DNA of 64,000 nucleotides from Amanita rubescens. Its lineage: Eukaryota; Basidiomycota; Agaricomycetes; Agaricales; Amanitaceae. Positions 1-64,000 of this stretch are shown here, one piece after another. The DNA lies in contig WION01000076.1 of assembly GCA_015039365.1 (NCBI GenBank), forward strand, positions 62,001-126,000, written 5' to 3'. The notes under the pieces were generated by a model. It was not told the DNA's origin, made no database searches, and saw only the letters and a list, made by a program, of their open reading frames with translations. Made by a program: the position numbers and the translations under genes. Within the stretch, counting starts at the first letter, position 1, and the number at the start of each line of letters is the position of its first letter.

Positions 1-2929
1 TGACCCTGTCTTTAACCTCCCATTGAACCCTTTTGGGGTATCAGGTTCAATAGATAGGTCTGACCAAATCAGTACATGTGGATAGTATCAAGGTCAAAAG
101 GGAACCAACCTTGTAATGTCCTGGGTTCGTCCCAGTTCCCAACCCTTTCAAGCCCTCTCCTATCAAACTCCATTCTGGGATCATACTCCATCCCTTCCAC
201 AAGTATATGTTTTGACCTGAATATCTTCTGCATGTCTCCAGGGGACAATGCTTTGAATTCTGTCTGAGAAAGCACCTCAAATGGGTACTCTCTACCTGTA
301 GAGGGTTTTGCTGCTTCAGCTAGTGCTTCAAGAAAGTTCATGTCTGCTTGGGACTGGTTCACACTTAACACATCTCAAATATTATAAGCTGATTGAAATA
401 ACTTACTCCAAGTGATGGCTTATAATCATTATATGAATCGAAGTTATTGCTATAGAGCTCAAGTGGCTGTTTGAGAGTTTTTCTTGCAATCAGTGTCCTC
501 TGAACAACATCCTCTTCAGGGAGTTCTGCCAGTTCATCCTGATATTGAGATGTTAGCTATTTTAACAGGACTGTATGATGATCTTACCCATTCATTTGTC
601 AAATCGATGATGTCATGTACCTCATGAGCAAAGGGAAACTTTTGCTGGGATTTCTTCCATTTATGACTAGTTCCCAATTTGGGACGATTAGGTTCTCTTG
701 ACTCTGTACTAGTTTGTGAAACTGAAGATGAGGATGTATCACTCTCTTCTTCCCTTGGATTGGGAGCCTTTTGCCTCTGTGCAGGGGTTGGTGGTGTCAG
801 GTATGAAGAAGAGGGTGCCACTGCTCCCTGCCCCACCCTACCCTTCTGTTGGATTCCTCTTGACCTCATGGAATAGGTCCCTTCTTCCTCATCACTCTCT
901 TCCTCTGATAAGAGAATGATGGATATTCAGTTCTCCTTGCCATGATACTCATACATGTAGAAAGCTCACCCATGGAAACATCCCTTGACTTCCTTTCTGT
1001 ACCCCTTCTTTTGCCTGCATAGTACCCAAAATCCATACCACCCATTGTATCATCCTCCATATTCTGGGCTTCTTCCTCCCTCACCTCATCTGTCACCTCT
1101 GACTCACCGTCTGATAATTCTGGAATTTCCTGCTCCTCTTCTTCCATCATATTCTCATCATGTTGCATGTTCTCTTTTCCTCCCTCCTCCCTCCCCTCTT
1201 TCTCTTGTCTGTCAACCTCTGGTACCATGCCTTCCAGCAAATCTTCCTCCATGTTGTCTGCATCTACTGCTGGCCCCACCTCTCCTACCAGTGTGTCAAC
1301 AACTGGCTCTTCACATTCCTCCCTCCCCACCTCTCCTACTATCCCTGTGTCAACCGCTGACTCTGCACTTTCCTGAGCATCACTATCTTTGTCCTTTGTA
1401 CCAGCCTGAGATACATCTTCCTGAGAATCCACATCCATGTCATTAGGCTCTACATCATTGCCCTCAGTATCATCTGCTGGCATATTATGACCTTCAACAG
1501 GAGGCAGGAGCAGTTTCGGCCAGCTCCTGGGTTTTGTAGCAAGCTTGATTTCATATTGTAATGCTGTGACCTCTTCCCCACCTTGTTCTATTGTTAGCAG
1601 TAATTTGTCACAAAACAGACAAATATATACCTTCTTCAAACCATCTGTCCTCTTCATGTATCATATAACGAACTTCATCCACTGCTCTACTGAGGAATGA
1701 TTCCAGTGTCATTTCTTGATTTTCAACATTCCCATCAGCAAGTGCAAACAAATACTTCCACAGCTCTTGCTCAAGCCTAGCTATGGAATCAGGTCTCTTA
1801 TTTCCCAGGCACTGCCATATCTATATTACATATGTTATTAAATTTAATCACAGAGGATTTGTGACATACTCCAACCAAGGCTGACCTGTTGAAGTCCTTG
1901 GTATGCCACTGCACTGGTGCAAGCAGCATCAGTGGAGACACTGCCAGTGCAAGGAAGAGGGGAAGACGCATTTGAGAAGGGTCATCTCTTCTCAAAACAT
2001 CTGGAACCTTGACATCACCCCAGCCCTGAAAAGATGTGATTAAATTTGGATGTGAACAGCAAGAAGACAAATTTCACTTCAGAAAAACATCGAATATGAC
2101 ATGCAGCAAGAACCAGATTTTGACGGATGATGAAAGCATTTGCTTTCTGGGTGAATCCATGAAATTGCCCCCAAAGGCCATTGAGAGCATTTGACAACTT
2201 GTCATCTGGCACATAACTTTGTGCTGAATTCTCTCTGCCTGTCTCAATTGCCAGATAGTGATTTGCATTCCCAATTAGTTTCTTGAGACTATGAATATGA
2301 TGGAATGACTTGTATAAGTTATGTCAATTACAATATCAAAAAGTTGATGTAAATAGTGAATGCTTACAGTGTTGTTCGGTGCTTTAAAGACCTGTTTATC
2401 ATGCTGTGGCACAATGCCCTGGTCATCTGGGCAAAGTGTCCATGTCATGATATCACATAGACGGTACATCATCATAATGTTAGTGGCCTTTGCAAAAAAC
2501 TTCTGATACTGTAGTTTTTCATATTTCCTCTTTGCAATTTTAATCCCCATCAGAGAGCAAAAGTAATGGTTGAACTGATGTACACCTCCAATATTTGGCA
2601 TATCAGGAGCTGTGGTTACTTCATTTTCAGTTTTTTTCACTTTATTTGTAAACAACTGGATATTTGTTAACAGGGTGTTGTGGTACTACCAAACAAAACA
2701 TGCTCACTGCAAATGTATCAGAAATGTGACCTGGAATGAGGTCTGGCCTGATGATGGCATCTGTAAACCAGGGCAGAGAAGCCAAGAAAGGAGACTGGGA
2801 GCGGTCAAGAATAAGACTTGAGGCTGATTGACTGTCATTGCCAGAGTCGTTGGCAACACTAGTAGTGGTAGCTAAGTCCACATTGCTATCAGCGGTGTGA
2901 TCAAGAACTGCAATGGAGGTTGATTGCAT
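1..2929 (-). CDS. Multi-exon hypothetical protein, C-terminus beyond window edge
   Basis: I do not recognise this gene with confidence. Coding exons can be followed on the minus strand from a Met at 2929 (MQSTSIAVLD...). They run through an exon beginning LFTNKVKKTENE near 2655, a segment near 2270-2060 (LNGLWGQFHGFTQKANAF), and one near 1790-1660 (RLEQELWKYLFALADGN). A long acidic stretch follows at about 1615-900, rich in Glu and Asp, then a Ser/Pro-rich basic stretch at 869-534 and a last segment at 371-1 (SPGDMQKIFRSKHILVEGME). Typical GT/AG boundaries join several of these, for example GCA|GTGAGC near 2693 to TAG near 2656. The last segment resembles the stretch that precedes JmjC-like folds in some Agaricomycete mobile-element-associated proteins, but that is a weak impression. 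The whole gene is CpG-poor yet keeps open frames. The exact exon chain was not resolved. Confidence 0.5.
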
Positions 2930-3554
2930 GTTGCTGTGAATAGCTTTCTGTCATTCTTTCTGGCAAAAGCAGGACATGTAAACACACCTTCTGATTAGGC
3001 TGATCAGTAGTTAAGAATGTGGTATAGGGAGAATTATACATGAGCAAGCACATGATGAGCAAGGGAGTAAACATATACCTTTCAATGAGATGCAGAGGAG
3101 ATGGTGAAAGATAAGGGGGCAATGATATGTACAAACAATATACCCACATATGGATTGATGCACAGCCATGAATTCTCACCTGCTGGGAGTGTCACATCCA
3201 CTCTGGTTTGTGCAGTTGGTGCACACCAAGAAACAAACAATGTGAATGCACAGACAATCTGTCATGCATCATGACAAGCAGTAGGTAATGCAGGTGCAAC
3301 TTGCCGAGAAAAAGCAAGCATTGAACACTGTGGCCAAGGAAATAATGTGGCAGTGTATGTCTGAACAAAGCCAAATACATAAAAACACAGGTCTACAATG
3401 AGTGTCCAGCTAGCAATGTCAATTTCAATTTGCTGTCCTGCACCTGCCTTACTCTGCTACCTTACTATATGGTTGCCTATAACTATTAAGAGGCATATCC
3501 ACTGTCTAAGTCTCTGCATGGCATTGACACCTCTGTGAAGACAGGGTGGTACCA
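2930..3554. other. CpG-poor intergenic DNA left of the palindrome
   Basis: No supported gene. The stretch is AT-rich with very few CG dinucleotides. At about 3331-3365 it holds a half copy of the 44-bp palindrome (GGCCAAGGAAATAATGTGGC), so the repeat family extends slightly beyond the inverted-repeat arm. Short open frames here look accidental. Confidence 0.6.
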
Positions 3555-6500
3555 CATTATTTCCTTGGCCAAGGAAATAATATGTGGCAGTGCATGTGCA
3601 AATAGAAACACATAAAAGTCATTACTAGTAGCTCCCTGTGGAGGGGTGCATTTCATGCAGTAGATCATGCCAAACAGGATAAGAGCTTGCAATTTGACAC
3701 TCAAGTATACCCTTTGAGAGATGGCAGCCATGACAGGTAAGCAGGGAGCTGCTAATGATCTTTGCATGTTTGGTTCTATTTACAAATGCACTGCCACATT
3801 ATTTCCTTGGCCAAGGAAATAATGTGGCAGTGTTGATTTGTTTGCTTTTGTCTTCCACCTGCCTTACTCTGCTATTTTGCATGATTGCTTATGTATAAAG
3901 AGGCATATCCTGCTGTCCAAATCACCCCATGGTAATAGGTATAAACTCTTTATGGAAACAGGGAGCTAACTGCAATGTCTGCCCTTTTGTGTGCTTGGTC
4001 CTATTTGGAAATGCACTGCCACATTATTTCCTTGGCCAAGGAAATAATGTGGCAGTGCATTTGAAAATAGAAACAAATGCACAAAAGCAGGCATTGCAGC
4101 TGTAGCTTGCAGTGTTGAAATAGACACTTGGATTGGTGGAAGCTCTTGTAGACAATCATGCAAAGGTGTTGTCAAACAGGACAAACACAGAATAACGCTG
4201 CAGAGAACTCTCATGCAAACAAATGGATGGTGCATAATGTGGCAGTGAATACAGTACAAATAGAATCATACATACAATAAATGGGCATTGCAGTTGGCTT
4301 CCTGTTTCTATAAAGGGTTTATGTATGTCATGGGGAGATTTGAACAGCAGGATATGCTTCTTTATAAGCAATCATGCAAGGTGGCAGGTAGAAGACAAAA
4401 GCAAATAAATAAACACTGCCACATTATCTCCTTGGCCAAGGAAATAATGTGGCAGTGCATTTCCAAATAAGACCAAACACACAAAAGGGCAGACATTGCA
4501 GTTAGCTCCTTGTTTCCATAAAGGGTTTATGCCATGAGATTTGGACAGCATGATATGCTTCTTTATACATATGTAAGCCATCATGCAAGATGGCAGAGTA
4601 AGGCAGGTAGAATACAAAAACAAATAAATAAACACTGCCACATTATCTCCTTGGTCAAGGAAATAATGTGGCAGTGCATTTCCAAATAAGACCAAGCACA
4701 CAACAGCAGACATTGCAATTCACTCCTTGTTTACATAAAGGGTTTATGCCATGGGGAGATTTGAACAGCAGGATATGTTTCTTTATACATAAGCAATCAA
4801 TGCAAGGTAGCAGAGTAAGGCAGGTAGAAGACAAACAAATAAATAAACACTGCCACATTATCTCCTTGGCCAAGGAAATAATGTGGCAGTGCATTTCCAA
4901 ATAAGACCAAACACACAAAAGGGCAGACATTGTAGTTAGCTCCCTGTTTCCATAAAGAGTTTATGCCAGACAGTTCCTTATACATAAGCAATCATGCAAG
5001 ATGGCAGAGTGAGGCAGGTAAAAGACAAAAACAAATAAATAAACACTGCCACATTATCTCCTTGGCCAAGGAAATAATGTGGCAGTGCATTTCCAAATAG
5101 GACCAAGCACACAAAAGCAGATATTGCAATTCACTCCTTGTTTCCATAAAGGGTTTATGCCATGGGGAGATTTGAACAGCAGGATATGCTTCTTTATACA
5201 TAAGCAATAGGGGGGCCCAAAGTTGCACATGGCATTGGCATATGCCGCTTTTGTCACATTTAGTCACAATTGTTCACACAATTAGAATATGTGCTGGTAG
5301 CTTGCTGCAACATTGTTTGGGTGCTGATCAGCTATTTAATTTGCATATGAGTTTCAATGTTATACAATGGAATGTTTATCATCTAAGTCTGATCTGTTGG
5401 GTAGAAAAGGTCTATATATATGATATTGTGCATTACACTACAGTTGATTGTTTGGCTCAATGGTTAGTTTGGAAGTATGTTTTTATTTAGCTTAGGGTTC
5501 AAACCCTGGGACATGCACTTTATTTTTTTGTCTCTCCACTTGTGTATTATGTGCTGAGTGATTTGTTTGTAGTATAAATTATTATTGCAAGGTACAGTGG
5601 TGGTTCATTTTGCATTAAAAAAAATGCAGTTAGCTGGAATTGAACCCTGGTAATGCATTTCCAAATAGTAGGACCATGCACACAAAAGCAGACATTGCAG
5701 TTAGCTTACTAGGCATAAACCCTTTATGGAAACAAGGGGTGAACTGCAATGTTTGTTTTTTGTGTGTTTGGTCCTATTTGGAAATGCACTGCCACATTAT
5801 TTCCTTGGCCAAGGAGATAATGTGGCAGTGTTTATTTATTTGTTTTTGTCTTCTATCTGCCTTACTCTGCTACCTTGCATGATTAGTAGGGCTCAAAGTT
5901 GCACATGGCATTGGCATATGCTGGTTTTGTGACATAAGCAGACTAGAATAAGCTGCCATGTCCTTTGAGTGGTCCATAAGGTAGATGCACTATTTGAGCT
6001 GTTGAACTTGAGTTTCCTCATCCAAAGCTACATGTAGAACCCGAGTTTGAGTAGTTGAGGTAAAGAGGTCTATATATAAGACATTGTGCTCTATAAATTC
6101 CAGCTAACTGCATTTTTTTTAATGCAAAATGAACCACCACTGTACCTTGCAATAATAATTTATACTACAAACAAATCACTCAGCACATAATACACAAGTG
6201 GAGAGACAAAAAAATAAAGTGCATGTCCCAGGGTTTGAACCCTAAGCTAAATAAAAACATACTTCCAAACTAACCATTGAGCCAAACAATCAACTGTAGT
6301 GTAATGCACAATATCATATATATAGACCTTTTCTACCCAACAGATCAGACTTAGATGATAAACATTCCATTGTATAACATTGAAACTCATATGCAAATTA
6401 AATAGCTGATCAGCACCCAAACAATGTTGCAGCAAGCTACCAGCACATATTCTAATTGTGTGAACAATTGTGACTAAATGTGACAAAAGCGGCATATGCC

Positions 6501-8182
6501 AATGCCATGTGCAACTTTGGGCCCCCCTATTGCTTATGTATAAAGAAGCATATCCTGCTGTTCAAATCTCCCCATGGCATAAACCCTTTATGGAAACAAG
6601 GAGTGAATTGCAATATCTGCTTTTGTGTGCTTGGTCCTATTTGGAAATGCACTGCCACATTATTTCCTTGGCCAAGGAGATAATGTGGCAGTGTTTATTT
6701 ATTTGTTTTTGTCTTTTACCTGCCTCACTCTGCCATCTTGCATGATTGCTTATGTATAAGGAACTGTCTGGCATAAACTCTTTATGGAAACAGGGAGCTA
6801 ACTACAATGTCTGCCCTTTTGTGTGTTTGGTCTTATTTGGAAATGCACTGCCACATTATTTCCTTGGCCAAGGAGATAATGTGGCAGTGTTTATTTATTT
6901 GTTTGTCTTCTACCTGCCTTACTCTGCTACCTTGCATTGATTGCTTATGTATAAAGAAACATATCCTGCTGTTCAAATCTCCCCATGGCATAAACCCTTT
7001 ATGTAAACAAGGAGTGAATTGCAATGTCTGCTGTTGTGTGCTTGGTCTTATTTGGAAATGCACTGCCACATTATTTCCTTGGCCAAGGAGATAATGTGGC
7101 AGTGTTTATTTATTTGTTTTTGTATTCTACCTGCCTTACTCTGCCATCTTGCATGATGGCTTACATATGTATAAAGAAGCATATCATGCTGTCCAAATCT
7201 CATGGCATAAACCCTTTATGGAAACAAGGAGCTAACTGCAATGTCTGCCCTTTTGTGTGTTTGGTCTTATTTGGAAATGCACTGCCACATTATTTCCTTG
7301 GCCAAGGAGATAATGTGGCAGTGTTTATTTATTTGCTTTTGTCTTCTACCTGCCACCTTGCATGATTGCTTATAAAGAAGCATATCCTGCTGTTCAAATC
7401 TCCCCATGACATACATAAACCCTTTATAGAAACAGGAAGCCAACTGCAATGCCCATTTATTGTATGTATGATTCTATTTGTACTGTATTCACTGCCACAT
7501 TATGCACCATCCATTTGTTTGCATGAGAGTTCTCTGCAGCGTTATTCTGTGTTTGTCCTGTTTGACAACACCTTTGCATGATTGTCTACAAGAGCTTCCA
7601 CCAATCCAAGTGTCTATTTCAACACTGCAAGCTACAGCTGCAATGCCTGCTTTTGTGCATTTGTTTCTATTTTCAAATGCACTGCCACATTATTTCCTTG
7701 GCCAAGGAAATAATGTGGCAGTGCATTTCCAAATAGGACCAAGCACACAAAAGGGCAGACATTGCAGTTAGCTCCCTGTTTCCATAAAGAGTTTATACCT
7801 ATTACCATGGGGTGATTTGGACAGCAGGATATGCCTCTTTATACATAAGCAATCATGCAAAATAGCAGAGTAAGGCAGGTGGAAGACAAAAGCAAACAAA
7901 TCAACACTGCCACATTATTTCCTTGGCCAAGGAAATAATGTGGCAGTGCATTTGTAAATAGAACCAAACATGCAAAGATCATTAGCAGCTCCCTGCTTAC
8001 CTGTCATGGCTGCCATCTCTCAAAGGGTATACTTGAGTGTCAAATTGCAAGCTCTTATCCTGTTTGGCATGATCTACTGCATGAAATGCACCCCTCCACA
8101 GGGAGCTACTAGTAATGACTTTTATGTGTTTCTATTTGCACATGCACTGCCACATATTATTTCCTTGGCCAAGGCAATAATG
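3555..8182. repeat. 4.6-kb near-perfect inverted repeat (two 2,087-bp arms, 454-bp spacer)
   Basis: The left arm 3555-5641 is the reverse complement of the right arm 6096-8182. Position x pairs with 11737 minus x along the whole length, so I found no net insertion or deletion. The only mismatches I saw are isolated, such as 3562/8175 and one in the palindrome near 4653. The arms end abruptly at 3554/8183 outside and 5642/6095 inside. The spacer carries one further copy of the same repeat unit (palindrome 5787-5830). No protein is predicted; mirror-image short frames in both arms are artefacts of the symmetry. Such structures can arise by inverted duplication, gene conversion or a fold-back element. 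An assembly artefact is also possible. Confidence 0.95.
3789..3832. repeat. 44-bp perfect palindrome, representative copy of an array
   Basis: This copy starts CACTGCCACATTATTTCCTT, is centred on TTGGCCAA, and reads the same on both strands. Further copies, some with one C for T change, begin at about 4014, 4414, 4633, 4848 and 5044 in the left arm, at 5787 in the spacer, and at mirror positions in the right arm. Spacing is mostly 196-225 bp. The DNA between copies is also repeated: CATTTCCAAATA, a GCAGTTAGCTCCTTGTTTCC block and CAGAGTAAGGCAGGTAGAA. The palindrome could be two terminal inverted repeats of small DNA elements joined head to head, but I see no target duplications. Confidence 0.9.
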
Positions 8183-9357
8183 ACACAAACATCATTTGTA
8201 GCTCTCTGTGCTCATGAAGGTGTGCATGCCATGTAGTACAGTAACAGCACAGACTTGAATAGTGGAATGTTCATTATGTTAGGTTGTAGAGTATACCAGG
8301 TGGAAACAGCAGCAAGCAAATGTACATTGCACCGGAGAAGTAATCATTGATCATTGCCACCATTTCATTTGTATGTACATGGAAAGGCCATGCCAAAGAA
8401 GATCAAAGCTCACAATTTGATACTCAAGTAAACACCTCTTGTGAGATTATGGCCATGCTAGTAGTAGGTACCAGTGCAGTGAATGTGTGACAAGTGAGCA
8501 ACTGAAACCATAAGTAAAAGTTATGGTCACCTTCACTTGTGCATATAAAGATAATGCCAACCAGGACAATGTCACCCAATTTGAGTTGAGTTAAAACCAT
8601 TCATGAGACAATCATGCTAAGTTGGCAACAAGTAGAAGATCAGAGCAGGACCCAGGTGTAAGACTTAGACAGGTTCAACGAAACAGACACTGCAAATAGC
8701 ACCAGCTTACAAAAAAGTGCACATTGCAGTTAGCTTCCTGTGTCCATAAAGGGGTACATGACATGCAGTAGCAGCACAGATAGTTTGAAATTCTTTTGAT
8801 TCATGCTATATAGCTGGCAGAGTAGCAGGTACAAACAAATAAGTATTGCCAAAAACAAAAGTTTCATCAAATTAGATGCATGGAAAGGTGATGCAAAACA
8901 AGACATTGAAGGCAAATACATAGGTTGGCACTGAAGAAACACCCTTCTGTGAGAGGGCCACACCAAGTGGCAGACCAGAGTAAATGCAGGACAAAAGCAA
9001 AGAAATAGATAGATACTTTCCCATGGATGTGCTGGTTAAACTGGACCAAATGCCAAACAAGTCAATATGCTATGTTCTCAGTTGCCAATGTTATGACAGA
9101 TGCTGACCCATGTTTTAGAGCCCTGTCCTCCCAGCCCTCAACTCCACCCTGTCCTCCTAGCCTAGTTACTATACAGTTGTGCTTTCTTCAGACTCTACCC
9201 ATCAACCAAACCCTCAGCCATAAAACCCAACCCAAGGACAGTCTGCCTGTTAAAGGACACAGTTGGCACAGACACCTTCAGCTGGGTCATGATATCTACA
9301 AGTTCACAGAGCAGCATAAATGAAGCACTACACAGCTTCATAATTTGCACATGATAA
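8183..9357. other. CpG-poor intergenic DNA right of the palindrome
   Basis: No supported gene. The text resembles decayed copies of the palindrome-array spacer (phrases such as CATTGCAGTTAGCTTCCTG near 8724) without the 44-bp palindrome. Short open frames are scattered and show no recognisable protein. CG dinucleotides are almost absent. Confidence 0.55.
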
Positions 9358-9621
9358 ATTCATCAGAGTATGTAGAAAAATAATTGCTATGCAGATTGTA
9401 CTGTGTGACACAATGTATCACTGTCACATGCCTCCAAATAAGGAAAGTCTCCATGAAAGCAGATATACATTATTTCCTTTATATCTCCAAAACTACACCA
9501 CCAATTCCTTAGCTATTTTAGGGCTGATATATTAAGCATATAAGCTGTTAACTGATATCTTTACTTCCAGGAAAAAATGGTTCTTTATTATACATATATA
9601 GGTATAAAATCCACATTAATG
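9358..9621 (+). repeat. Left copy of a 264-bp direct repeat
   Basis: The block starting ATTCATCAGAGTATGTAG and ending TCCACATTAATG recurs in the same orientation at 15357-15622 with few differences. Its right end coincides with the first Met (9619) that fits the downstream KOW-domain reading frame, so the repeat boundary also marks the truncation point of that gene. Related sequence (ACCACCAATTCCTTAGCTAT) occurs near 13430 and, inverted, near 55575-55605, so this is a dispersed family. No LTR hallmarks such as a tRNA-like primer site were seen next to it. Confidence 0.8.
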
Positions 9622-10850
9622 GCGAATCATGATGACGACACGTATAGTGTGCGAGTCAATGGTAAGGAGGATGTGGAGGAGGTCGAAGGGGTGCATCTTC
9701 GGCGCCGTTTCTCCCTCGGTGACCACGTCTCTGTAGTCACTTCATTAGCGAATGGCTGGGCAGGGAGTGTGGGCTTCATCACAAAGCTAGAGGGCGGTCT
9801 GATCACCGTTCAAAGTCGGGACACAAAGGATGAGGTACGTCGATCATCTATTTTAACGTTAGAGTTTGAAATGAACGCTGTCAACTGCAGTTAGACGTTC
9901 ATGGCTGGCAGCTCAAGTCCTACTTTATGTCCTTTTCCCATGGCCCTGCACCACCTCGGCCTCCGATGCAGAAATTCACTCGCGATCGGCTGAGGGTTCA
10001 TATCGGGAGGAATGCGAAAATAGGTGGCCGACACGCCTACAAAGGGACGTTGGTATCTGTCCAGGACGTTGCCGGAGATGATTCCCTACGCGTGCAGCAG
10101 CGTGGCGCACAATGGATAATGAACGTGCCGATTGAACTTTTGTACGATGAAGTGTAAGTGTCACTAGTCCACCAGTAACGGTGTATTGATGGTATAACAG
10201 AACCGGCTTCCCCCTCACTGTTCCTCAATCCTTTGCACAGCCCCTTCCCATCCCTTCGTTGCCTCCCACCCCCGCCGTGGGTGGAGAAACACCCATGCCG
10301 GAGCCAAGAGACGACCCTGAAGACTCGGTCTGGAACCCAGCAGCGCCGGACCCTCCAAAAATGATTGAATGGGATGGAAGAGGTACCTAAACAAGCATCT
10401 TCGATCTTATATATTTATTTTCAACCAGGATACCTGGCAAATTGGTCTACCGATGGGGACCTACTGGACAAGCGTATTCTTGTCCGCATACGAAACACCA
10501 AGCCACGAGAAGTGCCCGTCGTTATGTTTGACAGTGAATCGGTGGAAAACGACGAGGGGATGATCAAGGGCATAGAAAGTGGCCTTGTTCTCCTTCATCT
10601 TACCCGACGGAGCCGCATGATTCTTATGGACCCAGAGTTTCTCATTCCTGTCATGCCAACGAATGAAAAACAAACGGTAGTCGTATTATTTGGGGAGCAT
10701 AAAGGCCAGGTTTTCAAAACGATGAAGCCGTCAAAGGAATCGCCAAGTGACTTCCCACTATCACCGTATGCCCTTCATCGTCGAAAAGCAATGGTTACCA
10801 TCAATGCCGAGAACCTTGCAAGATGTGACTATCGAGCACAGGTTACATAG
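9619..10850 (+). CDS. KOW-domain SPT5-like protein, 5'-truncated
   Basis: Four exons join in frame: 9619(or 9577)-9834, 9891-10153, 10201-10382 and 10429-10850, with introns of 56, 47 and 46 nt bounded by GTACGT/CAG, GTAAGT/CAG and GTACCT/CAG. They give about 360 residues. The first exon carries a KOW-like segment (FSLGDHVSVVTSLANG ... AGSVGFITKLEGG) and the fourth another (VVVLFGEHKGQVFKTMK). A Pro-rich linker (PLPIPSLPPTPAVGGETPMP) joins them. KOW modules bind RNA polymerase or RNA in the SPT5/NusG family. Similar truncated SPT5-like genes are common in Agaricomycete repeat-rich DNA. A full SPT5 would be far longer and carry an NGN domain upstream; here the 5' side is replaced by a direct repeat, so this is probably a fragment or a domesticated derivative. 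The gene is CpG-normal, unlike the DNA to its left. Confidence 0.7.
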
Positions 10851-12900
10851 CGTACTGTATATAGCCATACGTGAGGACTGTTTATTTTTAAATGCATATA
10901 AAAGAAGCTTTTCATGATAATGGAACTGGAATGATCCCGGCATATAAATGAGACAGCTGTCGATGGATATAGAGGTATAGTGCACCATGTAATGAGGGCA
11001 ACTCTGAGAGACTTGCGTACAATACAATCTTTACCTCAATGCTCATTCGGAGGTTCAAATGTCGTGCATGCATTATATTGTTATCATTACACAGTGAACT
11101 AGAATACATTTTTGTACGGATGGCACTTTATTTATCTAGGCATCAATTGTTGAACAAATGGCTCATATAGCCCACCCACACCAGCCGTCCAGCCTGGCCA
11201 GATAGTATGGTGTGGGCCGATGTCGCCCTAGGCTGGACTTAATACATCAACCATCCGGCCTGGCCGGATACGCCGGTGTGGTCTGGTGTTTTGCGATTGG
11301 GTGAGGGGAGGGACAGTGACATCTCGGGACAACAGGCCTAGTCCCTGCGTAATGTGAGCGATGGATGACACGTAACTTGCCTACAATGTAGTACGCTACG
11401 CACGCTTATTGCCTATGCTCAACTGTCCCACCTGCGGTGCAGTGGGCTGATATGGCAATACAAATGAGAGAGAGAACCGTATCAGGCATGGCCTACACCT
11501 CAACACCCCTGGCATTTACATCCTACGCATCAACTGTCCGGCCTGGCCGGATACGGGGTACCCAGCAACCGGCTGAAGGGAGGGGCGCTGATGAACCGGG
11601 ACAATGAGTCCAATCCCTGCGTATAGTGACCACTCACCTATAACATTACAATATGTTCACCTATGTTTTATCTTATGTTTTACGATCATGATGGTAAGGA
11701 AACACGCAGCAAAGGGCTGTTACAACTCTGATCGCCGAACTTTGCGCGGATCAAAATAGGACTGGACCCATTACCCCGATTCATCACCACCCCTCCCTTC
11801 AGCCGGTCAAACCCTAAACTGTATCCGGCCAGGCCGGACGGTTGATGCGTAGGATGTAAATGCCAGGTCGCTTGTTCATTCCTCACATCATTCAGGGACT
11901 AGGCCCATACACCTGGAGTCTCCACCATATCCGGCCTGGCCGGACAGTTGATGCATAAGGCATCTAAATCTATGTCATATAGCCAACTACATCTATCACT
12001 ATCACCCACTGTTCATTACTCACACTATATAAGATTAACCCCCCTTTGTCTCAATATGTCACCACTGCCAGTTGGAGGCATGCCATCTCCACCATATCCA
12101 GCCTAGCTGGACAGTTGCATATGCCACTGTAAACATAGTGCAGTGTTGAAAAATATGTATTTATTCAGCATAAACCCACTTGTAATATTAATTCTGCCAT
12201 TAAGATGATCATTCCTGAATTGACATCCTGTTATGTACTCAACATTCCCATGCTATATAACATCATGTATATTGGCATTATGTTACCTACTCACATTCCC
12301 ACACTAAAAAAAATAATCTTGCACTGCTGCATTTACTGACTGTGTCCAGCCTGGCTGGACACATGTACAGTAGGTCTGGGCTCATCACAATCTAAATAAA
12401 TGGTGATCAGTGCTTGGGACAAAGATTAAATATTTTTTTAGTGTGGGAATGTGAGTAGGTTTCATAATGCCGATATACATGATGTTATATAGCATGGGAA
12501 TGTTGAGTACATAACAGGATGTCAATTTTTGGTCACCAAACACCACAACTTGCCAGTCCTGGCAAATATGGCAGGGCACAGATTGAGTAGTAAATGCAGT
12601 ATCACAAATGTAAACCAACCAAGCATTCATAAACCTTTGTCCAGCCTAGACAACATAACACACACATAGTACACACACCAGATCTCTGCCATGTTGTTTG
12701 GTAGTAATTGTGCTCATCACAATGGGCATCCAGCCTGGCAGGACACAGATAAATGTGCAGCAGGTCTGGGCTCATTACTGTCCAGCCAGGTCAGCCATCA
12801 AATGCATGCACTGACCAGTCTGGCCTCATGAGTACTACCAGGGTCAGCCAAAAAGGCTTAACCCTAAATTAGGAGTTAAGCCTTCTGTGCTACCCTCCCA
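10851..12900. repeat. Field of CCGG-centred palindromes with CpG-decayed copies
   Basis: No gene is supported. A short palindrome of the form TCCGGCCTGGCCGGA recurs. Intact or nearly intact copies lie near 11252, 11528, 11822 (inverted) and 11927. Copies with CG changed to CA or TG (TCCAGCCTGGCTGGA type) lie near 11187, 12096, 12345, 12642, 12728 and 12780. Flanks such as ACAGTTGATGC and GGGACAATGAGTCCAATCCC also repeat. From 12,000 on, the DNA is CpG-poor. Confidence 0.75.
12220..12525. repeat. Fold-back inverted repeat, arms about 97 bp
   Basis: The arm 12220-12316 (TTGACATCCTGTTATGTACT...) is matched as reverse complement by 12429-12525 (...CATAACAGGATGTCAA). About 112 bp lie between, including one CpG-decayed CCGG palindrome copy. 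This could be a small fold-back element. Arm limits are approximate. Confidence 0.75.
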
Positions 12901-12959
12901 CCACCCTGGAGAGTCCCAATAACCCTAACGACAACGAGGGGATGCGATCGGATCGTGAC

Positions 12960-13300
12960 TAAGAATAGATTGTGCACAGGGGGGTAATGGGGGTGAAAGG
13001 GGGTGACGACGACGACAGCAGGAGGGAAATTGGGGGGGGATGCGGGGCAACGATTGCCAAAAAGGGAAAGGGGACAGCGGCCGCGATGGGGGATAAAGGG
13101 GGGGATGACGACGACGACAAGGGGGGTAACGACGACGATGACGAAAGAGGAGGGGGGGTGATGACGACGATGACAAAAAAGGAAAGGGGCGACGATGACA
13201 TCGCGATCGCGACCAAAAATAGATCGCGCACCCGAAAACGCGCCTCGGCCCTTCGGGCCCGGGGCGCCGCACCATGCCCTCGCAAAGCGAGGGCATGATG
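12960..13300 (+). repeat. GC-rich, strand-skewed low-complexity tract with two perfect hairpins
   Basis: The plus strand is G-rich with GACGACGAC runs. The 108-codon open frame (12972-13298) is Asp/Gly/Lys low-complexity and I do not call it a gene. At the right end are two hairpins: one around 13245-13259 (GGCCC TTC GGGCC type), and 13274-13296, a 10-bp stem ATGCCCTCGC with an AAA loop. CG is abundant, in contrast to the flanks. Confidence 0.6.
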
Positions 13301-13724
13301 CTCAGTCCAGAGGGGTGTGACAGCAGTGGAGAGCAGAGGGTAAGCGCTCCTGGTGTTGTGACCTATGATATGTCACTACAGGTCACAACTTGATGAATAT
13401 TGAAGGCTCAATAACTCAAAAACTGGACCGCCGATTTCTTAGCTATTGCAGGGTTAGTAAGTGGTATATGATACCTTTCCATTGATACAATAAGATTTGA
13501 AAAAATCTATGATATGTTTATAGTACTAGTGTTATAAAAAGGTGTATAATATTCCCATGCGTGAACTTACTTCATACTTACCTTGCACTTAGTATCTCTA
13601 AGTTCCTGCACTTGATTGACCTTGCCCTTAAGTATCAAGTCAATGTTCTGACTTGATACATTGAGATTAACAAGTTTGTAACATGTTGTATCTGTCACCT
13701 TACGCTGTCCTTCAGCTAGTTGCA

Positions 13725-15160
13725 CTCCGCTGATCACACCGTTGTAATCAGCGGTCCATTTTCACATCGTTTTGGTTGGTCACAATGCTATGCTTGACTT
13801 GAAAGAATATAATCTTCCATGCATTACAATGTCATGATTAGTTGATAATTGAAACAGATACATGAATGAAAATGGTCTGCTGATTGCACCATTGTAATTG
13901 GCGGTTTGCTTTCACATCGTTTTGGTTGGTAACAATGCTATCTTTGACTTGAAACAAAATAATCTTCTGCACATTACAATGTCATGATTGGCATATAATT
14001 GGATCACATACATGAATGAAAAATGGTCCGCTGATAACACCGTTGTAATCCGCGGTCCACTTTCACATTGTTTCGGTTGGTGACAATGCTAGGTTTGACT
14101 TGAAACAAAATAATCTTCAACAGATTGCAATGTCATGTGTCGCTGATAATTGGCACAAAATAGTCCACCAATGTCACCACTGTCATCCATGGCATAGTAT
14201 TTACGCATGGTTTCAATTGGTCACATCACTATGTTTGGCTAAGTAGAAAATAATCTTCAACATATTGCAACATCTCAAGTCACTGATAATTGGCACCAAA
14301 TAGTCCGCACATCTCACCACTGTCATCTGCGGTATATTTACACATGGTTTCAATTGGCCACATCACTATGTTTGGCTAAGTAGAAAATAATCTTCAACAT
14401 ATTGCAATGTCACTGTCTCAAGTCACTGATAATTGGCACAAAACAGTCCGCACATCTCACCACTGTCATCCGCGGCATATTTACACATGGTTTCGATTGG
14501 TCACACCACTATGTTTGGCCAAGTAGAAAATAATCTTCAACATATTGCAACGTCTCAAGTCACCAATAATTGGCACAATGAAACAGTCCGCACATCTCAC
14601 CACTATCATCTGCGGCATATTCACACATGGTTTTGATTGGTCAAATCACTATGTTTGGCTGAACATAAAATAATCTTCAACAGATTGCAATGTATTGAGT
14701 CGTTGATAATGGGCACAAAATAGTCCGCACATCTCACCACCGTCATCCGCGGCATATTTACACATGGTTTTGATTGGTAACAACACCATCTTTGCTGAAC
14801 GTAAAATAATAATCTTCAATAGATGGCAATGTCTTGAGTCGCTGATAATGGGCACAAAACAGTCCGCACATCTCACCACTGTCATCCGCGGCACATCTAC
14901 ACATGGTTTTAATTCGTCACATCACTATGTTTGGCTAAGTATAAAGTAATCTTCAACATATTGCAATGTCTTGAGTCGCTAATAATTAGCATAAAATAGT
15001 CCGCACATCTCACCACTGTCATCCGCGGCATACTTACACATGGTTTTGATTGATAACACCACTATATTCTGTGGCTAAATGAATACAAGTAAATCTTCCG
15101 CACATTGCAATACCTCAATCTGTGGATATATTTGACATGGGTCACACTTACTATCCTCAT
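13725..15160 (+). repeat. Satellite array, about ten units of 137-152 bp
   Basis: Units are marked by the phrase GTTTTGATTGGTCACA...CACTATGTTTGGC, seen near 13772, 13918, 14070, 14211, 14348, 14491, 14631, 14768, 14906 and 15044. Each contains GTCATCCGCGGCATAT (with the palindrome CCGCGG), then AAATAATCTTCAACATATTGCAA and TAATTGGCACAAAA. Divergence between units is modest. No coding capacity is supported; open frames here simply follow the repeat. Degenerate units may extend toward 15,300. Confidence 0.85.
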
Positions 15161-15356
15161 CCGCACTTCATGGTGTACCCATCCGCGGATGCTTTGGGGG
15201 TAAATATATGTTTCACATCTCTTATGTATGTCCATACCAAAGAATCTTCCGCACATTATTTTTAACTTTTGTGGAATATGTTTCGCCAAATCGTAACCTG
15301 AACCCCCCCCAGTAATACCCTAAACCCAGGACCCTAACTCAAATAGGGTGTATATA

Positions 15357-15622
15357 ATTCATCAGAGTATGTAGAAAAATAATTGCTAGATGCAGATTGT
15401 ACTGTGTGACACACTGTATCACTGTCACATGCCTCCAAGTAAGGAAAGTCTCCATGAAAGCAGATATACATTGTTTCCTTTATATCTCCAAAACTACACC
15501 ACCAATTCCTTAGCTATTTTAGGGCTGATATATTAAGCATATAAGCTTTTAACTGATACCTTTACTTCCAGAAAAAAATGGTTCTTTATTATACATATAT
15601 AGGTATGAAATCCACATTAATG
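15357..15622 (+). repeat. Right copy of the direct repeat at 9358-9621
   Basis: This block matches the left copy through nearly all of its length with few substitutions and one 2-bp difference near 15390. A second partial copy of its right end follows at about 15655-15708. It lies just 3' of the last recognisable exon of the minus-strand GTPase gene, so it may have displaced that gene's terminal exon. Confidence 0.8.
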
Positions 15623-15768
15623 TATATAAGCTTTCATTTGATGTATTTACTCTCAGGAAAAAATGGTTCTTTTGTTATACATATATAAGTATAAAATTCA
15701 TATTAATGTGCTGAAGATATGTATATCAGCTAGTATTCCAGCCCAAAGAAGACAGAAACTGGACTTAC

Positions 15769-18629
15769 ATAATAAATTGCTAAGAACTATTTTTCTGTAT
15801 TCAGCACACTCTTCTTCAGATGGGCAATGCTTCATGATGAACCAATCATTGATGCCCATTGACCTCAGGTGGTTGTCCAGGTCTTGATCAACCAGTGAAT
15901 GCTGGGTGTTGAGATAATATTTCCAGGCCTTGGTGAAGCCATCCTTGGAATTGCAGCCTTGCTGGACAAGCCAGAAGGAATGTTCAAGACAGATGAGGAT
16001 GGCTGTACAGGTAATGGTAAGAAACTGTAAATATAAGAGAAAGGGTAAAATTAATCAGACCAATGAAACAATGCAAAGAAGGTGCCTATGTAATTGGGAA
16101 TACTTGAGTGAAGGGAATGAAAAGAATGAAATATGATCTTACATTGAATTGAGTGTCTATAAGACCCTGAACATGGTTCACCTAAATTCATGCCTATTAA
16201 TAAAGTAGGGCAAAGAGAGTAGGTGGGAGAAGACAGGTACAAACTAAATAAGATGTGAGAGTGATGTCAGCAATTCAGGAAATGCATAGTGACTCACTTG
16301 CTGGATGGGATTTCATAGCAACATGTCAGCAATTCAAATTGGGCTAGGAGATGCACAGTGACTCACAAACTGGATGGGATTTCATGGCAACATGTCAGCA
16401 ATTCAAATTGGGCTAGGAGGCACACAGTCACTCACTGCCTGGATGGGATTTCATGGCAACATGTCAGCAATTCAAATTGAGCTAGGAGGCACACAGTCAC
16501 TCACTGCCTGGATGGGATTTCATGGCAACATGTCAGCAATTCAAATTGAGCTAGGAGGCACACAGTCACTCACTCCCTGGATGGGATTTCATGGCAACAT
16601 GTCAGCAATTCAAATTGAGCTAGGAGGCACACAGTCACTCACTCCCTGGATGGGATTTCATGGCAACATGTCAGCAATTCAAATTGAGCTAGGAGGCACA
16701 CAGTCACTCACTCCCTGGATGGGATTTCATGGCAACATGTCAGCAATTCAAATTGAGCTAGGAGGCACACAGTCACTCACTTCCTGGATGGGATTTCATG
16801 GCAACATGTCAGCAATTCAAATTGAGCTAGGAGGCACACAGTCACTCACTGCCTGGATGGGATTTCATGGCAACATGTCAGCAATTCAAATCAAGTGAAG
16901 GAGGCACATAGCAACTCACCTTCTAGATATGAGGTGAATCATTTCTATCAATTTGGAATTCTCCATATAACTTGCATATTACCTCCTATACACTACATTC
17001 ACAAGTTGCCTTCCTATCACTTTGAAATTCTTACATTTTCCCCCTTATCATTTGCATAATTAGGATATTGCCAAATGAGCTTCATGTCATACTCACATAC
17101 TGAATATCCAGGTTAAACTTTGTCACCAATATTTGGTCATGATACTTACATCCTGAAACATCTGTCATCACCATCTTCCCTGGCTCAAGTAGAAGTGGAC
17201 TCTCACATAATCCTTCTCAATTTCAGTCATGGCTCAAGAAAATGCATTCAATGCATACCTGCCAATAGCAATGTCCAAACCAAGATGCAGCCTTGTAAAT
17301 CAAGGCAGACTTTGTTCATTTGAGCACTCAAATTTCTACAATTCAAGAAAAATTGTACCACTGTTGAGGTATCCTCAAAGATAAACCTGAAATAGAGAGA
17401 TAAATTGAAGCAACAGCAGACAAATGGATGACAGACTTGTTCACTGCATATTCAATGCAGACCTCTAGGTTATTCTGTTGGACAGTGACAAACAACATCT
17501 TCAGTGCCAAGTTGTCAATTGATGCCGCTGTCTGTTTGATTAGTTCCCCAACTTGTTCCTGATGATTACCTTCATCCTTCTCAATAGCTCAGGGACAAGC
17601 TATAAGTCCCAAGATTGGTTGCTAAAGGAGAAGAGACATACATTCAAATTGCACATATGCACGAGGTGAAGACTTGTAACCCTTAAGTGGCTTCTCAAAC
17701 TTCTCCTTCAAGGTAGCACAAGCAACTTCCCTATTCTCCTCATCTTCTTTGTTCCTATCATAGACCTGAGTGATGAGATCATCAAATTTTGTGAAGATTG
17801 CCACAACCGGAACTGTCTTTTATCAGTCACATTAAAGAGTTTGGAGTTTTTAAACAATCTTACCATTCCCACAATGTTTCTCATCAAAGAACTTCTGTTC
17901 CAATTCCAATAACGGGCGAGATACATCTGGACCAAAACAAAACCTGAATGCATTGTCAGTTATGCTACATAAAGGAAGGATTATAACACACCATATCGCA
18001 TGGATTTGGTCCTTTACTTCATTCGCTTTCGCCTTCTCCTGTATGAAAGAGTGTACGTCCTGAAGTTCCTGCTCACTTCCTGCCTCGAAACCAGGAGAGT
18101 CATGGAAGATGAACTGTGGGTTGCTCATGAAGGAAAACTCGTCATGAACATTATGAATCCCTCGCTATATCATCAAAGTCAATGACCTGGTTGAAGAAAT
18201 GCGCAAGGATCACCTTCGAGGTCGGGTTAATCTGTGGGTGAAGGGGTGATGGTAGTAGGGTATCAAGCGAAGTGGATATCTTACCTGGCTATAAACTGGA
18301 TCCTCCTTTGTATTGCAGATACGCTTCAGCAGCGTCGTTTTACCAGCATTCGCCCTCCCGATAACGAGGATACGGAAGTGGGTGTACTTGGCCCGGAGTT
18401 TCGCAGCTTCTACCAGGTCGGTCGTCATCATTGGTACAGTGGGTACTAGATCAACTGGAGGCGCAGAAATGGTTGGAGGCGAAACAACAACGGCAGGTGG
18501 AGCAACAACTGCTGGAGGCGAATTCGAGGGATTAGGAGGCGTGCTCTGCGATACCCGTCCGAACATCTTCTTCAAGCGATTGCGAAATCCCTTGGACTCT
18601 TTGGCAGTCTGCGACCGTTGGTCAGTCAT
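15769..18629 (-). CDS. GTPase-like G-domain protein with a 3-nt microexon array (paralogue B)
   Basis: Exons in transcript order: 18629-18285, 18231-18214 (18 nt), 18164-17992, 17943-17864, 17812-17642, 17569-17437, 17386-17311, 17215-17207 (9 nt), 17152-17150, 17099-17097, 17043-17035 (9 nt), 16985-16983, 16922-16920, nine triplets from 16852 to 16298, 16243-16241, 16166-16143 (24 nt) and 16024-15769. All phases agree. The protein starts MTDQRSQTAK and has a Pro/Val-rich N-terminus. Its P-loop GRANAGKT is at residues 91-98, then HDSPGFEAGS (switch-like) and TKFD (G4). The C-terminal exon (EHSFWLVQQG, GFTKAWKYY) aligns with that of the plus-strand paralogue. The last donor (TTAT|GTAAGT, phase 1) has no partner before the repeat at 15622, so the extreme 3' end is probably lost. 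The join from 17311 to 17215 is the least certain. The 5' half is CpG-normal, the 3' half CpG-poor. Confidence 0.72.
16298..16922 (-). repeat. 69-bp tandem repeat whose units are intron plus 3-nt exon
   Basis: On the minus strand each unit reads GTGAGTGACTGTGTGCCTCC ... GAAATCCCATCCAG followed by three bases and then the next GTGAGT. The triplets and positions are AAG 16922-16920, GCA 16852-16850, GAA 16783-16781, GGA 16714-16712, GGA 16645-16643, GGA 16576-16574, GCA 16507-16505, GCA 16438-16436, TTT 16369-16367 and CAA 16300-16298. From 16852 downward the period is exactly 69. More divergent units with the same layout lie on both sides: TTT 16243-16241, GAG 16985-16983, TAT 17099-17097 and GAT 17152-17150. 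The opposite strand has a 175-codon open frame only because 69 is a multiple of three. Confidence 0.85.
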
Positions 18630-18826
18630 ATCGATGAGGGGAGGAGATAAGAGCTTTAGGGTCCGTCACTTCAGTTCTCCCACGTCGTCCGTCAAAGAAT
18701 AGGCTAACGCGGCACCGATCTTTCTCACCGCCGAGAGGAGGTCTCGTAGACCTTATTCCCTTCCTTCTACACTGTTCTCGCGCGAGAACTCAGCAACCCA
18801 GCACTCAACCTGGAACTCCCTCGCTC

Positions 18827-19211
18827 ATGTCCAACACGACCTCATCTTCCTCGGTTCCCAATCTTGTTCTTCCCACGGGAAAACCGCCGCTGCCGTCCTT
18901 CCTCTCGTCGTCATCGGCGCCATCGTGATCTGGGACATGGTCGAACGACGGTGTCTCCTTTGCCACTGACCTCGCCCTTCCACAGATTCTCGTCATACAG
19001 CCAGCACTTCCGAGCGCAAATCTCGACGGTTATATCCTCCTCGCCCTTATCTGACTACACGTTCTCGCTCAACCTAATATCTCCGACAGTTCGTAATGCT
19101 TATAGCGCGTTACGAATGTTATTTCGCTCGGAATGCCTGGTGAATGTGTTGACGAGGAAGGACCGTGACGGTAGTATTTCCCATTGTTTGGAATATCGAT
19201 ATCGATGGTAA
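18827..19211 (+). CDS. Small hypothetical protein, two exons
   Basis: A Met at 18827 opens MSNTTSSSSVPNLVLPTGKP. Splicing 18827-18924 to 18986-19211 across a 61-nt GTGATC...CACAG intron gives a 107-residue frame that continues SFSSYSQHFRAQISTVISSS and ends LEYRYRW. It is divergent from the GTPase-like gene, with about 200 bp between the two starts, so they may share a promoter. I do not recognise the protein, and the donor GTGATC is only moderately good. Confidence 0.35.
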
Positions 19212-19444
19212 CGGATCGCAACAGGAGTCTTGCTGCACAATGCGCACCTACTCTCGGCCGCCCTGATCACGATTCAGATTCTCAGTGTCGTATCCCTCCA
19301 TCCATCCAGCCATTTTCTCTCTGCGGTTAGTAGCTTTCCGAAGTGATTTGTTTGGTGGAGTCCAGTTCTGTATTGTGCCATAGACGCTTTGTATCTCTCG
19401 GGAAGGCTTTATCTAATCAATAAGGAAAATGCTGTCGCGTTTAC

Positions 19445-21715
19445 ACAGATACTGCGTAACTATACATTCCATTGCCAACTCGGCCCATCGGATCTCCCCG
19501 AGTGCTACAAGCCCCAAACGACAACCGTAATAGCATTAATGAACAAAAGAGACACTGCTCTGCACCACGAACCCAGCCGCTGAACCAATACATCCAATCT
19601 GAACACCATTCACGACCCATTCTGGATCATCTTGTTCAACATAGCTCAACGTCTACTTTCATATTAATAAACGAGTAAGAGGAAACGTGGGACACTCGCC
19701 GTGGTCCATAAAATGGCCCCATCACTGATCATCTTGACTGTCCCTTTCAACTTCCCAATCGGCGGTTGCATTCTGGTACCTTCCTCTGCCAATTTAGATT
19801 CGCCGGCCTTTAGATCAGCTGATTCGCCTTGAATTTGGGTTCAGGGGGAAGAAGGTGTAGGACGAGGAGGCGGAGAGTGCCCCGTTATGAATAGCGTGAT
19901 TGGGAATAGCCGAGTGCCTCGTTGATGTCTTCTTCGTTGCCTGTTGATCGGCCTGTTCTTGACCGCAAAAGCGGTGGTGAGAAGTCGTGTCTCTCATTCG
20001 CCTTAATATGGTGGGACTTGCTGTGCTTGCGTGGGTCAGTTGTGTGAATCAGAGAATAGGAGAGAACACGCACGCAACAAATCTTGATAACCCATCCAAT
20101 ACACAACACGCCTCCATTTCTGTGACTGCGTCGTCGGCATTTGGCTCTCCCCGACGAGCTTTCAATGCCTCCCACCGTTCCTTGATTCCATCCTTCCAAT
20201 ACCCGGCTACACCTCCCATCCTGACAAAATCAAGATAAGAAAAAGAATCGACGAGTCGTTCGACCCAACGACGCGTATTTCAGATCGAAACGGACCATTC
20301 GTGGTTCGTGAGGCCTTGGCCTTCTTCTCCATCCACTCCTTCTCCAGTGGGTGAAAAAGGTGAAGCAGCGTTAGTGGGTTGGCCGCTAGACGGTTCAGAA
20401 TATTGGGTATCTGAGAAGACGTCTTTGGGTATTGTCGAAACCTGTATGCGGGCAAGGTCAGAGTCAGGTAAGATTAGGAAATTGAGACTCACGTCGTCCC
20501 CGACGTTGTCGGTATTGTCATCGTCATCGTCATCGCCGCTCATCCTCACCCTCGTCACTATAATCCTCATACTCGTCTTCGTCTATGACACCTCCAATAT
20601 CTTGAGCGATGTTGATCAAGTTCCCCCACGCCTCTTTCATATTCTCATACCTCGCCGCGGAGAGGAACGGGTAATCCGGGACGATCCTATGCGGTGAAAT
20701 GTCCTCGGGGTTGAGCTGCTTCGGCGGAGGGTGTTGGTTTGGGCTGTCAGGGACGCCTTCGTCGAGTGAATTGCCTTAAAAGGGATCGGTGCTCGGATAA
20801 AAGAGGTGGTGGTGGAGCAGAAAGTGGGGGTGTATACCGGCGGAGAGAAGGGTGAGCATGCCGAGAGGTGGATTTGGGTTGCTCCTTCTTCTGAGCCTGA
20901 GGAAGGCGGGGAGGGTGAGCGGAGGGGTTTTTTTCCTTTTCCGTCGAGAGGGACGCCGTAACTGAGAGGTTGGATTATAGGGAGGAAGGGGCCGTAGAGT
21001 CTGTTTTGTGAGGTAGCCCATATCGTACACTCTCCTTCCTGCTGTGGTCCTGATTTGTTGTTGAGAGCGTTTAGTGTCAGCTCGAGTTTGTAGAAGAGGC
21101 GCCCGGTTCCGGTCAGTTCCCATTCGATCGTCGGCGACGGAGGGAGGATTCGAGGATTGTGTTTGCTTTCCTTCTCGATTCCTCCTGGGACGAGTTTGCG
21201 CAAACGATCCAGGAGACACGGTGGGTATCCATTCCGCAGCACGTCTTCGACCCAAGCGGACGTGGAAGACCTTTAAGAAACGCAGTCCCCATGACTCGTT
21301 CAGAGTGAACGTAGAGATTGTGCGCTAGAGTCTTCCTTGCAATGTGGAGGACGATGACGAGTGGGTAGACGTGGGGAACCGAAGAGGGTTGTGTCGTGCA
21401 TGCAAGGGATCACCAACAGGAGAGTACATGACTGAGCGTCTTGCTCTGGTTTATTCTCGGGGTGGGTTTGTGCCTTCCAGTCATACAATCCCGCTGGAAA
21501 GCGCGCGCCAGAGACGCTTGTTATTGCTTAGAGCATGTCTGCGAAGCCATCTTTGGGAGCGACGATGACGACGTGACGGAAATGCTGTGATCAACCGGTC
21601 CGAATATGCCGGTCAACATCACCAACAACTACAACAACCGCAAACTTGAACTCACCGAAATCGACAACGACGAATAGTAATACGGACCCTCTTCCTCAAG
21701 GAAAAAGTCAAACTC
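19445..21715. repeat. Left copy of an inverted segmental duplication
   Basis: This segment matches 39,650-45,840 in reverse orientation once the 3.9-kb hAT element at 41,452-45,350 is removed. It holds a decayed gene read on the minus strand: VPGGIEKESKHNPRILPPSP, then WELTGTGRLFYKLELTLN near 21,110, then HFLLHHHLFYPSTDP near 20,800, SLNFLILPDSDLA near 20,480, and ANERHDFSPPLLRSRTGRST near 19,970. Frames shift between these pieces, and both copies are broken at different places. The original function is not recognised. Confidence 0.85.
19885..21255 (-). pseudogene. Frameshifted hypothetical gene relic in the left duplication copy
   Basis: Reading frames that pair with the right copy are continuous in pieces: 21242-20637 carries the N-terminal part, the frame of 21255-20776 takes over for SLDEGVPDSPNQ-type text in the sister copy, and 20570-20280 and 20199-19885 carry the C-terminal part. 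The shared phrases FLSAARY, KEAWGNLINIAQDIGG and NTRRWVERLVDSFS are clearly protein-like and conserved between copies. One or more frameshifts prevent a single product, though some may be introns. No domain assignment is made. Confidence 0.5.
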
Positions 21716-22500
21716 ATCAGCAGGTGGATTTAGTGTAAAAAACGCGTTCAAGGTCCATCCAGGCTCTCTACAGTCAGTGCCCATCTTCTTTTTCCTGCTA
21801 GTTTCACTCAATAGGATCCCAATAGACCACTGCGATATCAACTTGGAACCAGACTACCAACGGGGTCAATCCCTGCGCTTTGTGTCCAACTCGGCTGACT
21901 CTGTCCGTCCTAGATCTCGTTTGGCCAGAAGGGAAGCAAATCGGTACGTGCTGCCACTACATCGCTTACGGATTTGCTTATGTTGGGTCTATTAGCCGTC
22001 AACACGTTTAACGATGGTTCCGAAACGAGAACGTGCATGGATAGAAAGCAGCCGTTATATAGGTGCGTTACCAATTGCGTTTTGCCTTCAGCGAATGCTA
22101 ATACGACTATAGGTTCATGGACCGTTACACCTCCCACGTCGAGTCGTCTGATATAACAACTGCCACTTAAAGATTCCACGTAAGTATAGCTTAACTTTTT
22201 TTATATCGCGTAGCGAGTTTAATAGTACGAAACAGACAAGGACCAGTGAGTACCCAATCCCCCGGCCACCCGTCAACGTTTCTTACTACCTACGCACAGC
22301 TTCATGGCGAAAAGCTGTGATACAAGGATGTCGGTCAGAAGACGAAAAGCGCCAAACGCAAGACCATTCTGCCGGACAAGTATCGTCGTCTTTTCTCTAA
22401 CAATCGTCTTTTCTCTAACAAACTGACCGAGAAGCTTTCCAGGTTGCGTGTTTTTTGTTCATTCGTCCCTGTTAACGGCTGACATGGTTTGTTCCACAGC
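21716..22500. other. Intergenic relic DNA
   Basis: No supported gene. Open frames of 60-90 codons occur on both strands without recognisable motifs. CG content is normal. A short stretch near 21,650-21,715 still belongs to the edge of the segmental duplication. Confidence 0.4.
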
Positions 22501-22509
22501 GTGTCCAAC

Positions 22510-23090
22510 TGGGTATGGCATTGAAAAGCTAACAGTGGGAAGCGCCATGGAAAACCCATCGTAGCTTCGCAGCGCCCAAAACTGAACAAAGGTTTCGCTT
22601 TTTCGGTTCGTTTTATGGTCTCAGACGAACACGACTGGGGAACTTATGAAGCGAAACGAGCGAAGGAGAGGGAGGCAACCGTGAAAAGACAGGATGACGT
22701 GGCGATAGACGAAAGGAGCAAAGTGATCGTGTGGTCTCAGTTGACCGGGCGTCACTAAGAATAGTCAGGAAAACGAAAAGAGGAGACGCGTCTTTGCGAT
22801 GGTAAGGTTATTGGGTGTCCGCGATCACGAAGTATTAACGAAATAGTGATGAGATCGCTCAGATGGAATTCAAGACGATTTGAAGCCCCGCCAAACCTAA
22901 AGCTGCTTCCATTGACATTACGTTGGAACGACGCTCAGATTCGTCCTCCAAGAGGAAATTACGGACCATGTACGTGTCGTCGCCTGTGCTTCATAATCAC
23001 GCCTCAAAAGCTTCAGACTTCACATCTGGATCTTCGGTTCCCATCCATACGCACGGATCACGACGGATAGTGAAGATGTATGAAGCAAAA
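22510..23090. repeat. Left copy of a second inverted repeat (partner 34,840-35,330)
   Basis: Text such as AGACAGGATGACGTGGCGAT, GAGACGCGTCT and CCCATCCATACGCACGGATC recurs in reverse complement at 34,840-35,330, with frequent substitutions and indels. A third partial copy (GCGCTGCCGAGCTATGAT) lies near 47,930-48,000. No coding function is evident in either copy. Confidence 0.7.
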
Positions 23091-23329
23091 GGCATTTGAG
23101 AGCCGAGTTGAACCAAGTTGTCGGAGGTACGTGTCCATCCGAGATTGACTGAAGGCAACAACTGACGTGGAGCGCTACCATGGTGACAGGATTCGGCATC
23201 TCTCGCGAGTCATCCTCACGCTTTTGCTACTAGGCCATTGAAACCTTTGCCAAGCGCCCGTGCACAGTTAAAAGTTGTCGTCCTGTCGAAGGTCCAATCA
23301 ATGAAAGCCTTCTTGCCCTAATCATAACG

Positions 23330-23570
23330 TCGACACCAGCATTGAAATCGACATCGACGTCAATGTCAACATCAACATCAACATCCTTTTTTCATTCGTC
23401 TAACAAGGTCGCTGGTGCGATTGCAGGTGGCGTCGTCATCGGATGTGTTGTGGGAGGGAAGTTTGGTGGCATTTTGGCAGACACTCACGATGGTGACTCC
23501 CTATTGCCCTCCAGTCCCGCCGAAAAAGCACGACTAATACCCCTCGTAATCTATTGTTTGATGTGAGCCA
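23330..23570 (+). pseudogene. Relic of a single-pass membrane protein
   Basis: The frame near 23342 reads a Ser/Thr-rich stalk (STSTSFFHSSNKVAG) followed by a Gly/Ala/Val-rich segment (AIAGGVVIGCVVGG). This is the stalk plus start of a transmembrane helix typical of Agaricomycete mid-protein membrane anchors. The ectodomain and tail are missing and the hydrophobic segment is short, so this is probably a fragment. Confidence 0.35.
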
Positions 23571-24012
23571 GTGAAGTACCTGGATTGAAAAAGGCGGCCT
23601 GAGCCCGTTTATTTCACGTAATTATGTTCCGAGGTTCAATTCATCTAACCGATCTAGCAACTTGAGCGCATCTTGACGATGAGCACTATGGATTGTAAAA
23701 TGTGCCGCCTTGTTGATCGTCTGAGCGGCTGTGCACTGGATTACGTAATGTATCAACAGCGTTATGCTGAGTAATGTTGATATATGTTGACCTTTTCTCA
23801 TGATTAACGACGTTCAAGCCTCCTCGCCAACACAACACAGAGTATATGGATTGATTGTCTACCCATTTTCCATCACGGTTTTGGGGAATGATCGTACGAT
23901 AATGTAAGTCCACTTTTGTTGTAATTACACCAGCGCAACTTACAACATGCACGGCAGGCAACTGTCGCTCATCGACCTCAGGCTGGTTGCCGGGCGCCAT
24001 GTAATAAATAAT

Positions 24013-24211
24013 GTCCAACGCGGCCAAGGCAATCAAGTAGATTACGTTCCGTAAAGTTGAACGCAATGAAGCAGGACACCCCCTTGTTGTGCAAACTAGA
24101 AAGAAAAAAGCCCAACGCGGCCAAGGCAATCAAGTAGATTGCGTTCCGTAAAGTTGAAACGCAATGAAGCAGGACACCCCCTTGTTGTGCAAACTAGAAA
24201 GAAAAAAAAGC
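24013..24211. repeat. Tandem duplication of about 99 bp
   Basis: The segment with CGCGGCCAAGGCAATCAAGT ... GCAAACTAGAAAGAAAAAA occurs twice back to back, with near-identical copies (one A/G difference near 24041/24140 and small length changes in A runs). It lies just 3' of the frameshifted DUF6699 copy. It is probably a recent replication slippage event. Confidence 0.8.
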
Positions 24212-24230
24212 GACCCAGTACCCCGGCTGC

Positions 24231-24834
24231 TTATTCAATGTGTAGCAGCCAATTTCCAGGGGAAATTTCCTCCGATAGCCCCTTCCACGTATAACGCCCC
24301 GATAATTCGCTCAGGCCTCCAGGGTGTCCACCAAACAAGAGCGCTGTTCCGATCTCATCCCGTCCACTCCTTTGCGAGTCCAGGTAGCAACGGTCCTCGG
24401 CAACCCAGATAACTTCCCTGAAGGCGCAATGAACTGCCTCCAAGATGTCGTAGACTGTGACATAATCATAATTCCTCCCCGACGGGCTGACTACACATGG
24501 GCATGGTAACACCTGGCAAGTGACGATAACTTGTGACGAAGGCGGATTTGTGGCTGACTCGTGTGCCCATTCTAGACGTGCGCGCGGCGCGGATGCGGCG
24601 CTTGGACGTTCCCGGACTGTCATACACAATGCAAGGGCGGTTCGCGTAGCTCAACAGCGGGTGAAGACGAGGCTGCAGTTTGACAAAGGATCTCTGGGGA
24701 AGCTGTATAGAGCGGTATCTTGGCGTGGCTGGTGGAAGCGGGAAACCCTCGCTGTCGACCTCAGGCGAAGATGCAGGCGTGGGGTATGAGCTGGGACCCT
24801 GACCAGGTGAGTAGTGGTCTCCGCCATTGTACAT
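24231..24834 (-). pseudogene. Frameshifted DUF6699-like protein
   Basis: The start MYNGGDHYS and the Pro-rich N-terminus, then LHPLLSYANRPCIVYD, parallel the intact copy at 27786-27196. Just after CIVYD (near 24616) the matching protein continues in another frame (RARLEWAHESATNPPSSQV ... YDYVTVYDILEAVH ... WKGLSEEISPGNWLLHIE). A one- or two-base indel is the simplest reason. The DUF6699 family has no known function. The parallel with the intact paralogue 3 kb away makes the assignment firm. Confidence 0.7.
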
Positions 24835-27195
24835 GTTTGTCTTCGGTGCTGATGTGTTTATGTGTCACTAGAGTCGTGGTGTTCGACTACCTCAAGATTA
24901 TTGCGATGGGAAGTTAGCCTGGAACGTTGCTCACATCGAGTAACCTGAGAACAAGACTGCGTCGCAGGCTCAGGTAAGTCGTCTTCTAGTCGTGATATAA
25001 GCTGAGAATGAATGGTCTGTACTAGCAGACAATTGGGGCGTGGATGATAATGAGAGGAAAGGTGGTAGAGCGAATTGGGGGGGGGGAGGCACAACAGAGG
25101 AATCGACATGACCCAATATCATAAGTGAATCCGTCACATGTCACCAAGCCCAGACGTCCTTCGGTATTCTCCAGGGAATAGGACAAGAACAGTGTATTTG
25201 TAGGCGATAGATGATGAAGGGACGATAGATGCCGTGAGGTTCCGGGGAGCGGTCCTTTAAAGATGAGCGACAGTCACAGTAGGTTGGTACCATGCTTATT
25301 CGACAAGGATGACATGCTGATGGCAGTGCTGCTCGCACAGTTGTGGTCGCTACATTAGGAAGTCTAAGCGCTCAGGTTCCTGCCACGTGCTCCTCTGAGA
25401 ACGGTCATCCTCAGTTCGACTATCCCCTTCCCCCTCGCATACATTTTTCTCCCGCGCCTCGATGATGTCTCCTTAAGGCAGCCACGGGTTCTGTTCATGC
25501 CGCTTCAGCTCCATGATACGCATCTACTGTTCTCCGTGCACGCTTCCAAGAGACGGCTTGACGATGTAGATGTGTAATTACGCAAGAGAAATATGTTACT
25601 CCTCGCTGACAATGAAACGAAGATCTCGCAGACTGGTCTGTTGCGAAGACTCGACTGAGGCAGCAATCTATGGAACAGCGGCTCAGCTTGCGAACCGCTG
25701 CAGAATGTGGATTAGCTCAACAACGACTCGGATATATCTGGTACGAGTTACAGCACAATCGGGTCGCACAAGTATACAAATGTCACAATCTCCATCGCGC
25801 CTAGACCCGCAAATCCTTGCATCTTGGTTGGTCTTGCACCAGGTGCTCAGAGGAACCCAAATGGGGACAAGCACGCGATATGCTTTTTTCTTGTTAATTG
25901 TAGGCTCGCTTCGTCCCTTGGTCCGTTTAAGCATTGGATAACAAACACATTTATGTCCACGGACTCGCGCCCAAGTTGACCTGGCGAATCGATCCCGTGT
26001 CGTATTTGGATCTGGACCGTCATCAAATGCAATCGCGCTCCAGAACGGGTCGCGCAGCCTTCAACGAAGTGCCGCAGCAAAGAGAGTGTAGTGTTGCCTT
26101 TTCTTCCACCTTCCAATCACCGAATATTTCGCCTTCATTGACAGAATCCGGACCAAGCCCTTTCCCTGCATCTGGCTGCCGAGCTCCATCGTCGACGCCA
26201 CTCCCTTTGCCGTTACAGGCTACAGCTATTACGGAAATGATCGTGGACCTGAAATCATCAATCAGTGATGATGTTACTACGCCTATAATGGACTGCGTCG
26301 CTGAACCGGCAAACAAGCACCGCAGGTCCGCAGCAAAGGTTGATTTCTCCTCCGTCTTCAAGAACAGGGCTAATATCCAGGGTTTCATTTACAGAAATTG
26401 CCTTTGGTTCGTCCCTCGGCCCTTCGTCATTTCTGGCTGTTAACGTTGCTCTTCAGCGCGTTCCTCAAATGGACGCAGACCTGCGATCATATGCGCCCAT
26501 GACTGTCTTCGCCACAAACCACCTGAATCGTTGAAGCAAAACAGGACATAGTTCCCCTCCTCGCGTACGATGGACGGCTTGCAAAAACTGCCTTATCCTC
26601 CGTTCTCGGCCCATTCTCAATGTTCTTATTCGGCATATTCCCGTATTTAAAAACGGTACTAGTCATCCACCTATATATACGCAGACGATAGAATAGACCC
26701 ACCTCCGCAGTGTCTTGATTAAATTCGTCTCAACCTATGATTAGATTAGGCGGAACTCTATATATATTGCAGCAGGGTATTACTACCGCAGTAGACAATC
26801 TATCATAAACCAGTCCGCAGAATCCAGATTGACGATTAGTGTTTGAATTACATAATCCGCACTGATCAACGTCACTTCTCTTTTTTTTCTTTACTTTCTC
26901 CTGTTTCCACCGCGCCCAGCAGTGCGTTCCACTCGAATCTATGTCGAGCTTATTTATTACTTGTAAGTTCATCGAATGCATGCGCCTCTCTCTGCAATCG
27001 TCGCTCACCGACCTTGATCGCCTAGCGTCACATCATAAATAAAACGTTGTGTCCGAGAGCGTCCTCTAATAACGCGGCCGTCATGAAGCCTCGTCAGGAG
27101 CGCATCGTGGAACGACCAACAGCATCATATGTGCTGATTCGGCTTCTTAGCCCTAGAAATGGAAGAATAAGAACCTCAACTCGACTCGGCCGCCA
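24835..27195. other. Intergenic DNA with possible unrecognised relics
   Basis: I find no supported gene. Around 25,600-26,530 the plus strand shows pieces of protein-like text in changing frames (for example ANPCILVGLAPGAQRNPNG near 25,810 and VSFTEIAFGSSLGPSSF near 26,390), interrupted by stops. This may be a decayed gene, but I could not name it. CG content is normal. Confidence 0.3.
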
Positions 27196-27786
27196 TCACT
27201 CGACGTGCAGCAACCAATGTCCGGGAGATCTCTCCTCGGAGAGTCCTTTCCAAATATACCGGAAGCCCGGCCCTCTATATAGTCCGACGGTCCTGGTCAA
27301 CAATAACTCGGACCCGGCCGGGCCCCTGCTCGTCCCTGTGGCCCTCAAGGCCTCGATAAACTCACGATGGACCGCTAGCAAGACATCGAGGATCGTGACG
27401 AAATCATAGTTCATCCCGGAAGGGCGGACGATAAACGGACGTGGGAGGACTCCATGGCAGGTGATGATCATCTGTGGTGTGGATGGGTTTGTGGCTGGTT
27501 CGTGTGCCCACTCAAGGCGGGTGTTTGGGGCAGAAGCGTAGGTTGGGGGGTGTCGGATGTCGTATGAGATGAAAGGGTGGTAGGGGGAGTAACGGAGGAG
27601 AGGGTGGAGGTAGGGTTGATTCCAGCTTGAAACTCGAGGGGGGAGCGGGATGGGGTGGTGGCGGGGTGCGTTTGGAGGGAGTGGGAAGCCGTTGGTATCG
27701 ACTTGAGGGGAGGGAGCGGGGGTGGGGTATGACTCGGAACCGGTGCGCTGAGCGTGTGAGCGATGGTTCCGACCGCCGTTGTACAT
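27196..27786 (-). CDS. DUF6699-like protein, intact
   Basis: A single exon of 197 codons starts MYNGGRNHRS, has a Pro-rich N-terminus (TPAPSPQVDTNGFPLPP), then the family core: LHPLLRYSPYHPFISYD, LEWAHEPATNPSTPQMIITC, FIVRPSGMNYDFVTILDVLL, and the C-terminal WKGLSEERSPGHWLLHVE. In this family the pattern is a 'HPLL-YS-P-I-YD' start, a central 'PATNP' and 'VTV-DVL-AI', and a terminal 'W-L'. No catalytic motif is known. A frameshifted paralogue lies at 24834-24231, and two more family members lie at 58,968-61,435. Confidence 0.75.
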   Translation of the reverse strand: MYNGGRNHRSHAQRTGSESYPTPAPSPQVDTNGFPLPPNAPRHHPIPLPPRVSSWNQPYLHPLLRYSPYHPFISYDIRHPPTYASAPNTRLEWAHEPATNPSTPQMIITCHGVLPRPFIVRPSGMNYDFVTILDVLLAVHREFIEALRATGTSRGPAGSELLLTRTVGLYRGPGFRYIWKGLSEERSPGHWLLHVE

Positions 27787-28557
27787 GCGGATTGAAGGTT
27801 GTCTGTGGTGCTGGATGTTGTGGAAAGCCGTGCGTGCGTACGCGCGACTGAAGCTGCCCGAGGGGAGGGAGAGAAAAGGAGTACTCGAGAAGACACGTAC
27901 GGGAGACCTTTATCATAGGGAGAATTTAGTACTTGACACGTGGGCGATTTGTTGGTTACTGGCTATTTTCGATGGCAGTGCAGGAGTCAGTTACGAAAGT
28001 GTTCATGAGTCAAGTCTAGATCTGGTGCCGTTTGGTACGCAAGGCTGCGGAATAGCTGCGAGCGCTTCTGAGCGCGACTTTTGGTGCACTTGATATCAAC
28101 TGCGGAGCTGAATAGAAGTGTTATCCTGGTTGCAGAGGCAACGGTGACCGCAGCGAGATGAGATCTATGTGAGATCTCCCCTTCATAAACTTTCACAGCC
28201 ACCGTCGGTGATAGAGATAGTTGCCGCCGCTCTGACTCGTGCATGTCGCCGGTCCGCATTCGGCGGACTCGCAGCGCAGACCAAGACTCGGTTCGTGCCA
28301 GTCAATCAATTGGAGTGAATGTGAATCACTAGCTAACTGGTAGTACGGTCCTCTTCAGACTGATAAGTTGATCCCAAGCTGACATTAATGTTATCAAGCT
28401 GAACGCTGATGACGATCAACGCCGCAAGTTTTACGGATGCCAATATAGATCGAAGCATACCAAAGCAAATGACTGCGGAGGGAAGGCTAGTTGTATGCGA
28501 TATATTGCGGACGCGCATAGACGTAACTATCAGCCAAAATAGAAGACAGTAATTTCA
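27787..28557. other. Intergenic DNA
   Basis: No supported gene. The first 100 bp are likely the 5' flank of the DUF6699 gene. Open frames on either strand are short and without motifs. Confidence 0.4.
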
Positions 28558-30340
28558 TCATTTTGTCCTTCTTCGTTGAACTGTTAATGTGACTGTAAGT
28601 ATAGATACAGAGAAGCCATACTGTGGACCCACCTTTAAACCCAACAATCTCTCCTCCTCCATCAACAACTCGCCAAAATCATAGGTTTCAGGGGCCGTAT
28701 ATATTATACAGCCCAATCCCATCTCGACATACTCCACAAAAATATCATCGTTATCGGGATACTCTCCTTTTTCCTCGATAACCAACTCTCCTGGCAAATC
28801 GGCTTGAAAGTTGTAGATATTATAAGGGTTGAAATCAATTATCCTGATTCGGCTTTTGTTATCGTCACCTCGGTCAAGGACGGCCCATCTTTGTCCTGCA
28901 GAAGCGGTGATCCACCCGACTTGGGCTTCATCCTCTTTGAACCACCTGGAGATGGGCGGGCCCCATGCAGACCAAGGAATCGAGTATTCCCCCGGAGTGA
29001 ACCGGCTAGCGAATTCTATGACCACTATTTTGTTGAATTGGAGAAATGACCCCGTCAAATGGTAGCAGCTTACCTAAGTACGGAAGGCTTTTAATGGCGT
29101 CGAGGAGGGATTGGCGGTGCATGGCGAGAGTGACAGTTCGGCCTCTGCCGTCTTTGTTGCAGAAAGTCACATTGCTGACAATGATGGCATTGCGAACAGA
29201 AGGGTAAAACGATCTAGGTGGAGCATGTGGTATGTCATGTAGGTAGGGACTAGGTCTGCTGTGGCACCTAACATGGAAAATAGACCATTCCCTGTCCAGG
29301 GTAGGGAGACGAAGATTCAGGAACAGGTATGGAGTAATACTAGCGTCCCTGTGAATTTTCCAGACTTCGAATTGCGCATGGGTGAGGTTTGGAACAACAA
29401 GTATTTCAGGCGATATGAAAACAAGGCTAGTATATGCGCGCTCTGTGGCTTGGTGTTGCTACTAAGGCAGTGAGAATGTTTACGTGAAATAAGGGAGACG
29501 AGTTAACATACCAGTCTTTTATGGCCTGTTTTCCAGTCGAAGATGAATAAGATATTTCCGGTCACCAGAGCAACGTGGTCGCCAGAGATGTCTAGCACTG
29601 TTTCGCCATCTGGTCGGTAGTAGGATCCCTTGACATAGATTAGAGGGCACTGGGCCAATGGGTGGTGTTGCCCCGTGGAGAATTGGAGAAGAACCATGCT
29701 CAACGAATATACAGCGTCATTCAATGGAGCATCGAGTCGTGATCTGGTATCGAGAGTGAGAAGATAAATTTATGGAATGGATCATGGCGCACGAACGAGA
29801 CAATGCTGATGATCAGATCATGTTCGTTGATTGCCATGCCCATATCAGCAATACATTCATCTCCGTTCTTGTTTGGACCATGGACGTAAATGGTATTCCA
29901 TTGTAGAACATCTTCAGGTGTAGATGGGAGGGAACAATAGTGCAGATGCTGGTTTTCTACATCAGAACAATAAATCCCTGAAGTCAAGTCGTATAGGGAA
30001 GATGGCACATGCGGCACATCGAACGTCTTCGTAAAGACCGGCTGAAGTCTGCGCCACGCCATTTCTCGCTTCGATAGAGCCTCGTGCCGCTCGGGGTACG
30101 AAAGTTTGCAATGAGGGTTGTCCACGACGCCTGCTGCATGACACGCGATGCGATACTGCAAAATAATCGAAGAACGGATAAAAATGTTGAATTGTCTTGA
30201 TATAAGGCTGCAAGTTATGACATCTTGCCCGTCTAATTGTAGGAGAATGCGCTCGAGAAGATCGGGAGGCAGTGCAAGTAAAGTCTTGTCAGAGGTGACG
30301 TGGTCATTCGGATCGACATGAGTGCTGCTAAGATATACGA
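28558..30340 (-). CDS. F-box protein, multi-exon
   Basis: On the minus strand an F-box (LLALPPDLLERILLQLDGQD, then VITCSLISRQFNIFIRSS) lies at about 30,290-30,190 and continues ILQYRIACHAAGVVDNPHC. The body follows through YDLTSGIYCSDVENQHLHYC, LLQFSTGQHHPLAQCPLIYV, ISGDHVALVTGNILFIFDWK and, after further introns, IPWSAWGPPISRWFKED and GQRWAVLDRGDD ... VEMGLGCIIYTAPETYDFGE near 28,970-28,680. F-box proteins recruit substrates to SCF ubiquitin ligases; the partner here is unknown. Start and exon joins were not fixed, and no Met precedes the F-box in frame, so the start may lie upstream of an intron. A close paralogue is at 56,086-58,060 and a broken one at 33,190-34,600. Confidence 0.65.
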
Positions 30341-30389
30341 CAACTGGAAAGGATATAAGGAAACTCTAGGGATCGACTAACTTTACTAG

Positions 30390-31669
30390 AACGGCACTCT
30401 CTAAACGACACGTAAGCGTTCCGATAATCGATGGTCGTAAATAGAGGGTTACCATGCTCATCGACCACCACTTTGTATGATTGTTTTATATTCCCAAGTA
30501 AACCCTCAACGTTGGGATTTGTGGGGTCAGCGATGAAGTCCTATAGCGCCTTGAGTTTGTCTTGTTCATGCGGGGGGATGCATGCTTACTTGTGGCAAGT
30601 GATCGCACCAGTCACTATCATGCACGAGGGCAACAGTGGCCTCCGGTTTCTGCATGGATTAGCCGTATATGTCACGGTGTGAGTTGCGAAATCTCACGGA
30701 ATGCAAAAGCATGATGTTGATCAGATCGGAAGGGTGTAGCTGATGCAACGAGTTGAGATATGAAGAAGTAAAAGGTTAAACAAAGCGTACGGGAGCGTCT
30801 TCGTTGAAATAATCTTCTAGTATGACTTCTCTGGGCTGCGACTTCTCGTTCGAGACTGCTTGCTTCTGTGCCTGTATTGCTCGAAGTCCCATTGCGCCTA
30901 CTTCGGTCCTCAGCTTGTCCCATATGTCCGCTCGAAGCATGATCTTATATCCCCGCAGGAAAACGCATTGATTTGGCTCTTCATCATCGGAAACATGTAT
31001 ATCCTTTGGTCCTGGTCCTGCTTTAGCCTCTATCTTGCCCCGGCGCTCCCACCGGTATAACCCATCGTCAAAGATAAACTGAAGGATGTCGTGTTCTGTC
31101 CGGTGAGGATAGAAGACAGCGTTGCCCCAATTCACGGACTTGGTGCACTCGGTGACGAGATACAGGGACCCGTTGGAGATGTCCCTGCCAGAATCCAGCG
31201 CATACTTATACCAATCTATAGCATGACGCGAGGAATGCTTCTGGAAGTGGAGCAAATTCATCGCTGAATAGACGGTGGCACCTGTCGGCAGCACGAGAAT
31301 CGCTCCTTCATCCGTTGAACATTGAAAAGCGGGAGAGCTATAAACGTTGAGCGCAATAGACAAGTACAACATAATCGTTTATGCTTACTCAATACGATCA
31401 CCGATTTCAATGACGTTTTCGCTGGATAGACATGTACCAGAGGAAAACGTATCTTCGATGCTTATGATCGGTTCGAGTGGTTCGAAGTCGACAGGAAGTA
31501 TGGCCGGATTTCCTGCGTCTGATTGACAAACATTGAATAGAAAGTCGAAGGAACCGTTTGCGTTTATTCTTCCAACGTCTCCGATTCTTATTCCTTTCTT
31601 TCTGTATACCGCTGGAAGAGCTCTGGATGGCGTGGGCATGTAGATAGGATAACCCGCCCTGTGCGCCAA
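30390..31669 (-). CDS. Agaricomycete-specific hypothetical protein
   Basis: The start MAHRAGYPIYMPTPSRALPA is followed by YRKKGIRIGDVGRINANGSF and DFLFNVCQSDAGNPAILP. An exon near 31,330-30,780 has GAILVLPTGATVYSAMNLLH, HAIDWYKYALDSGRD, NGSLYLVTECTKSVNWGNAV and NQCVFLRGYKIMLRADIW. C-terminal pieces follow near 30,650-30,400 (EATVALVHDSDWCDHLPQ and VVVDEHGNPLFTTIDYRNAY). I recognise this as a protein type frequent in Agaricomycete genomes with no known function. It lies directly upstream of the F-box gene on the same strand. Traces of its C-terminus also precede the F-box paralogue at 58 kb, so the two genes were duplicated together. Confidence 0.6.
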
Positions 31670-31863
31670 GAGTCCCAGAGAGTATATGTCATTTCGAGCA
31701 CGAGAAGTGTAAGAATATACGGTCTGAACGATATTAGATATGGAAATGAAACACTATAAGCCACTTGCTCACCGAAGGAATGTCTGGGTCCCGATAACCT
31801 GCCATCGCCTGTGATTTGAAGACGTTCTGAGGCTAAAATGTTAATCTTGAACGCTACGTCCAC

Positions 31864-33180
31864 GGAAGGTCGACGTATGAGGTGATAAGGTGGAAACGAC
31901 AGTATTTGTCTCTTGGACCGCTAGAGGATGGAGGTGCGCTGGTACAATGCGGCGACTCGGCTTGACTCGGGCCGTGCGATGATAGTATATATTACGTAAT
32001 GTTCCAAAATACCAATCTCTCGTCCGTCCCTCGACCATCTCTACCTCATCATGGCTCCTCGTTCTATATGCCCCTTCACATAGAGAGGTGAAACAGATTC
32101 GAGCCGAGCGCTCTGTACATCTACTGGGTAAACTTGCAGGATGAGTCGGATGATGAATCAATGGTATATTGGGGGTACAGGGTGAAGGCTGGGTTTCAAG
32201 AATATCGAGGATAACCACAAGTGGAGTACTTTCTTCCCTAAGCCGTTACCGTGAATGAACACCCGGCTGGATTAGGAGGAGTTTTAGACCTCGAGCTGGA
32301 CTGTGGACGGGCGAAGCGAAGTTCGGACGTACCTGCGATGGCTTGGGGTGGATAGCGCTAAAGCACCTAAAAGCGCCAGGACGAATCTGCAATGCAAGAC
32401 AAACGCCGTGCTGCTACTCCTGCAGGCTAATGCGGGAATGACCTTCCCTCCCGAAGCATGGCAAGGATGTTTGATGTTCGGCGGGTCTGAGCGTTTCGTG
32501 TTCAAGTTTAACGGGATTGCAAATTCGGGGGGCAGAGGACTCGTCCAAGGACGAAAGCGGACAAGCCGCAGTAGCCGGCGTGAAATTTGATATCCAGCAG
32601 AACGTATTGGACGAGTATCCTTATTGGTGTTGTATCCGTTGCCACAAAATGCGTTTTTCATCTACTAATGCATCGATGGTCTCTGCATGAGTGCGTTGGG
32701 GGCGAAATCCTATGCGTGCTAAGCTTGCCTTCTTGCGAGACATCATAATGAACACGCTTATATTAGTGAGACGAGCTGCGGACCGATTTCAAGACAAAGC
32801 AATGGAAGGAGTGATCATTATTACTTAAATAAACTCACGCCGAACGACCAGGACAACTATCACTGCCAGTTTTGACTTCCCAGATTAGGGATGAAGTTGG
32901 AAGCGTCATATCCTAGGACTAAGTTGACATTTTTCGCGGCTTTGAAATCTTCATCGCCAATCGAATTTCATTGCTTCATTTTCAAGTTCTACCAGAATCT
33001 TTCCCGCCCACCATTAGTAGCTTCGACGCGACGGTGAGTTGTGTCAAGATATTGAACACGCGCCCGTCGTATTTGGAAGCTTACACCGATACCATGGCCG
33101 CGCCCCGAGTCTGCTGATCTAACTCAATCTCAATCTCTTGCATGTCTCAACGGCACTGTTGTCTCGAACGTCAGAAAACC
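31864..33180. other. Intergenic DNA
   Basis: No supported gene. The right third (33,000-33,180) leads into an F-box relic on the plus strand. The left part is probably the 5' flank of the hypothetical gene at 31,669. Confidence 0.4.
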
Positions 33181-33189
33181 TGGGCCCAT

Positions 33190-33560
33190 GTCTTTACTTG
33201 CTCTACCCCGCGACCCCCTTGAACGAACTCTCCCGCGGTTGGACGCTCAAGATCTCATAACTTCCGCTCTAATATCAAAACTATCATACATTCTTCAATT
33301 GTTCTTCGGTATCAGATCGCATGTCATGCGGCAGGCGCCGTAGACAACCCACATTGCAAAATCTCGTACGCTGAAACCAAAACGCTCTACTGAACCGAGA
33401 AAAGGCAGTTTTCTCAAAGACTTTTGACGTGCCACGTAAGCCATCTTCAATATACGGCTCGACAACAGGCGTTTACCTGTCCGGTGACATAGGCGGCCGG
33501 GGCTTCCACTATTGCACTCTTCCATCCACACCTGACGATGTTCAACTGGCAAATAAATAA
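33190..33560 (+). pseudogene. F-box N-terminal half of a scrambled F-box paralogue
   Basis: The plus strand reads LLALPRDPLERTLPRLDAQD and LITSALISKLSYILQ, then VLRYQIACHAAGAVDNPHCK and ISYAETK in a shifted frame near 33,290-33,390. These match the first part of the F-box genes at 30.3 kb and 57.9 kb. An early stop follows (CTACTGA near 33,390). The remainder of the gene is not downstream on this strand but on the opposite strand at 33,775-34,600. Confidence 0.65.
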
Positions 33561-33774
33561 AAATGAAATAGTATTGCTGGATGAGTTTAGCAGTGATGAG
33601 CGCACGGGTACATGTGAGAACGGCGGATCCTCGGCCAAAATAAAACATAGTAATTTCAACAAGACTCAGCCAAGATGGAACACAGTAACAGTCCCTTCGT
33701 TTACCTGCTGACTGTAAGCATAAACACGAAACCATGGCATGCCATACTATACGCACGTTAAAGCCCAACAATAT

Positions 33775-34600
33775 CTATTCGTCCATCAAAAAACCTTGAA
33801 AACGGTACGTCACAGGAAGATTGTACATCGTACAGCCAAATCCCATCTCAACATCTTCTGCAAAAATATTCCTGTGAGAAAAATAGTCTCCTTTTCTTGC
33901 TTTAGCGTATTGTCCCGACAAATCGTCGTCGTCGTCGTCGTCGTGGATGTTATAAGGATTGAAATCAAATATCGTGAATCGGGATCCACCAACAGACGAA
34001 TCGAAATAAAGGAGCGCCCATCTTTGCCCAGTGGGAGGGTTAGTCCAAAAGATGGTGCTTCCACCAACGTCCAACCACATCGATATACCTGGGCCCCATT
34101 TAGACCAAGGAATCGAAAGTACCTCTCTTCGAGGGGTCCCATTTGCTGGGGCTTGGACACCGGATGTATCTATGTGAGAGAGTTTTGTGATGGTGTCAAG
34201 GAGGGATTTGCGGTGTATAAAGAGAGCAAAAGCTGGGCCGTCTCTCACATCCGCCGTAGGCCCGTATTGGACTGGTGGCGAATGTCGAGGGGAATGGGCT
34301 CATCTGCGCGTGTAAGGTTTGAAACGGTTTCCAGGAGGGTCCGGCGATGGATGATTAGCGCGAACGCTGAGGCGGACGAGCTCAGAGGGGACGTGATATC
34401 GATGTAGGTGATGACAACGGTGTCATCGACAGATGCGTGAAACGGTCTAGGTGGAGCGTGTGGCATGTCGTGTATGTACGGGTTAGGGTCACTGCGACAC
34501 CTAGCATGAAGGATATGTCCACTTGACAGAGGAGACTCAGTATTTGGTGCGGGACGTTTTCCGCCTCCTTGGGCTTTTTCCAGATTTCATATTGGCTATG
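33775..34600 (-). pseudogene. C-terminal half of the scrambled F-box paralogue, inverted
   Basis: Minus-strand text matches the C-terminus of the F-box genes: DDTVVITYIDITSP and LIIHRRTLLETVSNLTR near 34,430-34,310, FALFIHRKSLLDTITKL near 34,220, IPWSKWGPGISMWLDVGG near 34,100, and GQRWALLYFDSS ... VEMGFGCTMYNLPVTYRFQG near 34,030-33,800. The block FALFIHRKSLLDTI / FALIIHRRTLLETV occurs twice, so part of the gene is duplicated. An Asp run (GAC/GTC repeats near 33,925-33,945) interrupts the conserved FNPYNI region. Together with the plus-strand half, the copy is rearranged and not functional as one gene. Confidence 0.65.
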
Positions 34601-34839
34601 GGCGATATTGAGAACGGCAAGATTTCGGATTGACTTCGTTGATGGTGTGCAAACATTGATTCAAGGGTGCGATTTCGTAGGGCAAGAAAGCAGCAAAAGC
34701 GTGAAGATGACCTGGGAGAGATGTCGGATCCTGTCATGGTAGCGCTCCACGTCAGTTATCGCCTTTAATCAATCGCGGATGGACACGTACATCTGGGCCA
34801 TTCAACCCGGTTCTCAATGCCTTTTGCTTCATAGATCAT

Positions 34840-35330
34840 CACTAGCCATCGTGATCCGTGCGTATGGATGGGAACAGAAGATTTAGATGCGAGGTCTGAA
34901 GCTTTTGAGTCAGGATGATAAAGCATAGGCGACGACACGTACATGGTCCGTAACTTGCCCTTGGTACCGTCATATGTAACGTTCAGGACGAATCTGAGCG
35001 TCGTCCCAACGTGATCGTCTTCGAAATTTCATCTGAGCGATCTCACTACCAATCAGATCGTGAACAACCAAACAACCTCTCACCATCGCTTTTGGACCAG
35101 AGACGCGTCTCCTGTTCCTTTTCTCGACTGCCAGTCAATTGAGACCACTTTTCCCTTTTCGTCTATCGCCACGTCATCCTGTCTTTTCACGGCTGCTTCC
35201 TCTCCTTCGCTCCTTTCGCTCGCTCTTTATAAGTTGAGCCTAGACCATAAAACGAACCAAAAAAAGTGAAACTTTTCAAGTTTAGTTTTCGGGCGTTGCC
35301 GAGTTACGATGGGTATTCCAGCCTTGCGCT
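34840..35330. repeat. Right copy of the second inverted repeat (partner 22,510-23,090)
   Basis: Reverse complement of the left copy with substitutions and indels, for example CGATCCGTGCG-type text near 34,855, GACGACACGTACATGG near 34,931, and GCCACGTCATCCTGTCTTTT near 35,170. The open frame beginning at 35,266 (MKLFKFSFRALPSYDGYSSL) starts inside it and extends 100 codons, but I do not recognise it. Confidence 0.7.
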
Positions 35331-35570
35331 TCCCACTGTTACCTTTGACGATGAAGAGGAAGGACCCAATAGGTACAGAATGGTCATATCGCCTGAACAC
35401 CGTGGCCGTGGGAACATAATCATCGGCCCGTGCTCATACCGGCTCACATTAAAAAAATGGCCAGTCATTCTGAGATTCACGATCCTCGGCGTAACATGCT
35501 GGGACACATTCCTCGTCTTGACAAATCAAGAGAAAATCTCAAGTTCAGTGTTTAGATCCATTCTGTGACG

Positions 35571-36593
35571 TGAGACCCAAAGCTGAGGGAGGCGCTTGGA
35601 GAGGTTATTCGACCTCAGCCGGAGTGGTGGCTTAATGGCGGTCCGCACGTGAATGGACAGGTGAGCGTGTCTTGCTTCCTTGATTATATATGCAAGTTGT
35701 GACGTTGGTTTAGATTGGACAGTTGCAAGGTAAAAGGGTCCAAAGATAAGATTTCGTTTCGAAGAAAATAGCTTGGGATTTGAATGACTTGTATTCAAGA
35801 CGGTGTATTAGGAGAGAAAAGTGGGAGCCGTTTACAACGCGTATGCTTATCGCTTGCTGTTGGTCAGCGTCCTTATGGATTTCGAATTTTAGTGCGGTTC
35901 AAGGTTATTTGCGATGATGTGACGGTATTACATGTAGACTCTTAGTAGGGATTGCAGAGACATGATGTCGAGGTGGGTTTCATGTAATGTCAGCTTGGGC
36001 TGCCGTCATTAATTAACCTACTTGGAGGTTGTTAAATTATCCCACTGGATGGATAAGCCCGGCACGTCGATCGAGGTTGATAATAGCTCGGGCAATAGTC
36101 ATGTCAATCCCAAAGAGGATGTCACTCATATCAGCCCATGTATTGTGAGCGATTATTCATCGCAGCCGTACATATATTAATTCGTCAACTCGATACGTTA
36201 TCTACTTTAAGCGATCGTATTGAGTTTTTTTGAGGTCTTCCTCCTGCGGAGAACCCTGGTGTCAGTTTGCCACTCATACAAATTTGTTTTAACACGTTTG
36301 GAGGGATAGCAACCATTCCCCGCGATGTGATCTACTGAGCGTCTCTGTTGACAGACACTGTCTTCGGAACCTGAGCACGATTAGGGGTCAGCACGTGCAA
36401 CAGCACCTCCGGCGACGAAACTAAGGGAAGAAAAACGAGGTTTAGTTCGAGAGCATATAGCAAAAGCGAAGATTTTTGGATGTACAATAGCGTCGTCAAC
36501 TACGGACTCGTCCTCCCCTAGTTGATCGCCATGCATTCTGTATCATAGATTCGTAGACAACACCATTTAGAAACCGACGCCCTACTTTCAAAG
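35571..36593. other. Intergenic DNA
   Basis: No supported gene. The stretch is AT-richer than its surroundings and may contain the 3' end of the F-box gene that follows on the minus strand. Confidence 0.4.
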
Positions 36594-37697
36594 TCACGGC
36601 AACGTATGTAATGATGGCCGATAGGCATCATCACCATAGTAAGCATACCTGTCAATATGCCGAGTAGACGCAGCCGGGGTCAACACTAAACGCTTGAATG
36701 TCTCGACGTCTGCATAGCCGCTACAATGCAATACTAAACTGTCCATACGTGGCAGGACAATCGAGGGTTCGGTATCAGGTAGGCGGGAAAACGTAGCATC
36801 GGAGGTAGGCTTTAGAGCACAACTGACAAGGGACATCCCTTGGCGTAAGATTACATTAAGACACGTCGTAGACGGTATATCGAATTGAAGGAAGAGTTCC
36901 TTCAAGTTATGCCAAGGTACCGCCGTAATCAGCTTCTCGAGATGCGTTGCAAAGCAGTTGCAGAAAGTGAGATCTACGAGGCACGGAAGTCGGGGTGGGA
37001 GACGTAAAGTGTTTGCAGGGATGGTGTTCGGATGGAAAGGGTAAGTACGTTCTGTGCTACTGCCATCTGAGCAACCAATGTGGAGTTTTTGCAAGCGTAA
37101 CATGTGCTCGGGTGGGATTTCTCTAAGGGTATGCATTTCATCGAATTTAGGCGCAAGGCGTAGTTTCAGAAATGTGAAAGGTGCAACTAGGTGCTTCACA
37201 ACGTCAGAGTGATAGACATCGTAGTTACAGAGTGATAGTTCTGTCCTGGGAAGGGAGCCGCCGCGGGTAAGCCAAAGGTGGTATAAGCGAAGTCTGGGAT
37301 AACGCCTGTAGTGAATATTGGCAATGGTAGGCAATTGGTTGCCGTGTCCAAGCGTCATTCGCACTGGAAACTGGGCCCAGATATGAGGCATGTCCAATAT
37401 GGTGTGCCGCCATGCAGAGCACACATATGACAAGACCAAGGCAGGACGTTGACCGGATATAATATCGAAATGAGGGTTCACTATCTGGCACATGAGATCG
37501 AAGATGATTCGCAACACATCTTCTGGGAGCTCCATGATGTGGGATGGAGGTGCGAGAGCTGTTTCGCATGTTGCGATATCCTTTTTAAGCTCTGCATTTC
37601 GTTCCTCAGCGATGAGCGCCTCTCGGTTGGATATCTCTTCTTGGGATGAGCCGTTGGTAAAGCCTACGCCTATGTCTCTTAGATCTGTAGCCATCAC
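36594..37697 (-). CDS. F-box protein with LRR-like body
   Basis: A 367-codon frame starts MMATDLRDIGVGFTNG. A short Glu/Lys-rich coiled-coil-like stretch precedes the F-box at about residues 54-105 (IMELPEDVLRIIFDLMCQI ... VLSYVCSAWRHTILDMPHIW), which has the usual 'LP-ell-IF ... VC-WR ... P-LW' pattern. The remaining body has irregular leucine-rich repeats (LPCLVDLTFCNCF, WHNLKELFLQFD, LPRMDSLVLHCSG). At 367 residues it is shorter than most relatives (about 450-550). A GTATGC donor right after HIDR near 36,650 suggests the annotated C-terminus may be intron and another exon follows. It is divergent from the next F-box gene, with about 350 bp between starts. Confidence 0.75.
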   Translation of the reverse strand: MMATDLRDIGVGFTNGSSQEEISNREALIAEERNAELKKDIATCETALAPPSHIMELPEDVLRIIFDLMCQIVNPHFDIISGQRPALVLSYVCSAWRHTILDMPHIWAQFPVRMTLGHGNQLPTIANIHYRRYPRLRLYHLWLTRGGSLPRTELSLCNYDVYHSDVVKHLVAPFTFLKLRLAPKFDEMHTLREIPPEHMLRLQKLHIGCSDGSSTERTYPFHPNTIPANTLRLPPRLPCLVDLTFCNCFATHLEKLITAVPWHNLKELFLQFDIPSTTCLNVILRQGMSLVSCALKPTSDATFSRLPDTEPSIVLPRMDSLVLHCSGYADVETFKRLVLTPAASTRHIDRYAYYGDDAYRPSLHTLP

Positions 37698-38051
37698 TGG
37701 ACCTGATGAGGATCTCGATGGGGCAACTTGATAGGATATGAGTGATGGCTTACCGATGACTCCGAATGCAGTGTCTGTAGATTAGGATCGCTGTTGGCGG
37801 TGCCTAAGTCATTGTGTAGGCCTACAACGTACAGGACGTTCGTAACGGACACGTACTGCCACCAAAAAACAGGAGCGGAGGGTGTATTTTGTCAAGCAGA
37901 GCGATTCACGTAAGTGTGGTACGAGAGCAAATAATTGCGTCTTAGAGCGCGCAGGACATAACTTCGCGGGGCGGCACCGTCGTGACTCGACTATACACGT
38001 GGCAGTCGGGGTCGTGGGAATATTATACAAACCCACTCTTCGCCAATTCCC
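37698..38051. promoter_or_regulatory. Shared upstream region of two divergent F-box genes
   Basis: About 350 bp separate the two divergent starts. No convincing TATA box or named operator is visible. The position alone suggests a bidirectional promoter. Confidence 0.35.
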
Positions 38052-39524
38052 ATGTCGCAAAGGAGGACTCAGAATAAAACCTGTAAGCTGTGGCCATTTG
38101 TTCAATGTGGACTGTCACTGACTCACGTAGATAACGCAAAACAAAAGGGTGGACAATTTGGCATTCGCTTAGTGCAGGGATCGGAAACAGTGGTGGCGAA
38201 ACGAGTAGCACGAGAGTTGCACTCCGTTCCCCTGATCAATCAACTTCCCTGCGAGATTCTTGCAGAAGTGTTTTGGAACTGTGTATCGGAAACGACATGG
38301 ATGTCGTGCGCTAGTGCTCCACTTTTACTATGTCGTGTCTGTTCATCGTGGCGGGCGCTCGCTCTGGCTACGCCAAAGATATGGACCACTATACGCATAA
38401 ACATCTGTAACTCGACCATGAATCCATCGGTTGCCGCCCATGTCACCGATGCTTGGCTCAAGCGCTCGCAATCTCTTCCTTTGACGTTGTTGCATCTGCA
38501 GGTGCCTTCATCGTATTCCCCCGCCTCTTGGACAAGGATCAAGACCGCCCTTGTCAAAGCTAGTTTATCTGTCCTTTACGCTCATTCATCGAGGTGGCAG
38601 GATGTAACTCTGGACCTGCATACGTTTCAGCTATCATCGTTTCCGAGGCTGGATACACTATGCTTGCGGTCATTTCATCTCAAAGGATCGCATCATAAAT
38701 TTATGAAATTACCTTTCGAAAGCTCGCTTCTCACGAAACTATCTTGGCCATTCCCACTCGACCCGTCTACAAACCCGCAGATTCCTTGGAGTCAAATTTC
38801 CCACTTGCACATTCTAACCGGAATGACATATTTTTCTGCGACAGAAATAATCCGCTTGTGTCCTCAATTGGAGGAATTTTCGGCAATGTTTGTTCACTAC
38901 GCTCCTACGAATAACCGTCTCCCTCGCCAACCTCTAGTGGAGAATTTCCATTTGCGGAGACTTAAAATCGTTGTCTACGATGTTTGTCGCCCCTTTTTCG
39001 AATCGTTGACGTTACCGGCCCTCGAAGAATTCGATTATACATTTGGAGGCGGTGACGTTAGACGTTTTACACGGCACTCTGTGCAGCCGGAGCTCCCGCG
39101 CTTGCTAACACGCTTAAAATGCAAACTAAAAAAGTTGAGGCTTAGTCGATTTATGCTAATATCTTTTCATGTTCTAGAATGCCTAGCACACGAGAGCCTA
39201 GAAACCATCCAGACTTTGTATATTGAAGACTATCCTACGTTCACCGACGATTTGCTTATTCGTCTCATTTCCCCATCTCCCACTGGACAACGTATATTAT
39301 TACCCAATCTGACACACCTGACACTCGTTAGGTGTGTGAAGGCACTGTCGTCCGGCTTGCTAGGGAAAGTGGTCGCCTCGCGGTGTTGCTCACCAGAATC
39401 TGAAGTGGAACGATTACAGGTTCTATCGCTTACAGTCCCAGGACTGTACGAGGTAGATGAGAACCTTATCAAGGATGCAATTGCAAATGGCCTTGTCGCA
39501 AATATAATGTTGCTCGGGTGGTGA
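38052..39524 (+). CDS. F-box protein, 490 residues, intact
   Basis: One exon starts MSQRRTQNKTCKLWPFVQCG and ends LVANIMLLGW. The F-box lies at about residues 60-115 (LINQLPCEILAEVFWNCV ... LLLCRVCSSWRALALATPKI W), with the conserved LP, VC-WR and P-IW positions. The body carries leucine-rich segments (FPRLDTLCLRSFHLKG, PQLEEFSAMFVHYAP, LPALEEFDYTFGGGD, LPNLTHLTLVRCVKA), the usual layout of Agaricomycete F-box proteins that present substrates to an SCF ubiquitin ligase. Met 38052 is the first Met; a later start is possible because the first 55 residues show no conserved pattern. Confidence 0.8.
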   Translation: MSQRRTQNKTCKLWPFVQCGLSLTHVDNAKQKGGQFGIRLVQGSETVVAKRVARELHSVPLINQLPCEILAEVFWNCVSETTWMSCASAPLLLCRVCSSWRALALATPKIWTTIRINICNSTMNPSVAAHVTDAWLKRSQSLPLTLLHLQVPSSYSPASWTRIKTALVKASLSVLYAHSSRWQDVTLDLHTFQLSSFPRLDTLCLRSFHLKGSHHKFMKLPFESSLLTKLSWPFPLDPSTNPQIPWSQISHLHILTGMTYFSATEIIRLCPQLEEFSAMFVHYAPTNNRLPRQPLVENFHLRRLKIVVYDVCRPFFESLTLPALEEFDYTFGGGDVRRFTRHSVQPELPRLLTRLKCKLKKLRLSRFMLISFHVLECLAHESLETIQTLYIEDYPTFTDDLLIRLISPSPTGQRILLPNLTHLTLVRCVKALSSGLLGKVVASRCCSPESEVERLQVLSLTVPGLYEVDENLIKDAIANGLVANIMLLGW

Positions 39525-40110
39525 TAATATTAATCATTACATTTCTTATCCTCGCATTCTCCGCCACTTCATGCTTCTTTTGCTGTATTTCGCATCGGAT
39601 CTATGTTACATCATGACAGTGTTTGTCACCCTGAAAGCGTCGGAGGGCACGGACTGTACCAATAGTTTGACTTTTTCCCTGAGGGTCCGTTGTCGTTGAT
39701 GATGTTGACCGGCGGATTCGGACCGGTCGCTTTGATTATGATCACATCGTCGTGGCTTCGCTGCGCTTTCGTAGACATGCTCTAAGCGACAACAAGCATC
39801 TCTGGCGCGCGCTTTCCAGCGGGATTGTATGACTGGAATGCATGCCAAAAGGCTCTTCAGGACAATTGCACTTCGGGAATCAACAACGCCGTAACTACCG
39901 AAAAAATGGTTATGTACTCCCCCGTGGCATGCACGACACAACCCTCTTCGGTTCCCCAAACCGCGTCTAGCCTATCCACTCGTCATCGTCCTCCACATTG
40001 CAAGGAAGACTCTAGCGCATAATCTGCGTTCACTCTGAACGAGTCATGGGAACTGCGTTTCTTGGAATAAAGGTCTTCCACGTCCGCTTGGGTCGAAGAC
40101 GTGATGCGGA

Positions 40111-41142
40111 ATGGATGCCTACCGTGTCTCCTGGATCGTTTGCGCAAACAAATCGATTCATCGTCGTCCCAGGAGGAATCGAGAAGGAAAGCGGACACAA
40201 TCCTCGAATCCTCCCTCCATCGTCGACAATCAAATAGGAACTGACCGGAACCGGGCGCCTCTCCTACAAACTCGAGCTGACACTAAACGCTCTCAACAAC
40301 AAATCCTGATTGCAGCAAGGAGAGTGTACGATATGCCTCACAAAACATCGACTCTATGGCCCCTTCCTCCATATAACCAAACCTCTCAGTTACATCGTCC
40401 CTCTCGACGAAAATGGAAAAAGAACCCTCCGCTCACCCTCCCCGCCTTCCTCAGGCTCAGAAGAAGAAACAACCAAAATCCACCTCGACATGCTCACCCT
40501 TCTCTCCGCCGGTATACACCCCACTTTCTGCTTCACCACCACCTCTTTTATCCCAGTACTGATCCCTTTTTAGGCAATTCACTCGACGAAGGCGTCCCTG
40601 ACAGCCCAAACCAAAACTCTCCGCCAAAGCAACCCAACCCCGAGGACATTTCACCGCATAGGATCGTCCCGGATTACCCGTTCCTCTCCGCGGCGAGGTA
40701 TTTGATAGAGGCGAATATGAAAGAGGCGTGGGGGAACTTGATCAACATCGCTCAAGATATTGGAGGTGTCGTAGACGAAGACAAGGATGGGAGTTATTAC
40801 GAGGGTGAGGGTGAGGGTGAGGGTGAGGATGAGGATACCGACAACGACGGGGACGACGTGAGTCTCAATTTCCTAATCTTACCTGACTCTGACCTTGCCA
40901 CATACAGGTTTCGACAATACCGAAAGACGTCTCCTCAGATGCCCAATATTCTGAATCGTCTAGCGGCCAACCCACTGGCGCCGCTTCACCTTTTTCATCC
41001 ACTGGAGAAGAAGTGGATGGAGAAGAAGACCAAGGCCTCACGAACCACGAATGGTCCGTTTCGATCCGAAATACGCGTCGTTGGGTCGAACGACTCGTTG
41101 ATTCTTTTTCTTGTCTTGATTTTGTCAGGATGGGAGGTGTAG
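40111..41142 (+). pseudogene. Frameshifted hypothetical gene relic in the right duplication copy
   Basis: Protein-like pieces shared with the left copy lie in alternating frames: VPGGIEKESGHNPRILPPSS and TGTGRLSYKLELTLNALNNK in one frame with stops after SSTIK and NNKS, and SLDEGVPDSPNQNSPPKQPN, FLSAARYLIEANMKEAWGN and SLNFLILPDSDLATYRF in another. GAGGGTGAGGGT repeats at 40,800-40,830 lengthen an acidic tract. The gene is broken here too. No function is assigned. Confidence 0.5.
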
Positions 41143-41443
41143 CCGGGTATTGGAAGGGTGGAATCAAGGAACGGTGTGAGGCATTGAAAGCTCGTCGAGG
41201 AGGGCCAAATGCCGATGACGCAGTCACAAAAGGCGAATGGAGGCCCCGCGTTGTGTATTGGATGGATTATCAAGATTTGTTGCGTGCGTGTTCTCTCCTA
41301 TTCTCTGATTTACACAACTGACCCACGCACGCACAGTAAGTCCCATATTAAGGCGAATGAGAGACACGACTTCTCACCACCGCTTTTGCAGTCAAGAACT
41401 GGCCGATCAACAGGCAACGAAGAAGACATCAACGAGACATCCG

Positions 41444-41451
41444 GCTATTCC
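41444..41451 (+). other. Left 8-bp target-site duplication of the hAT element
   Basis: GCTATTCC lies directly left of the terminal inverted repeat and is repeated directly right of the element at 45351-45358. The undisturbed site, with a single GCTATTCC, is preserved in the other duplication copy near 19,890 (reverse strand). An 8-bp duplication is the hallmark of hAT transposition. Confidence 0.95.
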
Positions 41452-44400
41452 TAGTGTTCGCCACGGGTAGGTGAAACCCGCAGGGTACGCGGGTAAGGGT
41501 AATTGCGGGTCCGGGTCCGGGTCTGGGTCTTTGTACCCCTCATGTGACCCGTACCCGCGCATGCCCAACCCTTACCCGCCAGAGCGGGTATGCCGAAATT
41601 GGAAGTGTGGCGGCACATGTATGCGGCATTGCACGGCCGCGGAAAAACTGTACAGTACATCATGTCGTTCCATATTGTAGATAGTAGATACAGTCCCATC
41701 ACGTTCCTATCTGCCAGGGACAAGCCTTGGTCATCATGCCCCGCGATGTCGTTGACCCCAGCCTCATTGTCAATGAACCGCGCAAACGAAAACTAGCTTC
41801 ATATGCAACAAATGAGGACAACGGTTCTGCCGACAAGTTAGAAACAATCAAGAGGATGAAAAAAACAGCAGGACTTACGGACAGTCTTCAACTTTCCCCT
41901 GATAATGCTGATGAACCGCATCCCGGTGCCACTCCCCAAGGATCCGAAGCCACGGGCGGCCACCACAGATTGAAGCTGAAGCCTCAGAAGCCAGTGCGCG
42001 TCGCAAATAAAGGTCCTGCATGTGCCGCTAAAAGTGGCAATAGCCTCAAGCCGAAGCCCCAGAACGCGACTCAACCTTCTCCAGACGACTCGGCTCGTGT
42101 TCCTGATGAAAATACTGATGGGGATTCATCTCACATTGAAGAAATCGAGTTAGAGGACTCAGAGGAAGATGTTGAAGAGGTTAAGCCGGTCAAAGAGGAT
42201 CCTGAACACGCACTCAGTAAGTGACATCAACAGCAGGCTGATCACGTACTTATTGGACCAGAACGCCTTGCCCAGTACTGGACTGCACCAATTTACGCCT
42301 TTTTTGCTCCTCGCCCATCCATAGAAACCGTGGACAAACGGACTTGTCACGAGTTTCGATGTGGAGCTCCCCACTGTAAGGGGAAAGGCCGAAATCCACG
42401 GATAGTTAGACGCTTCTTGGATACAGACGATCGGAAGTCAACAAGCAACTTACGAAAACATGCTAAGCGTTGCTGGGGCGAGGACATTGTCACCGATGCT
42501 GATGAAGCCGCAAGGAACAAGGATGTTGGTGTTGACGATATTCGCAAAGGCCTTGCAGCTGCAAAAAAACAAAAAGACGGCTCAATCACGGCCGCATTTG
42601 AAAGGCAAGGAACGGGGAAGCGCACCTATTCTACACGTTCCCATTCCTATATAGAAACTCGGTGAGATTCGGTCTCCACACGAACATGCCTTTTGTGAGG
42701 CTGACTAATGTGTTCACTAGTATCGAATGTGTGAAATGGGTGTCGAAGAGTTTGAGGAGCTTCCGCATTGTCGAGGACGAGGAGTTCCTTTGTTTGATGA
42801 AGACGGGGCGACCAAGTTACCAGGTTCCAAACGCGAAGACGGTGGCGAAAGATGTTCTCACTGTCTTTCGCCGCGTTAAGGATCGCATAGCGAAAATGTT
42901 GCAGGTCAGCATTGATTCCTTCTTGTGAACAATTTTGATAACTCACAATAATCCATTCTCCAGGATTACGATGGCCGCTTGAGCTTCGCTACAGACACAT
43001 GGACGTCACCTAACAATCGAGCATTTATTGCTCTGTCTGTCCACTTTGAAAATAAAGGCGTACCAACATGTCTGCTTCTGGATGTTGTAGAGCTCCCGAT
43101 ATCCCACACTGGACTGAACCTCGCTACTGCATTTGCGAGGGTTCTTGACGGGTTTGGCATTTCGGACAAGGTAAGCGGTTTCATTGGATATCTGAATCGG
43201 TCAATTCTCACGATGGATCGCAAATTCGCAATAGATGCTATGCGTCACATGCGATAATGCCAGCGCGAACGATGCCATGGTGTCGGCCCTGGCGAATATT
43301 ATCACCCGTTACCGTGGTCCAGTTGATCGCGTGCGATGTCTTGCTCACATCATCAACCTGGTAGTACAGATCATCCTGCGTCAATTCGATGCGTCGAAAA
43401 AGAAAAAGAAAGGTACCAACAGAAAACAACAGGGCGAGAAAGCTGACAACTCGGAAGACGACGCCGAGGAGGAGGATGGAGAAGCTGAGATAGACGAGAT
43501 GGATATAAGGGAAGGGGATGACTCTGATATGGTAGATGGTATAGAAGAGGTGGAGGCTGCCATGATACAAGACATGGGGTTTGCAGATGAACATGTCGAG
43601 CCAATGAGGCAGGTGCTGTCAAAGGTAGGTTTTCCTTGAATGCATAGCCCTATCCACGTTCACCTCTTTATTTCCGTTCCTCCCACGTCTCCTTCTTTTG
43701 GCCGTCCTTTTAATATTTATCCACATGGCCTCAAACCTTAAACACATGCGACCGTCCAACGTCTTATCTCCAAACCCTTAACCTATCTCATTCTCTCACT
43801 CGCTGCGATTGCTCAACAATCATGTTCAGCTTCGTCAACTCTCAAACCGAATCAAAAACTCATCGACGCTCATTCTCCCTCGTTGGAAAGAAATCATCAA
43901 AGAGGTTGCGCCGACTTCAGACGAGAACCTTACAGTTCGCATGATGCCACGGGATGTACGCACACGGTGGAATTCGACGTATGATATGTTGAAGTTTGCA
44001 TACAAGTACCAAGAAGTGGTCGACAAGATTACTAGCGAACGGAGTCTCAAACTTCGCAAGTACGAATTGTCGGAGGGCGAGTGGGATTTGGTGAAGCAGC
44101 TCCGGGACTGCCTCAAGGTATGGGTGAACGAGTAACTGCTCTGACGTGACTAGGCTAATGGCAATACGGCATGCTTAGGTATTTAAAACACTAACATTGG
44201 TCTTCTCGAGCGACACGCCATGTCTCGCAACCGTCATCCCCGCCATGGACCGTATGTATTCCGAGCTACAGTCTATGAGTTCAAACTACAAAAAACATGG
44301 ACCGGCACTTCGCACGGCGCTCGCGCTCGGTTTAAACCTGCTGGATAAGTATAAGTCTTTGATGGACCATTCGGAGGTCTATCGGGTTGCAATCAGTACG

Positions 44401-45350
44401 TTGTCCGAGTCTCTTGTTTTGCGTGTACTCATAAATTTTAACTTCTATACTATCATAGTCCTCCATCCACGGTACAAATTACGGTACTTCGAAAAGCATG
44501 AACGGGATGACGAGTGGATTAGAGCCGCCGAGACGATTATCCGCAACGAGTTCAAGCGAATGTATAGCGACTATGTAATCCTCAAGACACCGGCACCTCG
44601 CCCATCCAAAAAATCCAAGTCGAAGGTTCGTACCGGTATCTGCACGACTTATTTGGTTAGTAGCTAATAATATCCCTTCACCGCAGCGCAAGCACATCGA
44701 CAGTGACTCGGATGATGATAACCAGAGCTCAGCCATGAGTTCCTCAGATGAGGAAGACTTCATGACTGAGCTGGATCGATACCTTTCGACGGCACGAGTC
44801 AAGGATGTCAACGACCCGTTATCTTGGTGGTATGAGAACCGGGGAACATATCCTCGGTTATGGCGCATGGCAAGGGACTACCTCACCATCCCGGGTACGT
44901 ATAAATTCTCGACAATTCAACATGCAATTATTGACCACTTGAGTATAGCTTCTAGCGTGGCTATTGAACGAGTCTTCAGTAAGGGCCGACTCATCATGTC
45001 TCATATACGCAACCGGCTTTCAGCCGATACAACTCAAGCTCTTCTATGTCTTGGAGCTTGGACGAAGGCAGGTTATGTAGAGACTGCTGATTTAAAGTAT
45101 GCAGCTTCTCTGCCTGATGCCAAAGATGACGAAGATTGGCCAGAGGATGAGTGGATCATAGGATAAGTATTACAATGTATTTCGGCTAGAATTACAAAAT
45201 GTCTACCCCTACCCGCGGGTAATATACCCGTAGAGCACCCGTACCCTAAAGCCTTGGAAACCCGTACCCTAGATGTAAGGGTACGGGTATTAGCGGGTCC
45301 GGGTCCGGGTCCATGTGATTATACCCGGGGGTTACCCGTGGCGAACACTA
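41452..45350 (+). mobile_element. Complete hAT transposon, 3,899 bp
   Basis: The element begins TAGTGTTCGCCACGGGTA and ends with its exact reverse complement, an 18-bp terminal inverted repeat, and is flanked by the 8-bp duplication GCTATTCC. The subterminal regions (41,470-41,590 and 45,200-45,330) are packed with short GGGTACGGGTA / GGGTCCGGGTCC motifs in both orientations, which are likely transposase binding sites. One gene fills the interior. Element, ends and duplication are all intact, so the insertion looks young. Confidence 0.95.
41736..45166 (+). CDS. hAT transposase (BED finger, RNase H-like core, hAT dimerisation domain)
   Basis: Nine exons join in frame: 41736-42216, 42262-42661, 42721-42904, 42964-43170, 43235-43624, 43830-44117, 44179-44395, 44459-44625 and 44687-45166. 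They give 937 residues without a stop. The BED zinc finger is in exon 2 (CHEFRCGAPHCKGKG ... NLRKHAKRCWG). The RNase H-like core follows: DTWTSPNNRAFIALSVHF with a catalytic Asp, CVTCDNASANDAM with a second Asp, and VRCLAHIINLVVQ. An acidic and Lys-rich insertion lies at about 43,390-43,570. The C-terminal dimerisation domain is clear (IASSVAIERVFSKGRLIMSH). An in-frame Met at 41727 is an alternative start. The enzyme cuts and pastes the element at its terminal repeats. Intact motifs suggest possible activity. Confidence 0.92.
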
Positions 45351-45358
45351 GCTATTCC
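45351..45358 (+). other. Right 8-bp target-site duplication of the hAT element
   Basis: GCTATTCC, identical to the copy at 41444-41451. The host sequence CAATCACGCTATTCATAAC continues directly after it. Confidence 0.95.
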
Positions 45359-45840
45359 CAATCACGCTATTCATAACGGGGTACTCTCCGCCTCCTCGTC
45401 CTACACCTTCTTCCCCCTGAACCCCAATTCAAGACAAATCAGCTGATCTAAAGGCCGGCGAATCTAAATTGGCAGAGGAAGGTAACAGAATGCAACCGCC
45501 AATTGGGAAGTTGAAAGGGACAGTCAAGATGATCGGTGATAGGGCCATTTTATGGACCATGGCGAGCGTCCCACGTTTCCTCTTACCCGTTTATTAATAT
45601 GAAAGTAGACGTCGAGCTATGTTGAACAAGATGATCCAGAATGGGTCGTGAATGGTGTTCAGATTGGATGTATTGGTTCAGCGGCTGGGTTCGTTGGTAT
45701 GTGGACTGGAGCAGAGCAGTAAGTGTCTCTTTTTGTTCATTAATGCTACTACGATTGATGTTCTGGGCTTGTAGCACTCGAGGAGATCCGATTGGGTCGA
45801 GTTGGCCATGGAAAGTCGCACCATGTAGTTACGCGTAAAT

Positions 45841-46600
45841 CATTATACAAGTTTTTATCCGCATTTTCCTTATAGAGTAGATGAAGCTTTTTGAAAGCCG
45901 CATAATATATATAGTTACACAATATCTGTGCAAATCATTATACGGGTTTTTGTGCGCGGCGACACAGAGTAGTTGAAAGCTTTTTTAAGATCAGTCCACG
46001 TCCATCCGTCCAGCACACCAACCTTTGCATACTGAGCATCCGAATCGCGCTCAGGGTCGAAAGTAGCTGCGCATTGTGCGGCAAAGAGTCCTGTTACAAT
46101 CCGATTCAGTCAAACCGGGATATTGCCAGAGTAAATGCAATTATGGGGTCCCACCTAATTCATCCTCCCAGCAGCTCATCACGGAGTCGATCATCCCCCT
46201 CCACAGCGCATCGGGATGTCCCAAGATGGATGACGTGGTTAGTCCCTGGCATACGCCATTGAGGCTCAAACGGACAGAAGGCGATACGCGCTATGTAGAG
46301 AGGAGTGAGTGAGGGGTGAATGGGAGAGAAGACGGGCCTACTTCACCGAGCTTGTGGATGTAAGATATGTGGAGCAGGATAGTAAGTGGTCATAAACAAT
46401 GGGGAAACTAACGTCTTGCTATACTGATCCTCAGAACCTCTTCTAGCGCAAGAAGGGAAGCTCCTTGTCAGTGTTCCTGTCGGGCATAAACGGAAAGCGA
46501 AGTCAGGCAGGACCAGACGATTTCGGGGGCTTAACCGTAGCATCGCCGTGCCGTTGTAGATTTCACCGAAGAATCGCCCAATTTCGGCGCGTTGCGTAGG
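45841..46600. other. Intergenic DNA
   Basis: No supported gene. A possible extension of the HUL5-like relic lies near 46,540-46,340, but I cannot tie it to the family. Confidence 0.35.
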
Positions 46601-46639
46601 AATCCTGTTGGATTGAGGCGTTAGGTTGATCGATAAGGG

Positions 46640-47830
46640 GCAAGGGCTTCGTCCGCGTAAATTTGGGTCTCATACGTGTAGAAGGCGCCTGTGTGGCTCA
46701 TGACGGTGAGACGAAAAGGGCGGAGTTGGCAGGTTGAGCATTTACCCCCACCTTTGCGGCATATAGTCCAGCTTGGGATCACGATGATGACCAGAGTGGA
46801 GCGTGGGCGACAAATGGCCCATCCAGAAACGGCTTCTTTTGACAAAGAAGGATAGCGAGGGGGAACAAATGATACGAGGTTGGAAAGCAGGTGAATTCTA
46901 GAAGACTCGTCAAGGGATTCTACGATTGGCGTGAGATTCGGGGAAACAACATTGAGATCCGAGAATGGCATGCTTGCAGAAAAGGAGCCAAGGGATTTTA
47001 GAGGTAGACGGTATGGAAGCAATGGGATGGTGAGGAGGTTTGCAACAACTTGACAAACGGTTTGAGGGTGGTATGTTTGTGGTGGCTGAGAGACGGATAG
47101 AATGCTTTTGACGAGCCCTACAAGCAGGGGAAGAGCAGGCGACGACTTTGACTCTGCGGGCTACACGATTTGTAAGCAGGCACCACAAAGACGAACAGCT
47201 CGAATCGCCTTGGATATTAATGAATATAGGCCGTTGTGGAAAAGGTGCTCTGGAATTTGAGTGTCATAGGGTTGCGTGAATTGTTTAGGTGATAATAGTG
47301 TGTTTAATACGCGAAGGTGGTTTAGCGCATGACTCGACCTAGCAAGCATCGTTCAGAGCGTGACGACGTGAATTCAAAGAAAAAAACATACTGTGGTGCC
47401 TTTGCAATGGACCGTAACATGAACAAGCTTAGCTTTCGCATAAGCACAAGCCAACTTTCAACTGGTTGATGCACGCTCGCCACTTGCACAAAGCACGTCA
47501 GAAAGCAACAATGGAGAACTAACAGGCACACTTGCCTAACACGGCACGAGACCAGATAGCCAAAGCCTCTTCGTCGTTTTCAAGCAGCACGAGACACCTC
47601 ATGCCCTCGATTCCTAGCACGTCTGCCTCGAAGCGAGCCTTCAGCCCTTTCTTGAGTTGCCTTGTCTGGATGACACCCCTCCACCACTCTTGCAGCGTAC
47701 ACGCGCTGTCGTGACGTCGCTTCTGCTCCAGGCGCTATCGATGATGGTGTCGTGCGAGACAGCGGACGAGGTGCCTCCGAGATTTATTCTTCTGCATCCT
47801 TCTTCTGCGAATAGAGGTATCCGCTGCATG
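46640..47830 (-). pseudogene. N-terminal part of a HUL5/UBE3C-type HECT ubiquitin ligase, truncated
   Basis: Minus-strand pieces follow the order expected at the N-terminus of this family: INLGGTSSAVSHDTIIDSAW near 47,790, KARFEADVLGIEGMRCLVLL and DEEALAIWSRAVL near 47,630-47,540, HALNHLRVLNTLLSPKQFTQ near 47,320, AESKSSPALPLLVGLVKSIL near 47,150, VCQVVANLLTIPLLPYRLPL near 47,060, and SSRIHLLSNLVSFVPPRYPS near 46,900. The catalytic HECT domain, with its active-site Cys, would follow downstream but is not present before 46,000, so no active ligase can be made. The expected basic, Arg-rich N-terminal segment is degenerate. The identification rests on my memory of family text. Confidence 0.5.
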
Positions 47831-48534
47831 TTGAGAAGATCGTAATGGTTTGAAGCAAGTCAGTTCTCGAGCGATAGCCGTGTACATGCTCATTTGCCCG
47901 TCCGCACTCCAGTGTTATTGAGCCCTGTCCGTGAAACGAACCAAAAGAAGCGAACCTTTGTTTATTTATGGGCGCTGCCGAGCTATGATAGATCTTCCAT
48001 GACCTTGCTGCTACAATCCGGTGCTTCCCGAAGTATAGGTACAGTGTAGTCGGAGCAACATAAGCCAAAGGCGGTGTGACCTATCTGCTCTCTTTCCCCT
48101 TTCTCATTGAGAGTTGGAGTGAACCCGCCTACAACCGCGTGAACACTGAAAGAAGGTCGTTTTTTCCAGTTTTGGTGTCGTGGCGGAGGGACGGGAACCG
48201 GAAGTGCAAGCTGCAGCTCTACGTTCTGCGTACGCACAAAGCGTGTCGTATGGGCCAGGTAGCAGTATCTGCAAATGGAATGCGAGGTACGCGTCCATCG
48301 GAAGCAGCGGCCTCAGCTAGAGCCCGGGCGTTTCGCAGACCTGTCCTCGACAGCGGATCCGGGCCGTATCGGGTGGAGCGAAGTAGGGTCTGCAATCACT
48401 GCAATTATGCGTAGGGACAAATGGCGCTGAACGAAAAGGCTGGGTTGCCAGCGCTGACGGCTGTGGAGTGTCAGATGGCAGCATGAGCACCTGAGGCTGC
48501 GGACATGCATTCGTCAACCATCTCAGACCAGCAC

Positions 48535-48890
48535 CTCTGTTTGTTTTTGCCTTGCTTGTCTTATCTTGTCCCAGATCACGACGGTGGCGAGGAGAGGAAG
48601 TAAGACGACATCGGCGGTTGTTCCGTGTGAAGAAGCGTAATGGGAGACAGCCTCGGCTGAGGCCGTGTTGAGAGACATGCTCGCAACAGCAGGGATCGAG
48701 CCTGATGGAGTGAAGTAGGCTGCAGTAACGACGCGACCGGCAGCCTGAAGGTAAACACCAACGAGGTGGATGCCCCGTGTGGATCAAGGATGTTCAAGTT
48801 GGCAGCCTGGATGAAGGCCTGCGGAAGGAGGTCAGTCAAGGTACTATATACAAAAAGGGACTAACGTACCTTCGTAGGTGCTGGAAGCGG
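48535..48890 (-). pseudogene. Small hypothetical protein with a one-base frameshift
   Basis: A two-exon structure is suggested: an exon near 48,890-48,868 (PLPAPTK), a donor GTACGT, and an acceptor CGCAG near 48,819. The next exon reads AFIQAANLNILDPHG and then, after one extra G in a run of four, IHLVGVYLQAAGRVVTAAYF, SGSIPAVASMSLNTASAEAV and DVVLLPLLATVVIWDKIRQA. The shift at the G run (about 48,778) breaks the frame. The family is not recognised; the hydrophobic VVLLPLLATVVIW could be a membrane segment. Confidence 0.4.
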
Positions 48891-49344
48891 GCTAGCGAAA
48901 GGACGCGTTCATCTGCGTCACTGGGGTGATCGGACCCTGAGAGCAACCTGGTTCCCAGGGGTCCGTGAACTTATATTACTTAACCCCGCGTCAACCCCTT
49001 GAACGCACCATTCTACTCAGCTGGTACGCTCGCATCGCTCTGCGCGCTCATTGTTTCGCCTATCGCACAGTCACCCGACATCGTTATTTGAGATTGCTGC
49101 CCCACCACACACTTTGTGCCCACATACTACCAGTAGGTCAACCACCTTGTCCAAGACTCTGACTCACCACTCAGGTTGCTGCTGATACAAGACACATCAT
49201 CCATTGCCAAGTTTTCAAGTCCAGTACACTTCTTAATTCACAAACCCAGCTATCATTGCTTTTTTCCCTTATCTCTGGTGTGCACTTCCTTTTCACCACA
49301 TCCTTATCTGGCAATCTCATCTTGATCCTAGTGCAACATCAGTC
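48891..49344. promoter_or_regulatory. Upstream region of the plus-strand GTPase-like gene
   Basis: No gene is supported. Composition changes from CpG-normal to CpG-poor at about 49,150. Long CT-rich stretches (49,230-49,340, CTTTTTTCCCTTATC type) precede the Met at 49,345, as often seen upstream of fungal starts. Confidence 0.4.
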
Positions 49345-52300
49345 ATGGCAGCTACAACTGCACCTTCACTAAGTAAGCTAATTTGTGTGTCCCAGCATTG
49401 TGATTCCTTGGCTGACACACATCAGATGCAGATGAGACACAAGTTCAAATGCTCAGGGAACGTTACCTATGCCCACACTTTCACATCCTTGTCATTGGGA
49501 GGGCTAATGCAGGCAAAACAACCATCCTGGAGAAGGTTTGTGGTGTAGCAAAGGGGACAAAGCCCATCATATATGACAAGGATGGTAAGTCAGTCTGTTT
49601 GTGCTTCCTTTGACTATTGAGTTTCTTGCAGGTAATCTGATTGAACAGTCTGAGATTCATTTGATGTCATCACTTGAGGTGAGTTGCATAATTATGTACA
49701 GTATAGATGTGCCAATTCACATGCAATGATAACAGAGAGGCCTGCATGATATTGAGCATCAAATTACATACCCTGGAAGTAACTTTATCTTCCATGACTC
49801 TCAGGGTTTTGAGTCTGGTTCAACTGAGGAATTGGAGATTGCTTGGAAGTTCATTGAAAAAAGGTCTGCAGAAACTGATATGAAGAATAGGCTCCATGCA
49901 ATTTGGTAACTTGCTTTATCCATTTACAGTACTGGCTGACCTTCTTCTAGGTACTGTATACCCATGGACAGCCCTCGTCCCATTCTACCTGCAGAACTTG
50001 AATTCTTCAATCAAGGGACAGGCAGAGGTGAAGTCCTAATGAGCTCATGTCTTATCATGTTGGTTTGGAGAGGTTGTTTATTGCTGCATCCTCTTCATTG
50101 GCCAAATTTCCACAGTGTACTGACTAGAAAACATTCCATTTACAGTTCCTTTGGTGGTTGTCTTCACTAAATTTGATGGTCAGATAGCCAGTGAATTTGT
50201 CAACTTGACTGGTGCAAAGGATGAAGATAAGTGGGACAGGGCCAGGGAAATTGCTGAAATCACTTTTCAGAAAGTTTATCTTCCTAAAGTTTTGGATGCC
50301 AAACATCCCCCCAAGGCATATGTGCGATTGGAAGGCAAGAATAATGAGAATTGCTTCCTGAAAATGAGAGTAATGTTATTTCATAGACATGGATTTACCA
50401 GAGATGAATTGTGCTGAATTAACTCGACAAACTGCAGATGCAATAGATGATAGCAGCATACAACAGCTATTTGTTTCAACACAAATGAATAACCTTGACC
50501 TTTGTGTTAAATCTGCACTTCAGTGAGGGTCACATTCAAGATGTTACACACATATGTACTAACATTGACATTGTTCAGACATATTCTGAGTCATAAAACT
50601 TGGACATGGAATTATATCATTCTCATAGTGTTTTCAAAATTTCCACATTTCTGGGTATGCATTTTTGCAAACTGCACATCAACATGAAAAACTAAATGGC
50701 AATAGGTGGACAGGGACCCAGAGGTAGGTGACCTTCAAATGGAATGTTAATACCTTCCAAAAATCCACCAGTTGAAAGTAAGTATCCTCCAATGCATTCA
50801 CATGAAAACAAGACTAGTCATGCTTCAGATCCCCATGGGTGAACCACAGGTTAGTTATCACCATATTCTTCATAGTAGGATCTGATGTTGTTGATATAGT
50901 GGGTAAGTCACAACATTGATCTAACATAGATCTCATATATCATCTCATGACAATAGTTTGTGAGTAATACTCCCTTTGTGATTGGCAGTCTTGTCCCATA
51001 ATCTACAGGAAGTGAGTGGGATGACTCAACTTTGATTTGTGGTGAATGATCTGATTGTGCATTGGCAATAGCAAGTGAGTTATTTTATATCATTGTAAGC
51101 AGACTCATCAATGCAGTTCTTGTGGACAGGGAGTGAGTAATACAACACTGCTTCTGCACCACATCTGACCTGCTGAAAGAAAGTGGGTAACATTGGTGTT
51201 TGTGCAGCTCAGTCATATGTAATTCAATGAACAACAGAAAGTTGTGACACATTATTATCTCAATGAGAGTCTCAACAATTTCATTGGATTTATAACAGGA
51301 AGTAAGTGGGATTTCTTTCTGCTTATAAACATTACATTTGGTCTCAAAACAACAGACAGTAAATATTTCTCCTTTTCAAATCCTCTTCATGATGTACTGA
51401 AAAATGAACAGGATGTATGTCATTTTTTTGTGAGATGTAAATTCACCACATGAAATACTATGGCAACAGAGAGTCAGTGGCATCATTTTCTTTCATCATG
51501 ATGCTAATTTCATTTTAAAAGGAAGTGAGCCATTCTGGTTATCCTGCTGTAGGACAATTTGGACGCATCCTTTTGTTCTACAGATTGTAAGCAATTTTGC
51601 AAGTTTTGTGAAAAGCAGTGAAATTACATATTTGAGCATAGAAGGTTAGCAGCATGTCATGCTGGTTTAGTGGCTCAGAAGATGACCTTATCAAAATTTT
51701 GCCTATGGCCAACAGTCTGTGAGTAGCATTTTGCAAGTATTTCTGAAAACCTGTTCTATGTATTTTTTCTTTATAACTGACAGGATGTGAGCAACACTGA
51801 ATTTTGTGGAAAGGCAGTTTCACCACATCATTTCCAATAACTGACAGTATGTGAGTGACATTCCACATGATGCTGTGAAAGGCCATCTCATATCTTTTCC
51901 TATGACCAATAGACTGTGAGTGACATTGCACATTTGGTGAAAGGAAGACTCCTCACATCTTTCCTATGACCAACAGGGAGTGAGTTACATTGCAAATGCT
52001 GTGAAAGGCAGTCTCATAACATATTTTGCTATGACCAACAGCTTGTGAGTGACATTGCACATTTTGTAAAAGGCAGCCTTATTGGCCCATCATCTCATCT
52101 CATATTTTCTTATGACCAACAGACTGTGAGTGACATTGCACATTGTGTGAAGGGCAGTCTCATCAGACCGTTTCCTATGGCCAACAGGGAGTGAGTGACA
52201 TTCCACACCTTGTGAAAGGCAGTCTCATCACATCTTTTATTATGACCAACAGCTTGTGAGTGACACTGCAAATTGTGTGAAAGTCAGTCTCATCATATCT

Positions 52301-55300
52301 GTTCCTATGACCAACAGTTTGTGAGTGACATTGCACATCTTGTGAAAGGCAGTCTAATCACATGTTTTGCTACAACCAATAGTCAGTGAGTGACATCCTG
52401 AAAGGTGGTATGACGATCCATCATATCCTATGATTAACAGGTTGTGAGTGCATGGCACATTTTGTGAAAGGTAGTTTCATCATATGTCCAACAGTTTGTG
52501 AGTGACATTACACATTTTGTGAATGGAATCTCACTTTTTTATAACCAATAGGGAGTGAGTGGCATTTGCAAATTTTGTGAAAGTCAGTCTCATCATGTCT
52601 TTTCCTATGACCAACAGAGAGTATGTGAAATTGTACATCTTGCAAAAGCCAGGCTCATCACATCCTTTTCCTATGACCAACTTGCAGCAAGTGAGTGATA
52701 TTGCACACACATATCTGAAAAGCAGGCTTGTCATATCTTTTGCTATGACACAAAGCAAGTGAGTGACATTGTACATTTTGTGAAAGGCACTCTCATCACA
52801 TCTTCTCCCATGACCAACAGTTTGTGAGTGATATTTCACATTTTGTGAAAGGCAGTCCTACTATCACATCTTTTCCTATGACCAACAGGGAGTGAGTAAC
52901 ATTGCACATTTTGTGAAAGGCACACTCATCACATGAATATTTTGCTATGGACAACAGCTTGTCAGTGACATTGCACATTATATGAGAGTCAGTCTCATGA
53001 CATCTTTTCCTATGACCCACAGCAAGTGAGTGACATTTCACATTTTGTGAAAGTCAGTCTCATCACATCTTTTTCTGTAACCAACAGACTGTGAGTGACC
53101 TTATATATTTTGTGAAGTGCAGTCTCATCACATCTTTCCCTGTGACTGACAGGGAGTGAGTGACATGCACATTTTGTGAAAGGAAATCCCATCAGATCTT
53201 TCTTATGACCAATAGCAAGTGAGTGACATTGTGCATTGTGTAAAATGCAGTCTCATCACATCTTTTCCTATGACCAATAGCAAGTGGGTGACATTGTACA
53301 TTATGTGAAAGGCTGTCTCATCACATCTGTTCCTATGACCAACAGACTGTGAGTGATTTTGTGAAAGATAGTCAGATCACATTGTTTCTTATGACCAACA
53401 GGCTGTGAGTGACATTGCATATTCTGTGTAAGGAAGTGTCATCATATCCTGTGTTGTGGCCAACAGACTGTGAGCAACATTGCACAATTTGTGAAAACCT
53501 GTCATATTCAGCTTTTCTTGTGCCCACAGCGAGTGAGTGATATTGCATATATTGCAAAAGCCAGTTTCATCACATCCCCCCCTATGACCAAGCAAGTGAG
53601 TGGTATTGTACATTTTGTGCAAGCCAGTCTCATCATATTTTCTCCTATGATCCATAGTATGTCAGTGACATTACACATTTTGTAAAATGCAGCCTCATCA
53701 TATTTTTTTCCTATGACCAACAGCAAGTGAGTGACATTGCACATCAGTGAGAGTTACTCTGATCACAACTTTTCTACGGCAAACAGTTTGTGAGTGACAT
53801 TACACTGTGAAAGCCAACCTCACCTCACCACATCTTTTTATGACCAACAGGAAGTGAGGGACATTGCACATTTTGTGAAAGGCACTCTCATCACATCTTT
53901 TCCTATGACAAATAGCAAGTGAGTGATATTACACATTTTGCAAAAGGCACTCTCATCCAATAACCCACAGCAAGTGAGCCTTGGCCACATTGCACATTTT
54001 GTGAATGCAGTCTCATAACATCTTTTCTTATGACCCACAGCTTGTGAGTGACTTTGCACATTTTATGAAAGGTGGTCTCATCACATAATCTCCTTTGACC
54101 AACAGACTGTGAGTGACATTGTACATTTTGTGAAAGGCAGTCTTGTCATATCTTTTGCTATGACCAACAGGAAGTGGGTCACATTACACATTTTGTGAGA
54201 GGCAGTCTCATCACATTTTTTTCCCTATGATCAGCGTGTGAGTGACACTGCACATTTTGTAAAAGGTAGTCTTACCATATTTTTTATGACCAACAGTGGG
54301 TGAGTGACATTGCACATTGTATGTGAAAGGCAGTCTCATCACCTCCCTTCCCTATGACAACAGCAAGTGAGTGACATTGGCCATTTTGTGAATGGCAATC
54401 TCAGCACATTCTTTCATGTGACCAACAGCAAGTGAGCAATATCACACATTTTGTGCAAAATAACTTCATCACATTTGTCCTATTACCAATAGCTTGTGAG
54501 TTACATTGCACATTTTGTGCAAGGCAGTCTCATCATTTGTGCTATGACCAACAGGAAGTGAGTGAAATTTCCAATTTTCTGACATGCATTCTCAGCATAC
54601 ATACCTTCATTCATGAAATCACCATATCAGAAAGTGAGTGTGTTTCCATATTTTTTCCATATCTTCTTTTTACATTATTACCATCATAGATTGTAAGATT
54701 TCATTTCAACTGACCTATTCCCACCTATTGGTTTGCATCCTAGTGTGTAGGTCCAATGATACATTGAATGTATTTCACTCTATCTCAGTACCAGCATGAA
54801 CTTTTCCTCCTGTTTGGAGATGAGGAAAAGGACTTTGCCATTAAGGTTTTTTTGTTTTTTTTTTGTTTAGTACAGAACTAATGCCCTTGCAACAAGCCTT
54901 CTCACCTCCAGGTCTTAGTTTGTAAATTATTCCTTTCCATTTACTGCAGTTATGCTTAGCCCTTCAAGCAATTAATATCATTGCCAAGCTATCCTTTTGG
55001 ATCAATAAACCATTTGTATCATCAGTCATAGGAGCCTTGGATCTGTACAACAAAAAAGGCTATGCGCAGAAGCTGAAGACTGACATTACTCCCAACTTTA
55101 TGCACTCTGGTCATCATGACTTTGTCACATTACTCTATAGGGAGGTGACTCATATTGATGGTATGTAATTTATCTAGTCATGCACTACTTATGAACAATT
55201 TATGGCAGGGTGAAACATATGCATGATATCCAGGTGATTTGTTAGACACATTGCCTTTTCATCAAGATCATATTTATTTGTACATAGATACTTCTCATAT

Positions 55301-55349
55301 GTGTTCCCTTGGTTGTTCACATCTGTCTCAAGTTTACTTTATGATGTAG
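49345..55349 (+). CDS. GTPase-like G-domain protein with 62 consecutive 3-nt microexons (paralogue A)
   Basis: Predicted exons: 49345-49372, 49426-49584, 49632-49678, 49736-49905, 49951-50027, 50146-50334, 50387-50522, 50579-50654, 50706-50723 (18 nt), 50772-50777 (6 nt), 50829-50849 (21 nt), then 62 exons of 3 nt from 50900 to 54746, then 54789-54845, 54950-55160 and 55234-55349. The sum is 1,497 nt, an uninterrupted frame of 498 residues. The P-loop GRANAGKT is at residues 34-41, followed by FIFHDSQGFESGS, HAIWYCIPMDSPRP and the G4 motif TKFD. After the G domain come LFVSTQMNNLDLCVKSALQ and FSKFPHFW, family landmarks, and at the end YQHELFLLFGDEEKDFAIK and AINIIAKLSFWINKPF. The intron at 50335-50386 is a GC-AG intron. 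Nucleotide binding is expected; the cellular role is unknown. Residues 310-371 would come entirely from microexons. The whole gene is CpG-poor. Confidence 0.75.
50900..54746 (+). repeat. Array of 62 intron-like units separated by exactly 3 nt
   Basis: Typical unit: GTGAGTGACATTGCACATTT ... CTATGACCAACAG, then three bases. First base of each triplet: TGG 50900, TTT 50957, GAA 51009, CAA 51072, GGA 51130, AAA 51180, AAA 51238, GAA 51299, ACA 51356, GAT 51412, AGA 51470, GAA 51522, ATT 51584, AAG 51642, TCT 51716, GAT 51784, TAT 51848, ACT 51913, GGA 51977, CTT 52042, ACT 52123, GGA 52188, CTT 52253, TTT 52318, TCA 52383, GTT 52441, TTT 52495, GGA 52552, AGA 52618, CAA 52688, CAA 52756, TTT 52821, GGA 52889, CTT 52958, CAA 53023, ACT 53088, GGA 53153, CAA 53216, CAA 53281, ACT 53346, GCT 53402, ACT 53467, CGA 53530, CAA 53593, TAT 53658, CAA 53724, TTT 53787, GAA 53851, CAA 53916, CAA 53971, CTT 54041, ACT 54106, GAA 54171, CGT 54235, TGG 54297, CAA 54364, CAA 54429, CTT 54493, GAA 54555, AAA 54631, ATT 54690, TGT 54744. 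Units before 51,700 are strongly diverged inside but keep GT, AG and the 3-nt gap. Weak sites: acceptors at 51179, 52755 and 53592; donors at 51241 and 51359. Confidence 0.9.
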
Positions 55350-56085
55350 AAATATATGTGGTTGTTAGCGATATGCCCAGGGATGGATCAGATGCAAGAA
55401 AAATGTTCCCATAAGATGGTGGCTCCTCCTGCAAGGCTGCAAGTGTAAAGACATAGCAACTTGTTGACTTGCAACAAGCATGTGATGCCCAATCAGGATT
55501 CAGCATTAATGTGAACTTAAGAAGTTATGTATAATAAAGAACTGTTTTCCTTTTAAGTAAATATATGTACCATTCCCACAATAGCTAAGGAATTAGTGGT
55601 GTATTTTTTTGAGATGTAAAGGGAACAATATGCAGCCTCCAAACATGTAACAGTCATACATATCACATTATAATCTGCCCCTAGAAAATGTTTCCCTACT
55701 TACTCTGATCAATTTGTCATAAATTATGAAGCTTTGTAACACTTGAGTACCAGTATCAAAACAAACAACATTTGGATATGACTTTTTTGTTTTGGGCAAC
55801 ATTCATTTTTTGCACCTACTCTGCTACCTAGCATGATTGCATATAAAGATTTTATGCAACTACTGCACATCATGCACCCTGCATTAACACAGGAAGCTAA
55901 TAGTTGGTTGATCATTAGTGTCTTTTGGGAGTGGGGAGATCAATAGAAGTGAGCAGCAAAGAGCTGATACCTTAATTCCAGTCAATTATCATGATTGAGA
56001 GTGTTGTTCAAGTGATATATTTCTGACAAGCAACAAGTGAAGACATACATAATCATCATGAATTCTCAGCCAAAATGGAATACAG
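55350..56085. other. CpG-poor intergenic DNA with an inverted relic of the 264-bp direct repeat
   Basis: No supported gene. At about 55,560-55,650 the sequence, read on the minus strand, resembles the ACCACTAATTCCTTAGCTAT part of the repeat at 9358 and 15357. A phrase like that of the palindrome-array spacer (CTACTCTGCTACCTAGCATG) lies at about 55,818. CG becomes normal again just right of 56,050. Confidence 0.5.
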
Positions 56086-58060
56086 TCATCTTCTCAACAT
56101 CCAAGCCCTCGACAATCTGCCAGCCATAAGTATACATATGTAATAAGCAAAGCCATACCTCACACATACCTTTAAACCAAACACACTCTCATCATCCATC
56201 AACCACAGATGATGCCAGTCATACACCTCTGGAGCCGTGTATATCGTACAACCCAATCCCATCTCAATCTCCTCTGCAAAAAGATTACCATGATCAAAGT
56301 AGTCCCCTTTTCGTCCTACAACCAACCAGCCTGGTAAATTATCTTGAGCATTGTAGACATTATAAGGGTTGAAATTGATTATGCTGACTCGGTATCTTTC
56401 ATCATCGTCATCAACGGGCGCAAGACGTGTCCATCTTTGTCCGGCAGAAGTCATAACCGTGGTTCGAGCCCTGTTCCCGGCATCGAGCCACCTTGAAATA
56501 GGTGGTCCCCATTCAGACCAAGGAATTGAGTTCACGCTATATGCCTCTCCAGAGGCTTCCTCAACGTCCATGGCAAAGGATAATGAGTATGGCATTCCAG
56601 AGTCGTTATAATTCATCGCTTTATTGAAATGATGCCGGACATCGAATGGGGGAGGCACGCCTGTCCGTGTGAGGTTTGCGATAGTTTCTAGAAGAGATCG
56701 GCGGCGCATGAACAGAGCAAATTTTGGGCCAAATTGATTTGGGGAAATATCAATGCTGACTATGGTCATGATCATGGTTTCGTCCGCAGAAGTGTGGAAT
56801 GGTTTAGGTGAAGTGCGTAGCGTGTTATGTGGGTTAGGTCGACCACGGCAATCATGAAGCCCGACGATAGAATGTCCTTTTGACAGAGTCGGAAAACGAA
56901 GAACTAACGCCTGATATGGAACGCTATCTGCTTCCTTGGGAATCTTCCAAACTTCGTATTGGCTCTCGATCACGTTGGGTACGAGAAGTATTTGAGGTGA
57001 TACGAAAGTAAGACTAGAGTAGGCTCCCTCCGAAGTTTCATGTTGCTATCGCAAAAAGGGCAATATTTAGGAAAAAAGAGGGAGACGGATTAGTGTAGCT
57101 GCGTACCAATCTCTTATGGCCCGTCTTCCAGTCGAAGATAAATAGTTGTCCCCCCCCAAGAGCGTCAATTAGGAGAGCAAGATTGTCTCCAGCGATTTCC
57201 AGCATCCAAACATACTGATCTATTTCGTAATCTTCAAGTCGTACGTCTATTCGTGGACGGTGAGCCAACGGATGGTATTCTCCGGTGGAGAATTGGAGAA
57301 GAGTCATGTATATTGAATAGCCTCCTTGATCGTCATCCGACCACCTGGCATTTGAAGTGAGAGGTGACATTCATAAAACAGGTTTTGAAGAACGCACGAG
57401 TTGACGATCACCATGAGATCATGTTCTTCAACGGCCATGCCTACCTCAAGGATATTTACACGGCTATGATTCCAGTTCTTGATTGGAGCATGGCCGGGTA
57501 CGGTTGTCCATCGTAGAACATCGTCGGGTGTGGATGGGAGGAAGCAATAGTGCACGTTGTGACCCTCTCTATCGCCGTACAGATAGACGCCAGATGTCAA
57601 GTCGCATATGGAAATTGGCTTATATACATCATTAAACGTCTTTATAAAGGCTGGCTGAAACCTGCACCATGCCTTCTCTCGCTTCATTAGAGCCTCGTAG
57701 CGTTTCGCGAACGAGAGTGTGCAATACGGGTTGTCAACTACGCCTGCCGCATGACAGGCCAAACGATACCGTAGAATGACCGAGGAAAGTATGAAATCGT
57801 TGATTCGCCTCGATACCAGGGTACACTTTCTGACGTCTTCGGCGTCTAGATACAGGAAAGTTTGTTCGAGCAAATCGTGGGGGAGTGCAAGCAAAGTAGT
57901 GGGGCTACTTATGCGATAGATTAAAAGGACATAAAGGAAAACAGGCGTGTGGACGAACTTTGCAAAAACCGCACTCCGAGTCACTACGGGACAAGTAGCT
58001 CCAGTAACCTGGTCGCGAGCGCTCATTAGCGGCTGGCCGTGAGTTGATTCCATAGCTGAT
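56086..58060 (-). CDS. F-box protein, paralogue of the gene at 28.6-30.3 kb
   Basis: A Met at about 58,050 (MESTHGQPLMSARDQVTG) opens a long frame containing the F-box (LLALPHDLLEQTFLYLDAED, VRKCTLVSRRINDFILSS), then ILRYRLACHAAGVVDNPYC and YDVYKPISICDLTSG-type body text to about 57,310. Further exons carry LLQFSTGEYHPLAHRPRIDV, GQLFIFDWKTGHKRLV (57,370-57,100) and VIESQYEVWKIPKEADSV through IPWSEWGPPISRWLDAGN and VEMGLGCTIYTAPEVYDWHH-type text (56,960-56,150). The N-terminal text resembles the tail of the neighbouring hypothetical gene at 30.4 kb (HGNPLFTTIDYRN), so the true start may be nearer the F-box. It is the best preserved of three copies. Its role in substrate choice for an SCF ligase is inferred from the F-box alone. 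Confidence 0.65.
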
Positions 58061-58967
58061 ATCGTAGGCTTCCTGCTGAGCGCTGATCCCTGCCTGTTGG
58101 ATACGCGTACGGATATAGCGTTGGAATTATCACACTGCCACGCATCCGAGTCGGACTTTGAAATCTTCTTACAACGTCTGCGATCATTTGGCACCTGCGC
58201 CTTAAACTGTCCCAAGCTCCCAGCTTTCGACTGAATCCTCCGCAGAACGTGAGGAGCGTTAGAAATGCGAATCAGATGGGAGTATATCCGAGGGCGAGTA
58301 ATGGAAGCGGCGACTGGGTTGGACGTGTATTTTGAAGACGAGCTGAAATGTATGGTCACGTGGTCCTGGCAAGGATGAATTTGCACAGCAAGTTCATGGA
58401 GTTGGGCGGAGGGCGGGCTGGGCCAAGGGGAAGTCTTGGAAAGGAAAGGCGGGGCAAAGGGCGCGCTATTAGCGCTTTTGGGCACGGGGGCAGGGATTGA
58501 TTGGCGAAATGATACTTTTTGCACGAGTATCGTTATTCGGGTTGGCAGAATTTTTTTTTTCATTCAAGAGGCGGGGACCAGGATATATCAAGGTTATCGA
58601 TTGTGGGTGCGTGAGTGCGGGCGCGTGATGCGCGCAGCGGCGCGACTCACGAGATATATACGTTTGATGGAAAATTCCTAATGCAGAAACGCGCCTTCCC
58701 ACGAAACATGTTGATGTCCAAACGTGGTGAACGCGCCGTCCAAAAATGGAATACAGGCGGACACGCAATGACTCGAACCTAGATTCCGTTGCTTCTATTC
58801 GTACTCTTCCCCGAGTAGAGAACGATAAGCGGCGCGTAACGCGTACGTGAGGCGGGGTATAAATCCCGACAGAAGAATGCCATTTTTGACTCATTCCCGC
58901 CTTCCCTGCCCGCCTCCTTTACGAGCACACCTCTCTTGGGTCTTCACATACTCACCCAGTCATCGTC

Positions 58968-59628
58968 ATGTCCTCTTACGCATCGCCCACCCCTTCGTCC
59001 CTGTTCGATCGCGTTCATGGAACTCCATCCTCCGTGTCGTCCTATAACGTCAACGCACCCTCACTCAGTGCCGTCCCTCTCCCCTATGCCGGTCAAGGTT
59101 CGCGCGATTCACTGTTATATATATGTATATATCGTTATTGATGAGATCGGTTGCTGTTATAAAGTGCCTAACCCCCATTATCTCCTGAGCAACACGTGCC
59201 CGAACACCCTGAAATTCAACACAGCTTTCCCCTTTCACGCTTCCACGTGTCTCCCCCCGAATTTCAACCCAGCTGTCAATGAATTGGCAACCTCCCCACC
59301 CGTCCAAGTTCTCCGGCTCCGCATCTCTGCTGTCAACCTCGTGTTCGACGTGACGAACCCGCGCTGCGTGCTCGTGGCAGACGTGTTCAACGCCATTTTT
59401 ACCCACCTACAGAATACGTTATCAAGAGACGTCTACGGCAGTCTCCCTTCACACGCACGCGAAGCGACAGATCAAGCTTATCAACATCGCCTTCAAAAGG
59501 CTTCCAGCCGCCGCATCCAAGGCATAAACGAACGACTAGCGTTTGTGGACTGTCTGGGTGAGAGACTACATTTCCATTCTTTAACTTATTCTCCAAGCCA
59601 TGGCGTATGGGACGTCATGCTGTTCTAA
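58968..59628 (+). CDS. DUF6699-like protein, two exons
   Basis: Exons 58968-59097 and 59165-59628 join in phase across a 67-nt intron (GTTCGC...AAAG) to give 197 residues starting MSSYASPTPSSLFDRVHGTP. The core follows the family pattern: PHYLLSNTCPNTLKFNTAFP, AVNELATSPPVQVLRLRIS, VLVADVFNAIFTHLQNTLS, EATDQAYQHRLQKAS and the terminal HFHSLTYSPSHGVWDV. The start is chosen because it lies just after the CACATACTCACCCAGTCATC leader and fits the splice phase. It faces another DUF6699 gene tail to tail. Confidence 0.75.
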
Positions 59629-60028
59629 CCTTATTTCCTCTCCTTCGTTTCACAATCCCAGCTCTGTCCTAATCCCTCGTCCCTCCTCTCTGCTGTCGAA
59701 CGCTTTGCATTTGCTTTCTGAACGCTGTTTAGACTCGTTTGTATTCACTTGGACTTGGCACCCTGTATTCTCCCTTCAACAACATCTCCTAATCAGTTAA
59801 CCGCACTGCAATGTATTAGAATAGCTAATCTTATCCTTATTCAAGCGAGACAAAAACACTTGCATATTGTGTGAAAACCCAGCGAATATTATGTCAAAGA
59901 TGCTACAGTGTAACCCAAACCCAACTATCGACTGACTAGTACCTAATACCTATACAAGAGTCCTAATAATGGTATGCATAATATCCCCGCGCGTATATGA
60001 GCGCGCAAGTCCGAGCAGATCCACCCAA
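59629..60028. other. Intergenic DNA between convergent DUF6699 genes
   Basis: No gene. The 400 bp must hold the 3' ends of both convergent transcripts. TATTCAAG and AATAATGG-type AT-rich stretches are present, but no definite polyadenylation signal is called. Confidence 0.45.
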
Positions 60029-61435
60029 TCACGGCTTGCTAAATATGAGCTTACCCGTCCCGCCACTCCCATTCGACGTCTTATCCAGCTCGATCCCAAC
60101 GAGAATCATCTTTTCCCCAAGAAAATCAAGCCTCCGGACACCCCCCTCCCACCCACCGCCCAACTTATGACACCTCTTCTCATACGCGCGGGTAGCCTTC
60201 CGCTGCGCTCGACTTCCAGGACCCAAAACATCCCACTCCGCCATAGTCACGCGATGAGACAGCGTATTATGCAACGCAAACAGAATATCCAAATTCGTAA
60301 TCGCCACAGCCGAGTTTTTCCTCGAATGAGAATTGACCGATGATGACGAACCTCCGACGTAAAACTTGCTCCCACCACCACTCGACGCGTTCTCACTCGG
60401 AGAAGTCACCAAGACCGGCCAAGGAAGCTTTTCACAGCGGAGTACCAAACGAGTGGACGTCGGCGGTTCAGTCGCAGGCTGAGTCAGTGTATGTGGAGGG
60501 ACAGGGTTGAGCGTGCTCCGATCAAGGACAGTGCGAGATGAGGGTGCAAATGTAACGTCGAAACAGATCGGAGGACGATGGAGCCGGCTATAAGCCAGGA
60601 GTGGATGCATTATTAGGGTGGCCGGTTTATTCGGGTTTATAAATGATACGTGTGCACCTGCCAAGCCGTTAGTCAGGTATTTTAAATAAAGATCTCGAGC
60701 GAGCCGAGCAGTACCAAGGGATGTCTTACGTACGTTTGTTACTGCTTCCACCCCCCCAAGTTGAATCCCGTTTAAGAGCGGATTTGGGTTCGCGAGGTTC
60801 TGAGACGGCGACGCTTGTTGCGCTATTTGACCTGGGAGGGAGAACTGGACGTTGGCTTGATGAGGATTGTGCCCTGCTCGCGGATGAACTGGTGGAGTGA
60901 ACGCTGCTGAACGAAGTGTTTGGAGTATACAGAGGATGCAAGGGCGCTGCGAAGCATATTAGAACACGAGAAAACCAAAAGATGATGTTAACGCACGACG
61001 TTCTGGTCCTTTATGACTGACACTCCTTTGCACCGAAGGCCGAGCGGAAGGCGCAGATTGTTGGTATGGAGAAGGTTGAGAGTAAGGAGCGTACGAGTCG
61101 CTCGAACCACGGCGGTGTTTCGAGTATGACCCAAAGTTGGACTGCTGATGTTGCTGACTAGAAGCTGGCCTGATCTTGTCCCGCACGGAGCCCGGATCGC
61201 GGGTCGCATATCGCAATGGAGAGGGGGTTATAGCCTGTGCCGCTACATTGCTGTTCGATCGTTCTCTGGCGTTGAGGGCGGGAATGGCGCTAGGAGGAAC
61301 TATCCCCGGCTCTGCGTAAACATGGCTCAGAGTTTGAGCGGGGATGGCACTCGCAGACGTTGACCGATTTTGAGGCCCGTTTTGAGATTTACGGTTACCC
61401 GTGGAGCCAAAGAGACTACGCAAGTATGAAGCCAT
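60029..61435 (-). CDS. DUF6699-like protein with a long disordered N-terminus
   Basis: Exons 61435-60997, 60946-60734 and 60657-60029 join in phase, giving 426 residues. The first 210 are Ser/Pro/Gln-rich and presumably disordered (MASYLRSLFGSTGNRKSQNG, YAPYSQPSPYQQSAPSARPS, SALKRDSTWGGGSSNKR). The C-terminal half is the DUF6699 core: IMHPLLAYSRLHRPPICFDV, LTQPATEPPTSTRLVLRCE, AVAITNLDILFALHNTLSHR, RVTMAEWDVL and VRRLDFLGEKMILVGIELD. Introns are 50 and 76 nt with GTGCGT/CAG and GTACGT/CAG borders. It may be an adaptor with a flexible tail; no catalytic residues are known for the family. Confidence 0.8.
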
Positions 61436-64000
61436 CTGATTTCGATTGATACGGGTGGAGCGCGCAAGTCAACTAGGCCAGGACTATCAGTCCAGCATAA
61501 ACAACAAAGCAAAGTTGTTGGAGTACGCACTCTTTTATGTCAAAGTGCAACGTGGGCCATGGGGCGGGCAATAACCCTGTTCTTCCTTGATTTCTTCTGT
61601 TCTAGTCTGTAACGGCAATGAGCCCACACGTTTGGACCGCCATCACAAAGTAAGCCGACAAATGTACGTCTTTGATACGTCCTCTCAGGTCATAGGACTC
61701 TAAGGGACGAAAAAAGGTGTTTATCGTTGTTTTCCAGGTTGCCTGGCAGCGTTCACCTTCTTCAAAGTTCCGTTCTTGTCCATCGGCTTCCGGAAACAAG
61801 TAGAGTGTGACGAATAGGCCAGCATTTTCGAGACATTGGGGACAAGAGACCGCCAGAAGGTACGTTTCGTTCAGGGCCGCGTGGGAATAAATTTAGAAAT
61901 TTCTCATGAATCCTCGTGCACTGTCCAGTTGACATTCGTATCCAGCGAAGATCGCACATGTACAATTTTAATTTGATCATACAAGGACAACCGGGAACCA
62001 ACTGTCATTCAAAAAGATACGCCGATGACATAGGGAAAAAAAGATATCCCGCTTCATTCAATACACGTTGCGCTTGGACAAATCCACGTCAACTCACATC
62101 AATAATACCCCCTAGGACGCGAACCATTAGAGGGTAGTTGCACCTACAGGGAACGCATAATTGACTTGCCGACCCCAATATTCAATGGCCCATGTCATGA
62201 GCTGCGGCTTCGATGTGCCTTTACCGTTATAACCCCCGGCCCGAACCCAAATTCCAGATCGGTAGTGATTACGTCGCAACATTCGGCAATTCACGATTCA
62301 ATACGACAAGAGAATCTTGTTTTCAATCACTGGAATATGAACCTTTCACGTAACGCCGATTCATTGACTAAAGGAACCACCGAGGTCCTCGGGAATGAGG
62401 CCTTGGATATTTGCGCTATAGAATATCATCCGCTTTTACGGCGAAACGTAAACTGCTGCAATGTACAGTCCTAGTCGAAGGAACAGCAACTGTCACTAGT
62501 TCACTATTCCCCTCAGCACTGGTCAACATCCAGGTCGGCACCTACCTGTTCTGTGTTTTTGGATTGCCGGACCCAGTTCCCTGAAAAACGCATCCATCGA
62601 GTTTATAGTACGTAAGAGGTTACCGATTACCGGTTCTGATCAAGTCTGTAACTAGCCCCGATAAAGCAATGTTTTATTACACCAACACCGTATACGTTAC
62701 CTTCGCCATTCCCAGAGCATAGCTTTAACCTTCACCCAAGTCACAACCAGATGACATCTGTGTTTGCTTCTGAACGAGTATATGGGCGTGCGCCTAACAT
62801 CGGATTCTCCACGATGCAAGGAATAATGATGATTATTAGATGTCGCACATGGTCAATGACGCTAGTACCCAACAGGAGTGACAAGACTTTCCAATTCTGC
62901 CGTGAATAAGCGTGTGTCGTCAGGATTCATAAGACCAACTAAAAGAACGACAGCGTAGCCTCTCGAACGCATTCACATTGAATCTTGACTAATAGTAACG
63001 TTCCCTCCTTACTCCTACGCGTACGAGGCAACTTTGAACTTGAAAGTACATTGATTTAAAATATGTTCAATTAAGGGCGAGGAGACCCAGAGTGTTCCGC
63101 GATCAACCCTGCTTGACGTGCTGGGTGCATCTTGAGCATGGTCCCGGAATTGGCATAGAACCGGGATGCGCCGTTACCCTTAATCAATGCCCAATCGACT
63201 ACGAGCGCACATCCGTTCTCGTGGGTGCTGTTTTCCCTTTCAATCTCCGTCTCGTTCCACGCTTTCAGCTATGCTCATCGAACGACGGCGGTATAGAGCC
63301 TATCAAGATCTTTTTGCTCAGTTCGAACTCTGTCAAGTTTCGCTGCGTCTTCCTTGGAAGAACGTGAGATGGTTTGGAGGGATAGAGCCGTATCAGAGTT
63401 GCTTCAGACGGCGGCCGCGGGTGATGGCCGGTTTTGTGGACGACTTACACGATGAAAGCGTTTTGAATTATATTTTGACCGTTACGGGATTTGGATACGA
63501 GTTCCTGATGCTGCTATATGCAGTTTTAGGACTGTTGGTGAGAAGAAAAACGCTGGCGACAGCGCTTGACGAAGAACAATTGAATCCGTTCTCGCCTGCC
63601 AGTGATCGTGGCTGTCCGGGAATCTTCTTAATAGGGGACCGAAGGCCGGAGCTGATGGTCCGAATAGCTGGAACATCTTGCGTTTGTTGGACTGTCGCCA
63701 TTTGCCCTTCTTTCACGGTTCCTTCTCCGCAGACCCCTCTGACACGAATCTTCCTTGCATTCTATGCTTCCAAATTTAGCAGCTACCGCGTGGAGCTTAC
63801 TCGTGCGCACTGCCACCTTTAGCTCACAGTGTATTCGTTCAGCAAGGGTCGACCCATTCTTTCCAGTCGAAATGGTGAAGGAGAAGCCCCTGGATATGGC
63901 CTTCATGGCTCACAGACCGCAATTGAAAGGGGTCACGCGGCGGGCCCAATTTCAGAGAAAAGAGTGTGGAGGTTTCTCGTTGATCTAGTAGGTTTTGGTG
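61436..64000. other. Sparse DNA with one unrecognised open frame
   Basis: No confident gene. A 211-codon plus-strand frame at 63,187-63,822 includes protein-like text (YRAYQDLFAQFELCQVSLRL, NVRWFGGIEPYQSCF, FVDDLHDESVLNYILTVTGF), but the text before it (near 63,110-63,290) changes frame and the end is unconvincing. It may be part of a relic. The remainder shows only short, motif-free frames. Confidence 0.3.

Follow-up and report, generated by a model that had tools for sequence, protein, structure and literature searches.

The window analysed here, a stretch of 64,000 nucleotides from contig WION01000076.1 of Amanita rubescens, carries on its forward strand a predicted GTPase gene in which the conventional exons of the 5' and 3' parts are separated by a long array of three-base segments (Table 1). 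A second array is located on the reverse strand, and its intron is unrelated to that of the first.

Table 1. Features located in the window, with strand and basis of assignment
Feature	Position	Strand	Basis
Conventional 5' exons of the GTPase gene (n=8)	49345..50654	+	predicted; open spliced frame, homologs found
5' exons, individual	49345-49372, 49426-49584, 49632-49678, 49736-49905	+	predicted
5' exons, further	49951-50027, 50146-50334 (GC donor), 50387-50522, 50579-50654	+	predicted
Linker exons, VDRDPE-LK-IPMGEPQ	50706-50723, 50772-50777 (6 nt), 50829-50849	+	predicted; splice sites, open frame
Conserved array part, 15 putative one-codon exons, peptide WFEQGKKETDREIKS	50850..51718	+	anatomy and paralog conservation
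Starts of conserved one-codon exons	50900, 50957, 51009, 51072, 51130, 51180, 51238, 51299, 51356, 51412, 51470, 51522, 51584, 51642, 51716	+	
Variable array part, 47 putative one-codon exons (first 51784, last 54744-54746), DYTGLTGLFSVFGRQQFGLQTGQQTATRQYQFEQQLTERWQQLEKIC	51719..54788	+	tandem-repeat and unit-variation analysis
3' exons, YQHELFLLFGDEEKDFAIK-PSHLQVLVS-INIIAKLSFWINKPF...HIDGM stop	54789-54845, 54897-54921, 54969-55168	+	predicted; open frame
Second array, most triplets flanked by copies of another intron, of 66 nt	16298..17152	-	sequence
First bases of second-array triplets	17152, 17099, 16922, 16852, 16783, 16714, 16645, 16576, 16507, 16438, 16369, 16300	-	
GTPase domain exons of second gene, 29% identity to the first	17424..18440	-	tblastn

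Anatomy of the array and its host gene

The first-pass annotation of this DNA had described 62 three-base segments in series, and all 62 were located, each of the form AG-NNN-GT, within 50900-54746 of the forward strand. The 63 intron-like segments between 50850 and 54788 begin with GT, end with AG and measure 42-78 nt (mean 59.6); the range of 47-78 nt given earlier is correct for 62 of them but not for the last and shortest (54747-54788), which has 42 nt. Likewise, the GT donors stood, but they had been called mostly GTGAGT and include others such as GTTAGT, GTAAGT, GTTGTG, GTATGT and GTCAGT. None of the 62 triplets is a stop codon (TAA, TAG or TGA), all 62 are in phase 0 as are the flanking exons, and the full splice join yields an open frame, all in agreement with the earlier description. 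The length of 498 codons did not survive, as the present model has 464 residues and an extra 3' exon (54897-54921), which was positioned by analogy with relatives.

The array falls into two parts: the introns of the conserved part are not copies of a tandem repeat, and the variable part consists mostly of tandem-repeat units of about 65 nt, each made up of an intron and a codon.

In the predicted frame, the product of the 5' exons carries the P-loop GRANAGKT and terminates in FPHFW. Its match to MMR_HSR1 is weak (E 0.0015, below the Pfam cutoff), and in a comparison with the fold of IRG/dynamin-like GTPases the best PDB matches are to BDLP and IRG proteins, with E-values from 8.5e-6 but query-normalised TM-scores of 0.26-0.37. 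The product of the 3' exons (54789..55168) is similar to the C-terminal domain of transcript-like proteins described below.

A family of arrays with fixed spacing

The array is not an oddity of a single gene. Its first 1.2 kb is common to 40 scored places, a count that includes the window and some near-identical copies, and the opening 15 triplets read W-F-E-Q-G-K-K-E-T-D-R-E-I-K-Y with few changes across 21 paralogs. The family consensus has a final Y, to be compared with WFEQGKKETDREIKS in the window. All 16 introns compared differ in length among these paralogs while the codons are kept; identity to the window is 0.886 in the triplets against 0.798 in the intron interiors, and alignment gaps amount to 0.2% and 2.8% respectively. 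Three nucleotides are present in 355 of 357 aligned triplet cells, and the two exceptional cells (L066 and L067) are readable as the triplets ACA and GAA under another gap placement. Among 17 stretches that were fetched, GTPase exons were found in 13, C-terminal exons in 14 and both in 12, such that 15 carry parts of the GTPase family; the remaining two, L012 and L019, have triplet arrays without either part. The L019 array is possibly in another gene.

Chance does not account for the spacing of three nucleotides. A YAG lies exactly 3 nt upstream of 592 of the 651 GTRAGT donors counted in 16 oriented array stretches; the corresponding figure is 1/32 in the antisense control of the same array DNA and 13/59 in the rest of the window, where the sites are mostly those of the second array. 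When exon length was left free between 1 and 12 nt in 14 stretches, 432 of 443 chained exons were of 3 nt, with splice-site weights that had been trained on 3-nt sites. The pattern CCAACAG-NNN-GTGAGTGACATT occurs 1214 times as an exact match in the 75.7 Mb genome, and the reversed pattern 0 times.

The avoidance of stop codons seemed decisive at first sight. No stop was found in 628 chained triplets from paths picked regardless of codon, a count that omits L014 and L019 and for which the paths are partial in the window (55/62), L010, L016, L017, L020, L021, L054, L055 and L056; among the 1214 exact units there is one TGA and no TAA or TAG. This evidence was downgraded because TAA or TGA after CAG also creates a GTAAGT or GTGAGT donor, and because TTA, which is not a stop codon, is likewise depleted among the triplets.

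Most of the arrays might instead be decaying pseudogene satellites of which few are expressed, a proposal that we regard as improbable. The single TGA would fit such decay, as would the array L054, which contains an exon of 4 nt (AGCT) and whose frame breaks close to the end, but the absence of stops from the 628 triplets and the retention of 3 nt in nearly all aligned cells despite varying intron lengths argue against it.

Transcript-like proteins and the probable splicing of one-codon exons

The contiguous protein P0124, from a JGI contig of 965 nt, matches the spliced product of the sibling array L018 at every one of 107 residues, and the identity spans 18 consecutive one-codon exons, the last 18 of that array. 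The corresponding genomic stretch is about 1.5 kb, too long for the 965-nt contig. The chained path had included 17 of these triplets before the comparison, whereas the last triplet (TGT) and the ends of the ordinary exons were set with P0124 in view. Residues 1-10 of P0124 depart from the model; they begin within the end of an intron and comprise some bases that could not be placed.

Two further siblings gave partial matches, for which the triplets of L054 and L056, as well as those of L055, were hand-picked, mostly from the site list, with sites off the spacing dropped. P0123 agrees with L056 at 46 of 59 residues, without gaps once a 15-nt exon, whose placement was guided by the matching protein, is included, compared with a maximum of 13 in 2000 shuffled orders. 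P0016 agrees with L054 at 42 of 50 residues (shuffled maximum 13), in a model with GC donors at two exons and with S assigned to the 4-nt exon. A peptide resembling the conserved codons of the window is contiguous in P0001 and P0011; the resemblance of P0001 to the array ends after WFEKGKKESDREIEYDGG, and P0011 stops short of the C-terminal domain, which may point to imperfect joining. From the absence of introns and the sizes of the contigs, we infer that the JGI contigs are RNA-derived. No transcript of the window gene was found, and a protein search that took residues 283-462 as its query returned no match at E<=0.001.

If the contig is indeed RNA-derived, L018 has very short exons that lie between introns and are present in mature RNA, which is what defines a microexon; by extension, the triplets of the window gene are probably spliced microexons. 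The first-pass annotation had allowed either splicing exon by exon or removal of the whole block at once. In the latter case the block would be a satellite-filled composite intron with triplets as non-coding spacers, and the 65-nt tandem repeat does make up much of it. Moreover, 17 of 18 database gene models end before FPHFW or at most about 60 residues beyond it, and in P0049, an annotated A. rubescens protein among these models, no array-like segment separates FPHYW from the C-terminal domain. However, spacers of a composite intron, or of zero-exon recursive splicing, are absent from mature RNA, and the triplet residues of the siblings occur in order in P0124, P0123 and P0016. With 15 triplets conserved at the codon level in 21 paralogs and stops absent or almost so, removal in one step is in conflict with the L018 match, was rejected for the family on the transcript-like matches (P0124/L018, P0123/L056, P0016/L054) and appears highly improbable overall. 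Since these gene models mostly break off at the array, Amanita annotations, and perhaps other annotations as well, may lack parts of proteins.

We therefore favour, with high confidence, the reading in which the 62 triplets are single-codon exons that are joined successively by the spliceosome into a variable segment of the GTPase protein. The basis is the array's anatomy, codon conservation and the 18 one-codon exons of L018 that are joined in the transcript-like P0124. For the family, splicing exon by exon has support; its extension to the window gene is by inference. Exon definition across 3 nt is hardly possible, and the spliceosome would instead rely on intron definition, in which each segment of about 60 nt is recognised through its own pair of donor and acceptor. 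The introns would be taken out in succession, since splice sites 3 nt apart could hardly be occupied simultaneously.

Because every exon is of 3 nt and in phase 0, skipping any of them would drop one residue without a frameshift, which leaves room for a combinatorial variant: the exons are real and many are skipped, randomly or under control, to give a cloud of in-frame isoforms. P0014 and P0017 share near-identical ends and differ in the middle, and P0001 and P0011 break off inside the array, as would be expected of such isoforms; but P0014 and P0017 are perhaps mere paralogs, all of the last 18 exons of L018 are present in P0124, and the match of P0123 to L056 is gapless across 59 residues with the 15-nt exon. 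We consider widespread skipping possible but doubtful.

Change in the arrays and comparison with known systems

The near-identical copies L079 and L080 show no substitution relative to each other, and they differ by a single additional 65-nt unit that one of them carries. In some arrays the codon has changed much faster than its own intron, which stays identical. Slower change of the triplets was expected in the pair L055 and L056 and was not found, nor did the triplets change in excess of the introns (5/156 in triplets against 105/2952 in introns), in a comparison that omits one long intron pair and two additional codons present in L056. In the same pair, length changed in 24 of 50 introns and in no compared triplet, a constancy that is partly by construction as the listing was restricted to AG-NNN-GT sites. 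Under the favoured splicing of single codons, residues would be gained or lost through unequal exchange in near-identical introns, and the codons would stay free of stops and vary through selection or the shuffling of units. With a unit of one intron and one codon, a protein has a possible route to lengthening or shortening by one residue at a time. More tentatively, and with somewhat less than even confidence, we suggest that one-codon cassettes flanked by near-identical introns are recombined within and between arrays across the genome, rewriting the hypervariable segment residue by residue; the introns would act as homology arms, and assembly would fall to the spliceosome.

Hundreds of near-identical introns are also known as introner-like elements of fungi (PMC4457414), and mobile elements of this kind could have invaded a formerly contiguous exon at each codon boundary. 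L079 and L016, which are on different contigs, share an intron consensus (unit counts are for exactly 65-nt units only, 37/39 and 39/43 intervals), and the 1214 exact units and the L019 array outside the two family parts are compatible with an invasion. The fungal elements, however, sit in unrelated genes, whereas the introns here are in tandem, mostly in one gene family (15 of the 17 fetched stretches) and at a fixed spacing of 3 nt, with phase 0 at all sites. Length change by a single unit in L079/L080 and the unrelated intron of the second array also argue against this origin, which we judge unlikely.

Accurately spliced exons of one codon or less have been described in Arabidopsis APC11 (PMC4674806), Fusarium CYP621A (PMC12940212) and Drosophila hth (PMC7392893), in the case of APC11 with a proposed mechanism of stepwise removal under intron definition (PMC4674806). 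Those exons, of 1 nt or 3 nt, are isolated, whereas dozens are in series here; the splicing of tiny exons, a curiosity in isolated cases, would extend to series of about 50-85, and these would allow direct tests of how far steric constraints limit intron definition and in which order introns are removed.

The closest known systems are the microexon genes of schistosomes and aphids. Schistosoma micro-exon genes have 10-20 short exons per gene, of 6-81 bp and mostly 15 bp (3-81 in the abstract), with introns of 0.1-5 kb (PMC10526429). They resemble the present family in their serial, short and mostly frame-preserving exons and in being hard for automatic annotation, but differ from its runs of about 50-85 exons of 3 nt, and its introns of about 60 nt (42-78 nt in the window), many of which are tandem repeats. 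A secreted product is another mark of the schistosome genes. The bicycle and megacycle genes of aphids (PMC9168663) likewise evolve fast and have many microexons, more than 100 for about 2000 residues in megacycle, where the average exon exceeds one codon. Internal exons of the bicycle genes are almost all in phase 2, unlike the 62 of the window, and a repeat unit of intron plus codon is not among the features described in the cited sections of that source.

Anatomy and distribution of the arrays

The 62 successive 3-nt exon-like triplets that the first-pass annotation had claimed for the window gene were recovered, flanked by 63 GT...AG segments of 42-78 nt, and the peptide they encode is WFEQGKKETDREIKSDYTGLTGLFSVFGRQQFGLQTGQQTATRQYQFEQQLTERWQQLEKIC. 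The continuous spliced frame is indeed open, but its length is not the 498 codons proposed; the predicted product has 464 residues with the added exon included. Seventeen of the 18 database gene models read end before the FPHFW motif or at most about 60 residues past it. In the other model, the annotated A. rubescens protein P0049, FPHYW leads into the C-terminal domain without any segment resembling an array, reflecting either an array-free gene or a mis-annotation. The window corresponds to C715:62001-126000. The genome searched comprised 75.7 Mb in 786 contigs, one of which (C99) carries a second copy of the start of the window array at 100% identity over 1.2 kb.

Features of the window and of related array-bearing places
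Feature	Location	Strand	Remarks
Conventional P-loop GTPase exons, window gene		+	5' of array; end in FPHFW
Three short linker exons, window gene		+	between FPHFW exons and array
Array of 62 triplets, window gene	50850-54788	+
Three exons, C-terminal domain, window gene		+	3' of array; include the added exon
Added exon, window gene	54897-54921	+	placed by analogy with relatives
Second one-codon array	16298-17152	minus	in another GTPase paralog
Two repeat blocks	4324-5208 and 6769-7354		period ~217 nt; consensus units look mutually reverse-complementary
Tandem repeats	13726-15065		period ~137-150 nt; just downstream of second GTPase gene
Array in L019 (C26:115000-121000)	1970-5798 (oriented)	minus	41 strict AG-NNN-GT triplets, 0 stops
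Further array in L011	8883-9825		just downstream of C-terminal domain; runs on into L012 (C3)
Irregularities in L054 (C1:30600-37600)	1900-1920 and 3600-3720		4-nt exon (AGCT), exonless AG-GT, frame break
Sole TGA among exact units	G000:C537:2929-2950	minus

The 3-nt spacing was compared with several backgrounds. Of the 651 GTRAGT donors in 16 oriented array stretches, 592 follow a YAG at a distance of exactly 3 nt, the next commonest distances being 0 nt (14) and 6 nt (8); on the antisense strand of the array stretches one of 32 donors is so placed, and in the remainder of the window 13 of 59, mostly from the second array. With exon lengths of 1 to 12 nt allowed, 3-nt exons made up 432 of the 443 chained in 14 stretches. 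The exact unit CCAACAG-NNN-GTGAGTGACATT occurs 1214 times genome-wide and the reversed pattern 0 times.

Seventeen stretches were fetched (the window, L009-L021 and L054-L056), of which 13 contain GTPase exons, 14 C-terminal exons and 12 both. L011 and L014 have the C-terminal part only, their sequence starting within the gene or at the edge of a contig, and the C-terminal match of L054 is weak (E 0.042). Neither GTPase nor C-terminal exons were found in L012 and L019 among these stretches; with related proteins as queries, L012 gave only repeat-intron matches and L019 none. The codons of L019 are more varied, its 6 kb yielded no GTPase or C-terminal exon, and its array may belong to another gene. 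No GTPase exons were found between the array that runs from L011 into L012 and the preceding C-terminal domain, and this array would be either an orphan or a truncated copy. L054, with its irregular exons, is probably a decaying copy, or else a case of unusual splicing.

Transcript-like proteins carrying the triplet residues

The first-pass annotation had left two readings, splicing of the triplets one by one or removal of the whole block as a composite intron. For a sibling, L018 (C25), the former is supported by P0124, a contiguous 117-residue protein from a 965-nt JGI contig, whose residues 11-117 are identical (107/107) to rule-spliced L018 over 18 one-codon exons in succession plus three ordinary exons. 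Seventeen of the 18 triplets were already in the codon-blind path before P0124 was known, whereas the final triplet and the boundaries of the ordinary exons were fixed with P0124 in view. Since the L018 genomic stretch (about 1.5 kb) exceeds the contig, the latter must lack the introns. This match is decisive for the triplets as exons, and we infer that the JGI contigs are RNA-derived. The first 10 residues of P0124 depart from the splicing model and start in an intron end, namely the last 14 nt of an intron (one intron retained) in the part of L018 at 2672 to 2333 on the minus strand; some bases preceding the matching part could not be placed.

Two further comparisons involve diverged relatives. 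P0123 (1033-nt contig) matches L056 at 46 of 59 residues without gaps. One-codon exons supply 54 of the 59 positions, and a 15-nt exon with a GC donor, included only after P0123 was seen, supplies the other five. For P0016 (478 residues, 1486 nt) and L054 the match is 42 of 50. Shuffled orders gave a maximum of 13 matches in each case. Both L055 and L056 have the 15-nt exon; it follows their 18th one-codon exon, inside an array otherwise made of one-codon exons. Among other relatives, P0001 loses its resemblance to an array beyond about 17 array residues, and P0011 terminates before the C-terminal domain. P0014 and P0017 are nearly identical in their N- and C-terminal parts and differ in their array segments, being either hypervariable paralogs or alternative products.

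Codon conservation and change

In 21 paralogs (the window and 20 picked from 40 scored places) the first 15 triplets read, with little variation, W F E Q G K K E T D R E I K Y, the 16th and 17th being the start of the variable part. None of the 16 introns between these 17 triplets is constant in length, each occurring in 3 to 10 different sizes. Identity to the window is 88.6% in the columns of the 17 triplets against 79.8% in intron interiors, and gaps amount to 0.2% against 2.8%. Stops are absent from 628 triplets in 14 stretches, on paths picked blind to the codon, and the 1214 exact units include one TGA and no TAA or TAG. About 95 TRA codons would be expected if codon positions were independent (172 units begin with T, 672 end in RA). 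Two cautions apply to the stop counts: duplication has made the units non-independent, and a TAA or TGA following CAG creates a competing donor. The third base is G or C in 59 of the 1214 units, and GC3 in the window gene is 0.048 in the array versus 0.379 in the upstream exons, which probably reflects splicing.

The near-identical copies L079 (C79) and L080 (C667) show 0 substitutions over 2.5 kb of array and differ by a single additional 65-nt unit, which amounts to one codon. In L016, the 39 units of 65 nt differ from their consensus at 4 of 2418 intron bases versus 29 of 117 triplet bases. An 18-unit internal duplication in L079 has 11/1122 differences in introns versus 11/54 in triplets, where entire codons are in places exchanged (TAT to CGA, for example) beside an unchanged intron, and the second window array (8 units; 66-nt intron repeat unrelated to that of the first) has 7/528 versus 7/24. 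The pair L055 and L056 runs counter to this pattern, with equal rates in triplets (5/156) and introns (105/2952; Fisher p 1.0); L056 has two codons more. L016 and L079, on different contigs, have one common intron consensus. As judged from these sequences, movement of codons as cassettes by exchange within near-identical introns, with selection on the peptide, would fit; hypermutation is a possible source of the codon changes.

In L016 (C13:579000-588500) an identical 62-nt intron occurs in 35 units, yet with five codons (CAA, CTA, CTT, CGA, GCT) that differ mostly at the second base, CCA being absent. The codons GCA GAA GGA GGA GGA GCA GCA TTT CAA of the second window array likewise adjoin nearly identical introns.

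Splicing, precedents and the protein

In the repeat introns the donor is strong and the 3' end conserved (CTATGACCAACAG). One-codon exon size would all but rule out exon definition, and splice sites 3 nt apart would be expected to exclude each other sterically, so that introns would be removed stepwise. Stepwise removal has likewise been proposed for the APC11 1-nt exon (PMC4674806) and inferred for plant microexons (PMC8831610). One-codon exon arrays of this sort were absent from the matches listed in open-licence PMC text (titles and openings of abstracts) on microexons of fungi and Amanita, serial and 3-nt exons, microexon genes of schistosomes and aphids, and introners, and neither these matches nor related passages describe an intron-plus-codon repeat unit. 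The nearest systems among the matches listed are the MEGs of schistosomes, the bicycle and megacycle genes of aphids, and exons of 1-3 nt that occur singly; set against these, the A. rubescens arrays are an extreme form of known microexons in both the size and the number of their exons.

In an AlphaFold model of the relative P0016 (mean pLDDT 80.1, pTM 0.80), the array-equivalent stretch (about 327-376) is predicted to lie between the GTPase domain and a helical C-terminal domain, with pLDDT below 50 at residues 324-358 and a confident helix at 361-382 next. Its best PDB matches, to a bacterial dynamin-like protein and to immunity-related GTPases, have query-normalised TM-scores of 0.26-0.37, which appear too low for membership in either group. 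A recognition role for the protein is speculation.
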